A DNA stretch of 45,968 nucleotides from the NCBI GenBank assembly GCA_016927245.1, contig JAFGNA010000009.1, positions 1-45,968 of the forward strand, given 5' to 3'. Positions 1-45,968 of this stretch are shown here, in pieces. Numbering within the stretch: position 1 is the first letter of the stretch; each line of letters starts with the position of its first letter. Both the position numbers and the translations under genes were made by a program. A model generated the notes under the pieces. That model made no database searches and had not been told where the DNA came from. It worked only from the letters and a program-made list of their open reading frames with translations. This DNA comes from Candidatus Woesearchaeota archaeon (GTDB lineage: Archaea > Nanobdellota > Nanobdellia > Woesearchaeales > WJKR01).

Positions 1-70
1 CCGAAAGACCAATAATAAGAAACGACGCTGCCGTCGCTGTCAGAGGACTGGTCGGTGAACTGCACCTGCT
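1..70. repeat. 70-bp direct repeat, copy 1 (inside PKD domain 3)
   Basis: Bases 1-70 are identical to 838-907. Both copies encode the same PKD segment (QFTDQSSDSDGS to YYWSFG). The identity ends at base 70. On the left it reaches the window edge, so its full length is unknown. Confidence 0.9.
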
Positions 71-1340
71 CATCCTCGAACGGGCTCACAGGAGACCAGG
101 TGAACGACGCGGTGGGCGTGATGGGGTTGTCCACTACCGTCAGGAGAAAGTCTTCCTCGTCGTACAGCCCTGCAGGGTCGCGAACGCCGACGCGGACGTA
201 GAACTCTAGGTCATTGTTGACCTCTGGAGCGGTGCCGTACAACCGGCAATCATCCTTGTCGAGAGACAGCCAGTCAGGAACGTATTTGAGCTCGCTGTTG
301 GTGACCATGAACTGGGCGTCGTAGCAGGTGAGGTCGTCGCCGTCAGGATCGGAGACTTGGAGGTCGTAGCTGAAGGGGGATCCTTCGTTGACGTCCTGGT
401 CGGGGATGGGTGCCATCTCGGGCGGCCGGTTCTCTAGGGGCTGTTGCTGTGCCGTGATGGCGATGGTGCCGCTCTTGGTGTCGCCGTCGTCGTCGGTGGC
501 GGTGCACGTCGCGGTGTACGTGCCGGGTGATTGGTAGACGTGCGTCGGGTGCTGCGTCCATGACTGCGCGCCGTCGCCGAACGACCAGGCGTAGGAGATG
601 GGGGCGTCGCCGCCGATGGCGGTGCACGTGAACGACACGCTTAGGGGGGCGTAGCCGCTCGTCGGCGAGGCGCCCACGTTGATGCCGGTGATCGGGGTGT
701 CCGGCTTGGTGACCATGATGGTTTTCTGCTCGGTGTCGGTGAGGCCGTCATCGTCTGTGACGGTGAGCCTGACCGTGTATGCGCCTGGTGAAGTGTACGT
801 GTGCGCAGGGTTTTTCGATGAGGAGGAGGAGCCGTCGCCGAAAGACCAATAATAAGAAACGACGCTGCCGTCGCTGTCAGAGGACTGGTCGGTGAACTGC
901 ACCTGCTGGCCCGTGGTGGGGCTCGTGGGCGTCCAGGTGAACGACGCGGCAGGCGGCTTCGGGGCTGCTTCGACGATGAGGGTGAGGTCTGTGGTGTCGG
1001 TGCTGACGCAGTCCTTGCCGGTGACGGTGATGGTGTAGGTGCCTGGGTCGTAGTAGTGGGAGGGTGTGATGGTGAGGGGTCCGCCTGCGTAGCCGTCGTA
1101 GGGGGTGGCTGTGTAGAGCGTGCCGAGGTTGGTGGCGCCTTCGTAGAGCTTGACGTTCACGGTGAATCCTGTCCAGGCGCTGACGGCGTACCAGTCGAAC
1201 GTGGCTGATCCGCCTGCTTGTATGGTGAGCGTCTTGGCGCCGTTGTCCTGCCAGCTGGCGTCGGTGAGCGCGGCGCTGGCTGAGCTGATGGTCATGAGGA
1301 CCATGCAGAGCGCTATGAGCGCGGTGGTTGCGTGTTTCAT
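1..1340 (-). CDS. Secreted PKD-repeat surface protein (partial, 3' end beyond window)
   Basis: The frame stays open from an ATG at 1340 down to base 1 (about 446 codons), so the C-terminus lies outside the window. The first ~24 residues form a signal peptide: KH, a hydrophobic stretch, then a SASA-A-like cleavage site. A beta-rich domain follows (~25-125), then a PKD domain at ~131-215 (YYWSFGDG core), a second at ~225-295 (YAWSFGDG), an Ig/cadherin-like domain starting near residue 303 (NRPPEMAPIPDQ, DPDGDD), and a third PKD from ~404. The ATG has a good Shine-Dalgarno (GGAGGG on the minus strand, 1346-1351). PKD domains are common in archaeal cell-surface and S-layer-associated proteins. 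The role is likely adhesion or envelope structure; the exact function is unknown. It lies divergent from the lipid reductase gene and close to the glycosylation genes, so it may be a glycoprotein target (inference). Confidence 0.85.
   Translation of the reverse strand, partial: MKHATTALIALCMVLMTISSASAALTDASWQDNGAKTLTIQAGGSATFDWYAVSAWTGFTVNVKLYEGATNLGTLYTATPYDGYAGGPLTITPSHYYDPGTYTITVTGKDCVSTDTTDLTLIVEAAPKPPAASFTWTPTSPTTGQQVQFTDQSSDSDGSVVSYYWSFGDGSSSSSKNPAHTYTSPGAYTVRLTVTDDDGLTDTEQKTIMVTKPDTPITGINVGASPTSGYAPLSVSFTCTAIGGDAPISYAWSFGDGAQSWTQHPTHVYQSPGTYTATCTATDDDGDTKSGTIAITAQQQPLENRPPEMAPIPDQDVNEGSPFSYDLQVSDPDGDDLTCYDAQFMVTNSELKYVPDWLSLDKDDCRLYGTAPEVNNDLEFYVRVGVRDPAGLYDEEDFLLTVVDNPITPTASFTWSPVSPFEDEQVQFTDQSSDSDGSVVSYYWSF
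838..907. repeat. 70-bp direct repeat, copy 2 (inside PKD domain 1)
   Basis: Identical over 70 bases to 1-70. It encodes the same PKD core in domain 1 of the surface protein, a sign of recent internal duplication or gene conversion of PKD modules. Confidence 0.9.
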
Positions 1341-1430
1341 GCGATCCCTCCGGTTGTGGTGAGAAGTGGGTTGTGCGTTGTCCATGGGAATACCTGTCAA
1401 AGTAGCGACTGTTGCTCGGAAACCTCTTTT

Positions 1431-1440
1431 CATTTAAATA
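1431..1440 (-). promoter_or_regulatory. Candidate TATA box for the PKD protein
   Basis: On the minus strand this reads TATTTAAATG in an A/T-rich stretch. Transcription would start near 1410, giving a leader of about 70 nt with an SD before the ATG at 1340. Confidence 0.45.
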
Positions 1441-1490
1441 ATTTTCTTTCTGCAACCACTTCTGAGTGAATACAAAAAATAATTGATTTC

Positions 1491-1500
1491 TCTATAGAAA
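1491..1500 (+). promoter_or_regulatory. Weak candidate TATA box for the lipid reductase gene
   Basis: TCTATAGAAA lies in the A/T-rich 1430-1515 segment between two divergent genes. The predicted start near 1522 would leave a leader of about 25 nt before GTG 1547. Confidence 0.3.
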
Positions 1501-1546
1501 AGAATAGAAACCTAGAAAAACAAGCGCCGCCACGCCACCGAAAGAC

Positions 1547-2632
1547 GTGCGCACCACCATCATCGGAGCAGGACCCATCGGCACCTACCTCGCCTGGCAA
1601 CTCAGCAGAAGAGGCCACGACGTCACCCTCATAGAAGAGCACGAGACCATAGGAGAACCCGTCAGGTGCGCCGGCATCCTCACCGACACCATCACCAACT
1701 ACCTCAACAAGAAAGACCTCGCCAGCACCACCCAGACGACGATCACAGAAACAGTGGTGCACGGCCCGCACACAGAAACCACCATACCCCTCACCACCAA
1801 CCACGTCATCGACAACGCCGCCTACGCGCAACTCCTCGCAGGAAAAGCGCACGACCACGGCACGACCATCAAGACCCACACCAGGTACGAGCACAACACC
1901 GCCAAAGACGCCACCTGGAAAGACCTCCGCACCAAGAAGACCACGACCAAGACAACAGACCTCCTCATAGGAGCGGACGGCCCCACCAGCGCGGTCGCCC
2001 GCAACAACGACCTGTACGGCAAGCGAACATTCCTCGCAGGCATCCAAGCAATCATCAAAACAAAAGAAGAAGACGACCGCATCCACTTCTACCCGCACAT
2101 CGGCGCCTACGCCTGGTACTGCCCAGCAGGCGACGGCCACGCGAAGATAGGCGTCGCCGCGGAACGAGACGCGAAGAGCATCCTCGACAGCTTTAGCAAA
2201 TGGCACCCCGGCAGACAACTACAACTCCAAGGAGGACCCATACCCCTCCACCAACCAAGAACGAAGAACGAACGACGCTACCAAGACATGAAAGTCCAGC
2301 TCATCGGCGACGCGGCCCTCCACATCAAGAACACCACCGGCGGCGGCATCGTCCCCGGCACCCGCGCCGCGGCCATCCACGCAGATGACCCGGACAACTA
2401 CGCCAAGAACCTCGCGCCCCTCAACCGCGAACTACGAGCACACTGGCGCCTCAACAACGCGCTCCGACGATGCACCACGAACGACTGGGACCGGCTCATC
2501 ACCCAAGCGAACCACCCGCGAGTACAACGAGCACTCCAACGCACCGACCGAGACCACGCCACCGCACTAGCGGCCCGGCTCCTCCTCGCCAAGCCAGCGC
2601 TCGCCCTCTGGGCGAGGAAGCTCATCAAATAA
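1547..2632 (+). CDS. Geranylgeranyl reductase family FAD-dependent oxidoreductase
   Basis: 361 aa, GTG start. The N-terminus carries the FAD-binding Rossmann motif GAGPIGTYLAWQL followed by an acidic strand end (LIEEHE) and the family signature EPVRCAGI at ~37-44. A GADGP motif (~139-143) and TGGGIVPGTRAA (~264-275) complete the FAD-binding pattern. Family members saturate the isoprenoid chains of archaeal membrane lipids or dolichyl phosphate. At 361 residues it is slightly shorter than typical (~390-410). It sits directly upstream of aglB, with a separate TATA box for the latter, so a role in maturing the lipid carrier for glycosylation is plausible but inferred. No upstream in-frame ATG competes with the GTG. 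Confidence 0.82.
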   Translation: MRTTIIGAGPIGTYLAWQLSRRGHDVTLIEEHETIGEPVRCAGILTDTITNYLNKKDLASTTQTTITETVVHGPHTETTIPLTTNHVIDNAAYAQLLAGKAHDHGTTIKTHTRYEHNTAKDATWKDLRTKKTTTKTTDLLIGADGPTSAVARNNDLYGKRTFLAGIQAIIKTKEEDDRIHFYPHIGAYAWYCPAGDGHAKIGVAAERDAKSILDSFSKWHPGRQLQLQGGPIPLHQPRTKNERRYQDMKVQLIGDAALHIKNTTGGGIVPGTRAAAIHADDPDNYAKNLAPLNRELRAHWRLNNALRRCTTNDWDRLITQANHPRVQRALQRTDRDHATALAARLLLAKPALALWARKLIK

Positions 2633-2636
2633 TAAA

Positions 2637-2646
2637 CTATATAAAC
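2637..2646 (+). promoter_or_regulatory. TATA box for aglB
   Basis: The run ACTATATAAAC just after the preceding stop codon predicts a transcript start near 2668 and a leader of about 14 nt before GTG 2682. Confidence 0.65.
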
Positions 2647-2681
2647 CGCGGGGAAACCCGCCAACGACGGGGGAACACCAC

Positions 2682-5588
2682 GTGGCAAAACACCAAGAAG
2701 ACAAGGTCAGCATCGACCTCAAGCCCGTCATCACCTTCTTCACCAAGCAGCCAAAAACACGCAAAGCGCTCCTCATCAGCCTCCTCATCCTCACCGCCAT
2801 GGCATTCAGCATCCACTTCAGGAGCTACCCCGCCACCCTCCCCGTCACCGAGCAATGGGCAGAAGACAGCATCACGAACAGCGTCCGGAACCAGGTAGCC
2901 GCGAACGTCAACCAAGAATACCCCAACCTCCCCGCCGACAGGAAGAACGCCATCATCGAGGAACGCCTCGCAGAGGTCATCGACGGGCAGGAAGCGGCCA
3001 TCCAGCAGGAGGCGAAGGCGCAAGCAGACCTCATCAGGCAAGAATACCAGAACGACGACGGCCAGACCTACCTCCTCGCCATCGACCCGTACTACTACTG
3101 GCGGCACACCAAGAACGTCCTCGACCACGGCTACGGCGCCGACATCGAAGTGGACGGCGTGCGCATCAACGACCACCAGCTCGCGCCGCTCGGCAGGGTC
3201 GAGCAGGAAACGGACTACCACTCGCAACTCTCAGCGTTCACCTACAAGGTCGTACGACTCTTCGACAAGGACGCCAAGCTCTTCAACGTGTTCTTCTGGA
3301 TGCCAGTCCTCATCTCCGCATTGGCCGTCATCCCAGCGTTCTTCATCGCCAGGAAGAAAGCAGGCAACCTCGGCGGCCTCATCGCCGCCATGATCGTCGC
3401 CGTCAGCACCGTGTTCCTCGGACGAACACCAGCCGGCTTCGCGGACACCGACGCGTACAACGTGCTGTTCCCCCTCCTCATCCTCTGGGCGTTCCTCGAA
3501 GCGTTCGAGACCAAGGACAACAAGAAGAAGCTCATCCTCAGCGGGGCCACCGGCCTCCTCATCGGCATCTACGCGAAGATCTGGCAAGGATGGTGGTACC
3601 TCTTCGACTTCATGATCATCGTGATGGCCGTCTACATCATCTTCATCATCACCAAGCAACTCCTCAAAGGGAAGAAGCTAAGGAAGGCCCTCGCGTACGA
3701 GGAGACCAAGAAAGCAGGCATCAGCTTCGGCGCCATCCTCGTCAGCAGCGGGGTGTTCGTCACCCTCCTCCACTCGTTCCAGAACTTCATCAACGCGCCG
3801 CTCAACCCGATACGGTACTCTGGCATCCAGGACGCCGCGAAAGCGGACCTCTGGCCGAACGTGTTCACCACTGTCGCAGAGCTGAACAGGGCGAGCCTCG
3901 ACACCATCGTCAACCAGATAGGCGGCAGCATCTACTTCTACCTCGCCTGCCTAGGGGTCATCATCACCCTCCTCCCGGTCAAGCAGTTCAAGACCAAGGA
4001 CTGGGCGGTGCTCAGCGGCGGCGCCGTCATCTACCTCCTCCTCCTCACCAAGCCATTCCTCCAAGGAAACCCGTACGTCTACCTCGCGCTCCTCCTCGTC
4101 CCCGTCGCCATCGGGCTACTCCTCCACCTCAAGGACGACCGAAACATCGACATCAAGTACGCCATCTTCCTCGTCATCTGGTTCGCGGGCACCATCTACG
4201 CCAGCACCCAAGGAGTGCGGTTCATCCTCCTCCTCGTCCCCGCGTACGCCGTGGCGTTCGGCATCCTCATCGGCCAGCTCTACAAGACAGTAACGGCGTG
4301 GAGCGAGCAGCAGTTCGACACGCCGCAAGCATGGCTCAAGCTCGTCCTCATCATCCTCGCACTCGCACTCCTCATCAAACCCATCGGCGCAGCTCACCAG
4401 ACAGCGCTGCACGAGGTGCCCAGCATGGACGACACGTGGTGGGCCAGCCTCGAAAAGATAGACCAAGAAGCGGCTCCTGACGCCATCATCAACAGTTGGT
4501 GGGACTTCGGCCATTGGTTCAAGGCGATAGCGGACCGCGCCGTCACGTTCGACGGCACCACGCAGAACTCACCCATGGCGCACTGGGTCGGCAAGGCCTT
4601 GTCGACGAGCGACGAGCAAGAAGCCATCGGCATCCTCCGCATGCTCGACTGCGGGAGCAGGACGGGCTTCGACCAGCTCGCCAAAGAGCTCCAAGGAACC
4701 GACGACCTCAAAGCCATCACGCCGGAAACCACGCTGGAAGCGAAAGCCATCATGGACGGGCTCATCAACATCTGGGACGAGGAAGACGCGAAGGACTACC
4801 TCCTCGACAAAGCAGGCCTCGACGACGACGCAGCGGAGCGCGTCCTGGCACTAACGCACTGCGACCCCCCTGAGAACTACTTCATCACCAGCGAGGACAT
4901 GGTCGGCAAGGCGAGCGTGTGGGGGCACTTCGGCAACTGGGACTTCAGGAAGGCGTACGTGTACAACGAGCTCAGGAAACAACGGGTGAGCGAGGCGACA
5001 CCCATCATCAGCAGGCTCTTCAACACCACCGAGCAGGAAGCAGGACAACTATACTACGACGCCCTCACCCTCACAGACCAACAACAGGCGAACGCGTGGA
5101 TCAGCCCGTGGCCGAGCTACCTCCTGACAGAAGCGGCGAGGTGCGCCGAGGACAACGGGACCGTGACGTGCAGCATCAACAGGAACGTGGGCAGCCAACA
5201 AGGACAGACTATCAGGATAGAACAAGCCATCATACCGCTCGGCACCCCTGAGGAAGCGGTCTTCAAGACAGGGTTCTACAACCAGCAGACCGGGCAGCGC
5301 ATCGGCGAGGCCATGGTCAAGCCGCAAGCAGTCATCATCGGTGACGACGACGGGCTGGAACGAACCCCTATCGAGGACCCTGGATTCACGTTCGACCTCC
5401 TCGTCGCCGAGCAAGAAGACACCTACCGAGCGGTCGTCGCCTCTGAAGAGCTCGCCGACTCGTTGTTCACCAAGCTATTCTACCTCGAAGGCGCGTACAC
5501 CGACCGCTTCGAGAAGTTCAGCGATCTGACCAGCCCGGTCACCGGGCAGCGAGTCATCATCTGGAAAGTCCTCTGGGAAGCACCATGA
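2682..5588 (+). CDS. aglB: Oligosaccharyltransferase, STT3/AglB family
   Basis: 968 aa, GTG start. It is an integral membrane enzyme that transfers a glycan from a dolichyl-(pyro)phosphate carrier to Asn in N-X-S/T sequons on the outer face of the membrane. One TM helix (~27-45) is followed by an extracellular loop carrying an acidic first motif in IDPYYYWRHTKNV (~129-141). A multi-TM region has the second acidic motif GFADTDAYN (~251-259), and more TM helices run to ~565. The soluble C-terminal domain carries the signature WWDFGHW (~606-612), where the canonical motif is WWDYG, so the Tyr is replaced by Phe. Length and domain order match archaeal AglB. The next gene overlaps it by 4 nt (ATGA), starting an operon of a transporter pair and glycosyltransferases that probably build or present the lipid-linked glycan. 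Confidence 0.95.
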   Translation: MAKHQEDKVSIDLKPVITFFTKQPKTRKALLISLLILTAMAFSIHFRSYPATLPVTEQWAEDSITNSVRNQVAANVNQEYPNLPADRKNAIIEERLAEVIDGQEAAIQQEAKAQADLIRQEYQNDDGQTYLLAIDPYYYWRHTKNVLDHGYGADIEVDGVRINDHQLAPLGRVEQETDYHSQLSAFTYKVVRLFDKDAKLFNVFFWMPVLISALAVIPAFFIARKKAGNLGGLIAAMIVAVSTVFLGRTPAGFADTDAYNVLFPLLILWAFLEAFETKDNKKKLILSGATGLLIGIYAKIWQGWWYLFDFMIIVMAVYIIFIITKQLLKGKKLRKALAYEETKKAGISFGAILVSSGVFVTLLHSFQNFINAPLNPIRYSGIQDAAKADLWPNVFTTVAELNRASLDTIVNQIGGSIYFYLACLGVIITLLPVKQFKTKDWAVLSGGAVIYLLLLTKPFLQGNPYVYLALLLVPVAIGLLLHLKDDRNIDIKYAIFLVIWFAGTIYASTQGVRFILLLVPAYAVAFGILIGQLYKTVTAWSEQQFDTPQAWLKLVLIILALALLIKPIGAAHQTALHEVPSMDDTWWASLEKIDQEAAPDAIINSWWDFGHWFKAIADRAVTFDGTTQNSPMAHWVGKALSTSDEQEAIGILRMLDCGSRTGFDQLAKELQGTDDLKAITPETTLEAKAIMDGLINIWDEEDAKDYLLDKAGLDDDAAERVLALTHCDPPENYFITSEDMVGKASVWGHFGNWDFRKAYVYNELRKQRVSEATPIISRLFNTTEQEAGQLYYDALTLTDQQQANAWISPWPSYLLTEAARCAEDNGTVTCSINRNVGSQQGQTIRIEQAIIPLGTPEEAVFKTGFYNQQTGQRIGEAMVKPQAVIIGDDDGLERTPIEDPGFTFDLLVAEQEDTYRAVVASEELADSLFTKLFYLEGAYTDRFEKFSDLTSPVTGQRVIIWKVLWEAP

Positions 5589-5962
5589 AGCGCGGCGAAC
5601 GCACCCACGCCTGGGCCATACTCCTCATGCTCCTCGCCACGCTCCTCAACTCAGCGGCGCAGCTCCTATACAAGCACGCCATCGACCAGCAAGGACTCGA
5701 CATCATCGCCCTCATCAGCCAAGGCACCGTCATCCTCGGCCTGCTCAGCTACGCCACGAGCGGGGTCTGCCTGTTAGCAGCCCTGAGAGGAGGCCAGGCG
5801 AGCGTGCTCTACCCGGTGTACACGCTCAGCTTCATCTGGATAAGCATCGGTGCGCACCTCCTCTTCGGCGAGGCCATCACCACCACCGCCGCGGCAGGCA
5901 TGACAGGCATCATCGCCGGCATCATCCTCATCAACCAGCAACCAGGAGGCGAGGCCGCGTGA
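5585..5962 (+). CDS. Half-size EamA/SMR-type membrane transporter subunit 1
   Basis: 125 aa with four predicted TM helices (~10-28, ~42-64, ~74-92, ~100-118), the size and layout of small-multidrug-resistance or ArnE/ArnF-type half transporters. The family features LNSAAQLLYKHA and VLYPVYTLSFIW are visible. It overlaps aglB by ATGA and the next, similar gene by 4 nt (GTGA). Paired half-size EamA proteins such as ArnE/ArnF flip polyprenyl-phosphate-linked monosaccharides. With an oligosaccharyltransferase and a GT2 next door, a lipid-linked sugar flippase role is the best inference, but drug or metabolite export cannot be excluded from sequence alone. Confidence 0.75.
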   Translation: MKRGERTHAWAILLMLLATLLNSAAQLLYKHAIDQQGLDIIALISQGTVILGLLSYATSGVCLLAALRGGQASVLYPVYTLSFIWISIGAHLLFGEAITTTAAAGMTGIIAGIILINQQPGGEAA

Positions 5963-6294
5963 TAGCAGGGATCGCCCTCCTCCTCGTCCTCCTCGCAACC
6001 CTCACCGGGGCTGGCGGCATCGTGCTCATGAAGCAAGGCATAAGGGGGTTCACCTGGCAGGTGCACAAGAACAAGGCATTGCGGGCAGGGATAGGGCTGT
6101 TCATCGTGTCGACGCTGTTCTTCATAACCGCTATCAACTACGGAGAGCTCCACCTCCTCTACTCATTGACAGGGCTCACCTACGTGTGGCTCCTCATCCT
6201 CTCCCACCGCCGCCTAGGAGAACCAGTCACCAAGACCAAGATCATAGGCACGGCGTGCATCATTATGGGCGTCGCGCTCATCACCTTGGGATGA
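5959..6294 (+). CDS. Half-size EamA/SMR-type membrane transporter subunit 2
   Basis: 111 aa, GTG start overlapping the previous stop (GTGA). Four predicted TM helices (~2-20, ~34-54, ~60-77, ~88-110). It resembles the upstream protein in size and topology, with a matching LxYSLTGLTYVWLL motif in helix 3. The tight coupling points to a heterodimer with the 5585-5962 product, as in ArnE/ArnF. The likely role is flipping a lipid-linked sugar across the membrane (inference from neighbours). Its stop overlaps the ATG of the following GT2. Confidence 0.72.
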   Translation: MIAGIALLLVLLATLTGAGGIVLMKQGIRGFTWQVHKNKALRAGIGLFIVSTLFFITAINYGELHLLYSLTGLTYVWLLILSHRRLGEPVTKTKIIGTACIIMGVALITLG

Positions 6295-6968
6295 ACAACA
6301 TGGCAACACCGTTCAGGAAAGGAGTCGCGGTCGTCATCCCCGCGAAAGACGAGGAAGCCCACATCGCGGGCGTCGTGCAGCGAACAATCAAGCAAGGGTT
6401 CACGCCCGTCGTCGTGGACGACGGGAGCGATGACCGCACCGAGGAGCTCGCCGAGAAGGCAGGGGCCATCACGCTCCGGCACGTCGTCAACCTCGGCAAA
6501 GGAGCAGGGGCGAAAACAGGATGCGACTGGGCGGTCAAGCAAGGAGCAGAGGCCGTCGTGCTCATGGACGCCGACGGCCAGCACCGGCCAGAGGACATCA
6601 AGCGATTGCTCGCGGCGCTGCGCGGCGTGGATATCGTGTTCGGCTACCGCAAACGAGACAAGCGCATGCCCTCGCTCATGCGATTCGGTAACTGGCTCCT
6701 CAACGCTGCCAGCGAGGCGGTGAACGGGATAGCGCTCAAGGACACGCAATCAGGCTTCCGCGCCATGACGGCGAGCACGTACAAGAAGGTGCGGTGGCAG
6801 AGCAACGACTACGGCATGGAATCGGAGATGATCGCCAAGGCGGCGAAGAAACGGCTCAAGTATCGTCAAATCCCCATCGACACCATCTACCATGACAAGT
6901 TCAAAGGCACGACGGTGTTCGACGGCGTGAAGATCACGATCCGGCTCCTCAAATGGAAAATGCTATAA
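6291..6968 (+). CDS. Glycosyltransferase family 2, dolichyl-phosphate sugar synthase type
   Basis: 225 aa from ATG 6291, chosen because it overlaps the previous stop (ATGA); the frame extends upstream without support. The GT-A fold motifs are present: VVIPAKDEEAHI (~12-23), VVVDDGSDDRT (~39-49) and the DxD motif MDADGQHRPED (~85-95). DTQSGFRAM (~146-154) is characteristic of the DPM1/dolichyl-phosphate-glucose synthase group. It has no C-terminal TM anchor. It probably transfers a sugar from a nucleotide donor to dolichyl phosphate at the inner membrane face. The neighbouring half-EamA pair and the GT39-like enzyme downstream would flip and use this lipid-linked sugar. Confidence 0.85.
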   Translation: MNNMATPFRKGVAVVIPAKDEEAHIAGVVQRTIKQGFTPVVVDDGSDDRTEELAEKAGAITLRHVVNLGKGAGAKTGCDWAVKQGAEAVVLMDADGQHRPEDIKRLLAALRGVDIVFGYRKRDKRMPSLMRFGNWLLNAASEAVNGIALKDTQSGFRAMTASTYKKVRWQSNDYGMESEMIAKAAKKRLKYRQIPIDTIYHDKFKGTTVFDGVKITIRLLKWKML

Positions 6969-6990
6969 ACAAGAAGGAGATGAACAACCC

Positions 6991-7368
6991 ATGATGGCAG
7001 GAATACAGCTCATCGGCATGCTCTTCGGCATCGGCATGCTCTACCTCACATACGTGCACTACCAGAAGAAGGACTTCACGTGGCGGTCAGCGCTGGTGTG
7101 GACGGCGGTGTGGCTCGCGTTCATCGTCATCATCATCCTGCCTGAGAGCGTGTACGGCATCATGCAAGCGCTGCGCATCGAGCGGACCGCTGACTTCTTC
7201 GTCATGACCGGTTTCGTCCTGTTCGCCGTCATCATATTCTACCTCTTCATCACCGTGAAGCGGAACGAGCGCAAGGTCGAAGGCATGGTGCGGGCCCTCG
7301 CGTTCGAACGAGAGGCCACCAAGGGGGGAGCTCGTGGCAGCAAGAAGAAAGACAAGAGGAAGCGATAG
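6991..7368 (+). CDS. DUF2304 family membrane protein
   Basis: 125 aa with three TM helices (~5-23, ~33-52, ~69-91) and a basic cytoplasmic tail. Layout and position beside a GT2 gene match DUF2304 proteins, which often accompany dolichyl-phosphate sugar synthases and probably anchor or assist them; the biochemical role is unproven. An SD-like AAGGAGA at 6972-6978 precedes ATG 6991. The 3' end overlaps the next gene by 35 bp in another frame. Confidence 0.75.
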   Translation: MMAGIQLIGMLFGIGMLYLTYVHYQKKDFTWRSALVWTAVWLAFIVIIILPESVYGIMQALRIERTADFFVMTGFVLFAVIIFYLFITVKRNERKVEGMVRALAFEREATKGGARGSKKKDKRKR

Positions 7369-8617
7369 CTGGCCCGAAAGGCTCGTCGAGCGGGCCAAAG
7401 CGCACCCGTTGGAGACGGTCCTCGTAGCAGTGCTGCTCGCCATCAGCATCGTCATCCGGGTGCACCTATCCCTCACCACCCCTCTCTATCCGGGCAACAC
7501 GGACCCCGTGGCGTACGACCGAATGGCGACGCAAGCCCTCGACGACGACCCCGACACCGGGATCAAGAGCATCTACTGGCCGCCAGGCTACCCCTTCTTC
7601 GTCGTGCCCTTCTACCTCTTGTTCGGCAAGACCTTCGTCACCGCGAAAATACTCAACACTGCTATCTCGCTCCTCAACGCGGGCATCATCTACTACCTCG
7701 GCCGCAAATTGTTCAACCACGCCATCGGATTGATGGGGTTCGCGTGGATGCTGTTCGACCCGCTCATGACCTTCTACGCCACGAACATGTACACCGAGCC
7801 TTTGTTCATCGCGCTCAGCGCCGGGTCGATGGCGCTGATGCTCTGGCAACAGGAAGAGTCGCGGTGGTGGAAGCCAGCCGCGACGGGCGTCATGATCGGC
7901 TACGCAGCCCTAATCAAGCCGTGGGTGCTCGCCCTAGCAGGCATCATCGTCGCTTGGTGGCTGCTCAACGACGAGCGATGGAAGCAACACCTCAAAACCA
8001 TCATGACCTGGACCGGCATCTTGGCCGCGGGCATCGTCCTGGCACTGACGCCGTGGACCATCCACAACGCGCGCACCGTAGGGGAGTTCGTCCCCGTCCC
8101 GGTGAACGGCCCGCTCAACGTCTACCTCGGCAACCACGAGCACGGCACCCTCGCGTTCACGAGCGACTGGCCGGAGGAGAGCACGGCGCCCTTCGAAGGC
8201 ATGGGCGAGTACGAGAAGGCGCAAGCGGCGAAGAGACTGGCCAGGGAGTACATCAAGGCGGACGTCGGCGGCTTCATCAGCAGGGTGTCGCAGCGATTCT
8301 TCAAGTACTGGAGCCATCCCAGCCCTGAGTGGTTCCAACGCCTCATCCCGCACCAGGACAGGCTCATGGCCTACCTCTGGGTGAAAGCGGGACTGGCGAT
8401 CATCGGCGTCATCTACAGCCTCAAGGCGTGGCGGAAGCACAGCGCGTCCTACCTGTGGTACGGCCTCATGGCAGGCGTCTTCACGATGAGCCTGTACCTC
8501 GCGCGGCACAAGGTGCCCCTGTACCCTTTGCAGTTCCTCTACGCAGCGGCGGGCATCCTGGTCCTGTACAACGCTGCCAAGCAGCTCTTCACCAACACGC
8601 AGGGTGAGGCGTCATGA
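7334..8617 (+). CDS. GT39/ArnT-like membrane glycosyltransferase
   Basis: 427 aa, GTG start inside the preceding gene. The first TM helix (~28-46) is followed by a periplasmic-type acidic loop (LYPGNTDPVAYDRMA, ~54-68) with the conserved acidic residue of PMT/ArnT enzymes, then YWPPGYP (~78-84), a typical motif of the family. About nine to ten further TM helices follow. Such enzymes use polyprenyl-phosphate monosaccharides to glycosylate proteins, lipids or glycans outside the cell. The adjacent GT2 and half-EamA pair would supply the substrate. The acceptor is unknown. The stop overlaps the ATG of the next gene (ATGA). Confidence 0.78.
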   Translation: MAARRKTRGSDSWPERLVERAKAHPLETVLVAVLLAISIVIRVHLSLTTPLYPGNTDPVAYDRMATQALDDDPDTGIKSIYWPPGYPFFVVPFYLLFGKTFVTAKILNTAISLLNAGIIYYLGRKLFNHAIGLMGFAWMLFDPLMTFYATNMYTEPLFIALSAGSMALMLWQQEESRWWKPAATGVMIGYAALIKPWVLALAGIIVAWWLLNDERWKQHLKTIMTWTGILAAGIVLALTPWTIHNARTVGEFVPVPVNGPLNVYLGNHEHGTLAFTSDWPEESTAPFEGMGEYEKAQAAKRLAREYIKADVGGFISRVSQRFFKYWSHPSPEWFQRLIPHQDRLMAYLWVKAGLAIIGVIYSLKAWRKHSASYLWYGLMAGVFTMSLYLARHKVPLYPLQFLYAAAGILVLYNAAKQLFTNTQGEAS

Positions 8618-9468
8618 ACAAGTACGTCGCGCTGCTCAGGCCTTGGCAATGGTACAAGAACCTCATCATCGGCCTCGCGCTGCTGTTCTCGGGGCAATTG
8701 TTCCAGGCAGAGCACTACCTGCCGTTGCTCCTCGGCTTCCTCGCACTCTGCCTCGTCTCCTCGGCCAACTATGTCATCAACGACCTCAAGGACGAAGAGC
8801 AGGACCGGCACAACCCGGAGAAGAAAGACAAGCCACTGGCATCAGGGAAGATAGGCACGAAGACGGCCCTCGTCATCGCCGCGGGATTGCTGGTGGCAGG
8901 CATCGGGAGTAGCTACCTCCTCTCGCCAGCCTTCGCGCTCATCACCGGGTCGTTGTTCTTGGTCACCACCGTATACACGTTCCTGCTCAAGCAGGAGGCC
9001 TTCGTGGACATCCTCGCCATCGCGACGAACTTCGTGTTGCGGGCGGTCGGCGGCGCAGTGGTGATAGGCGTGGCCATCAGCCCTTGGCTCATCATCGGCA
9101 CGTTCTTCTTCGCGCTCTTCCTCGCCGTCGGAAAAAGAGCGGGGGAGGCATTACTGCTCAAGTCGCGCGCGGGCAAGCACCGCAAGAACCTCGCTTCCTA
9201 CACGCCCGAGACGACCAGGTTCCTCATGGTCATCAGCACCACCCTACTCATCATGAGCTACGCGTTGTTCGCGTTCCTCAGCAAGCACAGCGACACCTTG
9301 ATAGTGACGCTGCCGTTCATGCTCTACCCTATCCTCAGGTACTTCTCCTTAGTGGAAGAGGGGCATGAGATCGCGAGGCACCCCCACCTCGCGTTCAAGG
9401 ACAAGCGATTGCTCATCGGCGCGGCGATCTTCGTCCTCGTCACCATGCTGTCCCTGTACGTGTTCTGA
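8614..9468 (+). CDS. UbiA prenyltransferase family, phosphoribosyl-polyprenol synthase-like
   Basis: 284 aa with about eight TM helices. The first acidic motif NDLKDEEQDRHNPEKKDKP (~71-89) and the N-terminal LLRPWQWYKN resemble decaprenyl-phosphate phosphoribosyltransferase (Rv3806c type) more than quinone-type UbiA. The second motif region YTFLLKQEAFVDI followed by FVLRAVGGA also fits. Members of this subgroup move 5-phosphoribose from PRPP to a polyprenyl phosphate, starting a lipid-linked ribose or arabinose donor. It lies at the end of the aglB-GT39 operon, overlapping the preceding stop (ATGA). A ribofuranosyl-type lipid donor is therefore an inference; digeranylgeranylglyceryl phosphate synthase is less likely given the motif pattern. 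Confidence 0.72.
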   Translation: MNKYVALLRPWQWYKNLIIGLALLFSGQLFQAEHYLPLLLGFLALCLVSSANYVINDLKDEEQDRHNPEKKDKPLASGKIGTKTALVIAAGLLVAGIGSSYLLSPAFALITGSLFLVTTVYTFLLKQEAFVDILAIATNFVLRAVGGAVVIGVAISPWLIIGTFFFALFLAVGKRAGEALLLKSRAGKHRKNLASYTPETTRFLMVISTTLLIMSYALFAFLSKHSDTLIVTLPFMLYPILRYFSLVEEGHEIARHPHLAFKDKRLLIGAAIFVLVTMLSLYVF

Positions 9469-9477
9469 AAGGGAAAG

Positions 9478-9484
9478 TATAAAA
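9478..9484 (+). promoter_or_regulatory. TATA box for the DUF362 gene
   Basis: AGTATAAAAG lies just after the preceding stop. The expected start near 9507 leaves only 7-10 nt before the GTG/ATG, so the message would be nearly leaderless. Confidence 0.6.
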
Positions 9485-9513
9485 GAAGTCCATAATTACT
9501 TCCGTAGTGATTA

Positions 9514-10593
9514 GTGATGAAGCCGCCTGTAGTGAGCGTCGTGAAGACGACGCCGAGGACCGTCCTGGATGACTATGGGAAACTGATGCGCCTCGCACAG
9601 TACCGGAAAGAGCTCAAGAAGCGCCATGAGACCCTGCTCAAGCTCAACCTGTCCTGGAGCCTGTACTACCCTGCCTGCAGCACGGAGCCGTGGCAGCTCG
9701 AAGGCGTGCTCAAGACGCTCAAGGAAGATGGTTACAAGCGGTTACACCCGGTCGAGAACCGCACCGTGGTGACGGACGTGTGGAAAGGCGCTACGGGCAA
9801 CAAGTGGCTGCCCATCCTCGAGAAATACGGCTTGGCGTACGAGCCGCTGACCGAGACCAAGTGGGTGCGGTACAAGGCCAAGGCTGATCTGCCGGCGCTC
9901 ACAGAGCTGTTCGGCGAGCGGCACACCATCCCCGAATCCTTCATCGGGAAGAACGTGCTGCACCTGCCCACGCTGAAGACGCACGGGCACACCAAGATGA
10001 CCGGGGCGATGAAGAACGCGTTCGGAGGGCTCATCACCACTATGCGGCACCACAGCCACAAGATCATCGACGAAGTATTGGTTGATTTATTGAAGTTGCA
10101 ACAGGAGATCCACCCAGGCATCTTCGCCGTGATGGACGGCGCAGTCGCCGGTGACGGGGCCGGTCCTCGCACCATGAAGCCGAAGACGAAGAACATCTTA
10201 TTGGCGAGCAGCGACCAAGTGGCTATCGACGCGACCGCGGCGCACCTCATGGGGTACGACCCGTTACGGATAAAATTTATCAGGATGGCGCACGACCAAG
10301 GGCTCGGCATAGGAGACGTCGACCAGATAGACTACGCAGGGATGAGCAAGAAAGACGTCTTGAAAACCAATTACGGCTTCACCACGAAGAAGAGCCCGGT
10401 CATCTTCTGGGACCAGACGCTCAGGAAGAACTATCCCTTGTTCGAACGCCTCGTGTTCCACACCTCACTCTTCAAACTGCCGATATTCCTCTCCTACTTC
10501 TACCACGACAAGGTCTGGTACCCTATGGTGGGGAAGAGCAGAATCAGGAAGTTCAACAAGACTCCTTGGGGCAAGCTGTGGAAGACGTATTGA
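9514..10593 (+). CDS. DUF362 domain protein
   Basis: 359 aa from GTG 9514; an ATG directly follows at 9517 and is an equal candidate. The DUF362 pattern is visible: LHLPTLKTHGHTKMTGAMKN (~150-169) followed by FGG, then VMDGAVAGDGAGPR (~207-220) and ASSDQVAIDATAAHLMGYDP (~231-250). DUF362 proteins have no firmly settled function. This one lacks a C-terminal ferredoxin-like cysteine cluster. It has its own promoter and sits between the lipid-linked sugar operon and another glycosyltransferase. Function unknown. Confidence 0.75.
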   Translation: MMKPPVVSVVKTTPRTVLDDYGKLMRLAQYRKELKKRHETLLKLNLSWSLYYPACSTEPWQLEGVLKTLKEDGYKRLHPVENRTVVTDVWKGATGNKWLPILEKYGLAYEPLTETKWVRYKAKADLPALTELFGERHTIPESFIGKNVLHLPTLKTHGHTKMTGAMKNAFGGLITTMRHHSHKIIDEVLVDLLKLQQEIHPGIFAVMDGAVAGDGAGPRTMKPKTKNILLASSDQVAIDATAAHLMGYDPLRIKFIRMAHDQGLGIGDVDQIDYAGMSKKDVLKTNYGFTTKKSPVIFWDQTLRKNYPLFERLVFHTSLFKLPIFLSYFYHDKVWYPMVGKSRIRKFNKTPWGKLWKTY

Positions 10594-10608
10594 AAAGAGA
10601 GTTTGATA

Positions 10609-10618
10609 AAATATAAAA
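10609..10618 (+). promoter_or_regulatory. TATA box for the GT2 gene at 10642
   Basis: AAATATAAAA centred at 10613 is about 26 nt upstream of 10640, so transcription would begin at or just before ATG 10642 (leaderless). This also argues against the longer frame starting at 10603, whose start would lie upstream of the TATA box. Confidence 0.65.
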
Positions 10619-10641
10619 ACACTTCTCGAGCACAGGAGAAC

Positions 10642-11640
10642 ATGCGAGTGAGCATCATCGTCGCGGCGAGGAACGAGGAAGACCACCTCACAGCCTGCCT
10701 TGACAGCCTGCTCAAGCAGACCTACAAGGACTTCGAGATACTCGTCATCGACGGCAGGAGCGACGATCACACCAAGGCAGTGGCTGAGCGGTACGCCAAG
10801 CGGCACAAGCGCATCAAGGTGTACGACAACCCGCGGAAACGGGCAGCGGAAGCGAGGAACATCGGCATCAAGCACGCTAAAGGGCGCTACATCGGGTACA
10901 TCGACGCGCACACCACTGCCTCGAAGGATTGGTTGCGGACGCTCGTCAAGACGCTCGAGAAGCACCCTGCCTGGAAAGGAAAGAAGGTCGGAGGCGTGGG
11001 GAGCGTGCACGAGGACACGGACAGGGACACGTTCAGCGCGGCGGTCACGGCGGCGTTCCAGAACCCTCTCGGCGGCGGGACGAGCAGTTACGGCAAAGGA
11101 AGCAAGGTCAAGGCCGTGGACACCGCGTACGCCTGCCTGTACCGACGGGAAGCGCTCGACGCCATCAAGGAGAAGGACTACTACGACCCCTCCTTCGTCA
11201 AGGGACAGGACGCAGACCTCAACTGGCGCCTCAACAAGGCAGGCCACGTCTTGCTCCGGCAGCCCAAAGCCATCACCTACTACGAGAAGCGCAAGGGCTA
11301 CGGCGCGTTCTGGCGGCAGATGTACGTCGCAGGGTACTGGCGGGCGAAGCTCACCCTGAAGCACAAAGACTTGCTGCGACCATACCTCTTCGCGCCCCTC
11401 GTCATCTACCTGCCCATCATCGCACTGCTCATTATCGGCATCTGGTACCCATTGGCACTGGCCACGGCAGCGGCATATCTCCTGCTCTACGTGGTCGGGA
11501 CGTTCACCAGCGCGCTGCTCACCACGCCAAGGATGGCGGTGCGCGTCACCGCGTTGCTGCTCATCATGCACCTCGGCTACTCATCAGGGCTCACCAAGGG
11601 GTTTGTCAGCGACAAGATAAGGACGAAGGACCGGGTCTGA
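10642..11640 (+). CDS. Glycosyltransferase family 2 with C-terminal membrane helices
   Basis: 332 aa from ATG 10642, set by the TATA box at 10609-10618. The GT-A domain shows VSIIVAARNEEDHL (~3-16), VIDGRSDDHT (~38-47), an acidic metal-site region in YIDAHTTAS (~85-93) and a GQDADLNWRL catalytic-base region (~190-199). Three C-terminal hydrophobic segments (~247-265, ~270-290, ~300-318) anchor it in the membrane. The arrangement resembles ExoA-type polysaccharide glycosyltransferases. It probably extends a surface glycan from a nucleotide sugar; donor and acceptor are unknown. The FkbH-like gene follows 3 nt after the stop. Confidence 0.82.
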   Translation: MRVSIIVAARNEEDHLTACLDSLLKQTYKDFEILVIDGRSDDHTKAVAERYAKRHKRIKVYDNPRKRAAEARNIGIKHAKGRYIGYIDAHTTASKDWLRTLVKTLEKHPAWKGKKVGGVGSVHEDTDRDTFSAAVTAAFQNPLGGGTSSYGKGSKVKAVDTAYACLYRREALDAIKEKDYYDPSFVKGQDADLNWRLNKAGHVLLRQPKAITYYEKRKGYGAFWRQMYVAGYWRAKLTLKHKDLLRPYLFAPLVIYLPIIALLIIGIWYPLALATAAAYLLLYVVGTFTSALLTTPRMAVRVTALLLIMHLGYSSGLTKGFVSDKIRTKDRV

Positions 11641-11643
11641 ACT

Positions 11644-13371
11644 ATGGACAAGATAAAACTAGTCATCTGGGATCTCGACGAGACATTCTGGAAAGGGACC
11701 ATCTCTGAAGAGGGTGTCAAGATACCGAAGCGGCATATCGGCATCGTCAAGGAGTTGACAGCAAGAGGTATCGTCAACAGCATTTGCAGCAAGAACGATG
11801 AGAAGAATGTCAATCTGGCGCTAGAGAAAGCAGGCATCAAGGACTATTTCGTGTTCAACAGCGTCAACTGGGAAGCTAAAGGCCAGCGGCTGAAAGGCAT
11901 GATTGACGAAATGAATCTTAGACCAGTAAACGTGCTCTTCTTGGATGACAATCCTTCCAACCTCAAGGAAGCAGAGTTCTACGCGAAGGGCATTCATGCG
12001 AGACTCCCTGATTTCATATCAGGAATGCTCGATCACCCATCGCTGAAAGGCAAGGACGATCACGAGCATAGCAGGCTCAAGCAGTATAAGTTGCTCGAGC
12101 AGAAGAGAACCGAGGCCAAGACCTACTCGAGCAACGAAGAGTTCCTTCGGCAATCAGCGATACGCATCGTGTTCGAGGATCCTTCAAGCCATTTAGAGAG
12201 GCTCGCCGAACTCTCGGAAAGGACAAACCAGCTCAATTACACAAAAAAGAGGAGTGGAGAGAAGGATTTCAAACGCTATATCGAGAGCGAAGAGTATGAA
12301 GTCAAGTGCTTCAGGGTTCTCGACAATTATGGGGATTATGGTATCGCAGGGACCTATATCATCAAGGGCGACGAATATGTCGAATTCATCTTCTCCTGCC
12401 GAATACTGGGCATGGGCGTGCCAGGGTTCATCTACTCTTTCACGGGGAAGAAGAAGCTCCAGGCAGAAGGAGAGGTCTCTGAGGAGTACGACAGAGAAGT
12501 GGATTGGATAACCATCAAGGAGGGGGGGACAGGAGAGGATGAGGAATTGGGTGAAAGGAAGAAGCTCCTCATCATCGGTAGCTGCGACCTCGAGCAAGCA
12601 TCCTACTACATGAGTAGGACGCACGACATCGATAAGGAGTTCAACTACCCCAAGATGAATGTCATGGTCCATGGGGACCACACTTACTGGCTCGCAAAGC
12701 AGGACCTGAAACAGCGATACCTCAAGAACAAAGCCATCATGCGGATGCCATTCATGGATAGGAGCATCTTCGAGACCAAGATGTTCTCAAAAGACTACGA
12801 CACCATCGTGTACTCGCCCTCGATGGATTACATCCAAGGATTATACGCGCACAAGAGGGATAAACGACTCATCATCCCATATGGGTTCTTCTGGAAGAAT
12901 ATGACTGAGAAAAAGAACTGGAAAGAGTACCAGGACGAGAAACGTCTTACCAGGAAGTTCCTCAAATGGTTCAGCGATAACTTCACTTTCCTCGGGCCAA
13001 ACACCTCAGGACAATTCAGAAAGAACCTCGAAGCAATCTGTTCCGATAAAAAGAAGCGCTACATCCTCCTCAACCAGCCAGAGTTCAGCATGAAGGAGGA
13101 AAGGCGAAGGCATCACAAGAAGCTCAACAAAGTCCTGGACGATTTCAGCAAAGCCAATGGAAACGTCACGCTCATCGATGTCAGGGAGATCGTGAAGGGA
13201 GAAAAGGACGTGACCGACGACCCGACACATTACACGAGGGAAGCGTACTACCTCTTAGTGCAAATGCTCGTCAAGGCTGCTGGGAAAGAAATAACGACGA
13301 ACAAGCGGATATGGTCGTGGAATCGTTGGGTCGCAAGAGCGAAGAAGCTTGTGAGAATGCTGAGAAGATAA
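11644..13371 (+). CDS. FkbH-like HAD-IIIC protein fused to an SGNH-like domain
   Basis: 575 aa. Residues ~5-130 form a HAD-IIIC domain: IWDLDETFWKG (nucleophile region), SICSKND, and FLDDNPSN late in the domain. Residues ~165-280 match the GNAT-like part of FkbH proteins (ERTNQLNYTKKR, FRVLDNYGDYGIAG, FSCRILGMGVPG). Residues ~300-560 look like an SGNH/GDSL-type domain, opening with IIGSCDLEQ and closing with DDPTHYTREAYY, which could supply the Asp/His pair. FkbH proteins load or process acyl-type substrates on carriers. Here, next to glycosyltransferases, modification of a glycan with a small acyl group is one possibility (inference). Base composition is more A/T-rich than in the flanking genes, suggesting separate acquisition. 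Confidence 0.75.
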   Translation: MDKIKLVIWDLDETFWKGTISEEGVKIPKRHIGIVKELTARGIVNSICSKNDEKNVNLALEKAGIKDYFVFNSVNWEAKGQRLKGMIDEMNLRPVNVLFLDDNPSNLKEAEFYAKGIHARLPDFISGMLDHPSLKGKDDHEHSRLKQYKLLEQKRTEAKTYSSNEEFLRQSAIRIVFEDPSSHLERLAELSERTNQLNYTKKRSGEKDFKRYIESEEYEVKCFRVLDNYGDYGIAGTYIIKGDEYVEFIFSCRILGMGVPGFIYSFTGKKKLQAEGEVSEEYDREVDWITIKEGGTGEDEELGERKKLLIIGSCDLEQASYYMSRTHDIDKEFNYPKMNVMVHGDHTYWLAKQDLKQRYLKNKAIMRMPFMDRSIFETKMFSKDYDTIVYSPSMDYIQGLYAHKRDKRLIIPYGFFWKNMTEKKNWKEYQDEKRLTRKFLKWFSDNFTFLGPNTSGQFRKNLEAICSDKKKRYILLNQPEFSMKEERRRHHKKLNKVLDDFSKANGNVTLIDVREIVKGEKDVTDDPTHYTREAYYLLVQMLVKAAGKEITTNKRIWSWNRWVARAKKLVRMLRR

Positions 13372-13408
13372 TGCGAAAACGTCTTCAAACATACCAAGAC
13401 AGCAAGCA

Positions 13409-13471
13409 TTTATAAAACCCTCGCAGAATCTTCTAAGAGGGCATGGAACTAGGATTCGTTACCTTTAAAAC
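13409..13471 (+). promoter_or_regulatory. Two tandem TATA-like boxes before the GT-B-like gene
   Basis: TTTATAAAA (13409-13417) and CTTTAAAAC (13463-13471). The second predicts a start at about 13493, essentially at ATG 13496 (leaderless). The first predicts a start near 13438, just before ATG 13442 of a 16-codon mini-ORF that ends at 13492. Confidence 0.5.
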
Positions 13472-13495
13472 GTCCTTTGGGTACCAGTCATAGCT

Positions 13496-14743
13496 ATGTT
13501 CAAGACGCTCCTCGCATCGCTCGGCCTCTCCGTCATCACGTCATGGCACGCGCTGCTCAACCGGTTCGGCAAGAGCACGAAGAGGAAGGGGGTGCTGTAC
13601 GCGACCTACGACGGCAACAAGGTGCTCGAGCCGGTACAGGAAAAGCTACCAGGCACCCTTCTGCTGACACCCAGCATCTACCGGAAAAGCTCGTTCCTCC
13701 GACGGCAGTCAGGAGAGGTCATGCGGTTCGCCAATATAATCACCAAGCCCTTCCTAGGAGTTTATATGGATGAGAAGCGCTTCCGGGCACGGCTCGCACG
13801 GTTCCTGGAAGAGAGCTATCGCACGTGGCTGGGAAGGAACGATTTCGACAAGGTCGTCATGATAGACGAGTACAGCATGCCGCACACCGCGCTGACGAAG
13901 GCGGCGAAGGGAACAGAGATGGCGACTATAGGGGTGCAGCACGGTGTCATGTTCACGGACGATCGTCACTACCGCGCGGACGAGGGTTACAAGGAGTACA
14001 AGCGCAGGAAGGACGCTTCTCGGGTGGTGGATTGGTTCATCGCGTACTCGGACGTGGAGAAGAGTTATCTCATGAAGGACAGCCCACACCTCAAGGCGGT
14101 GGCCTTGGGGTGTCCTCGCTACGACCATCTTGCGAAGCGGATGAGCGCGAAGGAGAAGGAGAAGATAGTGCGGCGGCTGGGCGTGGACCCGAAGAAGCGC
14201 ACCGTGGTGTGGGCGACGCAGACGCACAACCTCGACCTGTACGGCAAGACCGAGAACCGGGCGAACGCGGAAGCGCTGTTCACATATTTTGCTAAGCACC
14301 GCGACAAGTACAATTTCATCATCAAGCTGCACCCGAACGAGGATCAGAATGCGCCCCTGTACCACGAGTACAACGACCGCTTCGGAAACGTCGCAATCAT
14401 CCTGGGAAAAGAACATAACACCGAAGAACTGGTGCGTGCGTGCGACGCGCTCATCATCAAGCACTCCACCGTCGGCGCGGAGGCAGTGCTCCTCGGAAAA
14501 CCCATCATCATGCTCGAACTCAGGAAGAGCGCAGACCTCTCTATCTACACCGATGAAGGGTTCGACAACGTGATACGGAAGAAAGATGACGTGGGGAAAG
14601 TGCTCGAGCACGCGTTTAGCAAGGAAGGACAAGAATCTTTCAAGAAGAAAAGGGAAGCGTACATCAAGCGACGATTCAAGAACTTCGGGAACGCGACGGA
14701 GAGAGTGGCGAGGTTCATAATTCAAACCTCATTCAAGAAATAA
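13496..14743 (+). CDS. GT-B-like capsule/glycerophosphotransferase-type protein
   Basis: 415 aa. The C-terminal half resembles the nucleotide-binding domain of GT-B or CDP-glycerol glycerophosphotransferase-like enzymes: GCPRYDHLAK (~202-211), VWATQTHNLD (~239-248), FIIKLHPNED (~276-285), then DALIIKHSTVGAEAVLLGKP (~317-336). The N-terminal half has IGVQHGVMF (~147-155), also seen in capsule polysaccharide transferases. It probably transfers a sugar or polyol phosphate to a surface glycan; the exact reaction cannot be read from sequence. It has its own promoter and ends 21 nt from the convergent GT2 gene at 14765. Confidence 0.65.
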   Translation: MFKTLLASLGLSVITSWHALLNRFGKSTKRKGVLYATYDGNKVLEPVQEKLPGTLLLTPSIYRKSSFLRRQSGEVMRFANIITKPFLGVYMDEKRFRARLARFLEESYRTWLGRNDFDKVVMIDEYSMPHTALTKAAKGTEMATIGVQHGVMFTDDRHYRADEGYKEYKRRKDASRVVDWFIAYSDVEKSYLMKDSPHLKAVALGCPRYDHLAKRMSAKEKEKIVRRLGVDPKKRTVVWATQTHNLDLYGKTENRANAEALFTYFAKHRDKYNFIIKLHPNEDQNAPLYHEYNDRFGNVAIILGKEHNTEELVRACDALIIKHSTVGAEAVLLGKPIIMLELRKSADLSIYTDEGFDNVIRKKDDVGKVLEHAFSKEGQESFKKKREAYIKRRFKNFGNATERVARFIIQTSFKK

Positions 14744-14764
14744 TGGAATAATAAAATAATATCA

Positions 14765-15748
14765 TCACTGTTGATCCAACTCAAAAATATGTGCGAGTAT
14801 CTTATATCTCTTGGGAACTTCTTTATTCCAAGGAATGAAAAGGCGCCTGTATACATTGATTGAGAAAAGACGGAAAGGACGAGGCAGGAGCGAGAGTACA
14901 CGTTGCAAGAAACGTCTTCTCCTGAACCGTCGCATTATAACGGCCATTGATTGATCAACAATCTTATTCGCCTCATTTAAGGGAAATTCTAAAAATTTGG
15001 AGATGGACGCTCGGAACTCCTTATAACCAATAGGGTAAGATGCATTGGTAAAACGCAAGGAATATTTGGGCAAACGATAAATCCTAAGGGTTTCCGCATC
15101 TCTCAAATTGCATAGAAGGGGTAAGAACTTTAGCTTTCCTTGCGCAACAGCAATTCCGGAAATCGCCAATTCTTTGAAATCAACAGGACCTGTTACAAGA
15201 CCAACCAGTTCCTTATAAGCCCTCTTCAGATTCGCTGTGCGGTGCATTGCATATTGCGTCGGCACGTAGTTTCTGAAGTGTTTCTGCAACCGTGAAGAAG
15301 GAAGCATATCGGATATTGTTATAGGATTATATGTATCCCGCCAATTTATTCTTCCCCTTTGGATACTGAAAGAAATAGTATTACCTTGCACCACACCGTA
15401 AGAAGGATTACTGTCGAGGAACCGTATCGCCCTTTCCAAAAAAGGAAGGTGTAGGAAATCATCATCAGCACAAAAGATGCAATAAGGAGTGGTCACTTCA
15501 TTAACTAAATCTACGAACTTCTTGTATGGGTCAAGACGAGGATTCTTCTCTATGTATCTCACGACGACACTTTTCATGAGGTGAACTAATTGCTTGTTCT
15601 TCTGTTTAGATTCATTATGGCTAGAGTCACTAATAATAATAGGGAAATGTGAATTCAGAGATTCATAATAACGTATTTGCCTTGAAAGATAAGATGAACG
15701 ATTATACGTAGGAATTATTATGGTGCAACGAGGTTCACGTTCAGACAT
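14765..15748 (-). CDS. Glycosyltransferase family 2 (GT-A)
   Basis: 327 aa. N-terminal GT-A motifs: CTIIIPTYNRSSYL (~8-21), IIISDSSHNES (~37-47) and the metal-binding CADDDFLHLPFL (~93-104). The C-terminal third is basic and probably membrane-associated. It is the last gene of the minus-strand run that begins at 23094. It lies 1 nt beyond the stop of the CmcI-like gene. The sequence is clearly A/T-richer than the core genes, as are its three upstream neighbours. It likely adds the modified heptose-type sugar to a glycan (inference from operon). Confidence 0.8.
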   Translation of the reverse strand: MSEREPRCTIIIPTYNRSSYLSRQIRYYESLNSHFPIIISDSSHNESKQKNKQLVHLMKSVVVRYIEKNPRLDPYKKFVDLVNEVTTPYCIFCADDDFLHLPFLERAIRFLDSNPSYGVVQGNTISFSIQRGRINWRDTYNPITISDMLPSSRLQKHFRNYVPTQYAMHRTANLKRAYKELVGLVTGPVDFKELAISGIAVAQGKLKFLPLLCNLRDAETLRIYRLPKYSLRFTNASYPIGYKEFRASISKFLEFPLNEANKIVDQSMAVIMRRFRRRRFLQRVLSLLPRPFRLFSINVYRRLFIPWNKEVPKRYKILAHIFELDQQ

Positions 15749-15749
15749 C

Positions 15750-16463
15750 TTACTTTATCCTCTTAAGATAACCGTCTGGACTAGTGCCAACCACAAGTTT
15801 GTTAAACTTCTTGTCTATGACGAATGAATCGTTCTCTTTGAGGAACACTTCGACACCTTCCTTTGGGCCGTTCTTTATGTACATCTTCTCGCAACTACCC
15901 ATTTCTGCAAGCTTTGAAGTGGCTGTGTCGAATATCACTATGTACCCGCCAACTTTGATTAAACTATGATAAAGCCGTAGTTCATTGAGCACGTGATTCT
16001 TTGTGTGATTTGAGTCAAGGCAGAGCAAGACGCTTGCGTCATCAGGTATGAGCGCCTTCACTTTCGAGAACATATCAGGAGATGATGAGTCACCTTGTAA
16101 GAGTTTAATTCTCTTGAAAAGAGGATGATCTTCCAAAACCTCTCTGTTGTGCTCTCGGATATCAATATCTACACCTATTACTTCACCTTTCCCTATGAGT
16201 TCTAACAAGGAAGCATAATAGACGAGCGATCCGCCATGCGCAATACCTATATCAATTATTACATCTGGCTTCAAGTCATAAATCAACTCTTGCATGAGCA
16301 CGATGTCCTCAGGAGATTGTATTATAGGCACTCCCAGCCAATCAATCTCATAATCTAGTTTGTTCTTCGTAGCGACATGGAGCCATTCAAGACCGGCTCG
16401 TTCAAGCTCATCAACGTTCTTGTTTTTCTCAGTGAGCACATATTTTCTCAAAGAAGAGGTCAT
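15750..16463 (-). CDS. Cephalosporin hydroxylase (CmcI)-like SAM-dependent methyltransferase
   Basis: 237 aa. A Rossmann-type methyltransferase with the motif VIIDIGIAHGGSLVYYAS (~74-91), VIGVDIDIREHN (~99-110), LLQGDSSSP (~124-132) and LLCLDSNHTKNHV (~150-162), a pattern typical of the CmcI/rhamnosyl O-methyltransferase group. Such enzymes in sugar clusters usually O-methylate a sugar. The start codon shares a base with the preceding stop (TAATG), showing translational coupling to the GNAT gene. In this operon O-methylation of a heptose derivative is a reasonable guess. Confidence 0.8.
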   Translation of the reverse strand: MTSSLRKYVLTEKNKNVDELERAGLEWLHVATKNKLDYEIDWLGVPIIQSPEDIVLMQELIYDLKPDVIIDIGIAHGGSLVYYASLLELIGKGEVIGVDIDIREHNREVLEDHPLFKRIKLLQGDSSSPDMFSKVKALIPDDASVLLCLDSNHTKNHVLNELRLYHSLIKVGGYIVIFDTATSKLAEMGSCEKMYIKNGPKEGVEVFLKENDSFVIDKKFNKLVVGTSPDGYLKRIK

Positions 16464-16951
16464 TATAAAATCACCTTTTTCTTCTTATTCGAGGGAGCGT
16501 CCCTTGAAGAATTCACCGAACAAGGTTCTTTTCTCAACCACAATTCAGGACGAGGGCCACCAGCAAATGAGTATATAGTGAATCCTGACTTCAGTGCACT
16601 TATCAAGCTCGGCTTATTCTCGGGAACGATACCAAGGACCGCAGGGACATCAAAGCATATATTTTCAAGATAGCGCCGCAAAATACCTTTACCTGCATGT
16701 CGTGGAAACAACAAGTAACCCACAACGACACATCCCCGCATACGTACATGAGTGGTGGTACCGACGTACGAACCATCAACATATAAAGCGTAGAAATCCT
16801 TATGAGGGGGCAGCTCCCTCAAATACTGCAAGACATCTTCACGAGACCACTTCGATGGAAGAGCCATATATTTCATGTGCTCTTCGTTATTCATCGCCTC
16901 AAGGTACTCAGGAGTTATGTGTTTTTCGGTGAACTTCTCAAGTCGAACCAT
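16463..16951 (-). CDS. GNAT family N-acetyltransferase
   Basis: 162 aa. GNAT fold features: an N-terminal MVRLEKFTEKHITPEYLEAM (~1-20), the beta4-beta5 region FYALYVDGSYVGTTTHV (~52-68), and FPRHAGKGILRRYLENI (~82-98), which matches the acetyl-CoA loop (Q/R-x-x-G-x-G/A type, here HAGKG). The PENKPSLISALKSGF segment (~109-123) is the usual late alpha/beta motif. It sits directly after a DegT-type aminotransferase gene, so N-acetylation of the amino sugar made by that enzyme is the simplest reading. The gene is A/T-rich. The basic C-terminal tail (SNKKKKVIL) is unremarkable. Confidence 0.78.
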   Translation of the reverse strand: MVRLEKFTEKHITPEYLEAMNNEEHMKYMALPSKWSREDVLQYLRELPPHKDFYALYVDGSYVGTTTHVRMRGCVVVGYLLFPRHAGKGILRRYLENICFDVPAVLGIVPENKPSLISALKSGFTIYSFAGGPRPELWLRKEPCSVNSSRDAPSNKKKKVIL

Positions 16952-16960
16952 CTCACAACC

Positions 16961-18130
16961 TCATCTTTTCTTCGATACAGGTTTCAAAGCATCATCAAAC
17001 TCTTTTACGTGCTTGATGACGTACTCTATCTCTTCATCAGTCATATCAACGTAGAACGGCAAGATGACATATTGTTCCCATATCCTGTCCGCGACGGGGG
17101 TATCTGCTTTGAATTGACGATAGTAGGAAAAATGCGGTACAGGCATAGTGTGTACGCCTGTCGCTATGTTATGCGTCTGCAAATAGACAATGAACTGGTC
17201 GCGCACTTCCCTGCTTGAAAGACGTACCATGAAGTCATAGTACGCAAGTGTCATATCATAGGGCATTGCTGGTTTAATATGATTCAATCCCTCAATACCT
17301 TTAAGGAGTTTATTAAGAGTGTCGATACGATTCTTTACAATGTAATCGACCTTTCTGAGTTGAGCCAGCCCAATTGCAGCAATTACGTCACACATATTAT
17401 ACTTGTAGCCGAGCGCTTTGACATCATATGCCCAGTGCAAAGGGTCACCAATACTCTCGCCTCTTTCTTGCTGCTGGAATCGCAAAAAAGTATCTTTACT
17501 CATCCCAACTTCCTTAATAGAACGCAAAGACTCTATTAGTTCCGGATCGTTAGAAGAAATCATCCCACCATCACCAGTTACAAGAATCTTCTTCTCCTGG
17601 AAGCTAAAACAACTAATATCAGCCCACGTTCCAAGCCTTTTCCCTTTATACATTCCGCCCACAACATGAGCACAATCAGAAATAACTTTCAATCCCTGCT
17701 CATGCGCCCAAGGAACTATTTCTTCCATCTTCGCTGGGTGACCACCGAAGTGCACAGGGATGACCGCGACGCAATCCTTATCGTACTTGCGCTTCATATC
17801 CTCTATGTCGATGGACAATGTCTCTTCATCAACATCGACGAAAACAGGTTCTAACCCACAGTAAATGGGTGCGTTCGCCGTAGAACAGAATGTCATGGCA
17901 GGAACCAAGACTTTTTTACCTGCGGGAAAATTATAAGCCTTGAGCGCCAAATGCAATGCGGCGGTGCCTGAATTAACTGCGGTTGAAGCCTTGACCCCGA
18001 GAAACTCATTCCACTTGTCCTCGAATTCTTTGCATAATGGACCTCTACCTAACCAAGCTCTTTGCATGACTCCTTCCAAGTTTTTTAATTCGTCATCGCC
18101 AACATAAGGTTTTACTAAACGTATTTTCAT
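16961..18130 (-). CDS. DegT/DnrJ/EryC1 sugar aminotransferase
   Basis: 389 aa, full length for this PLP-dependent family. Visible motifs are VNSGTAALHLAL (~57-68, phosphate binding), VISDCAHVVGG (~154-164, the Asp contacting the PLP nitrogen) and FSFQEKKILVTGDGGM (~175-190), with the Schiff-base Lys within EKK followed by the usual TGxGG. The family converts 4-keto (or 3-keto) nucleotide sugars to amino sugars. It lies downstream of an RfbC-like epimerase and upstream of a GNAT gene, forming keto-sugar to aminosugar to N-acyl-aminosugar logic. It is only distantly similar to the second DegT protein at 30238. The coding region is A/T-rich relative to the heptose genes. Confidence 0.88.
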   Translation of the reverse strand: MKIRLVKPYVGDDELKNLEGVMQRAWLGRGPLCKEFEDKWNEFLGVKASTAVNSGTAALHLALKAYNFPAGKKVLVPAMTFCSTANAPIYCGLEPVFVDVDEETLSIDIEDMKRKYDKDCVAVIPVHFGGHPAKMEEIVPWAHEQGLKVISDCAHVVGGMYKGKRLGTWADISCFSFQEKKILVTGDGGMISSNDPELIESLRSIKEVGMSKDTFLRFQQQERGESIGDPLHWAYDVKALGYKYNMCDVIAAIGLAQLRKVDYIVKNRIDTLNKLLKGIEGLNHIKPAMPYDMTLAYYDFMVRLSSREVRDQFIVYLQTHNIATGVHTMPVPHFSYYRQFKADTPVADRIWEQYVILPFYVDMTDEEIEYVIKHVKEFDDALKPVSKKR

Positions 18131-18163
18131 GAAAAATCACCTTTCGTCAACTATCTTTTCAAG

Positions 18164-18739
18164 TTATTGTCTCAAGTATACATCAATACCTTCTTTGGTC
18201 TCTTTGAATTTCTTAAAGCTCTGAGCGTTGTCATCTCTCTCAGAGATGACTGCCGCTTCCTTCACCGGCCATTCAATTCCAATATCAGGATCATTCCACT
18301 TAATATTATCCTCATTCTCTTTAGAGTAATAATTATCGACTTTGTAAGCTAGATGGACATCATCTGTAAGTGTGCACATACCAGGAGTACAACCTCGAGG
18401 AACATATAACATGTTCTTCTTGTTCCCTGAAAGGATGACGCTAGTCCACTTACCGAAAGTCTTACTTCCTTTACGCAAATCAACAACAGCGAAAAATACC
18501 TCCCCCGTCACTACACGCAAGAGTTTTGTTTCAGCACGAGGAGGATACTGGAAATGCAGCCCCCTGACCGTACCTTTAATCCTGCTCAATGAATGATTTT
18601 CATGCACCCAGTCCTTATGAAGACCTTTCTCCTCAAAGATTTTCTTGTCATAGGTCCTCATAAAGAACCCTCTTTCATCCTCAAAAGGGGATAACTGTAT
18701 CTCGTACACCCCCTCTATCTCTTTAGTGAAGAATTCCAT
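18164..18739 (-). CDS. rfbC: RmlC/RfbC-like sugar 3,5-epimerase
   Basis: 191 aa from ATG 18739. That start has a strong SD (GGAGGGTGG at 18745-18753 on the minus strand), whereas the longer frame reaches 18796 into the previous gene. Cupin-fold family motifs are present: RGFFMRTYD, VHENHSLSRIKGTVRGLHFQYPP (catalytic His in LHFQ), KLLRVVTGEVFFAVVDLRKGS, and LAYKVDNYYSKE with the second catalytic region. The family epimerises C3/C5 of 4-keto-6-deoxy nucleotide sugars. In this heptose operon the substrate is more likely a GDP-4-keto-heptose than dTDP-4-keto-rhamnose, because no RmlA/B/D set is present. Confidence 0.85.
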   Translation of the reverse strand: MEFFTKEIEGVYEIQLSPFEDERGFFMRTYDKKIFEEKGLHKDWVHENHSLSRIKGTVRGLHFQYPPRAETKLLRVVTGEVFFAVVDLRKGSKTFGKWTSVILSGNKKNMLYVPRGCTPGMCTLTDDVHLAYKVDNYYSKENEDNIKWNDPDIGIEWPVKEAAVISERDDNAQSFKKFKETKEGIDVYLRQ

Positions 18740-18777
18740 AAATCCACCCTCCGTTAATTCTTGAAAAATCTTATGCC

Positions 18778-19347
18778 TTATAAAAAGTTTGTGCAAATGA
18801 TGTTCGCATAACGCTCCGTTCGCTTTATAAAGGGTACTTCTTCGGCCTCTCGTTCCTCAAACACCTTGCGCGCAGCCTGTTCAGAGAGCCCTTTGCTTTT
18901 GTAGAACTTGATGACACGTCGTTTGCGCTCGTCATCAGGCATGTCAACGTAGATCGAGACGTCCGCATGCTCCCGCAGGAACGGCACATCCAGGGCGACC
19001 ACGCCCTCGACGATGAGCACTCCCCGCAATGACACTTCCTGACGCTCACCGGTCAGGCTCCTGGATTGCGGGTCATAACGGTCTATAAGCACAACACTTC
19101 CTTGTAAGAGCCCTTCTACTGCTGCTCGGATGTCATCGTAGCGGTAGCGGTCCCTCACCGTCATCCAAGGCTTGCGATCCTCGATACCGATAAGGAAGTC
19201 GTCCAACAGGAGCACTGTTGCAGGTATCTTGGCGGCGATACTGGCTGCAAGGGTCGATTTCCCCGACCTACTGCAGCCCCCGATAATGACAAGACGAGCG
19301 TTCCTGGCAGCCTCGATGGCCGCTGCGCAATCACTAATCCCCATCAT
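18778..19347 (-). CDS. P-loop kinase of the uridine kinase/phosphoribulokinase type
   Basis: 189 aa. Walker A is GGCSRSGKST (~23-32). LLLDDFLIGIED (~45-56) carries the substrate-site Asp pair, GVLIVEGVVALD (~109-120) is the Walker B-like strand, and DDERKRRVIKFYKSKG (~137-152) forms an Arg-rich lid region. The family phosphorylates nucleosides, pantothenate or phosphoribulose-like compounds. It overlaps the HddC-GmhB fusion stop by ATGA, so it belongs to the heptose operon, yet no kinase beyond HddA is needed by the known GDP-heptose route. Its substrate is therefore an open question; a sugar or a sugar-phosphate is my guess. Confidence 0.7.
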   Translation of the reverse strand: MMGISDCAAAIEAARNARLVIIGGCSRSGKSTLAASIAAKIPATVLLLDDFLIGIEDRKPWMTVRDRYRYDDIRAAVEGLLQGSVVLIDRYDPQSRSLTGERQEVSLRGVLIVEGVVALDVPFLREHADVSIYVDMPDDERKRRVIKFYKSKGLSEQAARKVFEEREAEEVPFIKRTERYANIICTNFL

Positions 19348-20513
19348 AACCCCTTGACGACGTCCAGTAAGCTCATGTTCTCGCTCACCAGCACGGTCCG
19401 CATGCTCGCAGCGTCCCCTGCTTGCTTGTCGCGCTCATCATCACCTACAAAAAGACTTGTGGTGAGGTCTATGAAGTGTTCCTTGCTCGCTCGCTGAAGC
19501 ATGCCAGGCTTGGGCTTGCGGCATCCGCACCTGTCATCCCAGCCGTGCGGGCAATAATAGATAGCCTCGACATGGCCCCCGGCAGCCTCTATCTCGGCAA
19601 GCATGCGCTCATGGATGGCGGTCAAATCCTGCTCGGTCATCATCCCCCTCGCTATGCCTGCCTGATTGCTAATGATGAAAACCTCGTATCCCTTCTTCTT
19701 GAGGAGTGCCAGCGCTTCGAGCACGCCTGGCAAGAACTCGAATTCGCCCCAGTTCTTGACATACTCCGCCTTGGGCGCCTTCTTGTTGATGACCCCATCC
19801 CGGTCGAGGAAGATGGCCTTCTTGGGAACGAGGAAGCGCTTGGTCGCGTCCAAACGCTCGAGTTTGCCGACGCCGTAGTAACGTTGCCCAGTCACGAACG
19901 CCCCGAGCTGCCCGTCACGTATGAGCGCGGGCACGACCGTGTCCTGGAACGCCTCGTTCCCCTCACCCAAGTAGCGCAACGCGCGCCTCTTGACGATGAA
20001 ATACCCTGCGTCGACGCCACCTAATCCAGGAGCGGTCCTTGATCGGTCGTAGCGGACCACCTTGCCGTCACGCACCTCTACGTTGTCCTTGGTGAAATGG
20101 TCTTTGTTGTCATAGATCGTCATCTGCGCCTCAAGCCCGTTCTCCTTGAAAGCAGCATATAGCAACCTGATATCAACGGGCAGGTAATTGTCGCAGTAAA
20201 GAGCGAGGAACTCGTCCTGCAACTGGTCCTTGACCGAGCGCAAACGCTTGCCGGTCTGGTCCTCCACAGCACCTATACCGTAGGTGATCTTGAGGCCGTG
20301 CTTCTCGCCATCACCATAGTAATCAATAACCTGGTCATGCAAGTAGCCTACGAGCAAGATGACTTCTTCGATGCCATTGCGCTTGAGATGTCCCAGAATG
20401 TAGTCCAGGAAGGGCTTTCCATTGATATCGATGAGCGGTTTCGGCGTATGCTTGGTGAGCGGGAGCAGTCGCGTCCCTTTCCCTCCAGCGAAGATGACTG
20501 CTTGCCTTATCAT
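19344..20513 (-). CDS. Bifunctional heptose-1-phosphate nucleotidylyltransferase / GmhB-type phosphatase
   Basis: 389 aa fusion. Residues ~1-225 are a nucleotidyltransferase: AVIFAGGKGTRLLPLTKHTPKP (6-27), the NDP-sugar pyrophosphorylase signature, and VGYLHDQVIDYYGDG. Residues ~234-389 are a HAD phosphatase of the GmhB/HisB-N type: IFLDRDGVINKK (~236-247), IISNQAGIARG, the zinc-binding segment CPHGWDDRCGCRKPKPG, and FVGDDERDKQAG. Together with GmhA and HddA the protein would supply the last two steps of GDP-D-glycero-alpha-D-manno-heptose synthesis: dephosphorylation of the 1,7-bisphosphate and transfer of GMP. Both ends overlap neighbours by ATGA. The assignment to GDP rather than ADP chemistry rests on the accompanying HddA-type GHMP kinase. 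Confidence 0.85.
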   Translation of the reverse strand: MIRQAVIFAGGKGTRLLPLTKHTPKPLIDINGKPFLDYILGHLKRNGIEEVILLVGYLHDQVIDYYGDGEKHGLKITYGIGAVEDQTGKRLRSVKDQLQDEFLALYCDNYLPVDIRLLYAAFKENGLEAQMTIYDNKDHFTKDNVEVRDGKVVRYDRSRTAPGLGGVDAGYFIVKRRALRYLGEGNEAFQDTVVPALIRDGQLGAFVTGQRYYGVGKLERLDATKRFLVPKKAIFLDRDGVINKKAPKAEYVKNWGEFEFLPGVLEALALLKKKGYEVFIISNQAGIARGMMTEQDLTAIHERMLAEIEAAGGHVEAIYYCPHGWDDRCGCRKPKPGMLQRASKEHFIDLTTSLFVGDDERDKQAGDAASMRTVLVSENMSLLDVVKGL

Positions 20514-21538
20514 GTCCAGCGCAACTCCTTGGAAATATCACCACTCTCGATGAGCTGCTTTAGCCGGGGCAAACGGTTGCACGCAGGCCCCCTGAACATC
20601 TCCTCATCAAACCCCGTCTTATCGAAGAACTCCACAAGCTCCTTCCCACCTTTTTCCAGATCCCATTCTGGCTTGTAATATCCTTTGAGGACAGAAAGAA
20701 TTTTCTTAAAGCTGACTTTATAGGTGCGGGCGTCACTACCATGCTCGCCGGTAAAGACTAGATTGCACCCTGGAACTGACCTCTGGGCCGCTTCGGCGAG
20801 CTGCCTGACGGTGTAGTTGCCATCCTTAATGCCGATGTTGAAGCTCTCGCCGGACACGAGCTCCTCCGGCGCCTCTAAGCCAGCGATGAGAGCCGAGCAG
20901 ACATCCTTGACATGGATGACTGGCCGCCACGGCGTGCCATCGCTCTTTATCTCTATCTTGCCAGTGGTATAGGCGCACGCGACGAGATTGTTGTAGACGA
21001 TATCGCACCGCAGCCGAGGGCTCGCGCCGAACACGGTCGAAGGACGGAAGCACACTACAACGAAATCGTCGGTCGCCATTCCCTTGAGCGCGACCTCCGC
21101 TTCCCACTTCGTCTTCGCATACATGGTCAACGGACGCTTCTCACTATTATCCTCGTCAAGTTCCTCGTCAGTATTAGCGATGCCATACATGCTCTGAGAA
21201 GAGACATAGACGAACCGTCGTATGCCGACGTCCTTGGAGAGGGAGGCAAGGCCTAGAGTGCCTTGTAGATTGATATCCCTCGTCAACTCAGGATTGAACT
21301 CGCCGAGCGGATCGTTGGAAAGAGCGGCGAGATGAATGACCGCGTCTACCCCTTCAAGATCCTTCTGCGTGACATCCCTGATGTCTTTGGTCAACTGTTT
21401 CACAACCGTATCCTTATAAGGGGTAAGCGGCTCATAGAAACCTGTATCGAGCCCAATGACCTCATAACCCCTATCGTTCAAGACCCCCACCAGCACTGTG
21501 CCAACATACCCTTGGTTTCCTGTGACAAGGACTCGCAT
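20510..21538 (-). CDS. Extended SDR family NAD-dependent nucleotide-sugar epimerase/reductase
   Basis: 342 aa from ATG 21538, which lies one base past the GmhA stop; an in-frame ATG at 21547 gives three more residues. The Rossmann motif is VTGNQGYVGTVL (GxxGxxG), VIHLAALSNDPLGEFNPELT follows, and the catalytic part is YVSSQSMYG with MYAKTK (YxxxK). The absence of the TDE-type triad of 4,6-dehydratases suggests an epimerase or 4-reductase. The family is common in surface polysaccharide clusters. It sits between GmhA and the HddC-GmhB fusion, so a GDP-heptose derivative is the likely substrate (inference). Confidence 0.78.
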   Translation of the reverse strand: MRVLVTGNQGYVGTVLVGVLNDRGYEVIGLDTGFYEPLTPYKDTVVKQLTKDIRDVTQKDLEGVDAVIHLAALSNDPLGEFNPELTRDINLQGTLGLASLSKDVGIRRFVYVSSQSMYGIANTDEELDEDNSEKRPLTMYAKTKWEAEVALKGMATDDFVVVCFRPSTVFGASPRLRCDIVYNNLVACAYTTGKIEIKSDGTPWRPVIHVKDVCSALIAGLEAPEELVSGESFNIGIKDGNYTVRQLAEAAQRSVPGCNLVFTGEHGSDARTYKVSFKKILSVLKGYYKPEWDLEKGGKELVEFFDKTGFDEEMFRGPACNRLPRLKQLIESGDISKELRWT

Positions 21539-21539
21539 C

Positions 21540-22109
21540 TTACACATCACCGTTCTGCTTGAGGTACATCGCGAGGAACTGTCCGAAGGCGTCATGGATG
21601 TTCTCGCATATCTCGTAGTCGTCATGGTTGACATGCGCAGAATAGTGCGCCAGCTCCTTGAGCCTACCGCCCGTAAACCCTGTTATCCCGATGACGACGA
21701 GCCCGTTCTTCCTCCCCCACTCAGCAGCCTTCACCACGTTCGTGCTGTTCCCGCTCGAGCTGATGAGTATGAGGATGTCATTCGGTTTCGCAAGGTTGAT
21801 GAGCTGCTGCTTGAACACCTCGTCGTAGTGCTCGTCATTGCTGATAGCAGTGATGTAGCCGAGATTGCTCGAAAGGCATATCGCCCGGTAGCGCTTGTTG
21901 TTGCTGAGCCAGTCCTTATTCGCTCCTTTCGAAAGGTCGCATACGTAGTGTTGCGCCATGGCCGCGCTGCCGCCATTGCCGCCCACGAATATCGTCTGGC
22001 CATTCTTGATACTGTTGCGCAACACAGACAATATCTCCTTGTCGAACGTGAACTCGTCGAGCTTTTCCTTAGTGAGTTCCTTGTAGGATTCCCAATCCAT
22101 CATCGTCAC
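21540..22109 (-). CDS. gmhA: Sedoheptulose-7-phosphate isomerase (GmhA-like SIS protein)
   Basis: 189 aa, single SIS domain. FVGGNGGSAAMAQHYVCDL (~42-60) and LILISSSGNSTNVVKAAEW (~112-130) are the phosphosugar-binding elements of GmhA. VIGITGFTGGRLKELAHY follows. GmhA converts sedoheptulose 7-phosphate to D-glycero-D-manno-heptose 7-phosphate in the cytoplasm. The gene starts 4 nt after the HddA stop and is followed directly by the SDR gene. The usual length is ~190 residues, so it is complete. Confidence in the SIS/GmhA family is high because the other pathway enzymes flank it. Confidence 0.9.
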   Translation of the reverse strand: MTMMDWESYKELTKEKLDEFTFDKEILSVLRNSIKNGQTIFVGGNGGSAAMAQHYVCDLSKGANKDWLSNNKRYRAICLSSNLGYITAISNDEHYDEVFKQQLINLAKPNDILILISSSGNSTNVVKAAEWGRKNGLVVIGITGFTGGRLKELAHYSAHVNHDDYEICENIHDAFGQFLAMYLKQNGDV

Positions 22110-22113
22110 CCAG

Positions 22114-23094
22114 TCAATCGCTCACATAGATTATCTTGCTCCCTTCGGGCTCGAACCTGAACCGCGCTTCCCGCAAGCTCGAAAGAGCGTTCCTCACCGC
22201 CTCTTGCTTGTCCTCCTCGCAGTAGAAGAGCAGGAATCCCCCACCCCCTGAACCGAGAATCTTTCCGCCAATCGCCCCTGCGGACCTTGCCTTCATATAA
22301 TAATCATCGATGCTGCTGCTGGACACCTTGGTCGCGAGGCTCTTCTTGTGTTTCCATCCCTCGTGGAGGAGCTCGCCGAAGCTGTCAATATCGCCGTTAC
22401 GGAGCCGCTTGCGCAGGTCCTCGGCCATGGAGACCATACGGTGCAACGTGTCGGCTTTCGCCTTCGTGTTCTGCTTCTGCTCGGGGAGGATGTCTTGAGA
22501 GTTCGTCGAGACGCCAGTGTGGAAGAGGAGAAGCCGCTTGTTGAGCTTCTTCTTCAGGCCGGGCCTCATGATGATGGGATCGACCGTCACGCTCTCATCC
22601 GCATTAAACCTGATGAAGTTGAGGCCTCCATACGCGGCAGCATACTGGTCCTGCTTGCCGATAGGGTTGCCCAGGATGTCTATCTCTATCTTGCATGCTT
22701 CCTCGGCGAGCCTCCTCGCAGACGCAGGCCTTCCCATGAACGCGTGGAGCGCGTTGAGCGTGCCCACGGTGAGGCTGCTGGAGCTGCCTAGTCCTGACCC
22801 TTCATGGGCAGGGAGCAAGTCCGAGACGTAGGAGACATCAACGCCTTTCACGATGCCGGTCATGAGCAACGACTCCCTTACCAGGTTGTGCTTGATCATG
22901 CTTACCTTCTCCACGTCTTCAACGGATGAGTAGGCGACCCTGATGTTATGAGAGAAACGCTTGTTGACGGTGATGTAGACATACTTGTCGATGGTCGTAC
23001 TCACCACCGCCCCGTACCCTGACTCGTAATATTCCTTGAGGTCGGAACCCCCGCCAAGGAAGCTCATGCGCAAGGGCGTCTTGGAGATAATCAT
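22114..23094 (-). CDS. hddA: D-glycero-D-manno-heptose 7-phosphate kinase (HddA-like GHMP kinase)
   Basis: 326 aa. The GHMP kinase signature is complete: N-terminal TPLRMSFLGGGSDLKEYYE (6-24), ATP-binding EGSGLGSSSSLTVG (~94-107), and C-terminal GAIGGKILGSGGGGFLLFY (~273-291). The SFLGGGSD start is the hallmark of HddA-type sugar-1-kinases. It phosphorylates heptose 7-phosphate at C1. It is the promoter-proximal gene of the minus-strand run, with a TATA box about 26 nt upstream of its ATG and thus probably a leaderless message. Confidence 0.9.
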   Translation of the reverse strand: MIISKTPLRMSFLGGGSDLKEYYESGYGAVVSTTIDKYVYITVNKRFSHNIRVAYSSVEDVEKVSMIKHNLVRESLLMTGIVKGVDVSYVSDLLPAHEGSGLGSSSSLTVGTLNALHAFMGRPASARRLAEEACKIEIDILGNPIGKQDQYAAAYGGLNFIRFNADESVTVDPIIMRPGLKKKLNKRLLLFHTGVSTNSQDILPEQKQNTKAKADTLHRMVSMAEDLRKRLRNGDIDSFGELLHEGWKHKKSLATKVSSSSIDDYYMKARSAGAIGGKILGSGGGGFLLFYCEEDKQEAVRNALSSLREARFRFEPEGSKIIYVSD

Positions 23095-23116
23095 CAGGTT
23101 TTGAGGAACAAGAGAC

Positions 23117-23124
23117 TATTTAAG
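23117..23124 (-). promoter_or_regulatory. TATA box of the minus-strand heptose operon
   Basis: On the minus strand this reads CTTAAATA. Its centre at 23121 is 26 nt upstream of 23095, so transcription should start at the HddA ATG (23094). Confidence 0.6.
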
Positions 23125-23205
23125 AAGTTTATGAATATGGTTTTGTAGGCAAACGAACATCAAGAACAGGCCAGGAGCACGCTAAAAAGAAGTAAAAAAT
23201 CATAA

Positions 23206-23214
23206 ATTATATAA
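23206..23214 (+). promoter_or_regulatory. TATA box of the plus-strand nonulosonate operon
   Basis: ATTATATAAA centred at 23210 is about 26 nt upstream of 23236, giving a leaderless start at ATG 23238. It shares the 143-bp intergenic region with the divergent heptose operon. Confidence 0.65.
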
Positions 23215-23237
23215 ACAAGACCTTTTTTATCGAAATT

Positions 23238-23723
23238 ATGCCTATTCTAGACGAAAAAACAGGGAAAATACTCAATATCCTCCAAAAAAACTGTCGGGCG
23301 TCCCTGACCGCCATCGCCCAAGAGACAGGGCTCACCGTCGACGTCGTCAAGAAACGGCTGGAACGCCTCCTCGAAGAGAAAATAATCCTTCCCAAAATCC
23401 ACATCAGGCCGCGAACATTGGGATTCACGCACGTCATCGACGTCAAGATCAAGATTAAGAACTACGACCAAGAGACAGTCGACCAATTCATAGACTACTG
23501 CAAGGGCCACCCGCGCATCACCGAATTCTTCGCCATCAGCGGCAACTGGGACTACACGATAGTCATCATCGCCAAGAGCCACGAAGACCTCGGAAAGACG
23601 ACAAGAGCCATAAAAACAACATTCCCGAACCTGTTCAGCGAATGGGCGGAATCGCTCACCACGAAAGGCTACAAGTTCGAAGACTACGACATCGAGAAGC
23701 TCATTAATGAGGAACAAGAATGA
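23238..23723 (+). CDS. Lrp/AsnC family transcriptional regulator
   Basis: 161 aa. The N-terminal winged helix-turn-helix (~1-60) contains LDEKTGKILNILQKN and LTAIAQETGLTVDVVKKRLERL (recognition helix ~35-48). The C-terminal RAM/AsnC-type alpha-beta domain (~65-150) has FAISGNWDYTIVIIAKS, the usual effector-interface strand pattern. It is the first gene of the plus-strand run and overlaps the following NeuB-like gene by ATGA. It also lies beside the shared divergent promoter. Autoregulation and control of both sugar operons are therefore likely (inference). The effector is unknown. Confidence 0.88.
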   Translation: MPILDEKTGKILNILQKNCRASLTAIAQETGLTVDVVKKRLERLLEEKIILPKIHIRPRTLGFTHVIDVKIKIKNYDQETVDQFIDYCKGHPRITEFFAISGNWDYTIVIIAKSHEDLGKTTRAIKTTFPNLFSEWAESLTTKGYKFEDYDIEKLINEEQE

Positions 23724-24814
23724 CCACGCTCAAAGAAGCCATGACAGACCAGACCAAACCCTACCTCATCGGCGAGACCGCGTACAACCATGAGGGAGAT
23801 TACACCTATCTACAACAGATGGTGGACGAACTCGCAGCAATAGGAGTTCATGCCGTCAAATTCCATCTCCTCCTCGATATTGACAGCTATATACAAAAAG
23901 ACCATCCATTGAAAAAGAAACTAAAAGAATGGATTTTCAGCGAGAAACAATGGAAAGAAATCATAAACTATGCGAACGAACGAGGGCTTGAAGTCATAGC
24001 CCTATGCGACGACGTCAAGAGCATAAGATTCCTTAAGCAAGAAGCACTACAAATAGCAGGTATAGAGCTGCATGCAGCCTGCATTAACGATCATTACATG
24101 CTCGAGGAGATGGCAAAGACCAAAGTGACAACCATACTCGGTATTGGGGGAACCAACATCGAAGAGATAGACTACGCGATAAGATTCCTCAAGGAAAGAG
24201 GAAAAGCCACACAAGAGTTCCTCATGATGCATGGCTTCCAGAGCTACCCGACCGACTATCGGCAAATCAACATAGCAAAAGCGAAAAAGCTCGAAATGCT
24301 CTTCGGAATAAAGACGGGATACGCAGACCACACATCCTATGAAGACGAGAACAACCTTCTCATCAGCGTCCTCGGCGCCGCTAATGGAATGAATATACTT
24401 GAAAAGCATTACACACCAGAAGAAGGAAAAGAGCGAATCGATTACCACGCTGCGACAGGGAAAGAAGGGTTCAAGAAAATCCTGCTCCTTATGGACAGCG
24501 TGCTGCGGGCTCATGGAACAGGAGATATAGGCATGTCACCTGCCGAAAAAAAGTATGGGAATGTTGGTCCTATGAAGAAAGCTATCGTCGCCAGAAAAAA
24601 TATCAAGAAAGGCGAAGAGCTCTCGATTGACAATCTCTGGTTCAAGAGGACTATCGAGGAGAGCCCTATTGACCAGACTGAATTCAGCAAGCTTCTCGGA
24701 GCAAAGGCAAGAAGAGACATACAAGAGGATAAGCCCATCACCTACGAAGACGTCCATTTCCATTTTAAGGAGAGCAACCTCAATAGTTTTACCCACAAGA
24801 GGTCAGACAAATGA
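23720..24814 (+). CDS. Divergent NeuB-like nonulosonate synthase with C-terminal SAF domain
   Basis: 364 aa. The TIM-barrel part carries IGETAYNHEGD (~17-27, the Glu, Asn and His of NeuB), VKFHLLLD where NeuB has VKFQ, MMHGFQSYPTDY (~170-181), TGYADHTSYEDE, and EKHYTPEEG (~230-238). The SAF/antifreeze-like domain occupies ~285-355 (VARKNIKKGEELS, GAKARRDIQEDKPI). The NeuB segment KIGSGD is here IELHAACIND, so a normally conserved Lys is missing. NeuB enzymes condense phosphoenolpyruvate with a hexosamine. This copy therefore probably uses an unusual sugar or reaction. It is A/T-rich and coupled (ATGA) to an SpsF-like cytidylyltransferase. Confidence 0.75.
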   Translation: MTTLKEAMTDQTKPYLIGETAYNHEGDYTYLQQMVDELAAIGVHAVKFHLLLDIDSYIQKDHPLKKKLKEWIFSEKQWKEIINYANERGLEVIALCDDVKSIRFLKQEALQIAGIELHAACINDHYMLEEMAKTKVTTILGIGGTNIEEIDYAIRFLKERGKATQEFLMMHGFQSYPTDYRQINIAKAKKLEMLFGIKTGYADHTSYEDENNLLISVLGAANGMNILEKHYTPEEGKERIDYHAATGKEGFKKILLLMDSVLRAHGTGDIGMSPAEKKYGNVGPMKKAIVARKNIKKGEELSIDNLWFKRTIEESPIDQTEFSKLLGAKARRDIQEDKPITYEDVHFHFKESNLNSFTHKRSDK

Positions 24815-25563
24815 AGGTAGGATTTATCATCACAGCACGTCTGAAATCAACCAGGCTGCGGAAAAAGCTCCTGCTAACACTCCAAGGAGCCACAGTGATT
24901 GAGCAGATGGTGCGACGGTTCCAAGAATCCCAAGCAGTAGATGAAATAATCATCGCTACGTCAAGCAATCGAGAAGACGACAAGCTCAAAGATATAGCTG
25001 AAGAACTCGGTATAACTTGCTTCCGAGGAAGCGAAGACGACGTCATCAAAAGGCTGCACGACACGAGCGAGAACAGTAAACTCGATTACATCATCAATAT
25101 CACCGCAGACTGCCCGCTCGCAGCATACGACTATATCCCCACAGTAATAGAAAAATACCACGAGACTGACGCAGACCTCATCACCAGCTTCGAGCTTCCG
25201 CACGGCCTCTTCATCTACGGCATCAAACCATCCGCGCTCGCAAAGATAATCGAGATAAAGGATCAACAGGACACAGAAGTGTGGGGGAAATACTTCACCG
25301 AGACCGGCATATTCAAGGTCGTCACCCTGGAAATCCCGGAGAAACACAGGCGGAAGTATAGGCTGACACTCGACTATCCAGAAGACTACGACTTCTTCAA
25401 ACAAGTATACGCTGGCCTCGGGAAAGAGACCTATAAGGCAAGTACCGACGAGATAATCACATTTCTAGACCAACACCCCGAAATTGTCGCCATCAACAAA
25501 GAGTGTGAAGAACGGTATCGAAAGCGATGGGAACAACAAAACAAGAAGATGAAACTAAAATGA
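24811..25563 (+). CDS. SpsF/NeuA-like cytidylyltransferase
   Basis: 250 aa. IITARLKSTRLRKKLLLTL (~6-24) is the nucleotide-binding motif of CMP-sugar transferases (ARxxSxRLxxK). IIATSSNREDDKL (~48-60) and NITADCPLA (~90-98, metal-binding Asp) follow, then YRLTLDYPEDYDFF (~189-202). It would activate a nonulosonic acid to its CMP form in the cytoplasm. It is the only cytidylyltransferase in the run, so it may serve both NeuB paralogues. It overlaps both neighbours by 3-4 nt. Confidence 0.82.
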   Translation: MKVGFIITARLKSTRLRKKLLLTLQGATVIEQMVRRFQESQAVDEIIIATSSNREDDKLKDIAEELGITCFRGSEDDVIKRLHDTSENSKLDYIINITADCPLAAYDYIPTVIEKYHETDADLITSFELPHGLFIYGIKPSALAKIIEIKDQQDTEVWGKYFTETGIFKVVTLEIPEKHRRKYRLTLDYPEDYDFFKQVYAGLGKETYKASTDEIITFLDQHPEIVAINKECEERYRKRWEQQNKKMKLK

Positions 25564-26507
25564 TGATCGGCATCATAGGGCTCGGATCGATAGGACAAAG
25601 GCACGCTAAGGCGTTGCTTAGGAAGGGAGTGGACGTACATGCGCTACGCACCCTCAAAGGTGCGAAAGCATTACCAGAAGAGCTGTCAGGAATCATCCAA
25701 CACTTCGAAGAGAAGGAATTCTATGACTTGCCGTTAGACGGCATCATAATTGCCAACCCTACAAGTCTCCACGCAAAAACCCTACGGAAGGCAGCCGCAA
25801 TAAGCAAGCCCATATTTATCGAAAAGCCGCTGGCGAGCAGCATGGCAGAAATCGAAGATATCAAAACGACGGCACAAGTCATGGTAGGCTACAATCTACG
25901 ACATCACCCACTCATCGTATCAGTCAAACGACACCTGCCAGATATAGGCACCATATACAAAGCAAACCTATACTGCGGACAATACCTTCCATCTTGGCAT
26001 CCCTACACAGATTACAGGAAAGAGTACTATGCGCAAAAAAAGCTCAGAGGAGGGGCTCTCAGGACGATGTCTCATGACATAGATCTCGCTATACATTTGT
26101 TCGGGAAGCCAAACGAGATTATCGCGACCGTAGACAAGATTAGCGATTTGGAAATAGATGTTGATGATCATGCGCAAATCCTTTTGAAGACAGGAAATAC
26201 AATCATCAACATAGAAGATAATTATCTCGATCCGACAGGCGAACGGAAAGGAACTATAATCGGTAGGGAAGGTATGATAACCTACTCATTTGCTACAGGC
26301 AAAGCACATCTAATCTCGCTTGATAAGAAGAAAGAGACAATACATGAACCGGATGGTACAGACAGCTACGAAGAGCAGATGAGGGCATTCCGAGAAATAG
26401 TGAAAGGAAAGGAAGCATCTTATTGCACTATTGAAGAAGGGAAAGAAACGCTCAAAATCATCGAGGCCGCGGAACGGCAACAAGCATGGAAGAATATAGA
26501 GGGATAG
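25560..26507 (+). CDS. Gfo/Idh/MocA family oxidoreductase
   Basis: 315 aa from ATG 25560, which overlaps the preceding stop (ATGA); the frame extends 11 codons upstream. The NAD-binding motif is IGIIGLGSIGQRHAKALL (~3-20), IFIEKPLASSM (~93-103) holds the EKP signature, and VGYNLRHHPL (~117-126) plus RGGALRTMSHDIDLAIHLFG (catalytic region with His/Asp) complete the pattern. Family members oxidise or reduce sugars and nucleotide sugars. It probably tailors the nonulosonate or its precursor. A/T-rich like the two flanking genes. Confidence 0.82.
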   Translation: MMIGIIGLGSIGQRHAKALLRKGVDVHALRTLKGAKALPEELSGIIQHFEEKEFYDLPLDGIIIANPTSLHAKTLRKAAAISKPIFIEKPLASSMAEIEDIKTTAQVMVGYNLRHHPLIVSVKRHLPDIGTIYKANLYCGQYLPSWHPYTDYRKEYYAQKKLRGGALRTMSHDIDLAIHLFGKPNEIIATVDKISDLEIDVDDHAQILLKTGNTIINIEDNYLDPTGERKGTIIGREGMITYSFATGKAHLISLDKKKETIHEPDGTDSYEEQMRAFREIVKGKEASYCTIEEGKETLKIIEAAERQQAWKNIEG

Positions 26508-26508
26508 T

Positions 26509-27333
26509 ATGAAAATGTTTGACTTGACGGGAAAAATCAGTATCATATTCGGCGGTAACGGCAGATTAGGTAGACAATTCTGCAAGGCACTTCTCGAGCA
26601 AGGATCAAAAGTCTATTGTTGTGACATCAACGAACAGAAAAACGAAGAGATAATTCGCATGGAAAAAGACCATCCGGATTCCTTCCTGATGAAGAGAGTT
26701 GACTCAACAAACAAGCAAGAACTCATCTCGCTCAGGGAAGAAATAAGAAAAAAAGAAGGACGCGTTGACGTTATCATTAACGCAACCACTATCAAGAGCG
26801 ATGATTTCTACCTTCCCTTCGAAGAGGTTTCTGAAGAAGGATGGGATATCGGAATCAAAGGCAACCTCACAGCACCCTTTCTTGCCATCCAGGCATTCGT
26901 GCCGTTAATGAAGCAACAAAGATATGGGAGCATCATCAACATATCATCTCACTACGGTATAGTGGGCAACGACCAACGAATATACGAAGGAACAGAACTT
27001 CATAAAGTATATGTGAAGAAATCGCCGAATATCAAAAGAATCTATTCGCATGGAGTCTACAATGCCGCCAAGGCAGGACTCATCAACTTCACCCGTTACC
27101 TGGCAGCATACTACGGAGAGTACAATATCAGATGTAACTGCATCTCACCAGGAGGGATATACCACAAGGATGAGGACAAGAGGTTCCTCAAAAAATATTC
27201 ATTAAAAGTACCACTCGGAAGAAAAGCAAACATCAATGAGATGGACGGGGCACTCATATACCTGGCGTCAGATGCCTCTAGCTACATGACAGGACACAAC
27301 CTCGTCGTCGACGGCGGCTATACTATCTGGTGA
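26509..27333 (+). CDS. Classical short-chain dehydrogenase/reductase
   Basis: 274 aa. The cofactor site is IIFGGNGRLGRQF (GxxGxLG; the usual Thr-Gly is Phe-Gly-Gly). IINAT (NAG-like), IINISSHYG (catalytic Ser), VYNAAKAGLINFTRYLA (YxxxK) and YMTGHNLVVDGGYTIW (C-terminal signature) are present. It resembles SDRs such as PtmA found in legionaminate-type glycan clusters. It likely reduces or oxidises a sugar intermediate (inference). It begins one base after the previous stop and overlaps the cupin gene by ATGA. Confidence 0.82.
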   Translation: MKMFDLTGKISIIFGGNGRLGRQFCKALLEQGSKVYCCDINEQKNEEIIRMEKDHPDSFLMKRVDSTNKQELISLREEIRKKEGRVDVIINATTIKSDDFYLPFEEVSEEGWDIGIKGNLTAPFLAIQAFVPLMKQQRYGSIINISSHYGIVGNDQRIYEGTELHKVYVKKSPNIKRIYSHGVYNAAKAGLINFTRYLAAYYGEYNIRCNCISPGGIYHKDEDKRFLKKYSLKVPLGRKANINEMDGALIYLASDASSYMTGHNLVVDGGYTIW

Positions 27334-27677
27334 TACGAATGAACGAAAGGACAACAGATATTATAACGGACGAGACCATCAGCAGAATCATCGAAGAAAT
27401 GAAGGAAAAAGGGAAAATGTCCATCATCTATAAAGATGAGCCAAAAATAATCCTTCTCGACCTCCCAGCAAGATACAAGGGTGATGAAGAGCTCCACGAG
27501 GAAGAAGATGATTTCTATGTCATCCTCGAAGGGGAAGCAACGCTCACCATAGCGGACGAAGACAACAGCATAAGGAAGGGAGACATGATTCATATCCCAG
27601 CAGGAACCACCCACACTCTCAAAGAGACAGTGGAAGGAATCCGTTATATCGTAGTCAAGGTGAAGAATTGCATATAG
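27330..27677 (+). CDS. Small cupin-domain protein
   Basis: 115 aa from ATG 27330 (ATG 27339 is an alternative). The single cupin barrel shows ELHEEEDDFYVILEGEATLTI (motif 1, metal ligands around HEEEDDFY) and GDMIHIPAGTTHTLKE (motif 2 with the last His). Such small cupins can be sugar isomerases, dioxygenases or binding proteins; the specific role is unknown. It is embedded in the nonulosonate operon between an SDR and the second NeuB, with a 10-nt overlap to the latter. Confidence 0.75.
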   Translation: MIRMNERTTDIITDETISRIIEEMKEKGKMSIIYKDEPKIILLDLPARYKGDEELHEEEDDFYVILEGEATLTIADEDNSIRKGDMIHIPAGTTHTLKETVEGIRYIVVKVKNCI

Positions 27678-28720
27678 CCAATAAACCAGTTGAAAAGGGA
27701 AAAAACTGCTTCATCATAGCGGAAGCGGGCGTCAACCACAACGGCGACATAGCGCTCGCGAGGAAGCTCGTGGACGCAGCAAAAGAAGCGGGAGCAGACG
27801 CCGTCAAGTTCCAGACGTACAAGACAGAAGAACTCGTGACAGAAGAAGCCGACCAAGCAGAGTACCAGGTCGAGAACATCGGGAAGAGCGAGAGCCAGTA
27901 TGCCATGCTCAAACGTCTAGAGCTGACCGAAAAGGACTTCAAAGACCTCAAGGACTACTGTGACGAGCGCGGCATCATCTTCATGAGCACACCGCACACG
28001 CAATCAGCGGTCGACATGCTTGAACCGCTCGTTCCTGCCTACAAGATAGGATCAGGGGACCTCAACAATACCCCATTATTGCGGTACGCCGCGAGCAAAG
28101 GGAAACCTCTGATAATCAGCACGGGCATGAGCACGCTCGAAGAGATACAGAAGGCAGTAGCAGCAATCAAAGAGGTGAACGAGGACCTCGTCGTCCTCCA
28201 CTGCACGACGAGCTACCCTTGCCCGTACGACCAGGTCAACCTCGCAGCCATGCAGACCATTAAGGAAGCGACCGGCTGCGTCATCGGCTACTCAGACCAC
28301 ACGGAAGGCATTGATGTCTCCCTCATGGCCGCCGCAGAAGGGGCCTACGTCATCGAGAAGCACTTCACTCTCGACAAGAACATGCCAGGGCCAGACCACA
28401 AAGCATCTTTAGAGCCAGATGAGCTCAAAAAACTCGTTGATAGGATACGCGCGGAAGACTACCCCCCAGTCACGCAAGAAGTCCTCGGCAGCGAGGAGAA
28501 GAAACCTACCGCTGCAGAGAGCAAGATAGCCCGAGTGGCGAGGAAGAGCGTCATCACGCAGCGGGACATACCCGCAGGGAACGTCATCACCCACGACGAC
28601 CTTGTCATCAAGCGACCGGGGACAGGCATCGCCCCGGAAGAGATAGAGAAGATAGTCGGTAAAAAAGCAAGGCAAGATATCAAGAAAGATACCTTACTCG
28701 GATGGAGCCACATCAAATGA
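27668..28720 (+). CDS. neuB: N,N'-diacetyllegionaminate/N-acetylneuraminate synthase (NeuB/LegI)
   Basis: 350 aa, TTG start at 27668 (no ATG/GTG option exists before the conserved region; the start overlaps the cupin gene by 10 nt). All NeuB landmarks are intact: IIAEAGVNHNGD (~16-27), VKFQTYK, PAYKIGSGDLNNTPLL (~117-132), ISTGMST, HCTTSYPCP, IGYSDHTEG and EKHFTLDKNMPGPDHKAS (~236-253). The C-terminal SAF domain (~285-345) has SVITQRDIPAGNVITHDDL. The enzyme condenses phosphoenolpyruvate with 2,4-diacetamido-2,4,6-trideoxymannose or ManNAc; the pathway context favours the legionaminate-type substrate. GC content returns to the high core level from this gene on. Confidence 0.9.
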   Translation: MHIANKPVEKGKNCFIIAEAGVNHNGDIALARKLVDAAKEAGADAVKFQTYKTEELVTEEADQAEYQVENIGKSESQYAMLKRLELTEKDFKDLKDYCDERGIIFMSTPHTQSAVDMLEPLVPAYKIGSGDLNNTPLLRYAASKGKPLIISTGMSTLEEIQKAVAAIKEVNEDLVVLHCTTSYPCPYDQVNLAAMQTIKEATGCVIGYSDHTEGIDVSLMAAAEGAYVIEKHFTLDKNMPGPDHKASLEPDELKKLVDRIRAEDYPPVTQEVLGSEEKKPTAAESKIARVARKSVITQRDIPAGNVITHDDLVIKRPGTGIAPEEIEKIVGKKARQDIKKDTLLGWSHIK

Positions 28721-29820
28721 GAAAGATAACCTATATCACAGGGACGAGAGCCGACTACGGCCTTATGAGGAAGACCTTGAAAGCCATAGAAGCACATCCC
28801 GACCTGCAACTCACCATTATCGCGACGGGGATGCACCTCATGCCCACGTTCGGCAAGACCATCAAGGACATAATAGACGACGGATTCAACCCAGTCACCA
28901 TAGACGTCAAGCACGAACAAGGAACGAGGGAAAGTCTCGCACTTTTCTTCGGCGACTTCTTCCAGGGACTCATCAAGCAATTACAGAAAAGCAAGCCAGA
29001 CATACTCCTCCTGCTCGGTGACCGTGCAGAGATGCTCGCAGGAGCAGTGGCAGGAACCTACCTCAGCATACCGGTGGCGCACCTGCATGGCGGCGAGAAG
29101 AGTGGCCACGTCGATGACAGCGTACGGCACGCAATAACGAAGCTCGCAAGAATCCACCTGCCGGCGACGCAAGAAAGCGCCGAACGCATCATAAGTATGG
29201 GAGAACAGAAGAAGGATGTGCACGTCGTCGGAGCACCAGGACTCGTCGGCATCACTGAAGATCTCATGCCCAAAGAAGAAATAGCGAAGCATTTCGGGAT
29301 GGAACCCAAGAACGACTACCTGCTCATCATCCACCACCCAGTCAGCATCAGCCAGGACGAGTCAGGACGACAAATAGAAGCTATCATCACCGCCGCCAAG
29401 AAGACAGGACTAGACATCCTAATAGGACTCCCCAATGCGGATCCTGGCAACGAGCACATCATCAAAATCATCAAAGAGCAAGAGGAGGAAACGGACGTGC
29501 ACACGTACACGAGCTTACCGCACAAGACGTTCAGCAGTCTTATGAGCCACGCGCAGGTAATGATAGGTAACAGCAGCGCCGGCATCATCGAGGCGGCGAG
29601 CTTCAAATTGCCAGTGGTCAACGTCGGCGAGCGGCAAACAGGAAGAGAACGATCCGGCAACGTCATCGACACCGACACGGATGAGAAGAGCATCGCAGAA
29701 GGCATCAAGAAGGCACTCAGCAAGGAATTCAAGGAACGGGTGAGAGGAGTCAAGAACGTGTACGGCGACGGCAAGACGGACAAAAGAGTAGCGGAAATAC
29801 TCTCGACTATCGAACTATAG
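28717..29820 (+). CDS. neuC: Hydrolysing UDP-N-acetylglucosamine 2-epimerase (NeuC/LegG)
   Basis: 367 aa from ATG 28717, overlapping the NeuB stop (ATGA). GTRADYGLM (~8-16) is diagnostic of NeuC-type epimerases, followed by LLLGDRAEMLAGAVAGTYL (~94-112), HLHGGEKSGHVDDSVRHAITKLA (~119-141) and late MIGNSSAGIIEAASF (~283-297). It releases UDP while inverting C2, giving the free mannose-configured sugar that NeuB uses. Together with the downstream dehydratase and aminotransferase it fits LegG, acting on UDP-2,4-diacetamido-trideoxyglucose. Confidence 0.9.
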   Translation: MRKITYITGTRADYGLMRKTLKAIEAHPDLQLTIIATGMHLMPTFGKTIKDIIDDGFNPVTIDVKHEQGTRESLALFFGDFFQGLIKQLQKSKPDILLLLGDRAEMLAGAVAGTYLSIPVAHLHGGEKSGHVDDSVRHAITKLARIHLPATQESAERIISMGEQKKDVHVVGAPGLVGITEDLMPKEEIAKHFGMEPKNDYLLIIHHPVSISQDESGRQIEAIITAAKKTGLDILIGLPNADPGNEHIIKIIKEQEEETDVHTYTSLPHKTFSSLMSHAQVMIGNSSAGIIEAASFKLPVVNVGERQTGRERSGNVIDTDTDEKSIAEGIKKALSKEFKERVRGVKNVYGDGKTDKRVAEILSTIEL

Positions 29821-29824
29821 GTGA

Positions 29825-30241
29825 ATGGGTATGACAGAACGATTCGACGATTGGCAACCGCCAACGATAGAAGAAAGGAAGCTCACGAAATGGAATTGGA
29901 TGGTACAGGGAGTGGAAATGCTGAAATTGGGTAAGAAGACCGATATCGGTGCATTCACCTATATCAACGCGAGCAACGGCGTCACCATAGAGGATGAGGT
30001 CCAGGTAGCGAGCCACTGCTCCATCTACAGCAAGAGCACCATCGACGGCAAACAAGGACCGGTAATCCTCAAGAAGAACTCCAGGATAGGCAGCCACAGC
30101 GTGATCATGCCAGGAGTCACCGTGGGCGAGAACAGCATCGTGGGAGCGTTCAGCTTCGTGAACAAGGATATCCCTGCGAACGTCATCGCAGTGGGCGTGC
30201 CGGCGAAAATCATCAGGGAACTCAAGGAGGGAGAGAGATGA
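29825..30241 (+). CDS. Hexapeptide-repeat acetyltransferase (LegH/PglD-like)
   Basis: 138 aa. The body is a left-handed beta-helix of hexapeptide repeats (LGKKTDIGAFTYI, VTIEDEVQVASHCSIYS, ILKKNSRIGSHSVIMPGVTVGENSIVGAFSFVNKDIP). The C-terminal end VIAVGVPAKIIREL is typical of this acyltransferase group. It lies between the epimerase and the aminotransferase, so N-acetylation of the 4-amino group of the trideoxy sugar is the expected role. It is short for PglD/PseH-type proteins, lacking the N-terminal Rossmann domain. An O-acetyltransferase cannot be excluded. Confidence 0.8.
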   Translation: MGMTERFDDWQPPTIEERKLTKWNWMVQGVEMLKLGKKTDIGAFTYINASNGVTIEDEVQVASHCSIYSKSTIDGKQGPVILKKNSRIGSHSVIMPGVTVGENSIVGAFSFVNKDIPANVIAVGVPAKIIRELKEGER

Positions 30242-31374
30242 TCTGGAAATTGCCGCTCTTCAAGACACACGTCACGGACACGGACGTGCAAGCAGTCAAA
30301 GAAGTCATCGAACGGGGGACGTACTGGGCGGCAGGACCGGAAGTGCAAGCGTTCGAGGACGCGCTGGCGAAATACATGGGCACGAAGCACGTGATCGTCT
30401 TCAACAGCGGCACGTCAGCGCTGCACGCGCTCCTGCTCGCATACGACGTCAAGGGAAAAGAAGTCATCGTGCCGTCATTCACGTTCGTCAGCACTGCGAC
30501 GAGTGTCATCATGGCAGGCGGCACACCTGTCTTCGCGGAGACGGAAGAGAAGACGCTCGGACTGGACACGGAAGACGTCAAGAACAAGATAACTGAAAAC
30601 ACCAAGGCAGTCATCGCCCTCCACTACGGCGGTACACCGGCAAGAGAGATACTGCAACTCAAGGAACTGTGCGAAGAGAAAAAGCTCATCCTCATAGAAG
30701 ACAACGCAGAAAGCATGGGAGCGGAAATCAAGGGGAAGAAAGCGGGAACATTCGGTCACGCAGGCATGCTCAGCTTCTGCCAGAGCAAGATAATAACTAC
30801 TGGAGAAGGAGGGGCCATCACCACCGACGACAGAAGAGTATATGAGAAGCTCAAGCTCATACGATCACACGGCCGAGAAGAAGGAAAAGAAGACTACTTC
30901 ACCAGCACGGGAGACAACGACTACATCACCATCGGCTACAACTGGCGCATGCCCACCATGAACGCGGCGCTCGGGCTGTCACAGCTCAATCACATAGAAG
31001 AGCTCATATCCTTGCGACGAGAGAAAGCAGCACGGTACAAGGAATCACTCAAGGACATCAAGGAGATAACCTTCCCAGAGGAACGAGAGAACAAGGCAGT
31101 CCACCAACTGTTCACCATCATGCTCCCTGATAAGACGACAAGAGATGGATTGCAACGACACCTCACAGAAGCAGGCGTAATGAGCAAGGTGTACTTCCCA
31201 CCAGCACACCTCAAGACCCTCTACAAGAAGAGATACGGTTACAAGAGAGGAGACCTGCCACGGACAGAAGCGATCAGCGACAGGGTTCTCAGCCTGCCGT
31301 TCTACCCCGATATTGGCGAGCAGGGAATGAAGACAGTCACGGAAATCATCAAATCATACTTCCAGGAGGAATAA
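30238..31374 (+). CDS. DegT/DnrJ/EryC1 sugar aminotransferase (LegC/PglE-like)
   Basis: 378 aa. PLP motifs: VFNSGTSALHALLLAYD (~56-72), LILIEDNAESMGAEIKGKKAGTFG (~149-172) with the Asp of IEDNAES, and MLSFCQSKIITTGEGGAI (~176-193) with the Schiff-base Lys in QSK. NWRMPTMNAALGLSQL is the usual late motif. In nonulosonate routes it aminates C4 of UDP-2-acetamido-4-keto-2,4,6-trideoxyhexose. It is placed between the predicted acetyltransferase and the 4,6-dehydratase, consistent with LegC. It overlaps the preceding gene by ATGA. Confidence 0.9.
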   Translation: MIWKLPLFKTHVTDTDVQAVKEVIERGTYWAAGPEVQAFEDALAKYMGTKHVIVFNSGTSALHALLLAYDVKGKEVIVPSFTFVSTATSVIMAGGTPVFAETEEKTLGLDTEDVKNKITENTKAVIALHYGGTPAREILQLKELCEEKKLILIEDNAESMGAEIKGKKAGTFGHAGMLSFCQSKIITTGEGGAITTDDRRVYEKLKLIRSHGREEGKEDYFTSTGDNDYITIGYNWRMPTMNAALGLSQLNHIEELISLRREKAARYKESLKDIKEITFPEERENKAVHQLFTIMLPDKTTRDGLQRHLTEAGVMSKVYFPPAHLKTLYKKRYGYKRGDLPRTEAISDRVLSLPFYPDIGEQGMKTVTEIIKSYFQEE

Positions 31375-31377
31375 CCT

Positions 31378-32394
31378 ATGAAAAAAATCTTTGAAAACAA
31401 GACAATACTCATCACAGGAGGTTGCGGCAGCATAGGATCAGAGATCGTCAGGCAGCTACTCAAGCACGAGCCCAAACAAGTGCGCGTGTTCGACAATCGG
31501 GAAACCGAGCTCTTCCATCTGAAAGAAGAGCTCAAGCAGCACGGAAACCTCCGTCTGTTACTGGGAGATATAAGAGATGTTGAAAGGCTAAAATTCGGGA
31601 TGCAGGGGGTCGACATCGTCTTCCACGCGGCAGCATTGAAGCATGTCCCCTTATGCGAGTACAACCCGTTCGAGGCCATGAAGACGAACGTGCAAGGCAC
31701 ACAGAACGTCATAGAGGCATGCTTCGACGCAAATGTCGACAAACTCATCAATATCAGCACGGACAAGGTGACCAACGCGATCAACACCCTCGGGGCCACA
31801 AAACTTCTCGCTGAGAAGCTTGTCAACAACGCCGAATTCTACAAGGGAGACAAACGAACAAAGTTCGCCTCCGTGCGCTTCGGCAACGTCCTCGGAAGCA
31901 GGGGTTCTGTCATCGACCTGTTCAGGAAGCAGATAGAACGCAAGCAACCCATCACCATAACTGATCCAAAGATGACTAGGTTCATCATGTCGATACCGGA
32001 GGCTGTGCATCTCGTGCTCAAGGCAACGGAGATGACACAAGGAGGAGAAGTGTTCATTCTCAAGATGCCCTCATTCAAGCTGCAAGACCTCATCACCATC
32101 ATCAATGACCATTACGGTAACGATCACGAGAACAACATACACATAGGCTTGCGGCAAGGCGAGAAGATGTACGAGGAGCTCATGACAGAGGAAGAATCAG
32201 GCAACGCTTTGGAAACTGATGACCTGTTCATCTTACCCACATTAGTCAATACGCCTCATCACACCAACTGGAAACAAAGGAACTATGCGGGAGCGAAAAA
32301 AGCCACGACCAAGACCTATTCTACCAAGACACAAAAGTCGTTAAGCAAGGAAGAACTCCACAAAACACTCCTAGAGAAAGGCATCATTGATTAA
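31378..32394 (+). CDS. UDP-N-acetylglucosamine 4,6-dehydratase (CapD/PseB/LegB family)
   Basis: 338 aa extended SDR. TILITGGCGSIGSEIVRQLLKH (~9-30) is the cofactor site. VFHAAALKHVPLCEYNPFEA (~81-100) and ISTDKVTNAINTLGATKLLAEKL (~126-148) are family signatures. The position of the catalytic Tyr in inverting PseB is Leu (NTLGATK), as in retaining PglF/LegB-type enzymes that carry a hydrophobic residue there. The retaining reaction gives the intermediate for bacillosamine or legionaminate. It is the last gene of the plus-strand run and overlaps the convergent flippase gene by 11 nt. Confidence 0.9.
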   Translation: MKKIFENKTILITGGCGSIGSEIVRQLLKHEPKQVRVFDNRETELFHLKEELKQHGNLRLLLGDIRDVERLKFGMQGVDIVFHAAALKHVPLCEYNPFEAMKTNVQGTQNVIEACFDANVDKLINISTDKVTNAINTLGATKLLAEKLVNNAEFYKGDKRTKFASVRFGNVLGSRGSVIDLFRKQIERKQPITITDPKMTRFIMSIPEAVHLVLKATEMTQGGEVFILKMPSFKLQDLITIINDHYGNDHENNIHIGLRQGEKMYEELMTEEESGNALETDDLFILPTLVNTPHHTNWKQRNYAGAKKATTKTYSTKTQKSLSKEELHKTLLEKGIID

Positions 32395-33829
32395 TGACGG
32401 AAGCCGCTGCCCTCAGGCGCAAGACCAAGATGACTATGACACCATACACTACCATAAATAGCAGGATATTGATTAAGACATGCATCGGTGGAAGCCAGCA
32501 CGTGCCAAGAATCGCAACCAAAGTGGCAACGATGGGCAATACCATATACTTCCAGAATGAGAATGGCAACAACCGCTTCGCGATATAGCGATGCATAACC
32601 ACATACATGAAAATATACGTCACTAAGGTCGCGACCCCTGCACCGTATAGTGACCACTTCGGGATAAGGAGAAAATTAAGGAGGATATTCAAGGCAGCGC
32701 CTGACCCCGCAATTCTCGCAAACACTTTCGGACGGTCAGTCGCGGCAATGAGATGACCCATAATAGCAGTCAGGAACACGAAAACCTCGACCAATATCAA
32801 TATCTTGAATGCCAGGAATGCCTCAACCGCATCAAAACCATAGATGAAGCGTATAATCCTATCACCGAACAACAACACGCCGCCGACAGCAGGAACGGCG
32901 ATAAGCAAACTGATGTGGAGCAATCCTTCAAAAAGGTTACGCAATCGTCGCTTCTGGCCCTTAAACCATCGCGAGAATAAAGGGAAACCGAAAATAAGGA
33001 GTAACCCAGGCACCAAAGTAAGTAAGTTTATAAGCTTGTAGCCAGCGTTGTACCATCCTACTACCTCGCTCCCTTTCAAGAAAGCGAGCAGGACCGTATC
33101 TAATCGAACATATATGATACTAAATAGGCCAATAAGCAGGAACGGTAAAGAGGACGCCAAGATATCCCTATACTTCTTGACGGCAAAAGTGAACTTGAAA
33201 GAGAAATATTTTCCAGCAAATAAATACATCAAGATTGATTTAACAATAAGAGATATAAGGAGCACCAGAATGAATAATGTCAACGAATGAAATATACTAA
33301 TGGCAATGATAGCCCCGACAAGGCTGAGGAGTCGTTCCACAATGTTGAAGATGGCAATTTTCAAACCTTCTTGACGTGCACGTAACACAGAGTAGGGCAC
33401 TAATTGTATAGTATTAACAAATCCATACATGCCCATAATCAACAAGGCAACCAGCAAGTCATCAAAGGCAAAGAACACAATAAGGGTGTAGACGACCAAA
33501 GACGCCACGCTCAACAGCATGCTCAAAGACAATGAAAGCGAGATATATGAGGAGATATCCCGCCTCATTTTTACGACATCCTTAGTCAGCAATGATGATA
33601 TCCCAAAATCAGCAAAGATGAAGAATAACCCTACAAAGCTGAACAGGAAGCTGTACTGTCCGAGTCCTTCCGCGCCAAGGTAGCGGGAGATAAGAACTAC
33701 AATGACGTACGAAATGAGTGATTCTAGGACCTTCGCGGCGGTAATCCAACCAGTGTTCTTGAGATAGGAAAAGCCAGTCCCTTTAGCTGGAAGGCCGAAT
33801 GCCATCAGCTGTTTTTGCAGAAAATTCAT
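32384..33829 (-). CDS. Wzx/MATE-type polysaccharide flippase
   Basis: 481 aa with about 12-14 TM helices. The N-terminus (NTGWITAAKVLESLISYVIVVLISRYLGAEGLGQYSFLFS) is typical of the RfbX/Wzx polysaccharide transporter family. It would flip lipid-linked oligosaccharides made by the neighbouring transferases. A TATA-like box (33846-33857) about 26 nt upstream supports a leaderless start at ATG 33829. It converges on the dehydratase gene with an 11-nt overlap of the 3' ends. Its A/T-rich coding region, with many ATA and AAT codons, differs from the core genes. Confidence 0.87.
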   Translation of the reverse strand: MNFLQKQLMAFGLPAKGTGFSYLKNTGWITAAKVLESLISYVIVVLISRYLGAEGLGQYSFLFSFVGLFFIFADFGISSLLTKDVVKMRRDISSYISLSLSLSMLLSVASLVVYTLIVFFAFDDLLVALLIMGMYGFVNTIQLVPYSVLRARQEGLKIAIFNIVERLLSLVGAIIAISIFHSLTLFILVLLISLIVKSILMYLFAGKYFSFKFTFAVKKYRDILASSLPFLLIGLFSIIYVRLDTVLLAFLKGSEVVGWYNAGYKLINLLTLVPGLLLIFGFPLFSRWFKGQKRRLRNLFEGLLHISLLIAVPAVGGVLLFGDRIIRFIYGFDAVEAFLAFKILILVEVFVFLTAIMGHLIAATDRPKVFARIAGSGAALNILLNFLLIPKWSLYGAGVATLVTYIFMYVVMHRYIAKRLLPFSFWKYMVLPIVATLVAILGTCWLPPMHVLINILLFMVVYGVIVILVLRLRAAASVINQ

Positions 33830-33845
33830 ATTTTTAAATGGAAAG

Positions 33846-33857
33846 GATAAAAATATG
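33846..33857 (-). promoter_or_regulatory. TATA box for the flippase gene
   Basis: Minus-strand ATATTTTTATCC lies roughly 20-28 nt upstream of ATG 33829, fitting a leaderless message. Confidence 0.5.
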
Positions 33858-33977
33858 GTTTAAAAAGTTTCTGAAACCATCGTCAAGACACAACAACACT
33901 GCGCACAACAGATATAGCAGCACCTCACCTGGGTAATATCATGCGTATCAATCATCATATTTCGGGCATAAAAAGCC

Positions 33978-34195
33978 AGTCTCAGACCAGTCTCAGAATA
34001 GTCTCAGCCTCAAACATTTTTTAACCCCCTTATTTCTGATAAAACAACATTTTCAGAGGTTTTCCTAAGGTTTTCCGAAATTCTCAGTCTCAGCCTTTTT
34101 CGTGTGGAAATAGTCTCAGCTGAGAATTTTACTTATAAATAGTCTCTGTTTTCTGAGAATTTTCTCAGTTTCTGAGAATTTTCTCACAGGTGAGA
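33978..34195. repeat. Upstream array of TCTCAG/AGTCTCAG elements
   Basis: Ten exact TCTCAG hexamers (either strand) fall in ~200 bp: plus at 33980, 33991, 34002, 34082, 34088, 34114 and 34163; minus (CTGAGA) at 34120, 34153 and 34172. The first three are spaced exactly 11 bp apart. TCTCAGCTGAGA at 34114-34125 is a perfect palindrome. Next to the TATA box the unit TTCTGAGAATTTTCTCA occurs twice (34151-34167 and 34170-34186) with a 19-bp period, followed by TCTCACAGGTGAGA (34182-34195). A second direct repeat GGTTTTCC at 34058 and 34069 again has an 11-bp period. This looks like a multimeric protein-binding site. The rest of the 33830-34230 intergenic segment holds only promoters. Confidence 0.85.
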
Positions 34196-34198
34196 AAG

Positions 34199-34208
34199 GC
34201 ATAAATAG
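34199..34208 (+). promoter_or_regulatory. TATA box for the coiled-coil/winged-helix gene
   Basis: GCATAAATAG centred at 34204 is 26 nt upstream of 34230, so the transcript should begin at ATG 34231. The TCTCAG dyads directly abut its upstream edge, where a bound protein could block or recruit TBP/TFB. Confidence 0.65.
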
Positions 34209-34230
34209 CGCGGCGAGTTTCCTGGAAACC

Positions 34231-34845
34231 ATGTGGCGAGTCGTATGGGTTGACAAGGACAAACTACTTAGGGAGAGCTTCTCTCGCTTGAAATCTGATA
34301 TTGAGGCCATCAAGGAAGAGATCTCTTCCCTGCAAGAGCAACTCGCGGCATGCCAACAAGCGCCGGAAGACATTCCGAAAAACCCCCCTGAAACCCGGAA
34401 TCTTTCCGAGTCTCAGCCGAGTCTCAGCCCTGAGAATCTGAGACTACTTATAAAGGAAGTCATCCAGGAAGAACTTGCAGAAGCCCTGAGACAACAAGAT
34501 ACAAAAGCAGCAGCCGTTTTCTCAGCTGAGACTGATTCTGAGACTGAGCCCGAACCAAAACCCACGAGGAAACGGGCAGAGGACCACTTCAAGGAAGATC
34601 TCATCAAGAATTACGAGCGGAACAAGCGTGCCATCATCAAGCAGCAGATCCTCGGAGAGGCGAGCAAAGGCAGTTTCACCAAGATCGCCTTGCGCGACAT
34701 CGTCGTCAACCAGAAGCAGTACTGCTCAAAAGCGTCATTCTACCGTTACATGGACGAGCTGGAACTGGAGGGCCTCGTCACCTACCAAAGAAAGAAAGGT
34801 AAGGACCTCATCCAGATCAAGCTCCAAGGACCCATAGCTTTATAA
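34231..34845 (+). CDS. Coiled-coil / winged-helix DNA-binding protein candidate
   Basis: 204 aa, not recognised as a named family. Residues ~6-42 are a heptad-like coiled coil (DKLLRESFSRLKSDIEAIKEEISSLQEQL). Residues ~44-125 are a low-complexity, probably flexible linker rich in Pro, Ser, Glu and Gln, with one helical stretch (LLIKEVIQEELAEALRQQ). Residues ~126-200 look like a winged helix: a basic helix (LIKNYERNKRAIIKQQI), FTKIALRDIVV, KASFYRYMDELELEGLVTYQRKKGKDLIQIKL. Its promoter and its linker-coding DNA are packed with AGTCTCAG elements, which suggests it binds them. An autoregulator, a replication initiator or a partition protein are all possible. The stop codon lies inside the TATA box of the 5S rRNA gene. 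Confidence 0.65.
   Translation: MWRVVWVDKDKLLRESFSRLKSDIEAIKEEISSLQEQLAACQQAPEDIPKNPPETRNLSESQPSLSPENLRLLIKEVIQEELAEALRQQDTKAAAVFSAETDSETEPEPKPTRKRAEDHFKEDLIKNYERNKRAIIKQQILGEASKGSFTKIALRDIVVNQKQYCSKASFYRYMDELELEGLVTYQRKKGKDLIQIKLQGPIAL
34409..34545. repeat. Intragenic AGTCTCAG array
   Basis: Within the linker-coding part of the 34231 gene, eight TCTCAG/CTGAGA hexamers occur (plus 34411, 34422, 34520; minus 34430, 34438, 34486, 34526, 34538). Five are full AGTCTCAG octamers. The first two are again 11 bp apart, and TCTCAGCTGAGA recurs at 34520-34531. The octamers are read in different codon phases (E-S-Q versus S-L-S), so the repetition is at DNA level and not in the protein. Confidence 0.85.
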
Positions 34846-34847
34846 AT
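34838..34847 (+). promoter_or_regulatory. TATA box of the 5S rRNA gene
   Basis: CTTTATAAAT, centred about 27 nt before the predicted 5S 5' end (34869). It contains the stop codon (34843-34845) of the upstream gene. Confidence 0.65.
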
Positions 34848-34868
34848 GAATCTGCGTTCTCCGTCGCT

Positions 34869-34982
34869 GGACGGCCATAGCGGCGTGGTTCCACCCGTTC
34901 CCATTTCGAACACGGATAGTTAAGAACGCCCACGTTCCGGCCGGTACTGCACTTACGTGCGGGAGAACCGGAAAGCTGTCCT
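34869..34982 (+). rRNA. rrf: 5S ribosomal RNA
   Basis: The conserved 5S core is present: GGCCATAGCGGCG, then CCACCCGTTCCCATTTCGAA, CACGGATAGTTAAG and CCGGTACTGCACTTACGTGCGGGAGAACCGG. The ends pair as helix I: GGACGGC (34869-34875) with GCTGTCC (34975-34981). Length is ~113-118 nt depending on exact ends. No 16S or 23S lies nearby, so this is a stand-alone 5S gene, as in several archaea. It has its own TATA box and a T-rich 3' flank. Confidence 0.93.
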
Positions 34983-34997
34983 CCTTTCTTTTTTCTC
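34983..34997 (+). terminator. T-rich terminator after 5S rRNA
   Basis: CTCCTTTCTTTTTTC immediately follows the 3' end of 5S, the usual archaeal oligo-T termination signal. From here to 35298 the sequence is A/T-richer and holds no gene I can support on either strand. Confidence 0.6.
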
Positions 34998-35298
34998 AAG
35001 ACATATTCTTCATCAGGAAAAAAAGATCTTGACATCGCCTGAAGAACATCACTCCTGCCAAGACATCAACAAGGTTATCATTTTTGTAACGATTGTTAAA
35101 ATAAGTATAACAAACACACCCTTTCACCTGCCAGACAATCACAAAAATACGCCACAAAAAATAATCCTCGAACCCCACAGAGAGCCCGCCCTGCTTAAGC
35201 AGCACAAGCGATTGAAACCCTTCCGAAGAGACCGGAAAAAAACAAGAAAAAATACCGGAAAACCCTCTACACAAAAGCAGGAAGCCCTCTAACGACAT

Positions 35299-35505
35299 TC
35301 AAGCCGAAGACTCCGCCACGTCCGGCATGTCCTCGACCTCGACCTGCTCCGCGTCCTCGAGCACGGCCTTGTAATACGCGACCGGCCGCACATGCGTAAT
35401 CACGGTGCGGTGTATCAAGTACTTGCCATCCTTGCTCTTGCTCAGCCGGGACTCGATGACCGGCATCTTCCGCAACTGCTCTTCCTTCCTATTGCTCAAT
35501 CCCAT
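35299..35505 (-). CDS. Small conserved-looking hypothetical protein
   Basis: 68 aa. A basic N-terminal half (MGLSNRKEEQLRKMPVIESRLSK..) leads into a probable beta-rich segment (GKYLIHRTVITHVRPVAYYKAVL), and the tail is acidic (DAEQVEVEDMPDV). No named family is recognised. The high-GC, C-ending codon use matches core genes, and a TATA-like ATTAATTTAAC (35534-35544) lies upstream on the minus strand. These support a real gene. Its basic/aromatic character would fit a nucleic-acid or ribosome-associated role, but this is speculation. Confidence 0.6.
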   Translation of the reverse strand: MGLSNRKEEQLRKMPVIESRLSKSKDGKYLIHRTVITHVRPVAYYKAVLEDAEQVEVEDMPDVAESSA

Positions 35506-35590
35506 GGTATATCACCGAAACACCCAGAACCACCATTAATTTAACACGATTGCTGCGGCAAACCTGGAACACAGCCAAAGACCACGGAAA

Positions 35591-36112
35591 TCATTCAACC
35601 ACGAGCACGGCCGAAACAGGGATAAACCACCACTGCAACGAAGGAGAAAGCCACCACGACACCAACCCCAACACAATACCAAGAACAGCGCCCCCGACGA
35701 TGTCACGCCAAGAATGCCTCCTGAGACGGACGCGAGACCACGACACGAGCAGGAAGAACACCGCGCCGACGAGCGCCCCGACGACGCCGGAGAACAAGCC
35801 GAGCAAGACCGCCAACCCGGCGGCGCGCGCGGCGTGAGCGCTCGGAAACGATCCTTGATCAACGTACAACCACAGGTTGCGCAACGTGCACCTGCCCAAC
35901 GGGCGCAACCGCTTCGCATCAGGCCGCAGCCGCGGGAACAAGAACTTGACCAAGTACACGACCACCGTCGAAAAGACTATGAGAAGGACCAAAGGCAGGA
36001 AGAACCAGCCAGGGCTGAACAAGAACAATAGCACCGCGAAGAAGAAGAACACGGGCAGCGTCCCCAACGCGCCCACCGTCCGCCAGAACGAAGCACCCAA
36101 CCATTTGTTCAT
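35591..36112 (-). CDS. PAP2 superfamily membrane phosphatase
   Basis: 173 aa with about five TM helices. The three phosphatase motifs are visible: KFLFPRLRP (~56-64; KxxxxxxRP), SFPSAHA (~88-94; PSGH-type with Ala), and SRVRLRRHSWRD (~124-135; SRxxxxxHxxxD). Family members dephosphorylate lipid phosphates, such as polyprenyl pyrophosphate carriers or phosphoribosyl-polyprenol phosphate. The first reading would recycle the glycosylation carrier; the second would follow the UbiA-like enzyme at 8614. Its start overlaps the stop of the RNA methylase gene (ATGA). Confidence 0.82.
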   Translation of the reverse strand: MNKWLGASFWRTVGALGTLPVFFFFAVLLFLFSPGWFFLPLVLLIVFSTVVVYLVKFLFPRLRPDAKRLRPLGRCTLRNLWLYVDQGSFPSAHAARAAGLAVLLGLFSGVVGALVGAVFFLLVSWSRVRLRRHSWRDIVGGAVLGIVLGLVSWWLSPSLQWWFIPVSAVLVVE

Positions 36113-36993
36113 CTCGCCTTCACCATCCTCGCGATGAAGAATCCCTGCGTGCCCGTCTTATGCGGCCACAACCGCCTGCACAAGCGCAGGGAAGCGTCGA
36201 GCTCCCGCCCGAACACCGCCGTCAACCCGGGATCACCCATCACGAGCCCGGTCTCGGACAACGACGCATCACCGTACTTGTTGATGAACCAATCAATGAC
36301 CAATTCATCCTCCTCAGGCTCCAACGAGCACGTGCTGTACACCAGCACGCCGCCAGGACGCAAGACCTTGTACGCAGATTTCAGCAACTCCTTCTGCAGA
36401 CGCGCACGTCCCCGCACATCCTCCAACGACCGCTCAGCAAAATAACCAGGCTCGATGCAGAAGTTACCCGAGCAAGGAGCGTCCAGCAAGACCTTGTCGA
36501 ACAACAAGCCCAAGTCAGCAGCGAACCGAGCGTCCTTCTTGTAACAAGCGACGCACGACACGCCCATACGCTCAACATTGTTCCGCAACGAGCCCAACCG
36601 AACAGCATCGCTGTCCAGCGCGACGACGACACCGTCGTCCCGCATCAGCTGCGCGAGCTGCGTCGTCTTCGAACCAGGGGCTGCGGCCATGTCCAGCACG
36701 ACATCACCAGGCGCAGGGTCCAATGCCAGCACGGGGAGTTGGCTCGCCGCTTCCTGCAAGTAATAAGCGCCCTGCAAGTAGGCGGGCGTCGCGCCCAACG
36801 AGAACGGCGCATCATAAAAATAGGCGGCGGGCACGCCAGGGACGCGCTCCAAACGCACCCCTTTCTCCCTGAGCATCCTCACAACCTCCCGCTCCGGACG
36901 CTTCAAGGTGTTGATGCGCAATGACTGCCTGACGGAGACATCGGCGGGAGAGAAACGCTCGCCCAGCTCCTCGTAACGCGACAGGAAGGACAT
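36109..36993 (-). CDS. NSUN/RsmB-type RNA cytosine-C5 methyltransferase
   Basis: 294 aa from ATG 36993. This start is fixed by a TATA box (TTATTTAAGC on the minus strand, around 37017-37023) about 26 nt upstream; longer frames begin upstream of or inside that box. SAM-binding DMAAAPGSKTTQLAQLM and the two catalytic cysteine motifs LLDAPCSGNF (motif IV, PCSG) and LVYSTCSLEPEEDE (motif VI, TCS) are intact, and the N-terminus has the typical LRINTLK. It methylates C5 of cytosine in tRNA or rRNA. Which RNA is modified cannot be decided from sequence. Confidence 0.88.
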   Translation of the reverse strand: MSFLSRYEELGERFSPADVSVRQSLRINTLKRPEREVVRMLREKGVRLERVPGVPAAYFYDAPFSLGATPAYLQGAYYLQEAASQLPVLALDPAPGDVVLDMAAAPGSKTTQLAQLMRDDGVVVALDSDAVRLGSLRNNVERMGVSCVACYKKDARFAADLGLLFDKVLLDAPCSGNFCIEPGYFAERSLEDVRGRARLQKELLKSAYKVLRPGGVLVYSTCSLEPEEDELVIDWFINKYGDASLSETGLVMGDPGLTAVFGRELDASLRLCRRLWPHKTGTQGFFIARMVKAR

Positions 36994-37015
36994 AGTATAC
37001 ACAAACATGACTTTG

Positions 37016-37024
37016 CTTAAATAA
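37016..37024 (-). promoter_or_regulatory. TATA box for the RNA methylase gene
   Basis: Minus-strand TTATTTAAG; predicted start near 36994 coincides with ATG 36993 (leaderless). Confidence 0.6.
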
Positions 37025-37075
37025 GTAGCGATAACCATGGCATCAGTCGCCGAAAACGCCACGCAGCCCCGCCGG

Positions 37076-37088
37076 AAATTTTATTAAG
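37076..37088 (+). promoter_or_regulatory. TATA box for the MazG-like gene
   Basis: AAATTTTATTAAG predicts a start near 37108. The leader of about 34 nt carries an SD (AGGAGGAGGG, 37121-37130), so this message is not leaderless. Confidence 0.45.
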
Positions 37089-37141
37089 GGGGACGTCATC
37101 GTCAACTACATATTCTTTCCAGGAGGAGGGTGGCACACAAC

Positions 37142-37477
37142 ATGGACCTAGGCGCACTGCAAGAAAAAGCGAACTACGAGATCAAGCGATTCGAAGCGGC
37201 GATCGGCAGCAAGGACTACGACGAGGTGCTCTTCCTGTACATGAGCAAGATCAGCGAGGAGATAGGCAACCTCGCGGCCTCCGTGCTCGGCAGGGAAGGC
37301 ATCAAGGCGGAGCAGCCCGTCACCGACACCGAAGTCTCCGCAGTGTTCGCCGACACGATGTACAGCATCATCATCCTCGCGCAGAAGATGGGCATCAACC
37401 TCGACAAGGCCATGCAGGAGAAGATGCAGAAGCTGGACGAAGAGGGCTACCAGAACGAGGAAGGATTCACTCCTTGA
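37142..37477 (+). CDS. MazG-like nucleotide pyrophosphohydrolase-type protein
   Basis: 111 aa from ATG 37142, 11 nt past a strong SD; GTG 37130 in the same frame abuts the SD and is a poorer choice. The all-helical layout fits small MazG-like proteins: SKISEEIGNLAASVLGREG with an EExxN-like acidic pair, then VSAVFADTMYSIIILAQKMGINLDKAMQEKMQKL, resembling the ExxD region and the typical DLxxAxxxKM tail. These proteins hydrolyse non-canonical or deoxy-NTPs. The second metal motif reads FADTMY, close to the usual E/D-hxDhhh pattern. Assignment is moderate. Its 3' end overlaps the convergent RqcH-like gene by 11 nt. Confidence 0.6.
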   Translation: MDLGALQEKANYEIKRFEAAIGSKDYDEVLFLYMSKISEEIGNLAASVLGREGIKAEQPVTDTEVSAVFADTMYSIIILAQKMGINLDKAMQEKMQKLDEEGYQNEEGFTP

Positions 37478-38567
37478 CGTCCACGGCAACGACGCCCCGC
37501 TCCGCGTCCACGACTACCGGCAACGACTTCTCCTTGACGTACGCCTCGACCGCGCCCCAACCGCCCCGCTCGTGCAAAGACCGCAGCTCCTCGAACAACG
37601 ATGAGAGCTCCTGGTACCGCTCATAGATGAACTCTCCTTTTCGCCGGTTCTCCTCGGCCGACGCGCGATAGCCTCCTAGTTTCAGCGACTGCTCGTCGAT
37701 GATGCGCTGGTGCTTGTCCTTCCTGCTCGCCGTCACGCCAGCGACGGAGGCATCGATCGCGCCGGCCTTCTCGGCTACCACGAGCTGCTCGACAGCGGCG
37801 GAGAACGACGGTTGCGCCTCGCCATCCCATCCCTTGAGCGGGAACGGGGCCGCATCGCCATCCTCGACGACGGGCGACGGCTCCACCTCCAACAACTCCT
37901 TGAATCCTTCGTGCAAGAGGGAGAGCTCGCGCACATCAAGGTCTTTCCTGCCCTTCTCGAACCCTAGCCTCGACACGAGCTCCTCTGCGTACTTGCCGCC
38001 CAGTCCGAGCGTGGCGGCGCAGAACTTCACGACCTCTTTACCGGCATCGGCAAACAAGGAGGAGAACTCCCCCTGTGTGAGGTCGAGCGGGTTCTCCTTC
38101 CCGGGAGGGTACTCATAAGGGGCGTTGACGCGCAGCGTGCGGTCCTTCCACCGCTGCAAGTCCATGACGCCGCGGATGACGCCTTCCTCGTTGACCAGGA
38201 CGACGTTGCCCTTGCTGAACAGCTCGATGACCAGCCTCCAAGCCTTGTCCCCCTTCAAGAAAACGAGTTCGACGATGCGGTCGAAGCCGTGCTGCTCGGC
38301 GCCCTTGAGCTGCGCGTTCGTGAGGTGCTTGCGGAGCTGCATGCAGAACCCGCCGGGCTGCCGTGGCCAGGGGAACCGGTGCTCCGTCAGGAACAAGGCA
38401 TCTGGCACCTTGATGTAGAGCTGCTGCTTCCCCGTCTTGGGAGAGCGCATCCTGATGAGGAAATCTTCCTTGTCCTGATACACCTTGTCGACGTAGGCGT
38501 CTTGGATGAGGGGCCGCAACTCTCTGATGAGGTAGTGCACGTCCAGGCTTGAGAGGGAGAACGGCAT
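37467..38567 (-). CDS. NFACT-N protein: RqcH/NEMF homologue lacking the NFACT-R domain
   Basis: 366 aa. The N-terminal NFACT-N domain is clear: FSLSSLDVHYLIRELRPLI, KVYQDKEDFLIRMRS, FCMQLRKHL and HGFDRIVELVF (the Asp-Arg pair used for tRNA contact in RqcH is kept). A helix-hairpin-helix-like part follows (~165-210, LGLGGKYAEELVSRLG), then a coiled-coil region (~285-350). Full-length archaeal RqcH/NEMF is ~600-700 residues with a C-terminal NFACT-R domain; here the protein stops after ~366. In full-length homologues the protein adds C-terminal tails to stalled nascent chains on 50S subunits. The missing part could be encoded elsewhere. A TATA-like box (38590-38600) fits a leaderless start. Confidence 0.85.
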   Translation of the reverse strand: MPFSLSSLDVHYLIRELRPLIQDAYVDKVYQDKEDFLIRMRSPKTGKQQLYIKVPDALFLTEHRFPWPRQPGGFCMQLRKHLTNAQLKGAEQHGFDRIVELVFLKGDKAWRLVIELFSKGNVVLVNEEGVIRGVMDLQRWKDRTLRVNAPYEYPPGKENPLDLTQGEFSSLFADAGKEVVKFCAATLGLGGKYAEELVSRLGFEKGRKDLDVRELSLLHEGFKELLEVEPSPVVEDGDAAPFPLKGWDGEAQPSFSAAVEQLVVAEKAGAIDASVAGVTASRKDKHQRIIDEQSLKLGGYRASAEENRRKGEFIYERYQELSSLFEELRSLHERGGWGAVEAYVKEKSLPVVVDAERGVVAVDVKE

Positions 38568-38589
38568 GGCTGGGGAAGAATGAGCGGTG

Positions 38590-38673
38590 ATTAATAAAGT
38601 GAACGGTCAGGGGGTTGCCGGGCAGCTGATAGGCGCTCCTGCTCGAGCGGGAATGCACGAAACATTCAAATAC
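38590..38673. promoter_or_regulatory. Divergent promoters between the RqcH-like gene and a small membrane protein
   Basis: Minus-strand ACTTTATTAAT (38590-38600) predicts a start at the ATG of the RqcH-like gene (38567). Plus-strand ATTCAAATAC (38664-38673) predicts a start at ATG 38695. Both messages would be leaderless. Confidence 0.5.
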
Positions 38674-38694
38674 TCGATTATGCATTAGAATAGC

Positions 38695-39018
38695 ATGCAC
38701 GAGCCTGACAAGGAACCGGAAGCCAAGCTGGTCGGCACAGACCCGTTCTCGGCGCAGATCATCGCGAACGTCTCGCTGGTGTGCGGCGCGCTGACCATCA
38801 TCGGCCTGCTCCTCGCGTTCGCCTCCGGCAGGGGCATCTTCCTCGGGCTCGCCGTCATTGGCATCGCGCTGGCCGTCATCGCCGAGAGGAGGGGGAAGGA
38901 GAACCGGGACGAGCGCGCCAGGACCACGGCAGTCATCGCCATCATCCTGAACGTTGCGTTGTTCCTCGCGCTTCTCTTCGTCTTCCTGTTCTTCAAGGAG
39001 GCCTCGATGGCGGTGTAG
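38695..39018 (+). CDS. Small membrane protein (DUF4190-like)
   Basis: 107 aa. A short acidic N-terminus (MHEPDKEPEAKLVGTDPFS) is followed by TM helices at ~21-42, ~46-64 and ~78-100. The pattern IIANVSLVCGALTIIGLLLAFASGRGIFLGLAVIGIALAVIAER is reminiscent of DUF4190-type proteins (N..S...G......G...G.....A.IGI.LG). No function is known. It is followed 3 nt later by another small membrane protein gene. Confidence 0.6.
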   Translation: MHEPDKEPEAKLVGTDPFSAQIIANVSLVCGALTIIGLLLAFASGRGIFLGLAVIGIALAVIAERRGKENRDERARTTAVIAIILNVALFLALLFVFLFFKEASMAV

Positions 39019-39021
39019 GCG

Positions 39022-39366
39022 ATGGTCCAAGCGAACAAGCCCTCATTCTTCGGCGGAGTGCGCGGAGGCAGCCCTGAGGAGCATGGGCGCCCCTCGCCGC
39101 ATGAGGGGAAACCGGCAGCGAGGCCTGTCGAGCAGCAGGCAGGAAGGGTGAACGACGACGCCCGTAGCACCACCAAGGGGGTCATTGCCCTCATCGTGAC
39201 TTTCTTCGCGCCGGTAATCATCGACTTCATCATCATCGCCGCCATCAGCAGGGATGTCGGGCGCGACGCCGCCAAGGCGCGTCAGCTCATCAAGATAGCG
39301 TACATCATCTCAGGGGTGAAGCTGTTCCTCTTCTTCGCCACACTGGCGCTCATCCTCACCTTCTAG
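39022..39366 (+). CDS. Small membrane protein with disordered N-terminus
   Basis: 114 aa. The first ~45 residues are Gly/Pro/Arg-rich and likely disordered (FFGGVRGGSPEEHGRPSPHEGK). Two TM helices follow (~53-75 and ~92-112). No family is recognised. It is coupled to the preceding small membrane protein (3-nt gap) and converges with the Lrp-like gene (4-nt overlap). Possibly an accessory envelope protein. Confidence 0.6.
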   Translation: MVQANKPSFFGGVRGGSPEEHGRPSPHEGKPAARPVEQQAGRVNDDARSTTKGVIALIVTFFAPVIIDFIIIAAISRDVGRDAAKARQLIKIAYIISGVKLFLFFATLALILTF

Positions 39367-39893
39367 CCTCGCATCTCGCGGAGGATGGCGCAGTCCTTGC
39401 AGCTCTCCGGGTCGGCGCAGGGCGTTGTGTGCTCCTTCTCCAGGTCGATGGAGCAGATGAACTCCTTGGCCATGGTGACCACGACGTCGATTTCGATGTC
39501 GCTCACCTTGGGGCTTGATCTGAGGTACTGGTTGACGATGTGCTCTATCTTTCGGAGGTCCTCGCCGACGAGGAACGCGGAGGCGTTGCGGGTGCCGCTC
39601 ATCACGAAGCCGTTGATGAAGAATGAGCAGTGCTGCAGCACGCCGAGGACGCGCTCGGCGTCGGAGCACGTGAAGTCCACCCTTGCGAGGGTGATGCCCG
39701 CTCGTTTCGCGTCGAGGCCGACGGCGTGCGCCACCACGCCGCGATCCTTGAGCTTCCTGAGCCTGGCGTTCACGGACGGCTGGGAGAGGCGTAGCCGCTG
39801 CGCGAGCTCGTGCTGCGAGATGTCGGGGTCGCGCATGAGGAGGGTGAGGAGCTTGGCGTCCTTGTCGTCGACGCCTAATTTGTCTTTGAGCAC
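39363..39893 (-). CDS. Lrp/AsnC-like regulator with C-terminal four-cysteine tail
   Basis: 176 aa, GTG start fixed by a TATA box 26 nt upstream. The N-terminal helix-turn-helix (~8-60) shows VDDKDAKLLTLLMRDPDISQHELAQRLRLSQPSVNARLRKLKDRG. A middle alpha-beta region follows (~65-140). The tail carries FICSIDLEKEHTTPCADPESCKDC (~144-168), a C-X11-C-X5-C-X2-C arrangement absent from ordinary Lrp proteins. Four cysteines could bind an Fe-S cluster or zinc. It is divergent from the operon encoding SufB, SufD and SufC, so an iron-sulfur-sensing regulator of suf is an attractive inference. Confidence 0.82.
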   Translation of the reverse strand: MLKDKLGVDDKDAKLLTLLMRDPDISQHELAQRLRLSQPSVNARLRKLKDRGVVAHAVGLDAKRAGITLARVDFTCSDAERVLGVLQHCSFFINGFVMSGTRNASAFLVGEDLRKIEHIVNQYLRSSPKVSDIEIDVVVTMAKEFICSIDLEKEHTTPCADPESCKDCAILREMRG

Positions 39894-39913
39894 GGTGCGG
39901 AGAGGCGTAACAC

Positions 39914-39923
39914 CTATAAAAAA
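39914..39923 (-). promoter_or_regulatory. TATA box for the cysteine-tailed Lrp-like gene
   Basis: Minus-strand TTTTTTATAG; predicted start near 39893 coincides with the GTG start codon. The remaining A/T-rich segment to 40034 (e.g. ATTAATAAAATATC at 39977-39990) would serve the suf operon. Confidence 0.55.
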
Positions 39924-40034
39924 GTTTCTATAAAGTATAACAATATTTATAAATAAAGCTATTTTCTATCGTGAGAATATTAATAAAATATCAATGAATC
40001 GTCGAGACACCACCAACCAAACACACAAAAAAAA

Positions 40035-40874
40035 ATGAACGCGTACGACAAACTCAGAATAGGCACGGCAGGGTCGCCGATGAGCACGACCGGCAAAGGC
40101 AGGAGCGCAGGCGTAGCGAGGAGCATCGAGCTCGGCTTCGAAGCGCAAGAACTAGAATTCGTGCACGGCGTCAACATCAACGAGGAAGAAACAGAGAAGA
40201 TCAAAGCGCTCGTCAAGAGAACAAGCATCGCCCTCACCGCGCACGGCCCGTACTACATCAACCTCAACGCGCAAGAACCGGCAAAGAAGCACGCCAGCAC
40301 CAGCCGCGTCCTCAACACGGCAAGGGCACTGCACGCCTGCGGCGGCACCAGCGCGACCTTCCACGCAGGGTTCTACCTCCAACAACCGCCGGAAACAGCA
40401 TATGAAACCATCAAGGAACAACTCAAACACATCACGAAAACACTCCAAGAAGAAGGCAACCCCATCACCATCAGCCCCGAGACCACAGGCAAACCAACCC
40501 AATTCGGCTCGCTCCAAGAACTCATCAGGCTCGCGCAAGACGTCGAAGGGCTCGGCATCTGCATCGACTTCGCACACCTCCACGCGAGGAGCAACGGCCG
40601 CTACAACACCAAAAAAGAATTCAAAGAAGCACTAGAAGCGGTCGAACGAGGACTCGGCAAAGAACACCTCAAGCGCATGCACCTCCACCTCAGCGGCATC
40701 AACTACGGCGAGAAAGGAGAGAAGAACCACCTCTTCCTCGAACAAAGCGACCTCCGATGGAAGGAACTCCTCCAACAGCTCAAAGAGTTCAAAGTGAGAG
40801 GAGCACTCATCTGCGAAAGCCCCGACCCGGAAGCGGACGCCAAGCTCATCAAGAAAACCTACGAAGCACCATGA
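40035..40874 (+). CDS. Endonuclease IV-like / xylose isomerase-like TIM barrel protein
   Basis: 279 aa. The endonuclease IV metal ligand pattern can be followed: TAHGPYYINLN (His), TFHAGFY (His), ISPETTGK (Glu), CIDFAHLHAR (Asp and His), HLHLSGINYG (His) and ALICESPDPEADA (Glu). Endonuclease IV cleaves abasic sites; related barrels are sugar isomerases, and the protein is close to Nfo in size. It heads the suf operon and overlaps sufB by ATGA, an unusual coupling of DNA repair or a metal barrel with Fe-S assembly. No TATA box is placed at the leaderless distance; the start is the first ATG of the frame. Confidence 0.82.
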   Translation: MNAYDKLRIGTAGSPMSTTGKGRSAGVARSIELGFEAQELEFVHGVNINEEETEKIKALVKRTSIALTAHGPYYINLNAQEPAKKHASTSRVLNTARALHACGGTSATFHAGFYLQQPPETAYETIKEQLKHITKTLQEEGNPITISPETTGKPTQFGSLQELIRLAQDVEGLGICIDFAHLHARSNGRYNTKKEFKEALEAVERGLGKEHLKRMHLHLSGINYGEKGEKNHLFLEQSDLRWKELLQQLKEFKVRGALICESPDPEADAKLIKKTYEAP

Positions 40875-42268
40875 CCGACGACATAGCCATCGACAGGACC
40901 AAGTACGACCAAGCGAGCGAGGAACGCCTCACATACAAGGCGAGCCCAGGCATCACCGAAGAACTCGTCAGACGAATAAGCCAGCGAAAGGACGAGCCCG
41001 CATGGATGCTCGACCTCCGCCTGAAAAGCCTGAAACGATACCAGGAAAAACCCCTACCGACATGGGGGCCAAGCCTCAAAGGCCTCGAACTGGACAAGAT
41101 CCACTACTACCTCCAACCAGACGCGAAGAAGAACAGCACACGATGGGAAGACGTGCCCGAAGACATCAAGCAGACGTTCGAACAGCTCGGCATACCAGAA
41201 GCGGAACGGAGAGCGCTGGCAGGGACAGGAGCGCAGTACGAGAGCGAGATGATCTACCACAAGCTCAAAGAAGAACTAAAGAAGCAAGGAGTCATCTTCC
41301 TCGACATGGACGTCGCCCTCAAAGAACAAGAAGCACTCGTGAAAGAACACTTCAACAAATGCGTCCCGTACAACGACCACAAGTTCGCCATGCTCCACTA
41401 CGCAACCTGGTCAGGAGGCACGTTCATCCACGTACCCAAAGGAGTGAAAGCGGAGCAGCCACTGCAAGCGTACTTCCGCATGAACGCCGAACGAGGAGGA
41501 CAGTTCGAGCACACCCTCATCATCATCGAAGAAGGAGCGGAAGCAAGCTACATCGAAGGCTGCTCCGCCCCTCGCTATGACACCTCCTCATTGCACGCCG
41601 GCTGCGTCGAGCTCTTCGTCAAGAAAGGCGCGCAGCTGCGCTACAGCAGCGTGGAGAACTGGAGCGGCAACACGTACAACCTCAACACAAAACGAGCCAT
41701 CGTCGACGAAGACGGCATCATCGAATGGGTGTCCGGCAACCTAGGAAGCGGCACGACCATGCTCTACCCCACCAGCATCCTCAAAGGAAACAGGAGCAAG
41801 GCAGAGCACCTCAGCATCTCCTTCGCCGCCGAAGGGCAGCACCAAGACACCGGCGCGAAAGCATACCACCTCGGAAAGAACACGAGCAGCACCATCACCG
41901 CCAAGAGCATCAGCAAGACAGGAGGAACAGTCACCTACCGAGGAGTCGTCAAAGTCAACAAGGGATCGACGAACGCGAGGAGCAACGTCGAGTGCGACAG
42001 CCTCATGATAGGGAACAACAGCGTCAGCAACACCATCCCACTCATCGACGTCAAGGACAAAACAGCAAAGGTAGGGCACGAAGCCCGCGTAGGCAGGATA
42101 GGAGAAGAGCAGCTCTTCTACCTCCAGAGCAGGGGCCTGGACGAGGAAGCAGCCATCAAGATGATCGTCTCCGGGTTCATCGAGCCCATCACCAAGGAGC
42201 TCCCGCTCGAATACGCCATGGAACTCAACAAGCTCATCGAGCTCGAGATGGAAGGGACAATAGGATGA
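40871..42268 (+). CDS. sufB: Fe-S cluster assembly scaffold SufB
   Basis: 465 aa from ATG 40871, chosen by the ATGA overlap with the previous stop; a longer frame begins inside the upstream gene. SufB features: SQRKDEPAWMLDLRLKSLKR near the N-terminus, the beta-helix core (ATWSGGTFIHVPKGVK), and the conserved cysteine in NVECDSLMIG (matching the sulfur-accepting Cys of bacterial SufB). The C-terminal LFYLQSRGLDEEAA helix region is typical. It forms a SufBCD complex with the two downstream products to build Fe-S clusters in the cytoplasm. Confidence 0.97.
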   Translation: MTDDIAIDRTKYDQASEERLTYKASPGITEELVRRISQRKDEPAWMLDLRLKSLKRYQEKPLPTWGPSLKGLELDKIHYYLQPDAKKNSTRWEDVPEDIKQTFEQLGIPEAERRALAGTGAQYESEMIYHKLKEELKKQGVIFLDMDVALKEQEALVKEHFNKCVPYNDHKFAMLHYATWSGGTFIHVPKGVKAEQPLQAYFRMNAERGGQFEHTLIIIEEGAEASYIEGCSAPRYDTSSLHAGCVELFVKKGAQLRYSSVENWSGNTYNLNTKRAIVDEDGIIEWVSGNLGSGTTMLYPTSILKGNRSKAEHLSISFAAEGQHQDTGAKAYHLGKNTSSTITAKSISKTGGTVTYRGVVKVNKGSTNARSNVECDSLMIGNNSVSNTIPLIDVKDKTAKVGHEARVGRIGEEQLFYLQSRGLDEEAAIKMIVSGFIEPITKELPLEYAMELNKLIELEMEGTIG

Positions 42269-43446
42269 TCAACAAGGACCACGCAAAGCTCCCCGACAAG
42301 CGCCCAGAGCAAGCGCGAAGACGGCTCGAAGCCATCGGCAAGATCCACAACCTCCCACTACCACTGCTCAAGGAAGGCCTCTCCACCGCCATCGACAGCG
42401 ACCGCATACCAAAAGAGCTGCACAACAAGAGCTACCACCAGACAACCACGCACCTCATCACCAACGAAAGCGAGGCGACCGCGAAGCCGTTCGACGAAGC
42501 AAACGAGCAAGAAAGAGCCCTTATCAAGCGCCACCGCTACAGCCTCATCGACCCGCACAAGGACAGGCTCATCGCACTCCAGCAAGCAGCGAGCGACAAC
42601 GGCATCCTCATCACCATACCCCCGCGCACCAAGCTGGAAAAGCCCATCAATATCCTCAGCGAGTACGACACCAACGGCTTCACCCACATCCTCATCATCG
42701 CCAGGAACGGGAGCGAAGCCACCATCACCAGGAACATCAAAGAGCGACGAGGAGGAGACGAAACAGGACTCATCTGCGAAGCGGTCGAAATCATCGCTGA
42801 AGAACACGCACGCATCACCTACAACGAGGCGCAAGACGTCTCGCGAAGGACTGCCTGGTACAGCCAGAAGAAAGCGCGCGCAGGCCCAAGAGCAGAGGTG
42901 CGATGGTACAGCCACGTCACCGGCGGCAGCCTGACCAAGCAGGACACCACCACCCTACTAGAAGGAAAAGACGCGAAAAGCGCAAGCCTCGCCACCATGC
43001 TGCTCGCAGGAGAACAGCACGAGAACAGCACGACCAACGCTCACCACGCCGCCGCGAACACGACGACGCGGATGCACGCCAAAGCCATCATCGGCGGCAG
43101 CGCACGGATGCTCCACAGAGGGCTCATCGACATCAGCGAGGAGTCACCAGGAGCAGAAGGATACCAGCAAGGAGACGCGCTGCTCACCGGCACGGAAGCG
43201 GAAGCGGACATCATACCACAACTCGAGATCAAGAACGCCGACGTCGCGTGCAGCCACGGCGCCACCGTCGGGAACATCGAGGAAGAGGACTTGTTCTACC
43301 TCCAGAGCAGGGGCCTAGATGAGGAACGGGCGCGCGACGTCATCGCCGAGGCATTCCTCATAAGCATCACGGCACACGCGGAAGAAGACGAGCAATGGAA
43401 AGAAGAGATACTCTCAATCATCAAGGCGCAGAGGGGAACGACATGA
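42265..43446 (+). CDS. sufD: Fe-S cluster assembly protein SufD
   Basis: 393 aa from ATG 42265, overlapping the sufB stop (ATGA). The beta-helix body is recognisable by ITIPPRTKLEKPINILSEYD and LLEGKDAKSASLATMLLAGEQ. The C-terminal signature ADVACSHGATVGNIEEEDLFYLQSRGLDEE contains the His equivalent to the functionally important SufD His. It pairs with SufB as a heterodimer. The last ~25 codons are almost the same as in sufB, including 23 identical bases. Adjacent sufC overlaps by ATGA. Confidence 0.95.
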   Translation: MINKDHAKLPDKRPEQARRRLEAIGKIHNLPLPLLKEGLSTAIDSDRIPKELHNKSYHQTTTHLITNESEATAKPFDEANEQERALIKRHRYSLIDPHKDRLIALQQAASDNGILITIPPRTKLEKPINILSEYDTNGFTHILIIARNGSEATITRNIKERRGGDETGLICEAVEIIAEEHARITYNEAQDVSRRTAWYSQKKARAGPRAEVRWYSHVTGGSLTKQDTTTLLEGKDAKSASLATMLLAGEQHENSTTNAHHAAANTTTRMHAKAIIGGSARMLHRGLIDISEESPGAEGYQQGDALLTGTEAEADIIPQLEIKNADVACSHGATVGNIEEEDLFYLQSRGLDEERARDVIAEAFLISITAHAEEDEQWKEEILSIIKAQRGTT

Positions 43447-44183
43447 CAGACAAGCTCATCATCAAGAATCTCCACGTCAAGGCAGAAGACAAGGAACTGC
43501 TCAAAGGCGTCAACCTCGAAGTAGCGCAAGGAGAAATAGTCGCACTAATGGGCCCGAACGGCTCAGGAAAGACCACCCTGGCCAACGCAGTCATGGGAAG
43601 ACCAGGATACACCATCACGAAAGGCAGCATCACATACAGAGGAAAAGACCTCGAAGGACTCCCCCCTGACGAGCGCGCAAGGCTCGGGCTCTTCCTCTCA
43701 TTCCAGCACCCCGCAGAGATACCCGGGCTGCGCGTCGACGACTTCCTCCGAGAGCTACGAGAGCGCAAGAAGGGCAAGAAGCAAGGAATCGCCGCGTTCC
43801 GCTCATACGTCAAAAGCCTCATGGACAAGCTAGACATCGACCAAGGATTCCTCGAACGCTACCTCAACCAAGGGTTCTCCGGCGGAGAGAAGAAACGCAT
43901 GGAGATACTCCAGATGGCCTTGCTCGAGCCCAGCATGGCAATCCTGGACGAGACAGACTCAGGGCTGGACATCGACGCGCTCAAGGCCGTCGCCGCGGGC
44001 GTGGAAGCACTCAGGAGCCCCACGGTCGGCACGCTCATCATCACCCACTACAAACGCATCCTCGACTACCTCAAGCCGGACAAGGTCGCCGTCCTCATCG
44101 ACGGACGAATAGTGCGGGAAGGAGGGCCGGAACTCGTGGACAAGCTAGAAGCAGAAGGGTACGCCTGGGCCGGGAAACAATAA
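43443..44183 (+). CDS. sufC: Fe-S cluster assembly ATPase SufC
   Basis: 246 aa from ATG 43443. ABC ATPase motifs are complete: GPNGSGKTT (Walker A, ~38-46), FQHPAEIPGL (Q-loop), the signature NQGFSGGEKKRMEILQMA (~142-159), AILDETDSGLD (Walker B and D-loop), and ITHYKR (H-switch). The order sufB-sufD-sufC with a 5' endonuclease-IV-like gene differs from the sufC-first order of many bacteria. The C-terminal GYAWAGKQ is a typical SufC ending. Confidence 0.97.
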   Translation: MTDKLIIKNLHVKAEDKELLKGVNLEVAQGEIVALMGPNGSGKTTLANAVMGRPGYTITKGSITYRGKDLEGLPPDERARLGLFLSFQHPAEIPGLRVDDFLRELRERKKGKKQGIAAFRSYVKSLMDKLDIDQGFLERYLNQGFSGGEKKRMEILQMALLEPSMAILDETDSGLDIDALKAVAAGVEALRSPTVGTLIITHYKRILDYLKPDKVAVLIDGRIVREGGPELVDKLEAEGYAWAGKQ

Positions 44184-44193
44184 CCATAAAAAC
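44183..44193 (+). promoter_or_regulatory. TATA box for the carboxypeptidase gene
   Basis: AACCATAAAAA just past the sufC stop, centred about 26 nt before ATG 44216, predicts a leaderless transcript. Confidence 0.55.
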
Positions 44194-44215
44194 AAGTTCT
44201 TATCCATACCACATC

Positions 44216-45691
44216 ATGAACGAGGCCCTCGAAGAGGTGTACAGCTTCCAGAAAGAGATATCTCTCCTCTCAGGCGTCAGCGAACTACTCTGGTGGGACA
44301 TGAGCACGAACATGCCGAAAGCAGGAGAGGACGCGAGAACGAAACAGATAGTGTTCGTCGACGACCTCATGAAGAAAAGGCTCGGGTCAACAGAACTCGC
44401 GCAGGCGATAGCCGAGGCGAAAAAAAGCTCCTTGACGAAGAAGGACAAGATAATTCTCGCAAGGCTGGAAGAGAAAGCGAGAAAGGAACGGAAAATCCCC
44501 GAAGCGCACCGACGGACGCTGAAGAAAAAGGTCGTCGAGGCGAACGCCGCATGGAGGCGCGCGAAAGAGCAGAACAACTACGACCTCTTCGCGAACCATT
44601 TCGAGAGGTTAATAAGGCTGAAACGGGAAGAAGCCCACCACATAGACCAGCGAAAAGACCCATACGAGACGCTCATGCAAGAATACAACCCCTCACTCAC
44701 AACGCAGCAGATGGACCACGTATGCGCCACGCTCAAGGAACCGCTCATCACGCTCCTGAAAGATATCCGTAAAAAGAAGACAGGGGAGAACGTTATCAAG
44801 ACGAAGCCCGCGGAGATGAGAAGGATGACAAGGGACTTCATCGAGAACAACATGTCATTGCCCATAAAGAAGTACAGCCTATCAGAATCAGCCCACCCCT
44901 TCACCACCATCATCTCCAGGAATGACGTCAGGATAACCACGAGGGCGAAGCCGAGGATCGAGACGTTCTACGACTCGGTGCACGAGGCAGGCCACGCGCT
45001 CTACGACCTCAACCTGCCCAAGGAATACCAGAACACGAGCGTCTACGAGGCGCCGTCGCTCGGCATGCACGAGTCGCAAGCGCTCTACTGGGAATTCATC
45101 GTGTGCAGGGGCAAGGATTTCATAGAAGGGCAGTACCACCGGTTCAAGGACTGCCTCGAGGAGGACGTCGGCCCACAAGCGCTCTACCGATGGGTGAACA
45201 GGATAAGCGACTCCCAAATACGCATCAACGCTGACGAGGTGAGCTACTGCCTGCACATCATCCTCCGCTACGAGTTCGAGAGAGACCTCATCAAAGGGAC
45301 CGCCAAGCCGAGAAAGGCAAAAGAGGAATGGAACCAGCGGGCGAGCCAACTCTTCGGCAGGCCGCCGAAAGACGACAAAGAAGGAATACTTCAAGACGCC
45401 CACTGGGCTGACGGCGACTTCGGCTACTTCCCATCATACCTGACAGGTTTCATCTACGCGGTGCAGCTGCACGAGAAGATGAGGAGGAGCCAACAAGGAT
45501 ACGAGGACAACATCAGAAGAGGAGAATTCAAAGATATCATCAACTGGCTCAGGAGAAGAGTGCACCAGAAAGGGGCGACGATCACGAGCGAAGAGATACT
45601 GATGAGGGCAACGGGCAAGCCCGCGAACCCCGAGAAGCTACTGCAGTACCTGCAAGGAAAATACGGAGATCTCTACGGAGCAAGAACATGA
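44216..45691 (+). CDS. M32 family metallocarboxypeptidase (carboxypeptidase Taq)
   Basis: 491 aa, full length for the family. The zinc motif HEAGHAL (HExxH, ~258-264) is preceded by FYDSV and followed by the third ligand region GMHESQALYWE (~283-293). The C-terminal DxRxT-type segment MRRMTRDFIENN and HPFTTIISRNDVRITTR (substrate-binding HPF and ITTR motifs) are family hallmarks. It cleaves amino acids from peptide C-termini in the cytoplasm. It has its own promoter after sufC. Confidence 0.95.
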   Translation: MNEALEEVYSFQKEISLLSGVSELLWWDMSTNMPKAGEDARTKQIVFVDDLMKKRLGSTELAQAIAEAKKSSLTKKDKIILARLEEKARKERKIPEAHRRTLKKKVVEANAAWRRAKEQNNYDLFANHFERLIRLKREEAHHIDQRKDPYETLMQEYNPSLTTQQMDHVCATLKEPLITLLKDIRKKKTGENVIKTKPAEMRRMTRDFIENNMSLPIKKYSLSESAHPFTTIISRNDVRITTRAKPRIETFYDSVHEAGHALYDLNLPKEYQNTSVYEAPSLGMHESQALYWEFIVCRGKDFIEGQYHRFKDCLEEDVGPQALYRWVNRISDSQIRINADEVSYCLHIILRYEFERDLIKGTAKPRKAKEEWNQRASQLFGRPPKDDKEGILQDAHWADGDFGYFPSYLTGFIYAVQLHEKMRRSQQGYEDNIRRGEFKDIINWLRRRVHQKGATITSEEILMRATGKPANPEKLLQYLQGKYGDLYGART

Positions 45692-45700
45692 AGTGAGAAG

Positions 45701-45968
45701 ATGGACAACGGACAAAAAGAGAAAGACAACGAACAGAAACCGAAAGAGACGAACGGCGGAATGGACAGGAAGCGATTCCTGTTCGTCTCGTACGACGCCC
45801 TCATCAGCGACGTCGCCTGGAACGTCCTCAAAGAAGGGAACGAGGTCAAGTACTACATCCAGAGCGACGAGGACAAAGACATCGCCGACGGGTTCGTCCC
45901 GAAGACCGACGACTGGGAACGAGAGCTGCCATGGGCGGACATCGTCGTGTTCGACGACGTCCTCGGAC
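45701..45968 (+). CDS. N-terminal part of a probable PurD-like (phosphoribosylamine-glycine ligase family) protein, partial
   Basis: The frame starts at ATG 45701 and runs off the right edge (89 codons). After a charged, low-complexity N-terminus (~1-20), it reads KRFLFVSYDALISDVAW, EGNEVKYYIQSDEDKDIADGF, DDWERELPWADIVVFDDVLG. This alternation of strand and helix resembles the N-terminal Rossmann-like domain of archaeal PurD-like ATP-grasp proteins. Because the ATP-grasp part is outside the window the identity is tentative. Confidence 0.55.
   Translation, partial: MDNGQKEKDNEQKPKETNGGMDRKRFLFVSYDALISDVAWNVLKEGNEVKYYIQSDEDKDIADGFVPKTDDWERELPWADIVVFDDVLG

Follow-up and report, generated by a model that had tools for sequence, protein, structure and literature searches.

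A chromosomal iteron array and its dedicated winged-helix protein in Woesearchaeales: a possible centromere-like or tethering site

In a 45,968-bp stretch of woesearchaeal DNA (in the following: the window; host genome G000, a Woesearchaeote with 1.11 Mb in 24 contigs), a dense array of short repeats is located upstream of and inside the gene of a coiled-coil winged-helix protein, here termed wH1, which raises the question of the function that such a pair of site and protein may serve. A preliminary description of this DNA had regarded it as a dedicated DNA-protein system and had offered three functions: an autoregulator, an iteron-type replication origin with its initiator, or a centromere-like partition site. 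All 10 AGTCTCAG octamers of the window lie inside positions 33978-34545, whereas shuffles of the whole window contain 2.0 octamers on average and never more than 6; of the 18 TCTCAG/CTGAGA hexamers in the same segment, 10 precede the ATG at 34231 and eight are intragenic (see Table 1). The recount reproduced the numbers given in the preliminary description, and the other structural features reported there were likewise recovered: the 11-bp spacing (33978/33989/34000 and 34409/34420), the palindrome TCTCAGCTGAGA in both parts of the array (at 34114 and 34520), and the different codon phases of the intragenic octamers, which are read in two phases (0 and 1) and encode differing peptides (ESQP, SLSP, LRLL, AETD, SETE). 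The position of the candidate TATA box is consistent with a leaderless wH1 transcript. On the downstream side, a 5S rRNA gene (34867-34984) starts approximately 22 bp past the wH1 stop codon; in a sister species the 5S rRNA (92% identical) is found approximately 1.9 kb downstream of wH1 (L067 12593-12709).

Table 1. Coordinates of the wH1 gene, its predicted domains and the repeat blocks in the window.
Feature	Position	Strand	Details
Distal block	33978..34007	+	3 AGTCTCAG octamers, 11-bp register, one orientation
Proximal block	34080..34185		AGTCTCAG at 34086, 34112; TCTCAG at 34082, 34163; inverted CTGAGA at 34120, 34153, 34172; one-mismatch copies; palindrome TCTCAGCTGAGA 34114-34125
Second TATA-like element	34133-34141		TTATAAATA; sequence reading
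Candidate TATA box	34200..34208	+	CATAAATAG; 23-31 bp before ATG; sequence reading
Gene wH1	34231..34845	+	204-aa coiled-coil winged-helix protein, clade A
Predicted N-terminal helix	34243..34359	+	residues 5-43, probable coiled coil; structure model
Intragenic block 1	34409..34445		AGTCTCAG at 34409, 34420 (11-bp step); CTGAGA 34430; CTGAGACT 34438
Intragenic block 2	34486..34545		CTGAGA at 34486; TCTCAGCTGAGACT 34520-34533; CTGAGACT 34538
Predicted C-terminal winged helix	34570..34818	+	residues 114-196; pLDDT 86-98 by blocks

The wH1 sequence gave no match above cut-off in Pfam, NCBIfam or the PDB sequences. According to the AlphaFold2 model (mean pLDDT 83, based on 18 family members), the N-terminal helix would be followed by a second helix (residues 67-98) and by the winged helix, the recognition-helix motif of which reads YCSKASFYRY; Foldseek searches with this model retrieved generic winged helices only (best E about 2e-3), TubR being a generic weak match at rank 27. 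The placement of the intragenic sites in a flexible linker, as given in the preliminary description, is only partly right, since these sites (codons 60-105) fall on and around the predicted helix 67-98.

The order was surveyed by a profile search in 182 genomes, each at least 90% complete: wH1 is present in 89 of them, usually as a single copy (relatives that bear a name are listed as Candidatus Woesearchaeota, three of these under the label Nanoarchaeota). A phylum-wide sample outside the order yielded weak matches only, mostly coiled-coil or partial; judged by strong matches, the family appears to be restricted to its order. A literature search, covering few subscription journals and no bioRxiv preprints, found the family nowhere described. 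The 104 distinct wH1 genes gathered were split by the tree into clades A, B and C, each forming one group, and the array word follows the clade: GTCTCA in clade A, (G/T)TCCCA in clade B, and AGGTTC or GTCCGGA in clade C, where the words are often intragenic or downstream of wH1. Within the 400 bp upstream of the gene, GTCTCA occurs 188 times in clade A (5.6 expected), TTCCCA 194 times (6.2 expected) and GTCCCA 150 times (3.8 expected) in clade B. A density of four or more sites per 250 bp is seen at 31/42 clade A and 43/45 clade B genes, with permuted control words reaching it in 0.16% (A) and 3.75% (B). Same-strand site spacings peak at 11, 22, 33 and 55 bp, and the spacer between the array blocks has a median of 54.5 bp (58 arrays). 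Some family members are without detectable array. The preliminary description had named, as grounds for its refutation, relatives that keep the protein without repeats; when this was examined, repeats turned out to be present in most of them. The upstream and intragenic parts seen in the window represent one variant of a placement that differs among lineages. Besides the array words, AAAGTGAG recurs near many family loci (L028, L009, L014, L026, L027, L166), with five copies spaced 64-75 bp apart at L028 (upstream -641 to -363).

The arrays are confined to the wH1 locus. The three-in-register pattern KTCYCA-N5-KTCYCA-N5-KTCYCA was found in 26 of the 182 genomes, every match being located at the wH1 locus, i.e. 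in 26/89 wH1-positive versus 0/93 wH1-negative genomes (Fisher p = 9e-10); the reversed control pattern gave one match. Across 40 genomes (20 each from clades A and B), close pairs in 11-bp register likewise concentrate at this locus; in-register pairs elsewhere in the same genomes are at background level, and wH1 was therefore rejected as a global regulator. In the host genome, AGTCTCA occurs 47 times (36 times for the reversed word); as 10 of the 47 sit in the window array, the remainder represents background, and the whole-genome scan revealed no second dense cluster of the word. A single AGTCTCAGGATTCTCAG pair at G000:C4:13389-13405 lies apart from the array and does not follow the 11-bp register. 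Judged from genome content, array and wH1 gene are gained and lost together. That the arrays are chance or functionless low-complexity repeats has practically no probability: apart from the members without detectable array, nothing of weight speaks for it, and it is contradicted by the order-wide recurrence, the 11-bp phase, the clade-matched words and the genome-wide exclusivity, the three-in-register search refuting it. Comparative genomics, i.e. arrays solely beside the wH1 family and a word that shifts with the clade, lends strong support to the earlier view of a dedicated DNA-protein system.

The relation between array and promoter is illuminated by inversions of the gene. The canonical order is array, wH1 and DUF192 in clade A, with both genes on the same strand, and array, wH1 and wH2 (a second coiled-coil winged-helix gene) in clade B. 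At five loci of clade A (L039, L047, L063, L072, L077) and five of clade B (L166, L219, L223, L235, L239), which span several families (f4, f9, f11, f53, f69), wH1 is inverted relative to its neighbour; wH1 has thus been inverted in place between array and neighbour in several lineages, by ordinary rearrangement or a switching inversion. By site counts in the 350 bp flanking wH1 to the left and right, the array is positioned 5' of the gene in 43/43 unflipped and 3' in 10/10 flipped loci (Fisher p = 5e-11, the loci not all being independent), and the promoter side of the flipped genes is site-poor (0-1 sites in the 350 bp 5' of wH1). In G011, 14 sites on both strands are packed into 255 bp between wH1 and a convergent gene approximately 660 bp beyond. 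Since the array keeps its place when wH1 flips, it is an independent cis site and not merely the operator of wH1.

These loci bear directly on the autoregulator reading, according to which wH1 would bind its own promoter array cooperatively and set its own level, with the intragenic and downstream sites as expansions or roadblocks. At most loci the array does lie 5' of wH1, with its end near -48, directly before the expected BRE/TATA, some clade B loci have an additional reverse site near -21, and autorepression of the operon from comparable arrays is described for TubR and ParR (PMC5016525). In the window and at the 43 unflipped loci the array occupies the wH1 promoter; at the 10 flipped loci it does not, having outlived its promoter position. 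Moreover, it would be hard to see the purpose of a regulator with dense sites nowhere but at its own gene. These 10 loci speak against a plain autoregulator, as formerly considered, being the general function, and we regard this reading as unlikely. Still less probable is that the array is an operator for neighbouring genes, such as the clade B methyltransferase or the flippase in the window, with wH1 as a local transcription factor: in clade B the array does remain beside the METTL5-like gene at flipped loci, but the outer neighbour of the array varies between and within clades, and in G011 no ORF of at least 110 aa begins adjacent to the array, the closest called gene being the convergent one.

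A replicator-initiator pair, in which the array would be a secondary origin and wH1 its proximal initiator in the manner of oriC3-WhiP of Sulfolobus, has to be considered because archaeal initiator genes typically adjoin cognate repeats with matched specificity and a winged-helix initiator, WhiP, is known (PMC4010727). The linkage and co-divergence of wH1 and its sites would fit such a pair. However, Orc1/Cdc6 is encoded in 182/182 genomes (in the host on another contig). Among three near-complete chromosomes the GC skew is significant in G011 only (not in G081 and G101); its cumulative minimum extends over approximately 680-850 kb around orc1, and wH1 at 437 kb is without inflection. The AT content of the spacer between the blocks (62.6%) is lower than that of the flanks (68.8%; 58 arrays), and there is no local skew difference across the clade A loci; a small difference (p = 0.02) is seen in the short flanks of clade B, where gene order is conserved. 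With Orc1 elsewhere, no skew inflection at the array and no AT enrichment of the spacer, the former suggestion of an iteron-type origin with its initiator is not supported, and we consider the secondary origin improbable. A replacement of Orc1 by wH1 was rejected on account of the presence of Orc1 in all 182 genomes.

The gene neighbourhood of clade B is conserved in the order uppS, rpoL, methyltransferase, array, wH1, wH2, with wH2 adjoining wH1 in 38/38 loci with enough flank (e.g. L205, L212, L223). The wH2 gene encodes a coiled-coil winged-helix protein (sequence EFEDHLxSINxNTNEI...) for which Pfam contains no family above cut-off; it is nearly universal (162/182 order genomes) and unlinked to wH1 in the host (G000:C5:18330-18785). 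A common origin of wH1 and wH2 was rejected: there is no detectable profile similarity, although one row of the alignment used was a truncated sequence. In 21 clade B loci a gene for a XerA-like tyrosine recombinase is located within approximately 6 kb (e.g. L205, L223, L224, L235), hinting at possible chromosome dimer resolution nearby. No actin-like, tubulin/FtsZ or ParA NTPase recurs as a neighbour within 6 kb of wH1 in 80 loci. Tubulin-family genes are present in every genome (1-4 hits, mostly 2-3; the best hit of the host on another contig, C14), and the wH1-positive genomes without any ParA-like hit include G026, G038, G060, G169, G170 and G172-G174; co-occurrence gave no support for FtsZ or ParA as the motor, the tubulin family being universal and hence uninformative and the ParA-like proteins not tracking wH1.

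The explanation that we favor, at slightly less than even confidence, is a self-contained module of wH1 and a single chromosomal iteron array that would serve as a centromere or tether in the manner of a segrosome, with incidental autoregulation. Reasons for this preference are that only one such site exists, that it is on the chromosome and linked to its own protein, and that its place does not depend on the promoter. Each wH1 winged helix would probably take one iteron per helical turn (11 bp) on one face of the DNA, the array usually consisting of two blocks approximately 55 bp apart; the N-terminal coiled coils would connect protomers and hold blocks or sister copies together, so that a compact nucleoprotein complex would result. 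This complex could constitute the centromere-like or tethering site (segrosome) for chromosome segregation or organisation, and autoregulation of wH1 would follow wherever the array sits at its promoter. The steps differ in strength: on the comparative sequence data wH1 very probably binds the array, its cooperative assembly there is likely, and the role in segregation or tethering is put forward tentatively. In favor of the segrosome-like module count the exclusivity, density and 11-bp steps of the arrays, the clade-matched words, the fixed place of the array at flipped loci, a layout in blocks that resembles tubC and parC (PMC5016525), the second coiled-coil winged-helix protein of clade B (38/38), often accompanied by the XerA-like recombinase, and the combination of N-terminal helices and C-terminal winged helix in the predicted structure. 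Against it count the lack of a linked motor NTPase, the absence of ParA-like proteins from several wH1-positive genomes and the position of wH1 away from orc1 in each of three near-complete chromosomes; furthermore, as about half of the order is without wH1, the array cannot be an indispensable centromere. Among the three functions offered at the outset, a centromere-like partition site would thus be the best remaining fit. A more far-reaching version, which is speculative and rather doubtful, would see here a new archaeal chromosomal centromere or tether made of one iteron array and the dedicated wH1, without linked motor NTPase, that is wired in clade B to wH2 and the XerA-like recombinase as a woesearchaeal locus for segregation and dimer resolution.

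How segregation sites are marked on archaeal chromosomes, and which properties an archaeal centromere has, is posed as an open question (PMC5120986), and DPANN archaea are hard to culture; the wH1-array pair, order-wide, with matched specificities and recovered from sequence alone, provides a concrete, testable candidate, with the gene flips as natural experiments that separate site from promoter. The wH1 set is also suited to the study of protein-DNA specificity, the word changing from GTCTCA via (G/T)TCCCA to GTCCGGA or AGGTTC in step with the divergence of the winged helix.

Compared with known systems, the wH1 locus shares with Orc1-ORB and WhiP-oriC3 a gene beside its cognate repeats and co-diversified specificities (PMC4010727); unlike them, it has no skew signal and no AT-rich unwinding stretch between the blocks, and Orc1 is encoded elsewhere. 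Membership in ParABS, SegAB or AspA-ParBA was rejected given that no ParA is among the recurrent wH1 neighbours, and membership in the type II and type III partition systems because the linked motor is missing, type II failing on the fold as well. ParMRC (type II; ParR-parC) has tandem repeats in two blocks in common with the wH1 array, and the repeat step of parC is about one helical turn; in contrast to wH1, a winged helix without such a motor, ParR is a ribbon-helix-helix protein with a linked actin-like motor. The two parC blocks are arranged around the promoter, tubC consists of direct repeats in 2-3 blocks bound by the winged-helix TubR, and TubY is a coiled-coil HTH protein (PMC5016525). 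TubZRC (type III; TubR-tubC) shares with wH1 the winged-helix binder, the direct-repeat blocks beside the gene and possible autoregulation, whereas wH1 is chromosomal, without linked TubZ, and has a coiled coil of its own. AspA of the archaeal plasmid pNOB8 is, like wH1, an archaeal winged-helix protein with a site by its own gene; this segregation protein, the site of which is upstream of its gene, spreads on DNA (PMC5120986). The AspA site is a 23-bp palindrome, in an operon with ParB and ParA, whereas that of wH1 is an 11-bp direct array.
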